Below are positions 1 to 33,403 of a DNA stretch of 33,403 bases, in pieces (within the stretch, counting starts at the first letter, position 1; each line of letters opens with the position of its first letter). The stretch spans positions 1-33,403 of the IMG/VR virus record IMGVR_UViG_3300020474_000058; one strand, written 5' to 3'. Origin of the DNA: a virus. The position numbers and the translations under genes were made by a program. Below the pieces are notes generated by a model, which worked only from the letters and a program-made list of their open reading frames with translations, had not been told where the DNA came from and ran no database searches.

Positions 1-3000
1 GTTCTACGTGAGGTAATGTGGGATGTTAAGTTTGGTGGTAACTATAAGACATACTCTGTTGCTAAGGGTTACATCACCAATGACTTCAATGGTAAGACAT
101 ATCCACAGATCATTCAAGATGTAGAAAGAGACGAGGTTGCAAAAGTATTCCAAGAAGTTAAGAACGTTGCAATGCAAGTTATCAAGAATGAAGCAGTTAC
201 TGTTACATCTGGTAATGACTTAACACAGATCATTGACAATACAATCGTAGATGATTGGGATGAAGATGAACTACTACCTAAGTGTGGTTCAGCAGTCGCT
301 GCTGTTGACTCATTGATGGACATCATCATCGGAGCAATCGGAACTGATGCTGGCGTTGGTAATCTTAATGGTATACAAAGGACAACTGCTGATGGTGCAG
401 ATCCTGGTTGGAACACAGCACTCAACATACTATCTGCAACTGCAACATCAATTACAATTAACGTTGGTGCATCACCAGCGGGCGAACAATACGCCCATAC
501 ATTTGTTGCTGCACAGTCAGGTGCAGTTATATCTGGTGGTAACTATGATCATACATTTGTCAGTGCTTCAGCTGGTGCAGTCAATGTTGTTAACGGATCA
601 CAGATCACACCAGTCAATGCAACATATGATGCAATTACAGGTATAATGGTATTATACTTTGGATCTAAGCATGGCGTAACAACATCTGATCAATTATCTC
701 TAGATGATAATTCACTTACATTCACATGTTCTATGGATAACAATGCGTCTTCCAAGACATATCCTAGAACCAGTGATCCAATACAAGGACAGAATGTAAA
801 CCCAACTGCTGTTACAGATTACAGTATTAGTATTAACGTTGGTACATCACCATTGGTAGAATTCAATGTATCAAATGCAATCTACGATCAGACAACTGGA
901 TCTCTAGCATTAACTATCGGTAACCACAGTTTACCAACAGGTACATCAATCAGACTTAAGGAAGAGTCACTCATCTTTACATGTACTAAAGATCAGAACA
1001 AGACAACTCATGCATATCCTAGATCTGCTGGTAAGTACAGACCATCTGCATATCAGGATGGTAATTGCTCTGATGTTTGTGCAACAGTCAATGCTTTAAT
1101 TGATATTCTTTGCAATACCATTAATGATGGTAATTTGAATAGTCTACCTCCACTAAGCAATGGTGAGTGGGATTGTGCTAATGTTCGTTCATCTATTGAA
1201 ACTCTATTTGATATTCTAAATGATGCAATCAATGGAAAGACTCTTGCTGGTCTACCTCCACTCAATACAGGTGACTTTACAATCAATAACGAAGCATCCA
1301 AGTGTTTCCGTGATGTCACATACATCGTTGATGCTATTGTTAATGACCTTAGAGTTGGTGGTAACATCAACAGTATACAGGCTGGTGAAGCATACTACGT
1401 TGGTAACAGTCTAGAATATATTGACGGGGAGAAGACAGAGACACTAGACGCATGGAACTATGTTGGTGAGATGGCAACTGCTGCCATGAGAAACTTTGAT
1501 GTTCTTGCATATAATTGTTCAACAACTAGTGGTTCTGCTATCGTTGATGTCAATGATACCCGTGGTATTATTATTGGTATGAGTGTCAAGGAATATGACG
1601 ACACTGATCCAGTAAATCCTGCATATGTCAATGGACTGTTACAGGATAGTTCTACACAGTTAGTTACTAACATACCATCAGGAACATATGTTAAGAGAAT
1701 TGTAAGTAACACACAAATTGAACTTGGTGTTAATGGTTCTAGATTGAATGAAGGTAACACAGTCAACGCCTTACAAACAAGTACAACAACAGAACTATAC
1801 TTTGTGTATGAGAGAGGTATCTGGGCTGACACATTACCTACAACTGTAACTGTAGGACCTGAGTCAAGTAATCCTGATGTTATTCAAGACACAACTACAT
1901 CAGCATCAAGTAGAGAGTGTGCAGGAACAGCAAATGCTATTGAAACATTAGTTGGTAACATTACTACTATTATTAATAGTGGTCTTGGCACAGTTACTAG
2001 ACAAGAACAGACAGTCAACACTGCACTTCTTGCATCCAGAGCAACAGTGTTTACGATTGACGTTACTGGTGCAGGTCCTTCAAACCCACATGACTTTGAA
2101 ACTGGTACACCAGTCAGACTTGTACCACGCCCTCGCTTTGATCAGACAACAGGTAGATATGTTGATGTTGACAAGCGTCTTGTTAGATTACCTAACGGAT
2201 TTGAAACTAACAGAACATACTATGTAATTACACCTGGCAGAAGAACCGAACCAGAAAACTATGGTTCAACAACATTCTTTGATGGTAACGATCAAACAAG
2301 ATTAATGCTTGCAACATCTAAAGAAAATGCTGCTGCTGGTATTTACATCTACGCATCTGAAACTGATGCAATTGATAAGGATGTTGAGATTGATCTTTAT
2401 CAATTTGTAATTGATGATTCATATGATCTACACAACTACAAAGCATCACTAACAAATACAGTTAATGCTGGTATTATGACTGATGTGGCACACATCTTTG
2501 ATATACCATCTAACTCAACCACAGCTCAGAAAGCATTTATCAGAGCAATTGAAGGTGGTGTGTTACCTCTAGTATCAACAGCATATGCTAATGATCCACA
2601 GGTTGCAGTCACAAATAGTAATGATGCAAACTTTGGTAGAATTAATCCTAAAGTTGAATTCTTTACTCGTTACCAGAACAATAAGGTAGTCACATTACAT
2701 AAGACAAAGGCAGATGCAATCAACAATGTAAACCCAATTACATTTGGTGCAGGACAGACTGGCGTTGTATTCAATCTATTTGGTAACAAACGTCGTTCAC
2801 CAATGCAGTATGATCCTGGTTTTGCTAGTGCTGCATCACCAGAGGGTAAGTGGTTTATTAATTGTAAGGATGAAGTAACTGGTGCACAAACCACTCCTAC
2901 AGATAATATATTCTGGAGACTTAATCAGAGTGATTACTCTGATAGACAGAGATCTACTGATATGTGGTATCAACGTCTTACAGATGATCGTGATAAGGAT

Positions 3001-6000
3001 GAAAGAACATACAAACTTCGTCTTGTTATTCCTAAGTATCTTGAGAATGCAAGAGATCCAATCAATGGATTTGTAATGAAAACAAGAACTGACGATACTC
3101 GTAAGTTAGTTCCTCAGAAGATTTTACTCAAACCAGTTGTTGGTACAGTATATGGTGCTCGTTTTGAGAACCCAGTCAATGCTGGTGAATATCTTGGTGA
3201 TACAACTGGAACATATGATCCATACAAGAGAGATACAACAGGTGCAGGAATTGAATACCGTGCTATGGCAAAGTTTGTATCTGGTGTTCAAGCAACAATT
3301 CAATCTGGACGTAAAGTTAAGGACATATTAGATGATAGTATAGAATATACAGAATTAACAGTCTTTGACCATGGAATTGACACTGTTAATTTTCCTGGCT
3401 TGAGAAATGAGATATTTACTACAGTCAAGATTACTTCACCACAAGGTGGTATCTTTGTAACTAGCAAGGTAGACAACACTGCAAATGCAACAAATTCAGT
3501 TTCATTTGCTGGTAATTCATCAGGTCTTGCAAATATTCATGCTTATTACACAGTAGATGGTGATCATTATATTATAATCAAAAATATTAGATCTGGTACA
3601 CTAGAGTATAGTGAGTTTGCAAACACTAGATTCACTCAAGGCACTGTCTTTGCTGACATGCTAGAGGATCAGGATATGGGCAAATCGCTACCTCTAAAAA
3701 CACAAATTGCAAAAAATAATCCCCAGTTTTTCTACAAGCAAAACGGTGCGAATGTTTACACAGTCACACCTGGCGATAGAATACAAGATAGTGCTGGTGT
3801 TGAATACTATGTTGATAGTGTTGAGGATGTTGGAGTTATTGAAGATACATTCTACGTCTTCGGATATGAAACATTACAGAAACGTATCTCAGGTCAGCAA
3901 GATGGTATCTACTATCTAACTGCATTGCGTGGTAATATTTCTCCATTCCCAACTGGTGCTGGTGTAACTAATAACTTCAAGAAGTTTAAGTTCTCACAAC
4001 CAGTTAGCAAACTATATCCTCTAAACTATAGAAACGATCCCCTTTGGTTTACTAAGTCTGGTACATCACAACTAGAGAAAGATTACTATGCTGGATTGAT
4101 AGATCCACCATCAACATTCTCTGCTGCTGATAACTATACACATGGTCTTGTATATGTTAACGACTTCAAGGGATCAACAACTAGAGAGATGGTTGATGAT
4201 CTTACAGAGCAACCAGCATTCTTGACAAATACTTATGATATTAAAGCACAGACAGGTAATGCTACATCTGGATCAGAGGATCGTTTAATTCCTATTGGTG
4301 GTAGTGGTGAAGTATCAATATCAGATACGAGATATTATATTGAATTAAGACGACCATCTATTGCAAGAGCAGGAAACCACACATTTGAATATCTCGGTTA
4401 TGGTCCTGGTAACTACAGTACAGGTCTACCAATCAGACAAGAAATCGTTCTAACACCCGACGAAGATTTCTATGCACAGTCTAAGAAACAGGATGCTGGT
4501 ATTGTATTCTATACTGGTATCAACTCACAAGGTGACTTGTATATTGGTAATAGAAGAATTAATGCTATTACTGGTGAGGAGACATTTATAGATGCTGCTG
4601 TACTAGCAGACGATGGTGACGAAGATGATACAATAGGAGGATTAGTTACTACATTTGACACTCCTGTAACATTCAACCAGAATATTACAGTTGTTGGTGG
4701 TGACGGACAGTTAGTAAGTAACTTTGAGTCTCCTGTAGTTATATCTGTACAAGATGGTGATTTCATACAACAGAAGGATGCTTTAATCATACGTTCAAAT
4801 GTAGATAGCACAGAAAATGATCTTGGTCAAATTGAGCAAGATGAAGGATTAGATAGAACTTCATTCTCACCTCCTACTGCTGGTGATATCACTCTCAGCA
4901 AGAACACAATCAAATCTGCTGTATTCCAATTCAATGCTAGAGGAAATGGTCAGAGATATCTATTCCAGACACATACCATAGGTGGTATTGCTTCTAACAT
5001 TACACCAAATCAATCTCAATTGATTGCAAGTGGTGGATCAAGAATTAATACTAATCAATTTACAACTTATGCTGGTGTATTACCATTACCAGGTGATGTA
5101 TTACTTAAGGGATCTGAGATAGGTAAGAGTGGTTCTATTGGTTGGATATTATCTAACTACTTCTCACAAATTCCTAACATTCAAATTGACAATATCATAT
5201 TTGATGGAACTAATGTTGTCAAACTAGAGTTTAGAGATTTTAACACTGGTGTTGCAATAACAAACCAAGAGATTGGAATTTCAAGTGGATCACAAATTAG
5301 AATTAAGAACTTCTACTTTGATCCTAGGTTAAATCTAACATGGCAAGTATTCAGTAAGCCTGGTGATGCATTCCAGACATCAAATAACTACGTTCATTTC
5401 CAAGTTATTGATCAGATCCCACAGTCAACTAGTCCATGGGAGACAATCATTGCAGGAACTGCACAAGGTGCTGTTGCTCCTACTATTGAGTTCTCTAACT
5501 CTAATTTCAAGGAAATTGGTGTAATTGGTGGTGAATCATTAAGAACAGAGACAGAAACTATTGGTGATTATAAGTTAGGTGTTAACACAGTTGCAAGATC
5601 ACCACACAGTTCATATACAAATTCATTTGTAAGTTTAGAAACTGAACCTCGTGCAAACTTAGATGTTGTTGGTACAGCATTTATCAGTGGTAGGACAACT
5701 GCAGATTATTTACAGCATACAAACTTTGCTGATCGTGATAAGACTGATGTTGATAACGCATTCTTAGTTGGTGGTGATAGTGCATTCCCTAATGATCAAA
5801 GTGTCTTTAGAGTTGCAACTACAAATAGTGGTCGTGTTGGTATCAATATAAACAATACTCTATTAGATAGAGCACTCGTTGTTAATGGTTTATCTAGATT
5901 TACTGATGATGCTAGATTTGAGCATGACATTGAAGTCAATGGTGATAACGGTGTAATTGCTGAGATCAGAACATCACAGACAACAGGAACATTTAACTTA

Positions 6001-9000
6001 ATAGATGATGCTACATTTGTTGGCACATTAAACTTAGGTAGTGAAGTTACAACTGCATACTTATTCAATGACAGCACAGCAGATCAGTTTATACATCTTG
6101 GTCGTTCATCTGAGCATAGTAATATATGGTTAGGTGTAACACCTGATAGCACTGGTGCAAATATTTCTAAGGTAGAAATTGGTGGTGCATTTGCTAACAC
6201 TAATGAAGACTTATCATACACCAAGATCAAGACTAGAAACTTGAGAATTGATGGTGATGCATGGTTAGGATTCCGTAAGGGACTTGGTGAAACCACATCA
6301 CTTAAATCACAAGCATCACAGGTTGATTTCTTCTCTAACACTGGTGGTCCTTCAATCATCAATTTTGCAACTAATGCATCTGAAATTAACATTGCTGGAC
6401 AGGGTGGACAAACTACCATTAACAACCAGTTAGAAGTTATTGCATCTGCTAAGTTCAATGGTGATATCCATATGTGTGGTGGTGTTGCATCATTTGCATT
6501 TACTGGTGGAAGAGCACAGTTAGGAACAGATATAACCGCACATGAAGATGGTATTATATCTACTGCATTGTTCAATAAGAATATTGATATCTTAAATGTT
6601 CTTGTCAAAGGAACAAATGAAGAAGGATACAACCAAATTGATACTGCTGGTGCAGGACAATGGGGTGGAACATCGTATCAAAATACAGTCAATACTGGTG
6701 GATCAGTTGAACCCATCATTCTACCAGCAATATCTGGAGATGAATACTATCTACCACTTAAATTTGAACCAGTCAAAGCAAATGGTGATCCATATTTTGG
6801 AACCAGTGATTACATCATAGTTGATAGTGCAGTTGTTGGTACAGGTTCATCAGCAACAGGACATCCTGAGATTCTACAGATTACAGAACTCACAAGGATT
6901 AACGAAGCACCATACTACATTAAAGTCAAGCGTCAACCATTTGGTGCATTTGGTGGTGTATTAAGCAATCATGTTGATACTACACCAATATACAAAGTTA
7001 ATGTACAGTTTGATGCTACATGGACAGAGCAAGCACTTGATAATGATACCAGTGCAACTGATTCAGTATATCTCTCAGAGTTTGGTGGTAGTCTAACAAA
7101 CAATGATTATGTTATTATTGATAGAAACGACTCACCAAAAGTTCCAGAATATATTAAAGTCATCAGTCCTCTAGAGCAACAAGTACAGAAGTTTAGAATT
7201 TCTAATTGTGCTGATCCAGATGAGGATGTATTCGTAGTTAATTCTGTAACTGGTGAAGTACAAATTGGTAATCCAAATATACCAGGATCAGTTTTATCAG
7301 TCAACTCATCACTTATCATGGATGGTGGTTGTGGAACTCTTGGCACGACTCAGTTTACTGGTGATGCAAATGCTCAAACAAATGTAATTACTAACATACA
7401 GGTTCTAACTTCTGGTAAGACAATTGCTGATATTCAGAAAGGAGATCTTGTCACTGTTATTACAGATGGGTCACCTATAAAGATGACTCAAGATACTGCT
7501 GTTGACTTCGTGTTTGGCGGTGCTGTTTACTTAACAGATAAGATCATTGGATCATCATCAATAACTGGTGGTACATTTAAAGCAGAAAGAAATGAGAGAA
7601 TAACAGCAACTGATGGTGGTAATAATGTAACATTTGATGTTGATACATGCACAGGTACAACAACAATTGGTACACATGCTGGTAGATTTGATCTTAACCT
7701 AGCATGGTCAAGTGCTGCTGGAATTCTTACAAATGCTAATTTACCAGCAGCATTAAATGATGATAACATAATTGCGTATAGTTACTATGCAGATCCACAG
7801 ACAATACAGGGTAATGGTCCTAATACAACTATTGTATCAACTGCAACTGGAGGAGGAGTATTACAGATAACAGTGCAGCAACTTGGAGAAGGAACTGGTA
7901 AGTTTGCAGTTGGCGACCTAATTGCTGTAGGACCTCTAACATCATTCTCTAGCAACACTGGTCAACTTGAATTTATGACAATTACTGGTGTCGTTGATGC
8001 AACAAATGTGATCACTGTGAACAGAGCACAGGAAGGCACAGTTGAGATGAGTCATCAGGCTGCTGATGTTGTTAGAAGAATTATCAAACATGAGAGACAA
8101 TCTCTAGTAGTTGATGCTCAGATTAGACAAAGACAACAAGGTGGAGTTCCAACTGACTATCTCTCTGTAATTCTAGAGAGAGGATATATCTCACAATCTA
8201 AACTTGATTACAGACAGTGGTTGAGATTTAGAAATACATCTACTGGCACTGAAATTCTCACCATCGTACAAGGCAGATTATATGGTAAGAACCATATGAC
8301 CATAATGGATGAGCAAATAGGTGATGGTGCTAAGTCATATAGAGAGGGTAGTCTGAATGTCACAGATGCACTAACATTAAGTGGTGGTAACTTCACCATC
8401 TTTGATAGTGTCAAACAAACAAAACTATTCCAGTTTGTTAATGATGACGGACATGCTGATCACCAAGGTATATTGTATTGGGATGCTGCTGTTACTGCAA
8501 GGGGAGAGATCCGATTATATCCAACATCTTGCCCAGAAAATGTTCTGTTAAGTTTAAACTGTGATCCATCATTCTCAGTTGATAACTCTGGTAATGTAGT
8601 TGCTCAGAATTCATTAACAGTCACAGGTACTGCAGTATCTGTTCCTACAAAGGATGATGTATTCTCAGTACAAAATCTTGGAGTTGGTGGTGGTAGTGAG
8701 TTCACTGTTAACAGAGATCGTTCAATTGATGCATTTGGATTACAAAACTTCACTACATCAAGTGGTGCAAGACATGCAAGATACTTATCCGCAGCATCAC
8801 CAGAAGCAGATCTAACATTGATTCCAAATATAGTATACATGGTCAATGTTCAGAATACACAAACATTAATCGTTACATTACCACCAGCACCACAAACAGG
8901 TGACATTGTAAGAATGATTGATGTAGGTGGTAACTTGAAGTTTGACACAACATTAGTCGTCAGAACTCCTGAGACTAGTGGCACACCAATACAGGGTGAT

Positions 9001-9168
9001 GCAATAGGAACACTATTTGGAGATAGATTAACTCCATATCCATCTGGTGAACTTGTAGTACAAACTCCAAATGCAGGATTTGCATTAATATATCTTGGTT
9101 CAACTGATAGTAATGATCAAATAGGAATCCCAACCAGCGTACAGGGTTGGTGGTTAATGGAGGTATAA
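1..9168 (+). CDS. Giant virion structural protein, tail/fibre type (5' partial)
   Basis: Very large structural protein of the kind encoded near the tail fibres of T4-like marine phages. The frame is open from base 1; the first ATG (16) has no spaced ribosome-binding site and the residues there look internal, so I treat the gene as cut by the window edge, with 3,055 residues visible. The N-terminal third holds two repeat types. About five copies of a short helical module have a cysteine near the start and an L-x-x-I core (around bases 280-345, 1072-1155, 1172-1262, 1300-1380, 1915-1980). Two copies of a ~50-residue unit read YDxxTG...FTCxxDxN...YPR (about 619-775 and 880-1030). The remainder is Asn/Thr/Gly-rich, beta-structured-looking sequence without catalytic motifs. 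It is followed three bases later by collar-domain genes, which supports a tail-fibre or baseplate role. The family level is sure, the exact position in the virion is inference. Confidence 0.85.
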   Translation, partial: VLREVMWDVKFGGNYKTYSVAKGYITNDFNGKTYPQIIQDVERDEVAKVFQEVKNVAMQVIKNEAVTVTSGNDLTQIIDNTIVDDWDEDELLPKCGSAVAAVDSLMDIIIGAIGTDAGVGNLNGIQRTTADGADPGWNTALNILSATATSITINVGASPAGEQYAHTFVAAQSGAVISGGNYDHTFVSASAGAVNVVNGSQITPVNATYDAITGIMVLYFGSKHGVTTSDQLSLDDNSLTFTCSMDNNASSKTYPRTSDPIQGQNVNPTAVTDYSISINVGTSPLVEFNVSNAIYDQTTGSLALTIGNHSLPTGTSIRLKEESLIFTCTKDQNKTTHAYPRSAGKYRPSAYQDGNCSDVCATVNALIDILCNTINDGNLNSLPPLSNGEWDCANVRSSIETLFDILNDAINGKTLAGLPPLNTGDFTINNEASKCFRDVTYIVDAIVNDLRVGGNINSIQAGEAYYVGNSLEYIDGEKTETLDAWNYVGEMATAAMRNFDVLAYNCSTTSGSAIVDVNDTRGIIIGMSVKEYDDTDPVNPAYVNGLLQDSSTQLVTNIPSGTYVKRIVSNTQIELGVNGSRLNEGNTVNALQTSTTTELYFVYERGIWADTLPTTVTVGPESSNPDVIQDTTTSASSRECAGTANAIETLVGNITTIINSGLGTVTRQEQTVNTALLASRATVFTIDVTGAGPSNPHDFETGTPVRLVPRPRFDQTTGRYVDVDKRLVRLPNGFETNRTYYVITPGRRTEPENYGSTTFFDGNDQTRLMLATSKENAAAGIYIYASETDAIDKDVEIDLYQFVIDDSYDLHNYKASLTNTVNAGIMTDVAHIFDIPSNSTTAQKAFIRAIEGGVLPLVSTAYANDPQVAVTNSNDANFGRINPKVEFFTRYQNNKVVTLHKTKADAINNVNPITFGAGQTGVVFNLFGNKRRSPMQYDPGFASAASPEGKWFINCKDEVTGAQTTPTDNIFWRLNQSDYSDRQRSTDMWYQRLTDDRDKDERTYKLRLVIPKYLENARDPINGFVMKTRTDDTRKLVPQKILLKPVVGTVYGARFENPVNAGEYLGDTTGTYDPYKRDTTGAGIEYRAMAKFVSGVQATIQSGRKVKDILDDSIEYTELTVFDHGIDTVNFPGLRNEIFTTVKITSPQGGIFVTSKVDNTANATNSVSFAGNSSGLANIHAYYTVDGDHYIIIKNIRSGTLEYSEFANTRFTQGTVFADMLEDQDMGKSLPLKTQIAKNNPQFFYKQNGANVYTVTPGDRIQDSAGVEYYVDSVEDVGVIEDTFYVFGYETLQKRISGQQDGIYYLTALRGNISPFPTGAGVTNNFKKFKFSQPVSKLYPLNYRNDPLWFTKSGTSQLEKDYYAGLIDPPSTFSAADNYTHGLVYVNDFKGSTTREMVDDLTEQPAFLTNTYDIKAQTGNATSGSEDRLIPIGGSGEVSISDTRYYIELRRPSIARAGNHTFEYLGYGPGNYSTGLPIRQEIVLTPDEDFYAQSKKQDAGIVFYTGINSQGDLYIGNRRINAITGEETFIDAAVLADDGDEDDTIGGLVTTFDTPVTFNQNITVVGGDGQLVSNFESPVVISVQDGDFIQQKDALIIRSNVDSTENDLGQIEQDEGLDRTSFSPPTAGDITLSKNTIKSAVFQFNARGNGQRYLFQTHTIGGIASNITPNQSQLIASGGSRINTNQFTTYAGVLPLPGDVLLKGSEIGKSGSIGWILSNYFSQIPNIQIDNIIFDGTNVVKLEFRDFNTGVAITNQEIGISSGSQIRIKNFYFDPRLNLTWQVFSKPGDAFQTSNNYVHFQVIDQIPQSTSPWETIIAGTAQGAVAPTIEFSNSNFKEIGVIGGESLRTETETIGDYKLGVNTVARSPHSSYTNSFVSLETEPRANLDVVGTAFISGRTTADYLQHTNFADRDKTDVDNAFLVGGDSAFPNDQSVFRVATTNSGRVGININNTLLDRALVVNGLSRFTDDARFEHDIEVNGDNGVIAEIRTSQTTGTFNLIDDATFVGTLNLGSEVTTAYLFNDSTADQFIHLGRSSEHSNIWLGVTPDSTGANISKVEIGGAFANTNEDLSYTKIKTRNLRIDGDAWLGFRKGLGETTSLKSQASQVDFFSNTGGPSIINFATNASEINIAGQGGQTTINNQLEVIASAKFNGDIHMCGGVASFAFTGGRAQLGTDITAHEDGIISTALFNKNIDILNVLVKGTNEEGYNQIDTAGAGQWGGTSYQNTVNTGGSVEPIILPAISGDEYYLPLKFEPVKANGDPYFGTSDYIIVDSAVVGTGSSATGHPEILQITELTRINEAPYYIKVKRQPFGAFGGVLSNHVDTTPIYKVNVQFDATWTEQALDNDTSATDSVYLSEFGGSLTNNDYVIIDRNDSPKVPEYIKVISPLEQQVQKFRISNCADPDEDVFVVNSVTGEVQIGNPNIPGSVLSVNSSLIMDGGCGTLGTTQFTGDANAQTNVITNIQVLTSGKTIADIQKGDLVTVITDGSPIKMTQDTAVDFVFGGAVYLTDKIIGSSSITGGTFKAERNERITATDGGNNVTFDVDTCTGTTTIGTHAGRFDLNLAWSSAAGILTNANLPAALNDDNIIAYSYYADPQTIQGNGPNTTIVSTATGGGVLQITVQQLGEGTGKFAVGDLIAVGPLTSFSSNTGQLEFMTITGVVDATNVITVNRAQEGTVEMSHQAADVVRRIIKHERQSLVVDAQIRQRQQGGVPTDYLSVILERGYISQSKLDYRQWLRFRNTSTGTEILTIVQGRLYGKNHMTIMDEQIGDGAKSYREGSLNVTDALTLSGGNFTIFDSVKQTKLFQFVNDDGHADHQGILYWDAAVTARGEIRLYPTSCPENVLLSLNCDPSFSVDNSGNVVAQNSLTVTGTAVSVPTKDDVFSVQNLGVGGGSEFTVNRDRSIDAFGLQNFTTSSGARHARYLSAASPEADLTLIPNIVYMVNVQNTQTLIVTLPPAPQTGDIVRMIDVGGNLKFDTTLVVRTPETSGTPIQGDAIGTLFGDRLTPYPSGELVVQTPNAGFALIYLGSTDSNDQIGIPTSVQGWWLMEV

Positions 9169-9171
9169 TAA

Positions 9172-10497
9172 ATGGCAAATTATAATAGGATAAAGGCAGC
9201 AAAAGCCAGTCCAGTTGGTACAATCATGCCATGGACTGGTAGTACAAGTTCCTCAGCACTGGTTGCAGATGCCATACCAAATGGATGGATAATATGTAAT
9301 GGTAATCAACTCAAAGCAAAAGATTATCCAATACTCGCACAGGTACTAGGTAATGAATATGGTCCTACAGTAGAACCAGGTCAACCATTCGTTGGCATAT
9401 CTAATTCATATCCAAGTTACAATGACGATGATGTCTTTAATTTACCAACACTTAATCAGCAAGTGCCAATGGATTTAGAGGGTAGTCTATTAACAGGTTT
9501 AGAATTGAGTGTTGTAGGACAATATATTTCAAAAAATGGATTTGAAGGTAATCAACCATTATCAAATGTGTTGTCATATATTGATGCAGAATTTATAACT
9601 AATCCAGAGGCAGAACTATCAGGAAAAATAAAAGGAATTACTTTAGAGGAACCATCATATTTTGATACTATTAGAACTATACCTAGAAAACTAGGTACTG
9701 AGCATACTGCAACACATACACATCCAAGACCATCAGATGGAAGTGTTTATCCATCTGTAGAACTAGGTGGTTCTTATGTGGGTTTGTTTGAAGCAGGATT
9801 TTTTGAGGCTCAAGGTCAGGAATATTCAACAGGATCAGATTTTGGTTTATCTAATGATGAACCACTAGCAGATAGATTTATAACTGGTGAAGTTTTTTGG
9901 ACTGCATATGACCCTGCAGCAACATCATTAGTTGATTGTGATAGACATAGACATTTTGGTAATTCATCTGAAGTTATACCATTAGTACCAAGTCTTGATA
10001 GAAATATTCCAGCTTATGGACAAACAACTGGTACTGCTGGAACTGGATATGCAGATGATAACTCATGTGTATCACAGGTACAACAGGCAGCAGTTACAGC
10101 ACCATTCCCACCACCTGGCGTATACTTAGGACAGAAAAACTATTACTCATCAGATCAAGTTCCTTTAGCAAGAAGAAGTGATGGAACAACACCTATAATA
10201 GGATCACAAAATGATTATTATGGTGCACCTGATACAGCAGTTGGTAGAGATTTTCCATATCCTACCACATTGAATCATGGTGGTGATGCTTTTACTGATG
10301 CAACATTAGGATCACACAATCATTTCACCATTGACATAACAATGACTAATGGACAAATGAATTTGCCTAGCACTATACTCATAAATAATATGACTACTGG
10401 AAACATACAACCTATAAATGTTGACAGAGCACTTAGTGTGCAGATCAATCCTAACACACCATCCTTAGTCGTACTGTATATCATCAGAGCATACTAA
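9172..10497 (+). CDS. Tail-collar domain fibre protein (gp12-like), first of three
   Basis: 441-residue short-tail-fibre-like protein. Residues ~12-110 match the phage tail collar domain: PVGTIMPW, then a WIICNGNQL motif, a D-Y-P-I-L helix, L-G-x-x-Y-G and FNLPTLNQ. Downstream lie several His-x-His pairs (HTH near residue 183, HRH near 262, HNH near 383), the kind that coordinates metal along trimeric fibres in T4 gp12 and gp37. The C-terminus ends in a hydrophobic strand (LVVLYIIRAY), a pattern shared by this gene and the next two. The start is set by GGAGG at 9159-9163, nine bases before the ATG; the gene overlaps the next one by one base (TAATG). The likely role is attachment to the host surface. 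The collar call is strong, the receptor is unknown. Confidence 0.85.
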   Translation: MANYNRIKAAKASPVGTIMPWTGSTSSSALVADAIPNGWIICNGNQLKAKDYPILAQVLGNEYGPTVEPGQPFVGISNSYPSYNDDDVFNLPTLNQQVPMDLEGSLLTGLELSVVGQYISKNGFEGNQPLSNVLSYIDAEFITNPEAELSGKIKGITLEEPSYFDTIRTIPRKLGTEHTATHTHPRPSDGSVYPSVELGGSYVGLFEAGFFEAQGQEYSTGSDFGLSNDEPLADRFITGEVFWTAYDPAATSLVDCDRHRHFGNSSEVIPLVPSLDRNIPAYGQTTGTAGTGYADDNSCVSQVQQAAVTAPFPPPGVYLGQKNYYSSDQVPLARRSDGTTPIIGSQNDYYGAPDTAVGRDFPYPTTLNHGGDAFTDATLGSHNHFTIDITMTNGQMNLPSTILINNMTTGNIQPINVDRALSVQINPNTPSLVVLYIIRAY

Positions 10498-11903
10498 TGG
10501 CAGTATTATATTCAAAAGAAAAAGGAAAATTAGGAACTCTTACTGGTTCTATTATAAACTGGTCTAAACAATTAACATCTAATGATCCCTCAGATGTCAC
10601 ATTATATCAGACTCTTCCTGCTGGTTATCTGAGATGTGATGGTTCAGTTTATCTTGCAGAAAACTTTCCAGAACTTGCTGCTATATTGGGCATAGGAACA
10701 AATTGTAGATATAAAAAACCAGATACTACATTACTTGATAATCAATTTCAAGTACCAGATCTTAGTGCAAAGTCTACCAAGACATCATTTGGTGCAAACT
10801 TAGGAGACTATCAGGATACATATTTGAATAATGACGCAGGACAAGAGATAACAAAATCTGGTGTAGGGTTAGAAGTCAGTAGCAATATAGGTACATCTTT
10901 TGAGATACAATATCAAGGTAACTTCTTTTTACCAGCACAAACATTAGAAATTACTGGACAACCAGGTTTTGCTAGATCTAGTGGTAACTATACAGAAGAA
11001 ACAGAAGTATTACATACAGCATTTCAACCACATGCTCACTTTCATGATGGTAAAAGATCAAGAACTGCATCACCATCAAGTGAGTTTTCTTTATTTGGTA
11101 GAAATGCATACGAATCTAAGTCTACATTATGCATCATACCATGGGCAGACAATACTACTCAACCATTATGTAAAGCAGCTGCATCTAAGCAAGTTGCTGC
11201 ACAAATGCCAAACAGAAACAAATCAAACGGATGTGTAACATTTCCATTTGGTGGTCCTAGTCAGGAAACATATTTCTATTTTGGTGGATGTTGGAATGGT
11301 TGTGATTTTGCAAATCAAGGTCAATGTCTTGTACCTGGCGATATTCCTATATTAAATTCAGATGGAAGTGGTACACCAACAGGACAAATATACCAGTTTG
11401 GATGTAATTCTAATGGAACTCAGTTAGGATGGCCTATGTATCATCAGGAGGGAAATTCACCACAAACAGGATTTTGTGGAAATATGTTTTATCAAGGTGA
11501 AATGACTTGTAGAACAGGACCTCGGTGTAACGCAGGAGGTGCAAACTGTAATGACTATGTTGACACTAAACAACCAGATACTCATGCTCAATTAGCAGCA
11601 AACTATACACCAGCCCTTGTGGATAAAGCAACTCAAGTGCCATTTGACTCACGAGCAGATAATCCTGCTTTTGCTGCTCTCAACAATACAGTAACTGATG
11701 TTGAAGAGTTTGGTAGAGATTGCATACATAAACATTTTATGCCTTTCAATCAAGACCCACATACATTTAATGTGGTAACAAAACCAACATATATTCCTGC
11801 TGATGCAATAACATCTACAATTCAGATAGATGTAAACGAGCAAAACAAGGCAGATGGTTATATACAACCATTCTTAATTCAAGAATTTTTAATTAAATAT
11901 TAA
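10497..11903 (+). CDS. Cysteine-rich tail-collar fibre protein, second of three
   Basis: 468-residue protein with a diverged collar domain at the N-terminus (GSIINWSKQ, then GYLRCDGSVY, an F-P-E-L-A helix, I-L-G and FQVPDLSAK). It carries an H-A-H-F-H cluster near residue 181 and H-K-H near residue 409, as in metal-binding phage fibres. Its middle is unusual: I count about 14 cysteines in the whole protein, most in residues ~215-360 with small Gly/Cys motifs such as GGCWNGC. That is atypical for its neighbours and suggests disulfides or bound metal. The gene starts on the last base of the previous stop and ends one base before the next ATG, so the three fibres are probably made from one transcript. 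Role in host attachment is inferred from the domain and context. Confidence 0.8.
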   Translation: MAVLYSKEKGKLGTLTGSIINWSKQLTSNDPSDVTLYQTLPAGYLRCDGSVYLAENFPELAAILGIGTNCRYKKPDTTLLDNQFQVPDLSAKSTKTSFGANLGDYQDTYLNNDAGQEITKSGVGLEVSSNIGTSFEIQYQGNFFLPAQTLEITGQPGFARSSGNYTEETEVLHTAFQPHAHFHDGKRSRTASPSSEFSLFGRNAYESKSTLCIIPWADNTTQPLCKAAASKQVAAQMPNRNKSNGCVTFPFGGPSQETYFYFGGCWNGCDFANQGQCLVPGDIPILNSDGSGTPTGQIYQFGCNSNGTQLGWPMYHQEGNSPQTGFCGNMFYQGEMTCRTGPRCNAGGANCNDYVDTKQPDTHAQLAANYTPALVDKATQVPFDSRADNPAFAALNNTVTDVEEFGRDCIHKHFMPFNQDPHTFNVVTKPTYIPADAITSTIQIDVNEQNKADGYIQPFLIQEFLIKY

Positions 11904-11904
11904 C

Positions 11905-14900
11905 ATGGCAACATATAGGAATTCCTATTCTAATTATTATTCCGATAAGACTGGTAACCATTCTCCTGTCGGATCAATTCTTCCTGTCTTTGCTGATGTA
12001 AATCTTGCTGCAAACGGTCCTGAATATACATATCCACAGCATTTATATTGTAATGGACAAACACTGAATATTCGTGACTATCCAGAATTATACAGTATTA
12101 TACAGAATACTTATGGTGGTTCTCCATCAGTTAATATTACACAGACAAATCAACCTGGTGGATTAAGAAGAGCATGGATTCAAAACAATAAAATGTTTAT
12201 GAATTTCTATTGGGATTCTAGCAATAATAAGGTAAGTGTAAAAAGACCATATCCATATGGTGCAGTGTTTAGATTTAATAATATAATAACAAATCCATAT
12301 GGTTCATTTCCAAGTGCTGGTGTATTTAATCAGGAAACATTCTATCAATTAACACAACCAACAGAAGATGTTACAGGTACAGGAGATTTTACAAATGAAT
12401 TTACATATGAAATAATATTTCCAGATACTGTTGATCTATCAACTCTTACTAACTTGGAGAAAGCAGATTATTTTATAAGATTTGGAGGTAGTACGAGTCA
12501 GTTTTGGGGTGGTGCTACCATTTCAAATGGTACTCATCCTGATCTTTTTGTACAAAAATCATTTTCATTATCAGATTTTCCATATAATATTGGAACATTT
12601 GCTTTACCAGATTACAGACAGAAAAAAATACTTGGATTTGGTACTGTCAACGGAGCAGGAACAGCAACACCAGAGAATGCAATCAATAATTTTGTTGGAC
12701 AGACTGGTGGACAATGGTATATTCCTAAAAATACATTAATTGATGGTGGTGAGTTCTTTGTAATTGGTGATGTTAAAAGTACAGGATATAATTCAATTTT
12801 AGCAGATGTTGCATCATATCTTACAGGATCTGTCAAGTATCAGGTAGGACCTATGGATGATTATGTTTTTCCATTCCCTCCTACACACAGTCATAGAATA
12901 TTATCAGTAGAAGTTGATGAGACAAAACAAGTAGAATTGAGTGGTACTCCTGTTGATAAGTTTGCTGTAACTTATATTAATAGTAGAGCAAACATCAATT
13001 TATTTGAACCAAATGGATCTGCTGGTGGTGCATTAGGTCACTCACATGGTTTGATTGGTGTACCACTACCAAATGCTCTTACAGCAACATATGGTAATAC
13101 CAATGGTATTGGAGAAACAGCAGGAACAACTGGTGGTCAACAATATCAATACATGGTATCAGAGTCAGCAACAATCGCTGTTCTTTCTGTAACATATGAT
13201 TCTAGTAGTGGATTTATAACAGTCAATACAGATGGAAACCATAACTTCTCAGTAGGTGATATTGTAACTGTAAGTAATGCTTCTCCAACAGAATTTACTG
13301 GTAACTTTACTATTGTAACAAATGGATTTAGTCTTACTAATTTCAATGTATTACCAAGAGATGGAGAAATACCTGGTACTGCAAATGCTAGTGGTACAAG
13401 TATAAATGTTAAATTAGCAAATGGTTATTTTGCTGAGACAGAAATTATAGAACCACCAAGAATATATGTTGTTGATATTAATACAACTGTAGGTGGTAAA
13501 GAACAAACATTTGAGATACCAGGTAATACCACTACAATACAAGAAGATACTTTTACTGGAACTGCTGGAACAACTGTAACAAAACCAAATCCAAGTCAAG
13601 GAACAATTGCTGGATGTCAGATCAACCTTAAAGCACCTGGCGGTGGTGGTGCGGATAGTGATAATCCTGGCACAAATGGTGGATATGCACAAATTGGTAT
13701 AACTATTGATGGTACTTTTTATACAGTTAAGGTCACAGGTGGTACTGGTGGAGCATCTGGTGCTGCTGGTGGTGCTGCTGGTGTTGGAGGAACAATTGAA
13801 GTACCACAGGCATTGATAGATGACGCTAGAATTAATGTAGGGTGGGTAGATGGTCAAGATGGTCAAGATGGTGGTATGCAAGGTCTTGGTGGTAATGATG
13901 TTTTAGGTGGTGGAATGTATGGATCACCTGTTTTATCACAAGGAGCAAATACAACAGGTGGAGTTGGAACAGCACAAACAAAAAGTATTAGTGTATCTAA
14001 TCCAACGGTAACATATACTGATAACGGATCATGGGCAGTACCAGAGCAAGTATTGAATGAAACAAGTAGAACCATTGAGATTGAAATATCTGGTGGTGGA
14101 GGTGGTAGTGGTAATGGTAATGCTAACTCTAATTGTAATGGATTCTGGCCACTTTGGAATGGATCAACAGGTTGGCCAAAAACAGCAGACGGTAGAGGAG
14201 GTGGACTTGGTGGTGTAGGTGGTAGAGGTCAAAGAATAATTGGAACTTTCACTGCTGCTGGTGGAACATTAAACTGGGAACTAGGTAATGGTGGTGGATC
14301 TGGTTATAACAGAAGATCAGGAACATCTGGTGCGGGAACAGTAGGTAATGACCCTGCTACAGGACAACCATGGGGACCTCCATGGCCAGGTGGTGTTGGT
14401 ACAGGAAATGAACCAGGAATTGTATCTGGTGTATCTGGTGCTACTGGAACTTTATCTGGTGCTGGTGGTTATGGTGCATGGGGAAATGGTGGTACTGGTG
14501 GTTCTGGCGGTAGTGTCTCAGGTATATTCTACAATGGAATCCTATTCGCTGGTGCTGGCGGTGGTGGTGCTGGTGGTGGATCAGGTGGTGGTAACAACGG
14601 TGGTTCTGCCAATGATGGTTGCTATCCTGGTGGTGACGCAGTAGGATCTGTAAATGCACTTCTTACAATTAACGGACCTATAGATTTCGCTACTGGTAAA
14701 AGTGGTAGTGGTGGAAGTTGCTCTGCTGGTGGTGGCGGTGGCGGTGGTGCTGGATGTGGTCTTATTACTGAAGATAACGCAGGATCAGGAGGAACAGCAG
14801 GAGACGGTCACGGTGGTAACGGTGGTGGATCTGGTGGAGGAGCTGGTACTTCTGCAGTCAGAGCAGGATATTTTACTAGTGTAGTCCTAGACTCAAATGG

Positions 14901-16011
14901 TTCATTACCAACAGATAAAGGATATGTAAAAATACAATATTCATATAGTCAGGATTATTGGGATAATGTTGGTGGTGCTGGTGGACAGGGTGCCACTGCT
15001 TCTATATCATTTGGAGCAGGGATAGAAACAGATGTTGTTGTATCATTACAAGCACCTGGTCAAGGTGGTGGAATAGGAACTGATGGTGGTGGTGGAGAGA
15101 TATATGTAAGATATTTTGCTAAAGAATCAGGAACTACGGTGCCAGGTGGAACTTCAACACCACAAGGAACATATTATGAGGGAGATGCCGATGGAAATCC
15201 TGTTGGTGCACCTCAATCAGGAAATGTATGGTTATCATCAACAGATCCTGGCATCAAAGAGAGAAATTTTGGACAAGGAACTGGAAATGACACTGGTTTT
15301 GCTGGATCATCCTCAAGTATACCAAACAACACAGCAAATAAAATATTAAAGTACATAGAATTTACAGGTGCTGCTTCAGATGCTGCTGGAAAAAGACAGT
15401 TAGAGGTAGGAACATTTGATCTTACAGATTGCAATACCATAGCATTTACTATTATTAGAGGTAGTGGACAAAATGGTGGAGAAACTCCAACCCAAGCACT
15501 AAATTTATTCTATAAGAAAGGAACGTCTAATAATACTACATTGTTTAGTCAGATATTGTTGGCAGCTGATACTAATCCAGCATGGCAGAGAGTAGATTTA
15601 AGTATCCCAGAAGGAGATTCAATGAGAGCAACAGACGTAACCTTAGTTATAGAACAAGATAGAGGACCTACATATCAGTCTGCAGCAGCAACTGATGATA
15701 ATTATGGACTAGGTGCTATTTCATTCTTCTATGATTCTTCAGTTCAACAAACATTTATATCTACTGGTGGTGCTACGTTAGCAGGAAACATAGACGAGGG
15801 TGGTCTACCATTAGATGGATCACTGGATACTGGTATTAATGAAGTAAGAAGAGAAGTAACAGCACAACAAGCAGGAGTTGTAACTACAGATGGTACATTT
15901 ACAATGTCATCATCTACACCTATAACTACGACTGCAATTGTGACTGCAGAGAATAACATTCCTCTCATAACTAAATACCATAGGGTAAAGTATTTAATTA
16001 AGGCACTATAA
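11905..16011 (+). CDS. Collar-domain tail fibre with polyglycine adhesin-like region, third of three
   Basis: 1,368-residue fibre. The N-terminus has a collar-type module (PVGSILPVFAD, then LYCNGQTLNIRDYPEL); an LPDYRQKKILGFG motif near residue 235 is typical of collar C-termini. H-S-H at ~330 and ~376 are potential metal ligands. From about residue 570 to 1080 the chain is dominated by Gly-Gly-Gly runs alternating with short hydrophobic strands, in two or three blocks (about bases 13,630-13,920 and 14,090-14,860, plus a shorter block near 14,970-15,100). Such glycine-rich arrays occur in phage host-range adhesins, including T-even gp38, and in marine T4-like tail fibres. A non-glycine C-terminal domain (about residues 1110-1290) resembles a beta-sandwich. 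It probably contacts the receptor, and its glycine blocks are likely sites of rapid change. The following ATG begins directly after the stop. Confidence 0.82.
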   Translation: MATYRNSYSNYYSDKTGNHSPVGSILPVFADVNLAANGPEYTYPQHLYCNGQTLNIRDYPELYSIIQNTYGGSPSVNITQTNQPGGLRRAWIQNNKMFMNFYWDSSNNKVSVKRPYPYGAVFRFNNIITNPYGSFPSAGVFNQETFYQLTQPTEDVTGTGDFTNEFTYEIIFPDTVDLSTLTNLEKADYFIRFGGSTSQFWGGATISNGTHPDLFVQKSFSLSDFPYNIGTFALPDYRQKKILGFGTVNGAGTATPENAINNFVGQTGGQWYIPKNTLIDGGEFFVIGDVKSTGYNSILADVASYLTGSVKYQVGPMDDYVFPFPPTHSHRILSVEVDETKQVELSGTPVDKFAVTYINSRANINLFEPNGSAGGALGHSHGLIGVPLPNALTATYGNTNGIGETAGTTGGQQYQYMVSESATIAVLSVTYDSSSGFITVNTDGNHNFSVGDIVTVSNASPTEFTGNFTIVTNGFSLTNFNVLPRDGEIPGTANASGTSINVKLANGYFAETEIIEPPRIYVVDINTTVGGKEQTFEIPGNTTTIQEDTFTGTAGTTVTKPNPSQGTIAGCQINLKAPGGGGADSDNPGTNGGYAQIGITIDGTFYTVKVTGGTGGASGAAGGAAGVGGTIEVPQALIDDARINVGWVDGQDGQDGGMQGLGGNDVLGGGMYGSPVLSQGANTTGGVGTAQTKSISVSNPTVTYTDNGSWAVPEQVLNETSRTIEIEISGGGGGSGNGNANSNCNGFWPLWNGSTGWPKTADGRGGGLGGVGGRGQRIIGTFTAAGGTLNWELGNGGGSGYNRRSGTSGAGTVGNDPATGQPWGPPWPGGVGTGNEPGIVSGVSGATGTLSGAGGYGAWGNGGTGGSGGSVSGIFYNGILFAGAGGGGAGGGSGGGNNGGSANDGCYPGGDAVGSVNALLTINGPIDFATGKSGSGGSCSAGGGGGGGAGCGLITEDNAGSGGTAGDGHGGNGGGSGGGAGTSAVRAGYFTSVVLDSNGSLPTDKGYVKIQYSYSQDYWDNVGGAGGQGATASISFGAGIETDVVVSLQAPGQGGGIGTDGGGGEIYVRYFAKESGTTVPGGTSTPQGTYYEGDADGNPVGAPQSGNVWLSSTDPGIKERNFGQGTGNDTGFAGSSSSIPNNTANKILKYIEFTGAASDAAGKRQLEVGTFDLTDCNTIAFTIIRGSGQNGGETPTQALNLFYKKGTSNNTTLFSQILLAADTNPAWQRVDLSIPEGDSMRATDVTLVIEQDRGPTYQSAAATDDNYGLGAISFFYDSSVQQTFISTGGATLAGNIDEGGLPLDGSLDTGINEVRREVTAQQAGVVTTDGTFTMSSSTPITTTAIVTAENNIPLITKYHRVKYLIKAL

Positions 16012-16842
16012 ATGGCAACTATAGCATCACCAGCAGAAACATCACTATACTTGAATGCCTTTGACAAGACCATTCAATTTGAAGGTATCATGAAAACTAT
16101 AGATGATGATTATTGGGCTAGCGATATAGTTCCAATATTATATCCTCTATGGGATTCTGACAAGGATAAATTAGAATTATTCGTAAAATATAAAGATGAT
16201 ACCGTCAAAATGAATAAGACTAAGTATCAGAGAAATCAGAAGACTGGAGTATATAAATGGGTATCATATCAATTTGATCTATCACCATTTCCAACAGAAA
16301 TTTCAGACATGTCTACCAAAATTATTGAGAAGTGGACAGAGTATAGACAAGGACAAGAGAACGATTTAGAAAGAAATCTCGCAGGACATTTCGCAAAGAC
16401 ATCAATATTAAACTGGACTAAAGTTAAATTAATTAGAAACTTCTTGTTAATGGACAGTGACTGGACACAACTTGGTGATGCACCTTGTTCTGATGCAGAA
16501 AAAGCAAGATGGGTAGCATATAGAAAGAAACTAAGAGATATACCAGCAGATCATGCAACAATGTCTGCTAACTCAGTGCCATTTCCTATGACACCACCAA
16601 AATGGGCTGCTCTTGCTGATGGTGAAGAATATCTTAATGCTACATCACACTTCTTTACCATACCACAGTCAGTATACAGTAAGTTCTCAACCAGAATTGT
16701 AAACTATCTTGCAATGGCAATAGGAACAACAAATATTGATGGGATGGACGTTACTAAAATTGATGTACCAAAGAATGTTCAGACATCACTTGTATCTGAA
16801 CTTGATGAAATACTTGACTTAATTGACAAAGGAGAAATCTAA
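16012..16842 (+). CDS. Tail-assembly-chaperone-like protein downstream of fibres
   Basis: 276-residue protein. Around residues 163-176 it has ARWVAYRKKLRDIP, which closely matches the hallmark W-x-x-Y-R-x-x-L-R-x-I-P of the phage tail assembly chaperone family. In many phages this domain is encoded directly behind tail-fibre genes and assists fibre folding or attachment. The N-terminal half (W-rich, charged, no membrane segment) is not recognised, so the protein is longer than the usual single-domain chaperone. The C-terminus is acidic. It begins right after the third fibre stop and overlaps the next gene by one base (TAATG). The motif and position agree well; the biochemical role is inferred from the family. 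Confidence 0.65.
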   Translation: MATIASPAETSLYLNAFDKTIQFEGIMKTIDDDYWASDIVPILYPLWDSDKDKLELFVKYKDDTVKMNKTKYQRNQKTGVYKWVSYQFDLSPFPTEISDMSTKIIEKWTEYRQGQENDLERNLAGHFAKTSILNWTKVKLIRNFLLMDSDWTQLGDAPCSDAEKARWVAYRKKLRDIPADHATMSANSVPFPMTPPKWAALADGEEYLNATSHFFTIPQSVYSKFSTRIVNYLAMAIGTTNIDGMDVTKIDVPKNVQTSLVSELDEILDLIDKGEI

Positions 16843-17204
16843 TGCCACTAATATCATTAAATCCAAAATCTAAAGAAATGTTAGTTGCTGATTATGCAAA
16901 GGCAACTGACAAATTTGTTGTAGTGATTGATAACAGCAAATATAATACATTATCAGCAGATAAGAAAGCAACTGTACTTGCATATTATACAGATATACTA
17001 CCAGAAGCAGAGATTGACAGGATATTTGAGTTAGAAGACATATATTATTATTTTGTGACAGAACTACAAGCAACAGATATTTGTTTTGATTGGTTCCCAC
17101 AACCACAGAATTTACCAGACGCAGATCATTACATAAGAGCATACGTCATAAAACCAGATGGTACAATACCATACGAGAACGCAGATCCTACACCACCAGG
17201 TTGA
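16842..17204 (+). CDS. Conserved-looking small protein, unknown
   Basis: 120-residue acidic soluble protein that I cannot assign. It has no signal peptide or membrane segment; the middle is Asp/Glu/Tyr-rich (a DIYYYF motif near residue 65) and the C-terminus ends in prolines. AAGGAG about eight bases before the ATG supports the start, which overlaps the chaperone-like gene by one base, so it is probably co-transcribed with the fibre block and may be a minor tail or assembly protein by association only. Confidence 0.7.
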   Translation: MPLISLNPKSKEMLVADYAKATDKFVVVIDNSKYNTLSADKKATVLAYYTDILPEAEIDRIFELEDIYYYFVTELQATDICFDWFPQPQNLPDADHYIRAYVIKPDGTIPYENADPTPPG

Positions 17205-17211
17205 CAATTAA

Positions 17212-17349
17212 ACAATATATGATATAATAACAGCAGTTGCACAATCATATATTGAACATTCCCCAGAAACACGAGTTGTTGCACTTGCAAATGCAAGCAA
17301 TGTTGCGAGAGCACAATATTCCAAATTTAAAGTATCTAGGGCAACGTGA
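17212..17349 (+). pseudogene. Frame fragment that may be the displaced N-terminus of the next gene
   Basis: This frame is open for about 45 codons and reads like real protein (ITAVAQSYIEHSPETR, then ALANASNVARAQYSKFKVS). It has no ATG, GTG or TTG start and stops at 17347-17349. The neighbouring +1 frame is His/Gln/Leu-rich over the same DNA, a shadow-like composition, but becomes convincing just after this stop. Skipping a single base near 17344 would join the two into one ~90-residue protein. I read this as either a recent frameshift, a sequence error or, less likely, a recoding site. Confidence 0.4.
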
Positions 17350-17488
17350 ATATACCACACAATATCAAGGACATCCTGAGTTTCATGGACAAATGATGCA
17401 TTGGTATTGGTTGGAAAACGATGGTAATCCAGTTGAAGTACCAGTGTGTGATTTTATAACAATTGATGGAGTTGAGGAAGATGACTAA
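17237..17488 (+). CDS. Small protein, N-terminus uncertain (possible frameshift)
   Basis: The open frame gives 83 residues from a TTG at 17237; ATGs at 17291 and 17300 are alternatives and none has a good ribosome-binding site. Only the last ~45 residues look convincing (GHPEFHGQMMHWYWLEND, then VPVCDFITIDG). The first half has the composition expected of a shadow frame. I do not recognise the family. The stop overlaps the next start by eight bases. See the overlapping fragment at 17212-17349 for the likely true N-terminus. Confidence 0.5.
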   Translation: MHNHILNIPQKHELLHLQMQAMLREHNIPNLKYLGQREYTTQYQGHPEFHGQMMHWYWLENDGNPVEVPVCDFITIDGVEEDD

Positions 17489-17768
17489 ATTAATGAGAAA
17501 ACGTGAGAAGATCAGAGCACAAATGAAATCTAGATTTTATTATATGTTCTGGGGTGCAGCAACAGTTGCTGTTGTAAGTGGACAACTATATGTGGGTACA
17601 TCATATCGTGTGATGGCAAGATCAATGAACAGATGGTTTGATGAAACTATTGATATTATAACCACACCAATAAAACCTAGAACTGGCACTCCTGTAATAC
17701 CTGACAGAGGTGGATATTATATGCCAGTTCCAACTCCAGAAGATTATGGCATGACCATTATACAATGA
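17481..17768 (+). CDS. Small single-pass membrane protein
   Basis: 95 residues from ATG 17481, chosen over an upstream TTG at 17463 because it follows GAGGAAG and gives the common overlap with the preceding stop. The N-terminus is strongly basic (MTKLMRKREKIRAQMKSR), followed by one hydrophobic segment at about residues 20-42, then a short Pro-rich tail. Basic residues before the membrane segment suggest the N-terminus stays in the cytoplasm. No lysis (holin) signature beyond size and one membrane pass is visible, so function is left open. It overlaps the oxygenase gene by four bases. Confidence 0.65.
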   Translation: MTKLMRKREKIRAQMKSRFYYMFWGAATVAVVSGQLYVGTSYRVMARSMNRWFDETIDIITTPIKPRTGTPVIPDRGGYYMPVPTPEDYGMTIIQ

Positions 17769-18343
17769 TACATGAGTTTGATGCTCCATTTATATTTTGG
17801 ACTAAGGTTATTAATCATAAACAGATTAAAGATACCATAGTACCTATTATAAAAACAATATCAAAGAATGATACATCAACTGTGACAGTAGATGGGTCAA
17901 CCACAACATATTATCATCAAAAGTATAGTTACTTTACAAATGACATGCTAGAGGATATAATATGGAAACCTCTAGAACAATTGCATGAAGAAAAGAATAT
18001 CTCTAAACCACAGGGATATAACTTAGATGCACTATGGTGGAACAATTATACATCTGGTGGACGAACCAAGGTTCATAAGCACGAGAGAGCAGATTGGTCT
18101 GGCATATATCTATTACATTTAGAGGAACCAAACACAACTACATTCTATTCACAGTATGGTGGATCACCAAACACTGGTTACATGAATCAGTTAAAGGTTA
18201 TGGATGATGTCACAGAGGGACATGTTATGATATTTCCATCGTTCATGCAACACTGTGCTGATATATGTACAACAAATAGAATAATAGTTTCATTTGATGT
18301 CATATCTCATTATGAGAGATCACCTCTCACAATTCTTAATTAA
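17765..18343 (+). CDS. 2-oxoglutarate/Fe(II)-dependent oxygenase-like protein
   Basis: 192 residues with the C-terminal fold signature of phage 2OG-Fe(II) oxygenases: WWNNYTSGG, then VHKHERADWSGIYLLHL, an acidic stretch, GHVMIFPSFMQHC and NRIIVSFDV. By family comparison the His of the VHKH segment and the distal His of MQHC would bind iron and the Arg after it would bind 2-oxoglutarate; the acidic ligand is not obvious (E or D of HERAD). The family hydroxylates proteins, nucleic acids or small molecules; the substrate here is unknown. It starts four bases inside the preceding membrane-protein gene and is one of six such genes in the window. Confidence 0.75.
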   Translation: MIHEFDAPFIFWTKVINHKQIKDTIVPIIKTISKNDTSTVTVDGSTTTYYHQKYSYFTNDMLEDIIWKPLEQLHEEKNISKPQGYNLDALWWNNYTSGGRTKVHKHERADWSGIYLLHLEEPNTTTFYSQYGGSPNTGYMNQLKVMDDVTEGHVMIFPSFMQHCADICTTNRIIVSFDVISHYERSPLTILN

Positions 18344-18356
18344 ATAGTAAAAAACC

Positions 18357-18674
18357 ATGAAGGACCAAGCATCAATAGGAAAAGAGTCTTCTTCTATCAA
18401 ATATGATAGAGCACTGTCTCTATTCACAGAGTCAGTAATGAAACCCGATCATGATCTACGTGGTTGTGCACACAATCAAGGTTGTTATGATGAATTGTTA
18501 GAGATACGAAAGCATGTACTTGAATATCTTAAAACCCTCAAAGAAGTCACACATCACACAAATGCTGATGAATCTGATATAATAGAGAGTGAGAAACTCA
18601 TGGAAGCAAAGTATGTCACACCACACGACAAAACAATGCAGTTCATGCGTGATACTATACCAAATAGATACTAA
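18357..18674 (+). CDS. Hypothetical protein
   Basis: 105 residues, mostly helical by composition, with His/Cys/Asp near residues 31-43 (PDHDLRGCAHNQGC) that could bind metal. No family recognised. There is no clear Shine-Dalgarno; 13 bases separate it from the oxygenase stop and an A/T tract (TTAATTAAATAG, near 18337) precedes it, weakly resembling a late promoter. It ends in TAATG, overlapping the next gene by one base. Confidence 0.65.
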   Translation: MKDQASIGKESSSIKYDRALSLFTESVMKPDHDLRGCAHNQGCYDELLEIRKHVLEYLKTLKEVTHHTNADESDIIESEKLMEAKYVTPHDKTMQFMRDTIPNRY

Positions 18675-18925
18675 TGAAAACAGAGAAGGAGAGAATGCTC
18701 TCAGCACTCGTACATATCAATGATGTACAAACTCTTATTAAAGACAATCAGTTTGAAAAGTATTTACAAGATCACCTTATTGTTGTAGAATATGAACTAC
18801 AACGTCAATTATCACTAATTAACGCAGATGAAAGAAGAAGAATTCAAATCGGCAATCCAGAATATGCTGATGATGCAGAACAACAACGATCAGAATTTTC
18901 AGATCCTACAACACCAAATAGATAA
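18674..18925 (+). CDS. Hypothetical helical protein
   Basis: 83 residues, charged and probably alpha-helical through residue ~55, with a disordered acidic C-terminus. The start overlaps the previous stop (TAATG). Its last 98 bases are shared, in another frame, with the next gene. The helical N-terminal part is convincing; the C-terminal tail could be an overlap by-product. Family unknown. Confidence 0.6.
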   Translation: MKTEKERMLSALVHINDVQTLIKDNQFEKYLQDHLIVVEYELQRQLSLINADERRRIQIGNPEYADDAEQQRSEFSDPTTPNR

Positions 18926-19043
18926 TATACAGAAACAACTTACAGATCTAAATGATTTGAAAGAGATGTTTAGATTACCTAAACCAGAAAACAAAAACCG
19001 TAAACCATTTGATACTGATGATTCTGACACAAGCAATGATTGA
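18828..19043 (+). CDS. Small coiled-coil protein overlapping the previous gene
   Basis: 71 residues. Residues ~20-48 form a clear heptad-type coiled coil (LQHQIDNIQKQLTDLNDLK), followed by a basic then acidic tail. The start could be ATG 18828 or the later ATG 18867; neither has a strong Shine-Dalgarno. The first 98 bases are read in a different frame by the preceding gene. The stop (TGA) overlaps the next ATG. Confidence 0.55.
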   Translation: MKEEEFKSAIQNMLMMQNNNDQNFQILQHQIDNIQKQLTDLNDLKEMFRLPKPENKNRKPFDTDDSDTSND

Positions 19044-19254
19044 TGAGATCCAAGAGTTAATGAACCATACCAAGAAGGATGGTACAACAAATTGGATAGA
19101 TGGTGATGACATCAAGATTAGTCTAGCAGGGACATTTGCTGCTGATAGATTTATCGTCATTGCTAATGAATCAAAGAAACCATGGGTTCCTGCTAATCCA
19201 CACCCTAGATATGACTATGAAAAGAAACAATTCATAGAAAATGAAACTAAGTGA
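19036..19254 (+). CDS. Hypothetical protein
   Basis: 72 residues starting at ATG 19036, which sits just inside the end of the coiled-coil gene; this start is preferred to an upstream non-ATG start at 19009 that would read through the neighbour. The sequence is mixed alpha/beta with a conserved-looking segment GDDIKISLAGTFAADRFIVI, suggesting a small folded domain. Family unknown. It overlaps the next gene by 14 bases. Confidence 0.6.
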   Translation: MIDEIQELMNHTKKDGTTNWIDGDDIKISLAGTFAADRFIVIANESKKPWVPANPHPRYDYEKKQFIENETK

Positions 19255-19576
19255 TTTACAATTACTTCAACCAATAGTATGTGATGGTGTTGTTGGTTAC
19301 ATCAATTTTGTATGTGAAGAGTATGTCACCATGACATTCATGGATAATCCTTTACCCAAATCAATGAACAGTAGATGGGGAAGGCATCAAGTAGCAATGT
19401 GTATATATCCGCAGGACTTACCCAAGGTACGAACACATCTTACGGAAAAAGAGTTAGAACATCCAGTACTACACCGTACCAGTGATGCTCTATCAAATGA
19501 TCATAGACGGAATAACAAGAAATTTGACCCCAGTAGACCAGAACCAGAGCGTAATAGTAGATCAAATCCGTATTGA
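19241..19576 (+). CDS. Hypothetical small phage protein
   Basis: 111 residues. The first ~70 look like a compact beta domain (PIVCDGVVGYINFVCEEYVT), and the last ~30 are basic, Asn/Arg/Pro-rich and probably disordered, as in nucleic-acid-binding tails. It overlaps the previous gene by 14 bases and is the last gene before the first regulatory module at 19581. I recall similar small proteins in marine T4-like phages but cannot name a family. Confidence 0.65.
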   Translation: MKLSDLQLLQPIVCDGVVGYINFVCEEYVTMTFMDNPLPKSMNSRWGRHQVAMCIYPQDLPKVRTHLTEKELEHPVLHRTSDALSNDHRRNNKKFDPSRPEPERNSRSNPY

Positions 19577-19580
19577 TAGA

Positions 19581-19656
19581 GTGGACGGTTAAGAAACTGT
19601 AACAATTCCCCCCACATGGGTATTTTTGTGTGTATAATAGTAATAGGAAAACAAAC
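19581..19656 (+). promoter_or_regulatory. Dyad/-10 promoter module, copy 1
   Basis: Left half GTGGACG at 19581-19587, ten bases, right half TGTAACA at 19598-19604, 28 bases, then -10 TATAAT at 19633-19638 and ACAAAC at 19651-19656. It matches the module found at nine other sites. Here the leader to the next ATG (19749) is long, over 90 bases, and contains two GTTGCGTT copies. Confidence 0.65.
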
Positions 19657-19748
19657 CAACATAAGACTTTCAAGGTTGCGTTCATTCGTATTTAATTTGA
19701 ACTTAAGCAGTTGCGTTTTGTTTTCCTCCACCTATTACATTATGTGCC

Positions 19749-20000
19749 ATGAAACCAAACTTATATGAGCAAATGTTTGAGACATTACAATCAGAAGACT
19801 TTGGTAGAACATTCTGGTTAGATAAGCAAGGTGATTTATGCTCTGCTCCTACATTTAATAATGGAGATACAGACTACGATCAGTGGGATTATGTATCTGA
19901 GTGGACAGAACTAGAGGAGATAGTTGACCTAGGCAAACTATTTGACATACATAGACACCTAGTACAAAATCAAGTAAAAAATCAATTGGAGACAGTTTAA
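19749..20000 (+). CDS. Hypothetical acidic protein
   Basis: 83 residues, acidic, rich in Asp/Trp/Tyr in the centre (DTDYDQWDYVSEWTELEE), no membrane segment. Family not recognised. It is the first gene under the module at 19581, with a long leader and no clear ribosome-binding site immediately before its ATG. The next gene follows after one base, so the two are probably co-transcribed. Confidence 0.65.
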   Translation: MKPNLYEQMFETLQSEDFGRTFWLDKQGDLCSAPTFNNGDTDYDQWDYVSEWTELEEIVDLGKLFDIHRHLVQNQVKNQLETV

Positions 20001-20001
20001 C

Positions 20002-20187
20002 ATGGAAGTTGTAATCACACCTGACGAGACCACTATTGATATGTCTATACTATCAGACACGGAACTCACTCATCTAATGGATTTAATGATGGAAGATACT
20101 AGAGAGTATAGTTATGCTGATGAGACAATGAATAGAAAGATATACAGTAAACTACATAGGATGAAAGAGAGTAGACAGTCAAATTAG
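20002..20187 (+). CDS. Hypothetical small acidic protein
   Basis: 61 residues, acidic in the first 40 and basic at the end, likely helical (LSDTELTHLMDLMMEDTREY). No family recognised. It follows the upstream gene by one base; its last codons contain the left part of the next dyad module, so the coding end doubles as regulatory DNA. Confidence 0.6.
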   Translation: MEVVITPDETTIDMSILSDTELTHLMDLMMEDTREYSYADETMNRKIYSKLHRMKESRQSN

Positions 20188-20250
20188 TGTCACAAGAGTG
20201 GCAGACAAATCCTATATTTACAGACTATAATAAGTATATACACAAAGGAG
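20172..20250 (+). promoter_or_regulatory. Dyad/-10 promoter module, copy 2, with Shine-Dalgarno
   Basis: Half-sites at 20171-20177 (GTAGACA) and 20188-20194 (TGTCACA) with ten bases between, 31 bases to TATAAT at 20226-20231, then AAGTATATAC and AAGGAG at 20245-20250 before ATG 20259. This copy has a true Shine-Dalgarno where most others have the ACAAACAAA leader. The 20 bases from the -10 on are nearly identical to copy 10 at 26895. Confidence 0.7.
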
Positions 20251-20258
20251 CACCACTC

Positions 20259-20714
20259 ATGACAAACACAGCACTATTCATTCAAGCAAGAGCAGAAGTA
20301 GAAGCACATGCACAGACACTATGTGATACACTAGAGGAGAACTTCAAGCAAGATTCTCTTGATACATACAGAAGAATGCAGATGGAACAGTACAGCATCT
20401 ATGCAGCAAAGAGAATAGAGGAGATTGAGAACGGTACTGCTAACCTATACAAGTTTGTTGTACAGAAAGGACGTAAGTATCTTAAGATCATCAACCAACA
20501 GTATGATGACATGGGTCCTAATCCATCATATGAGTACAGAGATGGTTCAGTACATGCATTTATTGATAGAGAGACAGGTGATGTGTATAAACCAGCAGGA
20601 TGGGCAAAACCAGCAAAGCACGTACGTTACAATCTATTAGAGAGAAAGGATAGAGAGTTCTTATTTGATTACAAAAACGTAGGATGGGCAGGAGGTTACC
20701 TCTACATGAGGTAA
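20259..20714 (+). CDS. Conserved phage protein of unknown function
   Basis: 151 residues from ATG 20259. A GTG at 20187 would extend the frame by 24 residues, but a promoter (-10 at 20226) and AAGGAG at 20245 lie between, so the later start is chosen. The N-terminus is a long helix (QARAEVEAHAQTLCDTLEEN), then YAAKRIEEIENG and a C-terminal beta domain containing VQKGRKYLKI, SVHAFIDRETGDVYKPA and WAGGYLYMR. I recall this arrangement from a small conserved protein common in marine T4-like phages, with no known function. A hairpin (TTACCTC/GAGGTAA, 20696-20714) overlaps its end. Confidence 0.75.
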   Translation: MTNTALFIQARAEVEAHAQTLCDTLEENFKQDSLDTYRRMQMEQYSIYAAKRIEEIENGTANLYKFVVQKGRKYLKIINQQYDDMGPNPSYEYRDGSVHAFIDRETGDVYKPAGWAKPAKHVRYNLLERKDREFLFDYKNVGWAGGYLYMR

Positions 20715-20723
20715 TCCACCCAC

Positions 20724-20752
20724 TTGACATCATATAAATTATGATGTACAAT
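20724..20752 (+). promoter_or_regulatory. Sigma-70-type promoter
   Basis: TTGACA at 20724-20729, a spacer of exactly 17 bases, then TACAAT at 20747-20752. This is a near-consensus host-type promoter and, unlike the dyad modules, carries a perfect -35. It lies 22 bases before ATG 20775 and probably drives the 20775-22508 gene run early in infection. Confidence 0.7.
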
Positions 20753-20774
20753 AATTCTAAGTCTCTTACCTGAC

Positions 20775-21029
20775 ATGAAACAAAACGTACTAACAGACTA
20801 CATACAGAGTTTGATTAAACCATTACCTAATCATTACTCTCGTGGTCTGTACACAATGAGGATTAGTCCTAATCCTACACTAGATGATGATGGAATGCAG
20901 AGATACTGGCGAGTGTATAAGAAGTTTCCGAACGACTTTGCGGGTGCCCTTAATCGTATGATTCCGAAAGACGTTGATTTTATAAGTTATGACCACCTAT
21001 CAAACAAACTTACACTATTCAAAAAATGA
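20775..21029 (+). CDS. Hypothetical protein
   Basis: 84 residues, basic overall, with a tail of FISYDHLSNKLTLFKK. Family not recognised; no membrane segment. First gene behind the near-consensus promoter at 20724-20752, with no obvious Shine-Dalgarno. It overlaps the next gene by four bases (ATGA). Confidence 0.65.
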   Translation: MKQNVLTDYIQSLIKPLPNHYSRGLYTMRISPNPTLDDDGMQRYWRVYKKFPNDFAGALNRMIPKDVDFISYDHLSNKLTLFKK

Positions 21030-21256
21030 ACAAAGAACAAGAAGTTGCTAGATTATCCGAGATCAGAGATAATCAATGTGATACTATCATTGACAGGTTT
21101 AGACAGTTGATGTCGGAGGAGCGTATCAATGATGCTATGGCACTTGCGGATGAATTCTTTGAGTGGTTACATCCCGACATGGCAGACAAGGAACAGACAG
21201 TTTACTCACATGAATCAGAACTCAGACGAGCATACCTCAAACTCACAGAAGGTTGA
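21026..21256 (+). CDS. Hypothetical helical protein
   Basis: 76 residues, acidic, predicted almost wholly helical from its heptad-like spacing of Leu/Ile/Met (IIDRFRQLMSEERINDAMAL). Family not recognised. It is joined to the previous gene by an ATGA overlap and is followed closely by a very short frame and the second oxygenase. Confidence 0.65.
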   Translation: MNKEQEVARLSEIRDNQCDTIIDRFRQLMSEERINDAMALADEFFEWLHPDMADKEQTVYSHESELRRAYLKLTEG

Positions 21257-21278
21257 TGAGAGTCTGAGGGCACTCATC

Positions 21279-21377
21279 ATGGACTATATCAACGCACAGA
21301 ACAGCGGAGATGAAGCAAAAGCAGAGGTTATACTGCATAACATCAATGAGATGAGGAGGTTATGTGATGGGTGTTAA
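21279..21377 (+). CDS. Possible microprotein
   Basis: 32 residues from ATG 21279 (MDYINAQNSGDEAKAEVILH, then NINEMRRLCDGC). The helical, charged composition is plausible and the frame stays sensible back to about 21252, but there is no good Shine-Dalgarno. It fills the gap between two genes and overlaps the oxygenase start. Weak call. Confidence 0.35.
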   Translation: MDYINAQNSGDEAKAEVILHNINEMRRLCDGC

Positions 21378-21963
21378 TTGCTTATGTGCATTCCCTACAC
21401 CCATCATTACTCTTGACTTGGTGTATTACGATAAGTTTCGTGATGCATTGATAGAACACATCTATGATACACAATCAAAAACACGAAGTGCACTGAAGAG
21501 TAACAACGGAGGATGGCAGAGTCCACCAGTGCAACTCCCACATGAGTTCGGTAAGCACATATTCTCTAACGTCAACACATATGGACTAGAACAGTTCCTA
21601 GGAGAGCAATGGACATGTCAGGTAGGGAATCTGTGGTACAACGTAAACCCCACAGGTGCATCAAACGATAGGCATACGCATCCTGGTTGTGATCTGGCGG
21701 GTGTATTCTACGTTAAGATACCAGAAGGAGAGAGTGGTGACCTAGAACTAGAGAATCCAAATCACTTTTCACAATTCCATATGTTAAATACATTGGAGGA
21801 TGGTCTGAAGGATAAGACTAAATGCTCACATTCACTATGGTTTCCACCAGAAGAAGGCATCACAGTTATATTCCCATCTAACATTATACACAGAGTGTTG
21901 ACAAACAAAACAAAAGAGGATAGAATAAGTATATCATGGAACATGAAAATCGTGGAGAAGTAA
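21367..21963 (+). CDS. 2OG-Fe(II) oxygenase, TIGR02466-like
   Basis: 198 residues. The core reads NLWYNVNPTGASNDRHTHPG, then LAGVFYVKIPEGESGDLELENP, GITVIFPSNIIHRVL and DRISISWNM. This order matches the TIGR02466-type putative 2OG-Fe(II) oxygenases: iron-binding His near the HTH segment, distal His in NIIHRV and a 2-oxoglutarate-binding Arg in DRIS. The substrate is unknown. ATG 21367 is preferred to GTG 21364 because GAGGAGG lies about nine bases upstream. The next basic gene starts three bases after the stop, and an acidic frame overlaps its end. Confidence 0.82.
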   Translation: MGVNCLCAFPTPIITLDLVYYDKFRDALIEHIYDTQSKTRSALKSNNGGWQSPPVQLPHEFGKHIFSNVNTYGLEQFLGEQWTCQVGNLWYNVNPTGASNDRHTHPGCDLAGVFYVKIPEGESGDLELENPNHFSQFHMLNTLEDGLKDKTKCSHSLWFPPEEGITVIFPSNIIHRVLTNKTKEDRISISWNMKIVEK

Positions 21964-22145
21964 ACAATGCCAAGGACAACCAAAGCACTGAAGAGGAACG
22001 TGGAGTCATTGACATCTACAAAGAGATCACGAAAGCAATCAACGACATCATCAAAGAAGAGAACCCAAACAACAAGGGACAAGACAACCTTGAAGACTAC
22101 TACAACTCAGAGAGCGAAGGTAGGGACATCAAAGGCGAAGTCTAG
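21936..22145 (+). CDS. Acidic small protein overlapping two genes
   Basis: 69 residues, strongly acidic, with an amphipathic helix (GVIDIYKEITKAINDIIKEE) and codon usage that looks normal for this phage. The ATG lies inside the end of the oxygenase gene; the whole remainder overlaps the next gene in another frame. No clear Shine-Dalgarno. Either this or the N-terminal half of the overlapping basic gene may be the only real product; I cannot decide from sequence alone. Confidence 0.5.
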   Translation: MEHENRGEVNNAKDNQSTEEERGVIDIYKEITKAINDIIKEENPNNKGQDNLEDYYNSESEGRDIKGEV

Positions 22146-22398
22146 TACAGCAATCACAATCATACAATCACGAAAGAAAGACATGTTCCCACACATGGGT
22201 ATCATACATAAGTTTCCATATCATTTTGAACCAATGCCAGAGATAGCAGATAGATTAAACAAGGCATGGTTTGATGAGCATTTTGGTGAAGAACGTATGA
22301 AAGATCACATCAGAAGATATAAACTAAAGTCTCATCAATATAAGGCATATGTGAACTATTGGTGGTTACAAGACAAGAAAAGGAGGACTGAATCATGA
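21967..22398 (+). CDS. Protein with lysine/threonine-rich basic tail
   Basis: 143 residues from ATG 21967, which has GGAG eight bases upstream and starts three bases after the oxygenase stop. Residues 1-70 are Lys/Arg/Thr/Ser-rich and low-complexity, resembling a histone-H1-like or other nucleic-acid-binding tail. Residues ~73-143 form a compact, aromatic domain (MGIIHKFPYHFEPMPEIADR, then WFDEHFGEERM and YVNYWWLQDKKRR). The basic tail is encoded opposite in phase to a 69-residue acidic frame. An internal ATG at 22183 would give only the C-terminal domain. No family recognised. It overlaps the next gene by four bases (ATGA). Confidence 0.55.
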   Translation: MPRTTKALKRNVESLTSTKRSRKQSTTSSKKRTQTTRDKTTLKTTTTQRAKVGTSKAKSSTAITIIQSRKKDMFPHMGIIHKFPYHFEPMPEIADRLNKAWFDEHFGEERMKDHIRRYKLKSHQYKAYVNYWWLQDKKRRTES

Positions 22399-22508
22399 AC
22401 GAAGAGGACTTCAAAAGAGAGATGAAAGAACAGCAGGAAGAGATAGAATTTTGGTATGATGATGTACCTGAGAGTCCTATTGAGGTAGACTATGTGACCC
22501 ATGAATAA
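22395..22508 (+). CDS. Acidic microprotein
   Basis: 37 residues from ATG 22395, preceded by a strong AGGAGG (about 22381) and overlapping the previous stop as ATGA. The sequence is strongly acidic (MNEEDFKREMKEQQEEIEFW, then DDVPESPIEVDYVTHE). Acidic microproteins in phages often mimic DNA or bind host proteins, but no function can be assigned here. It is the last gene before the non-coding stretch. Confidence 0.6.
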   Translation: MNEEDFKREMKEQQEEIEFWYDDVPESPIEVDYVTHE

Positions 22509-22887
22509 GTGTACCTAAAGTGTGTATAGGATAGTATCCTTCCGCACTAGTGATACCAAGGGTTTTAGAGGTACACATGTGAAGTGTGTGTAAATGATTA
22601 CAAAAGGTTAATTAAATATAGGTAAGGTGCTCTCACGAAGTGGTCTTAGGCTCCTATGTATCAGATGTCAAGTGTGGATATCTTTATGTCCCGAAACACA
22701 CAAAAACCCACAAAAACACTTCGTGGCATGTTACAATTAGTACAGAAAGACAGAAAAGTCAAAAACTCAGAAGTTTGACTTTTTATAAAATCTTAAAAAC
22801 TCGTTTTTTTGTCTTTTTAAGTTTTTTAAGAAAGTTAAAAAACTCTTTTTTTGACTTTTTTCAATTTTTATAAAAACCACTGCGTGT
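22509..22887 (+). other. Non-coding stretch with inverted repeats, possible RNA
   Basis: 379 bases without a convincing gene. An 8-bp inverted repeat GTGTACCT/AGGTACAC (22509-22516 and 22569-22576) closes a ~68-base unit containing AGGATA-G-TATCCT and the palindrome CACTAGTG. A second, 9-bp pair CACGAAGTG/CACTTCGTG (22634-22642 and 22717-22725) closes a ~92-base unit. ATTAAATA at 22611-22618 weakly resembles a late promoter. Neither unit folds as a tRNA by eye. The last part is the A/T hairpin array annotated separately. Confidence 0.5.
22754..22862 (+). repeat. Three-copy A/T hairpin repeat, terminator-like
   Basis: Three imperfect copies of a ~26-base unit, A5-6 CTC ... T-run G(A/T)CTTTTT, begin near 22761, 22795 and 22837. 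They form perfect stems: AAAAGTCAAA/TTTGACTTTT (22754-22783), CTTAAAAA/TTTTTAAG (22792-22821) and AGTTTTTTAA/TTAAAAAACT (22820-22844), each followed by T-runs. The first resembles a weak intrinsic terminator. GC content is extremely low. Confidence 0.6.
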
Positions 22888-23130
22888 ATGTTTGTGAAAT
22901 CTTATGAAAACCTCAGTAGTTCAGCTATTTTTGGGGTTAAATGTGATAAAAATGTAATAAATGTTACATATCAGAGTAATATAGACAAGAGTTATGCATT
23001 TGACTGCAAAAACGTGTCAGAATTCACTCAAAAACTAGATTTGGCACTTGAAAAGACAGAATCAGTAGGGAAACTACTACATTCTGAGATCTCAGCAGGA
23101 AATCTAGTCCCTAGGAAAGAAAATATATAA
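22888..23130 (+). CDS. KTSC-like small protein
   Basis: 80 residues. The pattern SSSAIFGVKCD, NVINVTYQSN, KSYAFDC and ESVGKLLHSEI resembles the KTSC domain, a small fold found in bacterial and phage proteins: an initial Ser-Ser segment, two strands, an aromatic after Y/S and the S-x-G near the end. The KTSC domain is often linked to nucleic-acid-related proteins, but its activity is poorly defined. No Shine-Dalgarno is visible and the gene lies just after the A/T hairpin array. The match is by eye and moderate. Confidence 0.6.
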   Translation: MFVKSYENLSSSAIFGVKCDKNVINVTYQSNIDKSYAFDCKNVSEFTQKLDLALEKTESVGKLLHSEISAGNLVPRKENI

Positions 23131-23153
23131 TATTAGTTACTATTAGGTCTAAT

Positions 23154-23315
23154 ATGGCACAATCTAACTTTTATGGCAATGACTACGACGCCAGGTATCA
23201 AGCAAAACTAGAACAATCGTACTACGATGGTTATGATATCCAGAATATCGGTAGATCATCTAAAAAGAAGATTAACAGATTTAAGAAGCATAAGGACGAT
23301 TACAGGACCAGTTAG
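23154..23315 (+). CDS. Hypothetical small basic protein
   Basis: 53 residues from ATG 23154. The first 30 are Tyr/Asp/Asn/Gln-rich (MAQSNFYGNDYDARYQAKLE) and the rest is basic (SSKKKINRFKKHKDDY), suggesting nucleic acid or ribosome contact, but no family is recognised. TATAAT at 23126-23131 may be a -10 for it; there is no dyad module here. Its final codons form the left half of copy 3 of the module. Confidence 0.6.
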   Translation: MAQSNFYGNDYDARYQAKLEQSYYDGYDIQNIGRSSKKKINRFKKHKDDYRTS

Positions 23316-23377
23316 ATTAGTGGCACAAGACATATAGCATTATGATTTAGATCGTATAGAATACAGTTGTTACAAAC
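23304..23377 (+). promoter_or_regulatory. Dyad/-10 promoter module, copy 3
   Basis: Half-sites AGGACCA (23304-23310) and TGGCACA (23321-23327) with ten bases between, 29 bases to TAGAAT (23357-23362), then ACAAAC at 23372-23377, exactly 15 bases after the -10 start. It controls the gene at 23388. Confidence 0.7.
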
Positions 23378-23387
23378 AAAAAATTCT

Positions 23388-23699
23388 ATGCGAAAGATTG
23401 AAAGACAGATGAACACCGCAATCAGATCCAGAAAGAACTGGGCGGGATCCAATACTACTGTTATGGTTGATCATAACAATAAGGCGAGGGTCTACCTACA
23501 TGGAAACTTAATTGCTGAAGTATGTAATGACTTTGTAGCAATCTTTGACGGTGGATGGCAAACAGTTACAACCAAATCCAGACTTAACGCATTACTAGAC
23601 GAATTTCGTCCACACGTTGGCGTATGTCAGAGAAACTTTAACTGGTTTATAATGGTTAGAGGTCAAGCATTTCCATTCATCAGCGGGAGTCTAGTTTAA
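23388..23699 (+). CDS. Conserved small phage protein
   Basis: 103 residues from ATG 23388; a TTG 21 bases upstream lies in the promoter leader and is rejected. Recognisable segments are MRKIERQMNTAIRSRKNW, ARVYLHGNLIAEV, FDGGWQTVTTKSRLNALLDE and a C-terminal FNWFIMVRG. This pattern recurs in small proteins of T4-like and T7-like marine phages whose function is unknown. It uses the ACAAACAAA leader instead of a Shine-Dalgarno and overlaps the next gene by one base. Confidence 0.75.
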   Translation: MRKIERQMNTAIRSRKNWAGSNTTVMVDHNNKARVYLHGNLIAEVCNDFVAIFDGGWQTVTTKSRLNALLDEFRPHVGVCQRNFNWFIMVRGQAFPFISGSLV

Positions 23700-23902
23700 T
23701 GAAAGATTTCAACGAGTTCATAAACTATTGTTTAGACTTCTACGGTGTCAATGGTCTCTATGATCAGGGACGCACCAAAGAACAGATAGCATACGCTACG
23801 CTCATGTATCTTGATTCATGCAATGATATGATTACGTGGGGGGACGGTGACAGTCTGGATCGTGAGCGAGTCAGGGACACAATGAACGAACTATACAATT
23901 AA
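23699..23902 (+). CDS. Conserved small phage protein
   Basis: 67 residues, acidic and aromatic (MKDFNEFINYCLDFYGVNGL). I recall similar short proteins beside the preceding gene's family in marine phages; function unknown. It starts on the last base of the upstream stop (TAATG) and is followed four bases later by an intrinsic terminator, so the two genes form one closed unit. Confidence 0.7.
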   Translation: MKDFNEFINYCLDFYGVNGLYDQGRTKEQIAYATLMYLDSCNDMITWGDGDSLDRERVRDTMNELYN

Positions 23903-23906
23903 GTCA

Positions 23907-23934
23907 GGGGGTCAACACAAAGACCCTCTTTTTT
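23907..23934 (+). terminator. Intrinsic terminator
   Basis: Stem GGGGGTC (23907-23913) with GACCCTC (23922-23928), one G-U pair included, an eight-base loop and six Ts at 23929-23934. It closes the two-gene unit ending at 23902. Confidence 0.8.
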
Positions 23935-24044
23935 ATTATAAAAAAAATTGAGCTGCTTGAGTACCGATCTTTTTCGTCTTCGGTGATACATCCCACCTCT
24001 CTTTCCTATATTCTAGACGATGAGGTATACAATTCAAGCTTGAA

Positions 24045-24119
24045 TGTGCCACTAATAATATTGGCACAAGGTTTATTGTATCTTGTATAGTTATCCTGTA
24101 CAATATTAGTATAACAAAC
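24045..24119 (+). promoter_or_regulatory. Dyad/-10 promoter module, copy 4 (perfect dyad)
   Basis: A perfect TGTGCCA-N10-TGGCACA dyad (24045-24051 and 24062-24068), 30 bases to TACAAT (24099-24104), ACAAAC at 24114-24119. A -35-like TTGTAT at 24076-24081 lies exactly 17 bases before the -10, so the dyad sits immediately upstream of a complete core promoter. Confidence 0.75.
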
Positions 24120-24128
24120 AAATTTTTT

Positions 24129-24641
24129 ATGCCTAATCATTGCTACAATCGGGTTTCATTCTATTCAGATAATGAAAGAGAGATCCAAGAAATCTATGAC
24201 ATTTTTGAGAATGGCACTAACCCAAAGACTGAACAAACAGTATTTGGATCATTCATTCCCGAACCTGACTGGACTAAGATTCCATTAAATGAGAATACTG
24301 TTAAAGAATACTCATGGGATAAAGCAAGAGGGGAAGTTGGTGAAGTGCCTGTAATGCTAGTTGACGAAAACAAACCATTTAGAAACGGACTTCGCTTTAA
24401 ATCAACTGACGTTATGGACGATAGATGGTATAACTGGCGAAACCAAAACTGGGGAACTAAGTGGGATTGCTATGACTTAACCTTAGAAGATGATGAATTA
24501 CCTAATGGATTTCAAGCAACATTTAATACAGCATGGAGTCCACCAGAAGAAGTAAAGGAAGCAATCCGTGAGAAGTATCCAGATGTTTCTATCTCATGGT
24601 TTTATGATGAACCAGGTATGGAACTCGCAGGATACTTATAA
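24129..24641 (+). CDS. DUF1281-like protein
   Basis: 170 residues. MPNHCYNRVSFYS at the start, DRWYNWRNQNWGTKWD at residues ~97-112 and FNTAWSPPEEV near 132-142 are the hallmarks of the DUF1281 family (YubB ferredoxin-like fold) found in plasmids and phages. Its biochemical role is unknown; family members are sometimes near anti-host functions, but nothing here shows that. It stands alone between two dyad modules, with the T-rich leader ending at its ATG, and no Shine-Dalgarno is visible. Confidence 0.8.
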   Translation: MPNHCYNRVSFYSDNEREIQEIYDIFENGTNPKTEQTVFGSFIPEPDWTKIPLNENTVKEYSWDKARGEVGEVPVMLVDENKPFRNGLRFKSTDVMDDRWYNWRNQNWGTKWDCYDLTLEDDELPNGFQATFNTAWSPPEEVKEAIREKYPDVSISWFYDEPGMELAGYL

Positions 24642-24643
24642 GG

Positions 24644-24716
24644 TGTGACAGTTGACAAACTGGTACAAGACCCCTTCACAGGGGTCTTTTTTATGTAATA
24701 ATGAAGTATAACAAAC
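24644..24716 (+). promoter_or_regulatory. Dyad/-10 promoter module, copy 5, containing a terminator
   Basis: TGTGACA (24644-24650), ten bases, TGGTACA (24661-24667), 28 bases to TAATAA (24696-24701), ACAAAC at 24711-24716. The stretch between dyad and -10 is an intrinsic terminator, so the upstream transcript ends where the next unit begins. Confidence 0.7.
24669..24692 (+). terminator. Intrinsic terminator inside a promoter module
   Basis: Perfect GACCCC (24669-24674) and GGGGTC (24681-24686) stem, six-base loop, then six Ts (24687-24692). It ends the DUF1281-like gene and sits directly upstream of the -10 of the next unit. Confidence 0.85.
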
Positions 24717-24726
24717 AAAGGTTTTT

Positions 24727-24876
24727 ATGTTCACTATTGAAACTTTCCCCGCTACAGTACAACAAACTACTGAAGACGAAAGAAAAGCACTAGACATTTG
24801 CGACTCTATGGCATATGTTTATGGATTTGCTAGAGTACTTAATCCATTAGGCGACATCATCAAGGAGGTTGCATAA
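24727..24876 (+). CDS. Hypothetical microprotein
   Basis: 49 residues from ATG 24727, right after the ACAAACAAAGG leader. Sequence begins MFTIETFPATVQQTTEDERK and continues with a helical segment (YVYGFARVLNPLGDIIKEVA). Family not recognised. AAGGAGG at its end serves the next gene, whose ATG overlaps the stop by one base. Confidence 0.65.
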   Translation: MFTIETFPATVQQTTEDERKALDICDSMAYVYGFARVLNPLGDIIKEVA

Positions 24877-25094
24877 TGGCATACTTTGACGTAATCGGAT
24901 TTTTATCCGATGATGAACTACATCAGGTGTGGGACATTTGTGCTGAAGCACTAGAACGCAAGGGATGGGATTGTGACAACTCAGAATTATCCATCCGAGC
25001 ATTTGATGAGAATTTAAAACAGAACGTGGACGCTGACACTGTATGCGACCCCGAACCCTGTGGAACTGAACACCCTTATTATTACGAGTTTTAA
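24876..25094 (+). CDS. Hypothetical small acidic protein
   Basis: 72 residues with a strong upstream AAGGAGG. Acidic; four cysteines, two of them in a C-x-x-x-x-C arrangement near the end (CDPEPCG), which might bind metal but also could be incidental. No family recognised. One base separates its stop from the next ATG. Confidence 0.65.
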   Translation: MAYFDVIGFLSDDELHQVWDICAEALERKGWDCDNSELSIRAFDENLKQNVDADTVCDPEPCGTEHPYYYEF

Positions 25095-25095
25095 A

Positions 25096-25257
25096 ATGAC
25101 CAATTACGAAGCACTTCTCACTCTCATAGGAGACATCAATAACAACTTCGCTCATTTAGAGGACGAGGATTCTTGTGATGTATGTGACGGGGACATTAAA
25201 CTGCTAGACGAAGCAGTAAAAAGATTCAAGCTCAAAATCTGGGAAAACCAGTTGTAA
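25096..25257 (+). CDS. Hypothetical small helical protein
   Basis: 53 residues from ATG 25096, preferred over a GTG at 25060 that would overlap the upstream gene. Acidic, helical, with C-D-V-C-D near residue 29. Family not recognised. Its last bases form the left half of the next dyad module, so the stop codon lies inside the dyad spacer. Confidence 0.6.
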   Translation: MTNYEALLTLIGDINNNFAHLEDEDSCDVCDGDIKLLDEAVKRFKLKIWENQL

Positions 25258-25323
25258 AACTGGCACAAAACCCGTTGACCTATTCTGGCAGCGGGTCTAT
25301 TATTAATATTATCAGCAACAAAC
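25244..25323 (+). promoter_or_regulatory. Dyad/-10 promoter module, copy 6, with full core promoter
   Basis: Left half AAAACCA (25244-25250), ten bases, TGGCACA (25261-25267), 30 bases to TATTAT (25298-25303). TTGACC at 25275-25280 gives a -35 with exactly 17 bases of spacer. CCCG/CGGG-type inverted repeats (near 25271 and 25292) form a hairpin abutting the -10. ACAAAC at 25318-25323 precedes ATG 25327. Confidence 0.72.
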
Positions 25324-25326
25324 ATT

Positions 25327-25635
25327 ATGAAACGAGTTGAATTAATCATGGGCAGGAATATTCCAGACGGTGGAAGAGTCAGTGACTACATGATGAATGA
25401 ATTCATTAGAAATGAAATCATGCCACACTTTGAATACGGCACTTTTATAGACGGTGAGGGACTATGGAAGGGTGAGTATGAGAAAACAAAAATATTCTAC
25501 ATTGAAGTAGAAGACATTGAAGCAACAGCAACAGCGGTATTACTTAGACATGTTGCTGATAGATATCGTAAGGCATTTAGGCAGGAATCAGTGTTGGTTT
25601 CTGAAGTAGCAACAGATACGAGTTGGGTGACATGA
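25327..25635 (+). CDS. DUF3574-like protein
   Basis: 102 residues. The order LIMGRNIPDGGRVS, FIRNEIMPHFEYGTFIDGEG, W-K-G-E, an IEVED strand and YRKAFRQESVLVSE closely follows the DUF3574 pattern: FG...P-D-G...V-S, then P-x-F-x-x-G-x-T-x-x-D-x-x-G-x-W and a C-terminal F-x-Q-E-S-V-L. DUF3574 proteins are otherwise known mostly from bacteria, often with signal peptides, and have no assigned reaction; this copy lacks a signal peptide. It overlaps the HicA-like gene by four bases (ATGA). Confidence 0.7.
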   Translation: MKRVELIMGRNIPDGGRVSDYMMNEFIRNEIMPHFEYGTFIDGEGLWKGEYEKTKIFYIEVEDIEATATAVLLRHVADRYRKAFRQESVLVSEVATDTSWVT

Positions 25636-25805
25636 CTACCAAACAACTCAGAAAACTTGCTAAGAAATACGGGTGGTCCTTCACCCGCATCGGCACTAAG
25701 CATTACATCTACCATAGAGGATCTAAGATCCTAACCATTCCCAAGGCATCCCGTGGATTCGTGGGACATAACATTAGTAAACAAATTACAGCACCAATTT
25801 CATGA
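25632..25805 (+). CDS. HicA-like mRNA interferase toxin
   Basis: 57 residues from ATG 25632. TTKQLRKLAKKYGWSFTR, GTKHYIYHRGSKILTIPKAS is the HicA/YcfA double-stranded RNA-binding-type fold: an N-terminal helix, G-W, an R-x-G-x-K-H containing the catalytic-type His, a beta hairpin and a final I-P. HicA toxins cleave mRNA and are usually paired with HicB antitoxins. No HicB-like gene is adjacent; the partner slot holds a DUF3574-like gene upstream and only a 31-residue frame downstream. It could be an orphan used against host transcripts, or a divergent binding protein. Confidence 0.7.
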   Translation: MTTKQLRKLAKKYGWSFTRIGTKHYIYHRGSKILTIPKASRGFVGHNISKQITAPIS

Positions 25806-25897
25806 CAGCAAGAAACTTTCCTTATCACGCAAGACTTAAAGCACATGTGACACTTCACGAACTGGCACTCTTATGGTTGCGTAATCAATTCCTATAG
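25802..25897 (+). CDS. Possible microprotein overlapping a dyad module
   Basis: 31 codons from an ATG that overlaps the HicA-like stop (ATGA): MTARNFPYHARLKAHVTLHE, then a hydrophobic end. The coupling is plausible, but the last half coincides with copy 7 of the regulatory dyad, so the frame may be accidental. Confidence 0.3.
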   Translation: MTARNFPYHARLKAHVTLHELALLWLRNQFL

Positions 25898-25921
25898 GGT
25901 TATAATATGTGTATAACAAAC
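25846..25921 (+). promoter_or_regulatory. Dyad/-10 promoter module, copy 7
   Basis: TGTGACA (25846-25852), ten bases, TGGCACT (25863-25869), 31 bases to TATAAT (25901-25906), ACAAAC at 25916-25921 exactly 15 bases from the -10 start. A CCTATAGG palindrome (near 25891) lies just before the -10. Confidence 0.72.
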
Positions 25922-25937
25922 AAATTTTTAAATCAAC

Positions 25938-26105
25938 ATGTTCAACAGAGACTTAACACCAATCTACAACGGAAGAGTATTAGTCAACGATTCAGCAATG
26001 CAGGATCCAGCAGTCAAGGCAGCATTGGCAGAGATGTCAAAGAGAAACTTTGAACCGCAGGAGATCAACAAGTATGGAGTCTGGTACATCTCAGACAGAC
26101 ATTAA
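25938..26105 (+). CDS. Hypothetical microprotein
   Basis: 55 residues from ATG 25938 after the ACAAACAAATTTTT leader. MFNRDLTPIYNGRVLVNDSA, a helix (QDPAVKAALAEMSKRNF) and an aromatic end (YGVWYISDRH) suggest a small folded domain. Family not recognised. It is the only gene of its unit. Confidence 0.65.
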   Translation: MFNRDLTPIYNGRVLVNDSAMQDPAVKAALAEMSKRNFEPQEINKYGVWYISDRH

Positions 26106-26130
26106 AAATGAACACTGAAGTCAGCCGCCT

Positions 26131-26205
26131 TGTGCCAATTTTATTACTGGCACATTTCCTATTTCATTTTCCCATATCAGGGACTATAATATTAACATAA
26201 CAAAC
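26131..26205 (+). promoter_or_regulatory. Dyad/-10 promoter module, copy 8 (perfect dyad)
   Basis: Perfect TGTGCCA (26131-26137), ten bases, TGGCACA (26148-26154), 30 bases to TATAAT (26185-26190), ACAAAC at 26200-26205. A small CCC/GGG inverted repeat precedes the -10. With copy 4 it defines the consensus dyad. Confidence 0.75.
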
Positions 26206-26214
26206 AAATTAATT

Positions 26215-26463
26215 ATGCAAACTGCAATCAATCTCACAGACACACCAAGAACAGAGTACAACGGATGGGCAGACTGGACAACATGGAATTGTGCCTTGTG
26301 GATAGGTGGGGACGAAGGTCTTTACAATGAAGCAAGATTTTCAAGATCCTACGGAGAATTTGTCCAGACTATGCAGCACTTCGGCATGAACAAGACACCA
26401 GACGGAGCAACATGGGACGAAGCAGACTTTGACGAGATGCAGGAAATGATGGACGATTTATAA
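26215..26463 (+). CDS. Small phage protein with NGWxxxxTWNxALWI motif
   Basis: 82 residues, acidic, Trp-rich. The YNGWADWTTWNCALWIGGDE segment at residues 15-34 is a recognisable motif of a small family common in phages and plasmids (recent Pfam DUF7249-type); its role is unknown. It uses the ACAAACAAATT leader, with no Shine-Dalgarno, and its last codons double as the left half of the next dyad module. Confidence 0.7.
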   Translation: MQTAINLTDTPRTEYNGWADWTTWNCALWIGGDEGLYNEARFSRSYGEFVQTMQHFGMNKTPDGATWDEADFDEMQEMMDDL

Positions 26464-26522
26464 ACTGTCACACAGTTTCCCTATTCTGTCAAAATAGGGA
26501 CTATACTTAATATTATACAAAC
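26449..26522 (+). promoter_or_regulatory. Dyad/-10 promoter module, copy 9, with hairpin
   Basis: ATGGACG (26449-26455), ten bases, TGTCACA (26466-26472), 29 bases to TATACT (26502-26507), ACAAAC at 26517-26522. Between dyad and -10 is a strong hairpin TCCCTATT/AATAGGGA (26478-26485 and 26493-26500) that ends one base before the -10 and probably terminates the upstream transcript. Confidence 0.7.
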
Positions 26523-26535
26523 AAATTTGAAAACT

Positions 26536-26688
26536 ATGTCAACAGCACATCACGAAGATCTATTACTAGACATCTACGAAGGTCTACTTTATGAACTCAA
26601 AGAAGCAGGACATGATATAACAAAGATCGCAGCACAGGAAGTTGCAGAGATCAGAGCAAAGCAAATCTTTGAGGAGATGGCACAATGA
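26536..26688 (+). CDS. Hypothetical helical microprotein
   Basis: 50 residues, almost entirely helical and acidic (LLLDIYEGLLYELKEAGHDI). Family not recognised. ATG 26536 follows the ACAAACAAATTTG leader. GAGGAGATG near its end supplies a ribosome-binding site for the next gene, which starts four bases inside (ATGA). Confidence 0.65.
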   Translation: MSTAHHEDLLLDIYEGLLYELKEAGHDITKIAAQEVAEIRAKQIFEEMAQ

Positions 26689-26825
26689 GAACAATTAACG
26701 TAACAGACGGACAACTTGAACTATTACAGGATCTAGTCATGTTTGCTTATGAAATGGACGTACCAGCACAGAAGGGTTGGGATGAGCAAACCTATGATAA
26801 CCTAGTTGATGAGGTCATGAAGTGA
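26685..26825 (+). CDS. Hypothetical microprotein
   Basis: 46 residues, acidic: MRTINVTDGQLELLQDLVMF, then a helical end (DEQTYDNLVDEVMK). No family recognised. It is coupled to the upstream gene by ATGA, and its stop codon is part of the left half of dyad copy 10. Confidence 0.65.
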   Translation: MRTINVTDGQLELLQDLVMFAYEMDVPAQKGWDEQTYDNLVDEVMK

Positions 26826-26914
26826 CAGTTGAATTAGTGTCACAATGACCCGTAATATTCACTGTAACAATCCACAATTCTGCTTATTACCGACTATAAT
26901 AAGTATATACAAAC
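26821..26914 (+). promoter_or_regulatory. Dyad/-10 promoter module, copy 10 (long spacing)
   Basis: AGTGACA (26821-26827), ten bases, TGTCACA (26838-26844). The -10 TATAAT (26895-26900) is 50 bases away instead of about 30; a second half-site-like TGTAACA (26863-26869) lies closer, 25 bases from the -10. ACAAAC at 26909-26914. This outlier may use two tandem sites. Confidence 0.62.
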
Positions 26915-26927
26915 AAATTTAACAAAC

Positions 26928-27107
26928 ATGTTTTTTTACACAGATTCAAACGATTATCCAAGAACCCAAGCGGGTCTACTAGCAAGATGCTATGACGAAG
27001 TAGTTGCAGAAGCAAAGGACACAGGCGACTTCCCAATGTATGGCGAAGAAATGCTTAGACAGTCCGCACAGTGGAAAATGGAAGACATTTTAAGGGAGGT
27101 TGCTTAA
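26928..27107 (+). CDS. Hypothetical small protein
   Basis: 59 residues, acidic and helical after residue 10 (MFFYTDSNDYPRTQAGLLAR, then YDEVVAEAKDTGDF). No family recognised. It starts behind the ACAAACAAATTTAACAAAC leader. GGGAGG near its end is the ribosome-binding site of the next gene, which begins directly after the stop. Confidence 0.65.
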   Translation: MFFYTDSNDYPRTQAGLLARCYDEVVAEAKDTGDFPMYGEEMLRQSAQWKMEDILREVA

Positions 27108-27305
27108 ATGTCATTTTTCAAACACGTTTCACTACATAAGTACGACCTAACCGACAAGGGTGTTACACAGGCATGCTACGACGAGATGAGAGCAGACGGT
27201 TACGACATAGTAATTACAGAGAAAGAAATGCAAGTGCTTGCCAGACACAGGTGCGAAGAGTTTAAGAACTACATGAGACCACTATTTCACGGAGCAGAGG
27301 ACTAA
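27108..27305 (+). CDS. Hypothetical small protein
   Basis: 65 residues, mixed charge, helical (DKGVTQACYDEMRADGYDIV). No family recognised. Good Shine-Dalgarno upstream; one-base overlap with the next gene (TAATG). Middle gene of a three-gene unit. Confidence 0.65.
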   Translation: MSFFKHVSLHKYDLTDKGVTQACYDEMRADGYDIVITEKEMQVLARHRCEEFKNYMRPLFHGAED

Positions 27306-27538
27306 TGCCAGACAACACTTTTATATTTGACACAGTGTGGGAAGAGTACCGACATGAACACGGTTTCACAGTTGATGAGATGAACGAACATTTTATGTTC
27401 TCTGATGACCGTAGCATACATGACGAACTCATGGAACGGGTAGAGCATACTAAGTGGCAAGAAGCACAACGTATGGCATGGATGCAAGGCGAAGCACCAG
27501 AGTATAAGAGACGAGTCCCCGAAGACTGTCCATTTTAG
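27305..27538 (+). CDS. Hypothetical acidic protein
   Basis: 77 residues, acidic, His/Met/Trp-rich (HEHGFTVDEMNEHFMFSDDR, then KWQEAQRMAWMQ). The clustered His and acidic residues might bind metal but no known motif is present. It is the last gene before the long non-coding stretch at 27.54-27.93 kb. Confidence 0.65.
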   Translation: MPDNTFIFDTVWEEYRHEHGFTVDEMNEHFMFSDDRSIHDELMERVEHTKWQEAQRMAWMQGEAPEYKRRVPEDCPF

Positions 27539-27559
27539 AAACAACTAGGCAGTAAGAAC

Positions 27560-27795
27560 CTTAAATGACCGTGTATTGAACGTGGTGGTTGTAACGTAAG
27601 TCCTAACATCTTGACCCGACCAGTCAACAGTGCACAGACCTGTAACTCTGATAAGCATGGAATTTGCTAGGGGAGATCGGTCAATCTCCCTGACAACCAC
27701 ACAAAACAAAGCAGTGTCCCTAAGTCTAAAGACGCAGCGACGGGGACACTCTTAACCCCACCCCCTGACAGTGTTTGTAATGTTGGGGGGTTTTT
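27560..27795 (+). ncRNA. Candidate structured non-coding RNA
   Basis: The 387 bases between genes (27539-27925) hold no convincing frame but are richer in G+C and full of stems: GTGGTTGT/ACAACCAC (27585-27592 and 27693-27700) enclosing TTGAC/GTCAA (near 27611-27627) and a perfect GGGAGAT/ATCTCCC hairpin (27671-27690); then AGTGTCCC/GGGACACT (27713-27720 and 27743-27750) with an inner GTCT/AGAC; then a terminator. The arrangement, a multibranched fold ending in a terminator, suggests a small RNA. The 5' end is not defined and no known RNA family was recognised. Confidence 0.5.
27754..27795 (+). terminator. Terminator of the candidate RNA
   Basis: ACCCCC (27760-27765) pairs with GGGGGT (27786-27791), or alternatively AACCCC (27754-27759) with GGGGTT (27787-27792), followed by a T-run through 27795. 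The loop is long, about 20 bases. Confidence 0.6.
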
Positions 27796-27858
27796 AAGGG
27801 GTTGCCGAGCGATGGGACTCCTAACCCTTTCCTAACCTACAAAAGTATCCAAACGAGA

Positions 27859-27866
27859 GATAAATA
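27859..27866 (+). promoter_or_regulatory. T4-type late promoter
   Basis: GATAAATA, one base from the T4 late consensus TATAAATA and identical to the element at 31904. It lies about 60 bases upstream of ATG 27926 and probably starts the late transcript of the oxygenase/baseplate block. Confidence 0.7.
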
Positions 27867-27925
27867 TAATTGAAAATGAAATTTCAAAAACATCAAAACC
27901 CAAAAAATTTTCCTGGTAAAAAATC

Positions 27926-28192
27926 ATGAAAAAAGTCGCACACCAATTCTTTGAAAATGATGGATTAGATTATGAAGACATGTTGAATGACTTTGATAAT
28001 TTCTGTGACCAATTTGAAGACCGTGCATCACAAGCATATCATAAAGGAGATCAAAATAATGGAAGAGTTGCTAGAGAAGCTGAACGAGCAGGAAAAGACA
28101 CTCCTATGGCTGTCAGAGAAATTGAACAACTTGGAGTCACGGATGGAGAAATTGGGCAAACCATCATTGATGTATCACCGTCCGACTTCTGA
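27926..28192 (+). CDS. Hypothetical acidic protein overlapping the next gene
   Basis: 88 residues, first gene after the late promoter. The N-terminal ~45 residues are acidic and well composed (FFENDGLDYEDMLNDFDNF). The C-terminal half is shared, in another frame, with the coiled-coil gene at 28059 (134 bases of overlap) but still reads sensibly (AREAERAGKDTPMAVREIEQ). No family recognised. No strong Shine-Dalgarno. Confidence 0.55.
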   Translation: MKKVAHQFFENDGLDYEDMLNDFDNFCDQFEDRASQAYHKGDQNNGRVAREAERAGKDTPMAVREIEQLGVTDGEIGQTIIDVSPSDF

Positions 28193-28286
28193 AGAATACG
28201 AGACAGTTGCCCAGACCCTAGACTACTTACATAATAACGTAGAGGGTTTGAAAACAGATTTACTTAAAGTTGCTAAAGCAGTTTAA
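28059..28286 (+). CDS. Coiled-coil protein
   Basis: 75 residues starting at ATG 28059, with AAGGAG nine bases upstream; earlier in-frame starts lie in shadow-like sequence. Residues ~1-30 form a strong leucine-heptad coiled coil (LLEKLNEQEKTLLWLSEKLN) and a second helix closes the protein. Such small coiled coils occur among phage virion and assembly proteins. It overlaps the previous gene out of phase and the oxygenase by one base. Confidence 0.7.
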   Translation: MEELLEKLNEQEKTLLWLSEKLNNLESRMEKLGKPSLMYHRPTSEEYETVAQTLDYLHNNVEGLKTDLLKVAKAV

Positions 28287-28780
28287 TGGAAATTATAGAT
28301 AATGTTCTCAGTGAAAAGACATTTAATAATATAGTTAACTACACTTGTAATAATAATGATTTCCCATGGAATCTTGTTCAGAATGGTGTATCAATTCGTG
28401 GTGATGGTAAATATCAGTTCATTCATGAATTCAAAACTGATACTGGTAAGATGAGTCCTTACAATTATTTGTTAAGGAATCTTTATTTACGTCTTGGTGT
28501 AAATAACTTATGGAGATGTAAGATGAATTTAAACATTAAGACTAAGAAGACACATGTGTTCTATCCGTTTCATCAAGATTTTACATCTTTACCAGTACCT
28601 TTCACTACAGCAGTATTTTATTTGAATACGAATAATGGATATACTTTGTTTGAGGATGGTACTAAGGTTGACAGTGTTGCTAATCGTATGGTAATGTTTA
28701 GTGGAGATACAAAACATACAGGTGCTACTCATACAGAAGGCGATAGATTTAGATTTGTTTTAAATATTAATTTTTCATAG
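28286..28780 (+). CDS. 2OG-Fe(II) oxygenase, type A
   Basis: 164 residues. H-Q-D in YPFHQDF (residue ~94) supplies the H-x-D of the iron facial triad; the distal His lies in TKHTGATH and a 2-oxoglutarate-binding Arg follows in GDRFRFVLNINF. PFTTAVFYLNTNNGYTLFED is the usual strand-turn-strand between them. It is related to the gene at 30568: same opening (MEIIDNVL versus MEVFDDFI) and same N-R-(M/L)-(V/L)-M-F ending motif. The substrate is unknown. It is in the late operon, one base overlap with the coiled-coil gene. Confidence 0.85.
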   Translation: MEIIDNVLSEKTFNNIVNYTCNNNDFPWNLVQNGVSIRGDGKYQFIHEFKTDTGKMSPYNYLLRNLYLRLGVNNLWRCKMNLNIKTKKTHVFYPFHQDFTSLPVPFTTAVFYLNTNNGYTLFEDGTKVDSVANRMVMFSGDTKHTGATHTEGDRFRFVLNINFS

Positions 28781-28781
28781 C

Positions 28782-28931
28782 ATGTTAATAGAAGTAAGTA
28801 AAGAAGAACTTGAAGTAATTGTACTGCAGTTATGGAAGAGTCGTAAGTCTGAAGAAAGAGTACGAGTGGTATACGAGAAGATGGAACCACTTCTAAATAT
28901 TTGTAACTGTCAGGAAAAGAAAGATGCCTAA
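28782..28931 (+). CDS. Hypothetical microprotein
   Basis: 49 residues, helical and charged (MLIEVSKEELEVIVLQLWKS), with C-N-C near the end. No family recognised. It begins two bases after the oxygenase stop without a visible Shine-Dalgarno, and its end overlaps the PAAR-like gene by eight bases. Confidence 0.65.
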   Translation: MLIEVSKEELEVIVLQLWKSRKSEERVRVVYEKMEPLLNICNCQEKKDA

Positions 28932-29289
28932 CCTAGCTGGAAGGACAACATTAGACACAGCAAACACCGACGGTAACTGTATATACGGTGCTGCTACTTT
29001 AGGAGGAACTCCTACTAGATCACCAAATGTTAGATTTAATAATAATGTTCTAGAAAGTTATGACACTACGAGTGTATTAGATACAGTTACTGCTGTTAAG
29101 GTTAATCCTTTAATACCTGTACCTTGTCAACCTGGCATTAGAACTATTCTTCCGACTGTGAATACGACAGTTTTTATCAATGGTAAGTTACCCGCTGTGA
29201 CAGGAGACAATACATCAATAGGAGGAACACCGAGACCATTGACAGGACCGTTCCAACATGCTAATATAATCATAGGAAGTAACATATAA
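28924..29289 (+). CDS. PAAR-like baseplate spike tip protein
   Basis: 121 residues, Gly/Thr/Asn-rich beta sequence. VFINGKLPAVTGDNTS at residues ~79-94 and the ending FQHANIIIGSNI match the V-x-I-N-G-K-x-x-A-x-x-G-D and G-S...V-x-I-G pattern of PAAR-repeat proteins, which cap the membrane-puncturing spike of contractile tails. The classical metal-binding triple His is not obvious, so the match is partial. Position in a late operon with baseplate genes fits a spike tip. Confidence 0.6.
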   Translation: MPNLAGRTTLDTANTDGNCIYGAATLGGTPTRSPNVRFNNNVLESYDTTSVLDTVTAVKVNPLIPVPCQPGIRTILPTVNTTVFINGKLPAVTGDNTSIGGTPRPLTGPFQHANIIIGSNI

Positions 29290-29292
29290 TAC

Positions 29293-29439
29293 ATGGCAAA
29301 AGCAAAAGGTGGATATGGTATTGCTGATTCTATAGAAGCAACACCAAAGAAATCAAGACAAGGTACAGGATCACATACTAAGTATTCTGCGACTAGTAGA
29401 AATAAAGCAAAGAAGAGATATAGAGGACAAGGTAAATAA
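29293..29439 (+). CDS. Small basic conserved phage protein
   Basis: 48 residues, very basic (MAKAKGGYGIADSIEATPKK, then SRNKAKKRYRGQGK). I recall near-identical short proteins in marine T4-like phages, function unknown; a role in binding nucleic acid or packing in the virion is possible. It follows the PAAR-like gene by three bases and overlaps the next start by one base. Confidence 0.7.
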   Translation: MAKAKGGYGIADSIEATPKKSRQGTGSHTKYSATSRNKAKKRYRGQGK

Positions 29440-29987
29440 TGAAAGATTTCATCTGGGAAGGTGAGATGGATTTAAAAATATGTGATGATCTTTTAGAGTT
29501 CTATGATACATGCACATATTTGCAAAAACACGAGTATAGTGGCAAGACTCATTCTAGAGGTAAGATATCTACTGATATACACTGTCATACAATGCTTGCT
29601 CGTAATGAACCTCGTCTAGATAAGTACTTGAGTAAGTTAACAGTGATGTTTGGTTCTTATTTTATTGAATATCCAGCAGCAGGACAGATTGATTGTCATA
29701 TTGATCCGATGTTTAACATACAAAGGTATCAACCTAACGAAGGTTACACTGTATGGCACTCTGAAAGAGGTCATGATAAGATTAATAGTGAGAGATGTCT
29801 TGTATGGATGACATATCTTTCGGATAACCCTGACGGTGGTACTGAATGGTATTATCAAGAAAGGTATGTTCCTGCGAAGAAAGGAAAGACATGTATATGG
29901 CCTGCAGAATGGACACATACTCATAGAGGTCGTGTAGATAAGAACTTAGAGAAAACCATAATTACTGGTTGGTTATTGATTGGATAG
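29439..29987 (+). CDS. 2OG-Fe(II) oxygenase, type B1 (prolyl-hydroxylase-like)
   Basis: 182 residues. The core is NIQRYQPNEGYTVWHSERG, VWMTYLSDNPDGGTEWYYQE, KGKTCIWPAEWTHTHRGRV and KTIITGWL, the pattern of phage prolyl-4-hydroxylase-like enzymes. The iron motif is H-S-E (H-x-E) rather than the usual H-x-D; the distal His is in WTHTH and a basic residue (R or K) after it would bind 2-oxoglutarate. It is a close paralogue of the next gene. The substrate is unknown; hydroxylation of a virion or host protein is inference. Confidence 0.85.
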   Translation: MKDFIWEGEMDLKICDDLLEFYDTCTYLQKHEYSGKTHSRGKISTDIHCHTMLARNEPRLDKYLSKLTVMFGSYFIEYPAAGQIDCHIDPMFNIQRYQPNEGYTVWHSERGHDKINSERCLVWMTYLSDNPDGGTEWYYQERYVPAKKGKTCIWPAEWTHTHRGRVDKNLEKTIITGWLLIG

Positions 29988-29989
29988 AT

Positions 29990-30571
29990 ATGGATCAATT
30001 TATATACGAGACTACGTTTCCTAAAGATATATGTGATGGTCTGATAGACTTTTATAATACTGATGGAGAATTTAAAAAACATCCTGGTCAGATTAGTAAT
30101 AATGAGGATACTAAGTCTGATGACAAAGAATCTATAGACTTGAGCATACCTGTAGGTTATGTTGAGTTTGATCAGCGTTTAGATGTATATTTTAATTTCT
30201 TACATCAATCATTTATTACATACTTTCAGAAATTTGAACAGGCAAGACTTCCTTGCAAGGTTTCTGAGATTTTTAACATACAATGGTATCCTAAAGGCGG
30301 TGGATATAAGATCTGGCACTTTGAGAGGACGAACAATAAACATGCGTTGCGTAGACACCTTGTATGGATGACGTATCTTACGGATAATCCGAACGGTGGC
30401 ACGGAGTTCCTCTTCCAAGATCTCTACATCCCTGCGGAAAAGGGTAAGACGGTCATATGGCCTGCAGAATGGATGTATACACACAAAGGTCGTGTAGACA
30501 AGCACAATGAAAAGATGATCATTACAGGTTGGATGGAATTTATAGCAAAAGGTATGGGCGAATTGACATGA
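29990..30571 (+). CDS. 2OG-Fe(II) oxygenase, type B2 (paralogue of B1)
   Basis: 193 residues from ATG 29990; an upstream TTG would overlap the previous gene. It shares with B1 the segments IFNIQWYP, GYKIWHFERT, LVWMTYLTDNPNGGTE, KGKTVIWPAEW, THKGRVDK and IITGWM, so the two arose by tandem duplication. It also has H-x-E as the iron motif. The N-terminal ~80 residues differ more and carry an acidic insert (NEDTKSDDKESIDL), perhaps setting substrate choice. It overlaps the next gene by four bases (ATGA). Confidence 0.85.
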   Translation: MDQFIYETTFPKDICDGLIDFYNTDGEFKKHPGQISNNEDTKSDDKESIDLSIPVGYVEFDQRLDVYFNFLHQSFITYFQKFEQARLPCKVSEIFNIQWYPKGGGYKIWHFERTNNKHALRRHLVWMTYLTDNPNGGTEFLFQDLYIPAEKGKTVIWPAEWMYTHKGRVDKHNEKMIITGWMEFIAKGMGELT

Positions 30572-31083
30572 TGGAAGTTTTTGATGATTTCATTCCAGAA
30601 TCATACTTGAAAGATATACAGGACCACTTTCTCCGAGGCGATGCTCCGTGGACATACCTACCATCGGTTACTTACGATAAGTACAAAGGTGATGATTTAG
30701 AATCTTTTGGTTTTGGTATGCATATATGTCGGCAAGGTAACTTTGTACAAAATTATTCAAGCACATTGCTAAAAGGACTATTATACTCTATACTAGATAA
30801 GACTGGTAAAAAAACTATCTGGAAATCTAGGATTGATATGACTTTGTATAATCCTAATAACTACAGGCACGAGGTTCATACAGATCTAGAGATACCTAAT
30901 ACTACTTGCATATTCTATGTTAATGATAGTGATGGTGATACCGTTCTTTATGAGAAGGGAATGGGAAGGTCTATAGAACCAAAGGCAAACAGATTGTTAA
31001 TGTTTGATGGGAAAATACCACATACTGGTCATTCACCATCTAAACATAAGAATAGAGTTCTTATTAATACAAACTGCACATGA
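30568..31083 (+). CDS. 2OG-Fe(II) oxygenase, type A paralogue
   Basis: 171 residues from ATG 30568 (a second ATG at 30571 is equally possible). H-T-D in RHEVHTDLE supplies the H-x-D; IPHTGHSP contains the distal His and NRVLINTN the 2-oxoglutarate-binding Arg. TTCIFYVNDSDGDTVLYEKG is the intervening hairpin. Overall it resembles the gene at 28286. It overlaps its neighbours by four bases on both sides, so translation is probably coupled. Confidence 0.83.
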   Translation: MMEVFDDFIPESYLKDIQDHFLRGDAPWTYLPSVTYDKYKGDDLESFGFGMHICRQGNFVQNYSSTLLKGLLYSILDKTGKKTIWKSRIDMTLYNPNNYRHEVHTDLEIPNTTCIFYVNDSDGDTVLYEKGMGRSIEPKANRLLMFDGKIPHTGHSPSKHKNRVLINTNCT

Positions 31084-31739
31084 ATTTAATTTGTAACCTC
31101 CCTGCTGAGAAAGTATGGGTACGAAAAGAATACTTAACTGATCATAAGAGTGGTCATGGTGAATTTGTAGAAGGTGTATGGGTTGCTGCAAAGAGTTTAC
31201 CTGGTCGGGCATTTTATTTTGAGACGTATCTACCTGAGTATGGTGCGTTGTATGATAAGTTACCGATATCCGCTTTTCTCCGAGCACCGAAAACACCGAC
31301 GCCCGATATGAGTCTAGAGAATCTGCAATTTTGGAATTGTATGGACTATGGTGTGATGGCAATCAATAAAGGTTTCATATCTTCTATGGATGCTGAAATA
31401 CGAACAAGAGACCACGGGTTGATAAAAGGACAATATATCTTTACAATTGATAACTATCATGCAGATATAAATGTGATAGATAATAATGTAAGTGAAGTGC
31501 CACAAGAGCATAAGTCTCATAACTGTATTCAATTAGAGAATGGGCAGTATGCACTATATCCAAATAACAGGATGCGTCTGTATGACCTCTCTATAACTCC
31601 ACAAGAACCAAAAACACCTGACTTTAAGGTTTCTACCATAGAGTATCAAGTTGAGAATGGGACTGAATGGGGTAGACTAGGAGATACTGACGATTATTTC
31701 TGGGAAACACCTAAAGAAAAGGAGAACAATGGTAATTAA
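31080..31739 (+). CDS. Conserved phage protein of unknown function
   Basis: 219 residues, soluble, aromatic-rich. The N-terminal block (AEKVWVRKEYLTDHKSGHGE, then EGVWVAAKSLPGRAFYFETY and LPEYGALYDKLPISAF) is well composed, and I recall similar proteins near the baseplate genes of T4-like marine phages, but no function is known. A middle segment around IRTRDHGLIKGQYIFTIDN is beta-rich, the C-terminus acidic. Position between the oxygenases and gp25 suggests a virion or assembly role, or a partner of the oxygenases; this is inference. Confidence 0.7.
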   Translation: MNLICNLPAEKVWVRKEYLTDHKSGHGEFVEGVWVAAKSLPGRAFYFETYLPEYGALYDKLPISAFLRAPKTPTPDMSLENLQFWNCMDYGVMAINKGFISSMDAEIRTRDHGLIKGQYIFTIDNYHADINVIDNNVSEVPQEHKSHNCIQLENGQYALYPNNRMRLYDLSITPQEPKTPDFKVSTIEYQVENGTEWGRLGDTDDYFWETPKEKENNGN

Positions 31740-31908
31740 AGTAGATAAATCAGAAGATTTTAAGAAGAGTGGCAAAAAACTCATCTCAGAGTACGATGCA
31801 CAAGCATGGTTAGATAAAATTGAGAAGAATGACGAAAGAGAATTGTTTGAGATGAAGAGAAAGAAGGAATTCCTTGACGAGTGCACTAAGTTTAGAAAAG
31901 ATGGATAA
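31729..31908 (+). CDS. Small charged helical protein
   Basis: 59 residues, Lys/Glu/Asp-rich and almost wholly helical (MVIKVDKSEDFKKSGKKLIS, then WLDKIEKNDERELFEMKRKK). GGAG lies four bases upstream of the ATG. It overlaps the previous gene by 11 bases, and its stop codon is part of the late promoter at 31904. No family recognised. Confidence 0.7.
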   Translation: MVIKVDKSEDFKKSGKKLISEYDAQAWLDKIEKNDERELFEMKRKKEFLDECTKFRKDG

Positions 31909-31911
31909 ATA
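31904..31911 (+). promoter_or_regulatory. T4-type late promoter of gp25
   Basis: GATAAATA, identical to the element at 27859, overlapping the previous stop codon and 22 bases upstream of ATG 31933. It matches the late promoter form used for virion genes in T4-like phages. Confidence 0.75.
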
Positions 31912-31932
31912 ATAGCAGCCTATGCTGTCTAT

Positions 31933-32325
31933 ATGCCACAACAGTCAACATTTAAAGATTTGAGTGTAGTATTCAAAAAACATCCTGTCACTGATGATCT
32001 AGTCACAGTGAAGGATAAGGTTGCTATTGCTCAATCAATCTCTAATTTGTTGCAGACCAATAATGGTGACCGACCATTCAAACCTGATATAGGTTCTGGT
32101 ATTCGTGAACTATTGTTTGAACAAGCAGACTGGGGTACTGCTGCTGCTATAAGTGGTCGTGTCAGAGAATGTCTTGTTAAATATGAACCTAGAATTAATG
32201 TATTAACAGTCAAAGCAGATCCTGACTTTGATAACAATGGTTTTGACGTTTCAATAGAATATGAAATTCTTGGTAGAGACGATGGCAGAATAGTTGCTGA
32301 TGTATTTCTAGAACGTACAAGATAA
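31933..32325 (+). CDS. 25: Baseplate wedge subunit gp25
   Basis: 130 residues, the usual length for T4 gp25, which belongs to the GPW/gp25 family related to type VI secretion TssE. Diagnostic parts are FKDLSVVFKKHPVTDDLVTV, the helix AIAQSISNLLQTNNGDRPFK, P-x-I-G-S-G-I-R-E-L-L-F-E and the end VSIEYEI. gp25 joins gp6 in the wedge that surrounds the central hub of the baseplate. It has its own late promoter and ends in TAATG, overlapping gp6 by one base, the conserved order of T4-like phages. Confidence 0.93.
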   Translation: MPQQSTFKDLSVVFKKHPVTDDLVTVKDKVAIAQSISNLLQTNNGDRPFKPDIGSGIRELLFEQADWGTAAAISGRVRECLVKYEPRINVLTVKADPDFDNNGFDVSIEYEILGRDDGRIVADVFLERTR

Positions 32326-33403
32326 TGCCTTATACACAGGTCTCAAATTTAGACTTTAATCAAATCAAGACTTCTCTCAAAGAGTATATGAGAGCTCAGT
32401 CGGATTTTACTGATTACGATTTTGAAGGGTCTACTCTTTCTGTACTTCTTGACACACTTGCCTATAATACTTACTACACAGCATTTAATACCAATATGGT
32501 AGTCAATGAGTTATTCATTGATTCAGCAACACTAAGAGACAACGTAGTAGCATTAGCAAAGCAATTAGGGTATAGACCAAAGAGTGCAACCTCTCCTACA
32601 GCATATATTTCATTTACTGTCACATATACTAACGCAACAACTGATACAGAATTATTATTAAAGAAAGGAACTGGATTTACAGCAACATATGACAATAACA
32701 TTTACAACTATGTTGTATTGGATGATGTAAAAGCACAAGTAGCAAATGGCGTAGCAATCTTTACAGATGTTGCTGTAAATGAAGGAACACAACTTATCAA
32801 TACATTCACTGTCAACACAGCAAGTAAATCACAAAGATTTATTCTTGATAATCAAAACATAGACACTAATACAATTAGAGTTAAAGTATATCCTACTGGT
32901 GGATCATTTAATGAACCATATCTAGTTGCAGATAACATACTAGGAGTTGATGGTACATCAAAAGTATTCTTCTTAGATGAGATAGAAGATGAAAGATATG
33001 AGATATTATTGGGTGATGGTATATTAGGTAAAAAATTAGATAACAATGCAAGAATAGAAGTATCATATTTGATAACATCAGGTCCTGAAAGTAATGGTGT
33101 AAGAACATTTGTATTCTCTGGTGTATTAGAAAATACTAATAACGTATCACCTACTTCTTTCTCAGTTACAATTAACTCTACTGTTGCAGCAGCGGGCGGT
33201 GAAGAGATAGAAAGCACACAAAAGATAAAATATACTGCTCCAAAAGCATATGGCACACAGGAGCGTGCAGTGACCGCAGATGATTATGAAGCAATTGTAA
33301 GAAAAGTATATCCAGCAACAAGTGACATCATTATATTTGGTGGAGAGGATCAAGAACCACCACAATATGGAAAAGTATTCATTGTATTGAAACCAACTGA
33401 TGC
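32325..33403 (+). CDS. 6: Baseplate wedge subunit gp6 (3' partial)
   Basis: 359 residues visible, cut by the window end. The N-terminus (MPYTQVSNLDFNQIKTSLKE, then STLSVLLDTLAYNTYYTAF, NELFIDSATLRDNVVALAKQ and LGYRPKSATSP) is the baseplate J/gp6 family signature. VTADDYEAIVRKVYPAT near residue 315 matches the conserved second segment of the family. gp6 forms the ring linking the six wedges of the contractile-tail baseplate. It begins on the last base of the gp25 stop, so the two are translationally coupled. Confidence 0.93.
   Translation, partial: MPYTQVSNLDFNQIKTSLKEYMRAQSDFTDYDFEGSTLSVLLDTLAYNTYYTAFNTNMVVNELFIDSATLRDNVVALAKQLGYRPKSATSPTAYISFTVTYTNATTDTELLLKKGTGFTATYDNNIYNYVVLDDVKAQVANGVAIFTDVAVNEGTQLINTFTVNTASKSQRFILDNQNIDTNTIRVKVYPTGGSFNEPYLVADNILGVDGTSKVFFLDEIEDERYEILLGDGILGKKLDNNARIEVSYLITSGPESNGVRTFVFSGVLENTNNVSPTSFSVTINSTVAAAGGEEIESTQKIKYTAPKAYGTQERAVTADDYEAIVRKVYPATSDIIIFGGEDQEPPQYGKVFIVLKPTD

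What the first reader, a model, noticed from the sequence alone, without database searches (positions are those of the whole stretch)
27539..27925. Candidate structured RNA between the small-gene cassette and the late operon
Seen: 387 bases without a plausible frame, noticeably richer in G+C than the flanks, with an outer helix, a perfect 7-bp hairpin, an 8-bp closed stem-loop and a terminator, then a late promoter. Inference: a phage small RNA or a regulatory element at the boundary of two expression programmes. I do not recognise a known family.
Basis: partly seen in the sequence, partly recalled or inferred. Interest (0 to 1): 0.65.

Follow-up and report, generated by a model that had tools for sequence, protein, structure and literature searches.

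The report
Modular structured RNA in marine cyanophages
The gap between two sets of genes in this ocean cyanobacterial virus encodes a real folded RNA, built from interchangeable parts that related viruses reshuffle, and it belongs to no listed RNA family; its job is unknown, but where it sits suggests it controls or protects the ends of viral messages.

Summary
It has four parts. (1) A 'frame' helix, TAGGC...GUAAGUCCUA. (2) A small insert in the frame, module C. (3) A ~90-nt module B with four hairpins and a GACC/GGUC loop-loop contact. (4) A closing hairpin, J. A terminator, a short conserved element and a late-promoter-like site follow. Module B occurs in about a dozen IMG/VR contigs, partly at other genomic sites: 98.4% of pair cells are kept, 11 of 19 pairs change on both sides, and 0/500 shuffles reach that. 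Module C recurs in seven other contigs, inside the same frame or alone. Other phages, including Prochlorococcus phages P-HM1, P-HM2 and MED4-213, fill the frame with other modules (A, D-H). Rfam, GTDB genomes (two patterns) and the papers searched gave no match. Coding is excluded. Modules sit after stop codons before terminators, or just behind a -10 box. Energy is not unusual for modules B or C, but shape is strictly kept. Best guess for function: a cis element at transcript ends, working like exonuclease-resistant RNAs (confidence about 0.4). Rivals: a trans-acting RNA or a regulatory switch.

The parts
27546..27605 (+). Frame F: helix TAGG (27546-27549) / CCTA (27602-27605), with C27550-A27551 on the 5' side and GUAAGU (27596-27601) on the 3' side; begins 7 nt after the stop codon of the upstream gene
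   Evidence: Same internal-loop signature GGC[A/G]...UAAG[A/U]CC with a changing outer helix in many phages (TGGG/CCCA, GTGG/CCAC, CTGG/CCAG, GACCTAGG/CCTAGGTC, AGAGG/CCTCT, ATGTAGGG/CCCTACAT); 24 distinct hits in 0.83 Mb of (partly redundant) loci against 1 in 1 Mb of random sequence
27552..27595 (+). Module C, insert of the frame: GUAAG-AACC-UUAAAUGA-CCGUG-loop-CGUGG-U-GGUU-GUAAC
   Evidence: Found in seven further loci, inside the same frame (L125, L128) or free-standing with its own outer helix (L001, L123, L124, L126, L127); inner stem has two-sided changes at two pairs
27611..27627 (+). Module B hairpin a: UUGAC/GUCAA, loop CCGACCA
   Evidence: All 5 pairs change on both sides among 10 distinct relatives
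27635..27650 (+). Module B hairpin b: CAGA/UCUG, invariant loop CCUGUAAC in 9 of 10
   Evidence: Two of 4 pairs with two-sided change
27654..27668 (+). Module B hairpin c: AGCA/UGCU, loop UGGAAUU
   Evidence: End pair AU/GU/GC/CG
27671..27690 (+). Module B hairpin d: GGGAGA/UCUCCC, loop UCGGUCAA
   Evidence: Three of 6 pairs with two-sided change, 100% of cells paired
27618..27682 (+). Loop-loop (kissing) contact of GACC 27618-27621 (loop a) with GGUC 27679-27682 (loop d)
   Evidence: Pairs in 10/10 distinct sequences; L040 has GACU with AGUC, one compensatory change
27693..27703 (+). Unpaired A/C-rich tail ACAACCACACA
   Evidence: Similar tails follow module B in relatives and module A in L008 and L013
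27714..27749 (+). Hairpin J: GUGUCCCU/GGGGACAC closing AAGUCUAAAGACGCAGCGAC
   Evidence: Same motif in 6 other loci, outer helix 5-11 bp; fold z -3.05
27760..27795 (+). Terminator-like G/C-rich hairpin (11 bp, 10-nt loop) followed by TTTTT
   Evidence: the standard scan missed it because the loop exceeds 8 nt
27796..27866 (+). Separate conserved element AAGGGGUUGCCGAGCG...CUCCUAACCC and the late-promoter-like ATAAATA (27860-27866) of the next gene
   Evidence: Matches in ACG-2014, S-CAM4, S-RSM4, S-WAM2, S-B43 and other cyanophages, which have nothing like module B
27305..27538 (+). Upstream gene, 77 aa ending ...VPEDCPF, PHROG 27774, unknown function; last of three small genes behind a promoter-like site at 26871-26900
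27926..28192 (+). Downstream gene, 88 aa, PHROG 10663, unknown function
   Evidence: relatives in 22 IMG/VR contigs

Best explanation
The interval encodes the structured 3' end of the three-small-gene transcript: frame F with insert C, then pseudoknotted module B, then hairpin J, then a terminator. It is one member of a family of modular RNAs of marine cyanomyoviruses, in which compact domains with fixed unpaired cores are exchanged between phages and set at transcript ends. SHOWN: the RNA structure and its conservation, the modular exchange, the absence of coding, the placement. INFERRED: it acts in cis. The compact fold (kissing loop, conserved internal loops) either blocks or steers the host's RNA-decay enzymes, or holds a protein that does. 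It thereby sets the life-time of the early/middle message and its 3' end during infection. It would work like exonuclease-resistant RNAs do, without being a member of any of their families.
For: Structure: module B 98.4% of cells paired, 11/19 pairs with two-sided change, 0/500 shuffles, and the signal collapses when arms are slid. The energy fold of module B alone gives the same four hairpins. Kissing contact 10/10 with one compensatory change. Module A, the commonest alternative insert: 7/9 P1 pairs with two-sided change, score 0.411 against 0.121 shuffled. Modularity: the same frame right behind the VPEDCPF stop holds C, A, D, E, F or G inserts in different phages. Tandem arrays of two or three domains: L040, L125, P-HM2, window. 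Placement at ends: after a stop and before a terminator (window; L040 with GUCCCC..GGGGAC-U7), or just behind a -10 box with the closing helix near the expected start (L093, L094, L098, L107, L124, L170). Neighbouring genes differ (uvsW-like, tRNA, small unknown genes). Context: one cyanophage raises host RNase E, and antisense cover is proposed to protect phage messages (PMC9692554).
Against: No expression or decay data. Module B and frame+C are not unusually stable (z -0.10 and +0.09), so plain stem stability is not the point. The invariant loops (CCUGUAAC, UGGAAUU; UUUAAGUCGA in module A) could as well bind a ligand or protein for regulation. Modules A and B are usually single-copy per record, which is odd for a general message protector.
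Confidence: 0.4

Rival explanations
1. Trans-acting non-coding RNA: the 3' end of the small-gene transcript is processed to a free, folded RNA of about 200-240 nt that acts elsewhere, for example by binding a host protein or RNA.
For: Usually one locus per record although its place in the genome changes; large, multi-domain and pseudoknotted; conserved unpaired loops; palindromic centres in hairpin J of four relatives could allow dimers.
Against: Single modules (A, C, H) also stand alone as the 5' leader of different genes, which fits a cis element better. No promoter of its own was found in the window.
Confidence: 0.27
2. Cis-regulatory switch at the boundary of early and late transcription: an antiterminator like the put RNAs of phage HK022, a riboswitch, or the binding site of a phage repressor, deciding read-through of the terminator at 27760-27795.
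For: It lies directly before the terminator and a late promoter; free-standing copies lie at the start of transcripts, where put sites lie; pocket-like conserved loops.
Against: No alternative pairing with the terminator was found. In relatives the 3' flank is changed altogether (other hairpins, early-type promoters) while module B stays. Downstream genes share no theme.
Confidence: 0.25
3. Coding or decayed coding sequence.
For: A 41-aa (+) and a 54-aa (-) open frame exist.
Against: Frames not conserved in relatives; lengths vary by 1-4 nt; the substitution pattern is compensatory.
Confidence: 0.02
4. An ordinary untranslated spacer with a terminator; the similarity is mere descent.
For: Thermodynamic signal weak.
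Against: Two-sided changes in 11 of 19 pairs; the same module at different genomic sites with unrelated flanks.
Confidence: 0.02

Closest known systems
manA (RF01745) and wcaG (RF01761) RNAs of cyanophages
   Same: Structured, conserved RNAs carried by T4-like marine cyanophages, first seen in marine metagenomes (PMC2864571, PMC9964418)
   Different: Those are single motifs in 5' UTRs of metabolic genes. The window and the 21 further loci scanned show no match to either family. The element here is a modular array at a 3' end.
GOLLD / ROOL ornate RNAs
   Same: Multi-domain RNAs with loop contacts; GOLLD occurs in phages and metagenomes (PMC12286853 abstract and own knowledge)
   Different: Much larger single architectures that form homo-oligomers. 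No Rfam match here, and domains are exchanged rather than one fold kept. Multimerisation here is only a guess from palindromes in hairpin J.
Exonuclease-resistant RNAs (xrRNA) of flaviviruses and plant viruses (own knowledge)
   Same: Compact pseudoknotted domains with fixed unpaired cores, in tandem, in untranslated ends of viral messages
   Different: No sequence or family match; resistance not tested; host enzymes differ.
put RNAs of phage HK022 (own knowledge)
   Same: Phage RNA domains near the start of transcripts (compare free-standing modules A, C, H)
   Different: The window copy is at a 3' end; antitermination not tested; no sequence resemblance examined.

Membership tests
Any Rfam 15 family | Score at or above the family's gathering threshold | tested here: not met
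   No match in window, L028, L034, L040, L042 and 15 further loci except one tRNA in L107; permissive searches gave only chance-level matches
manA / wcaG RNA | Covariance-model match | tested here: not met
GOLLD / ROOL | Covariance-model match | tested here: not met
GOLLD / ROOL | Homo-oligomeric assembly | not testable with these tools
   Needs biochemistry or cryo-EM
Structured RNA (general) | Compensatory base changes supporting the helices | tested here: met
tRNA / tmRNA | ARAGORN hit | tested here: not met
Exonuclease-resistant RNA | Blocks an exoribonuclease in vitro or in vivo | not testable with these tools
   Needs a decay assay
put-type antiterminator RNA | Terminator read-through in cis through RNA polymerase | not testable with these tools
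   Needs a transcription assay
Intrinsic terminator (27760-27795) | G/C-rich hairpin followed by a T run | tested here: met
   11-bp hairpin, z -2.23, then TTTTT; the loop of 10 nt is longer than the standard scan allows

The most novel reading that the evidence does not exclude
Marine cyanomyoviruses carry a combinatorial system of exchangeable RNA domains (frame F plus inserts A-H, pseudoknotted B, hairpin J) set at transcript ends and reshuffled between phages. It would be a phage counterpart of viral exonuclease-resistant RNAs, or an RNA-based control layer, with no described equivalent in bacteria or phages.
Probability: 0.3. Interest if true: 0.85.

Novelty: new variant of a known kind. 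Interest (0 to 1): 0.66.

Why it matters
Cyanomyoviruses are among the commonest viruses of the ocean, and their untranslated regions are hardly annotated: in P-HM1 a hypothetical protein (PHM1_076) overlaps module A. A family of covariation-supported RNA domains that phages swap like cassettes, absent from Rfam and from the GTDB genomes scanned with two patterns, points to RNA-level control or protection of phage messages in infected Prochlorococcus and Synechococcus. It can be tested directly in the culturable pairs P-HM1 or P-HM2 with MED4.

Tried and rejected
Rfam by gathering score and by permissive E-value: nothing beyond chance. blastn of the region against 50,697 phage records: only the promoter-proximal leader and a 40-nt piece of module C matched; module B is absent there. 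The outer helix of the energy fold was rejected because relatives lack it. Coding was rejected. Locus L041 (pattern hit) is a coding coincidence. L106 (pattern hit for module A, in very G+C-rich sequence) looks like chance. 'Relatives' of a virus record cannot be drawn. Two GTDB scans, for modules A and B, found nothing; these were exact-pattern scans, so divergent copies could be missed. Literature: no description of this element in the papers searched. The P-HM2 infection transcriptome paper (PMC5082946) says intergenic reads were counted, but gave nothing on this interval in the passages read. Riboswitch for one metabolite: disfavoured because neighbouring genes differ.

Full report
WHAT THE WINDOW IS. 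The window is a 33,403-base IMG/VR virus record with tail-fibre, tail-collar, endonuclease-like and ferredoxin genes of a T4-like marine cyanophage. No tRNA and no Rfam family is present. The finding lies between three small genes (26928-27538, behind a promoter-like TCCACA-18-TATAAT at 26871-26900) and an 88-aa gene at 27926.

CHECK OF THE OBSERVATION. Two stem-loops (27671-27690, 27714-27749), a terminator-like hairpin with T5 (27760-27795) and an ATAAATA site (27860-27866) are there. G+C is 0.468 in 27539-27760, against 0.375 for the window, 0.445 upstream and 0.350 downstream. Folding energy is hardly special: z -1.76 for 262 nt, -0.10 for module B alone, +0.09 for frame+C. Energy alone would therefore not have settled the matter; relatives did.

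RELATIVES. Loci were fetched through the downstream protein (22), the upstream protein (2, then 48 with an alignment), and patterns of the RNA itself. blastn and inspection split the interval into parts with separate histories. The promoter-proximal leader 27796-27925 is shared with many phages. Module B (27611-27702) is shared with about a dozen contigs. In two of them (L004, L006) it sits at the same place. In others (L014/L018, L019-L023 and longer copies of the same contigs) it lies about 1.4-2.1 kb upstream of the 88-aa gene, behind other genes. The upstream 40 nt are shared with MH319759 at 95% without module B.

MODULE B. A covariance model from 10 sequences finds the copies again and no further ones in 38 whole records. 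On the realigned set (10 distinct), 98.4% of cells are paired, 11 of 19 pairs have two-sided changes, and the covariation score is 0.501 against 0.176 +/- 0.029 in shuffles (0/500). Sliding the arms by 1-3 columns drops pairing to 30-46%. A hand alignment adds the loop-loop contact GACC/GGUC, formed in 10/10, with GACU/AGUC in L040. That is a single compensatory change, so this contact is supported but not proven. Loop b (CCUGUAAC, 9 of 10) and loop c (UGGAAUU) are nearly invariant.

FRAME AND INSERTS. Directly behind the stop of the ...VPEDCPF gene many phages carry a helix with the signature GGC[A/G]...UAAG[A/U]CC, its outer pairs changing freely. A search for the signature with three flanking Watson-Crick pairs gave 24 distinct hits in 0.83 Mb of loci against 1 in 1 Mb of first-order random sequence. 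Some hits overlap or are chance, and the loci are enriched by choice and partly redundant, so this is an indication only. The frame holds different inserts. Module C (window 27552-27595) occurs in seven other loci, with two-sided changes at two inner-stem pairs. Module A (GGCANGGGU-hairpin-UUUAAGUCGAACCUC) has a variable closing helix with two-sided changes at 7 of 9 pairs, score 0.411 against 0.121, 0/500. Other inserts are seen in MED4-213, P-HM2, L044, L049, L053, L062 and L075, and module H in about 20 contigs. Module A has matches in 24 of 36 records, with one clear copy in each; the few second matches are marginal. Scans of P-HM1 and P-HM2 for the frame found one clear array in P-HM2; the P-HM1 array was below that scan's helix limit but is known.

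PLACEMENT. Arrays lie behind stop codons (VPEDCPF*, SDRH*...LSMGG*) and before a terminator or hairpin. Free-standing A, C and H copies lie just behind a -10-like box, so that the closing helix would start close to the first transcribed base (L093, L094, L098, L107, L124, L170). Genes behind these leaders differ.

MECHANISM. Placement at both kinds of transcript end, indifference to the neighbouring gene, tandem use of unlike domains, fixed unpaired cores and unremarkable folding energy together suggest a cis-acting transcript-end element. It would work through a specific three-dimensional fold, most simply on RNA decay. One cyanophage is known to raise RNase E in Prochlorococcus MED4, and antisense cover has been proposed to protect phage messages (PMC9692554); RNA domains would be another means. 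This step is inference. A free trans-acting RNA and a terminator switch remain open, at 0.27 and 0.25.

KNOWN OR NEW. No Rfam 15 family fits. Two exact-pattern scans of 84,980 GTDB genomes were empty. Known cyanophage RNAs (manA, wcaG, PhotoRC-II, glnA, CfrI, abiF; PMC9964418, PMC2864571) were either tested through Rfam without a match or lie in other contexts. The papers found do not mention it. I file it as a new variant of the known kind 'structured RNAs of phages', the new aspect being the exchangeable-domain design.

LIMITS. Only 10 distinct module-B sequences exist in what was searched. No expression data were seen. The names A-K are mine.

Noticed in passing
27722-27741 (hairpin J); L004 2808-2827, L023 1174-1193, L040 3926-3945, L042 1606-1625: The six bases between the two GAC of hairpin J are a perfect palindrome in four distinct relatives (GCATGC, GAGCTC, AGATCT, TCGCGA), as in dimer-forming kissing loops; the window has GCAGC, which is not one.
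   Followed up: partly
27796-27830: AAGGGGUUGCCGAGCGAUGGGACUCCUAACCCUU, conserved in many cyanophages upstream of the late promoter of the 88-aa gene; could be a hairpin, tRNA-like in wording; not explained.
   Followed up: partly
L095 and L107, next to module A: Another likely pseudoknot module (GCTAGTCCCTTTGGTGGTTTCAGACTAGGAGGCGATAGGAAACTAC) with changing stem arms in the two phages.
   Followed up: no
L042 1511-1726 (P-HM1 PHM1_076): An annotated hypothetical protein overlaps the conserved RNA module A and may be a spurious gene call.
   Followed up: partly
L040 3590-3900, L125 9530-9760: Two or three RNA domains stand in tandem in these phages, with the frame TGGGC...UAAGACCCA used twice in L040.
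   Followed up: partly
L030 275-327, L075 485-527, L170 1057-1094 and others: Module H (GGCG..AUCUCGC..UGCCAAUU..UAAGWCC), a compact element of about 40-55 nt in about 20 IMG/VR contigs.
   Followed up: partly
16-9168: A single open frame of 3050 aa at the left end of the window, next to tail-fibre genes.
   Followed up: no
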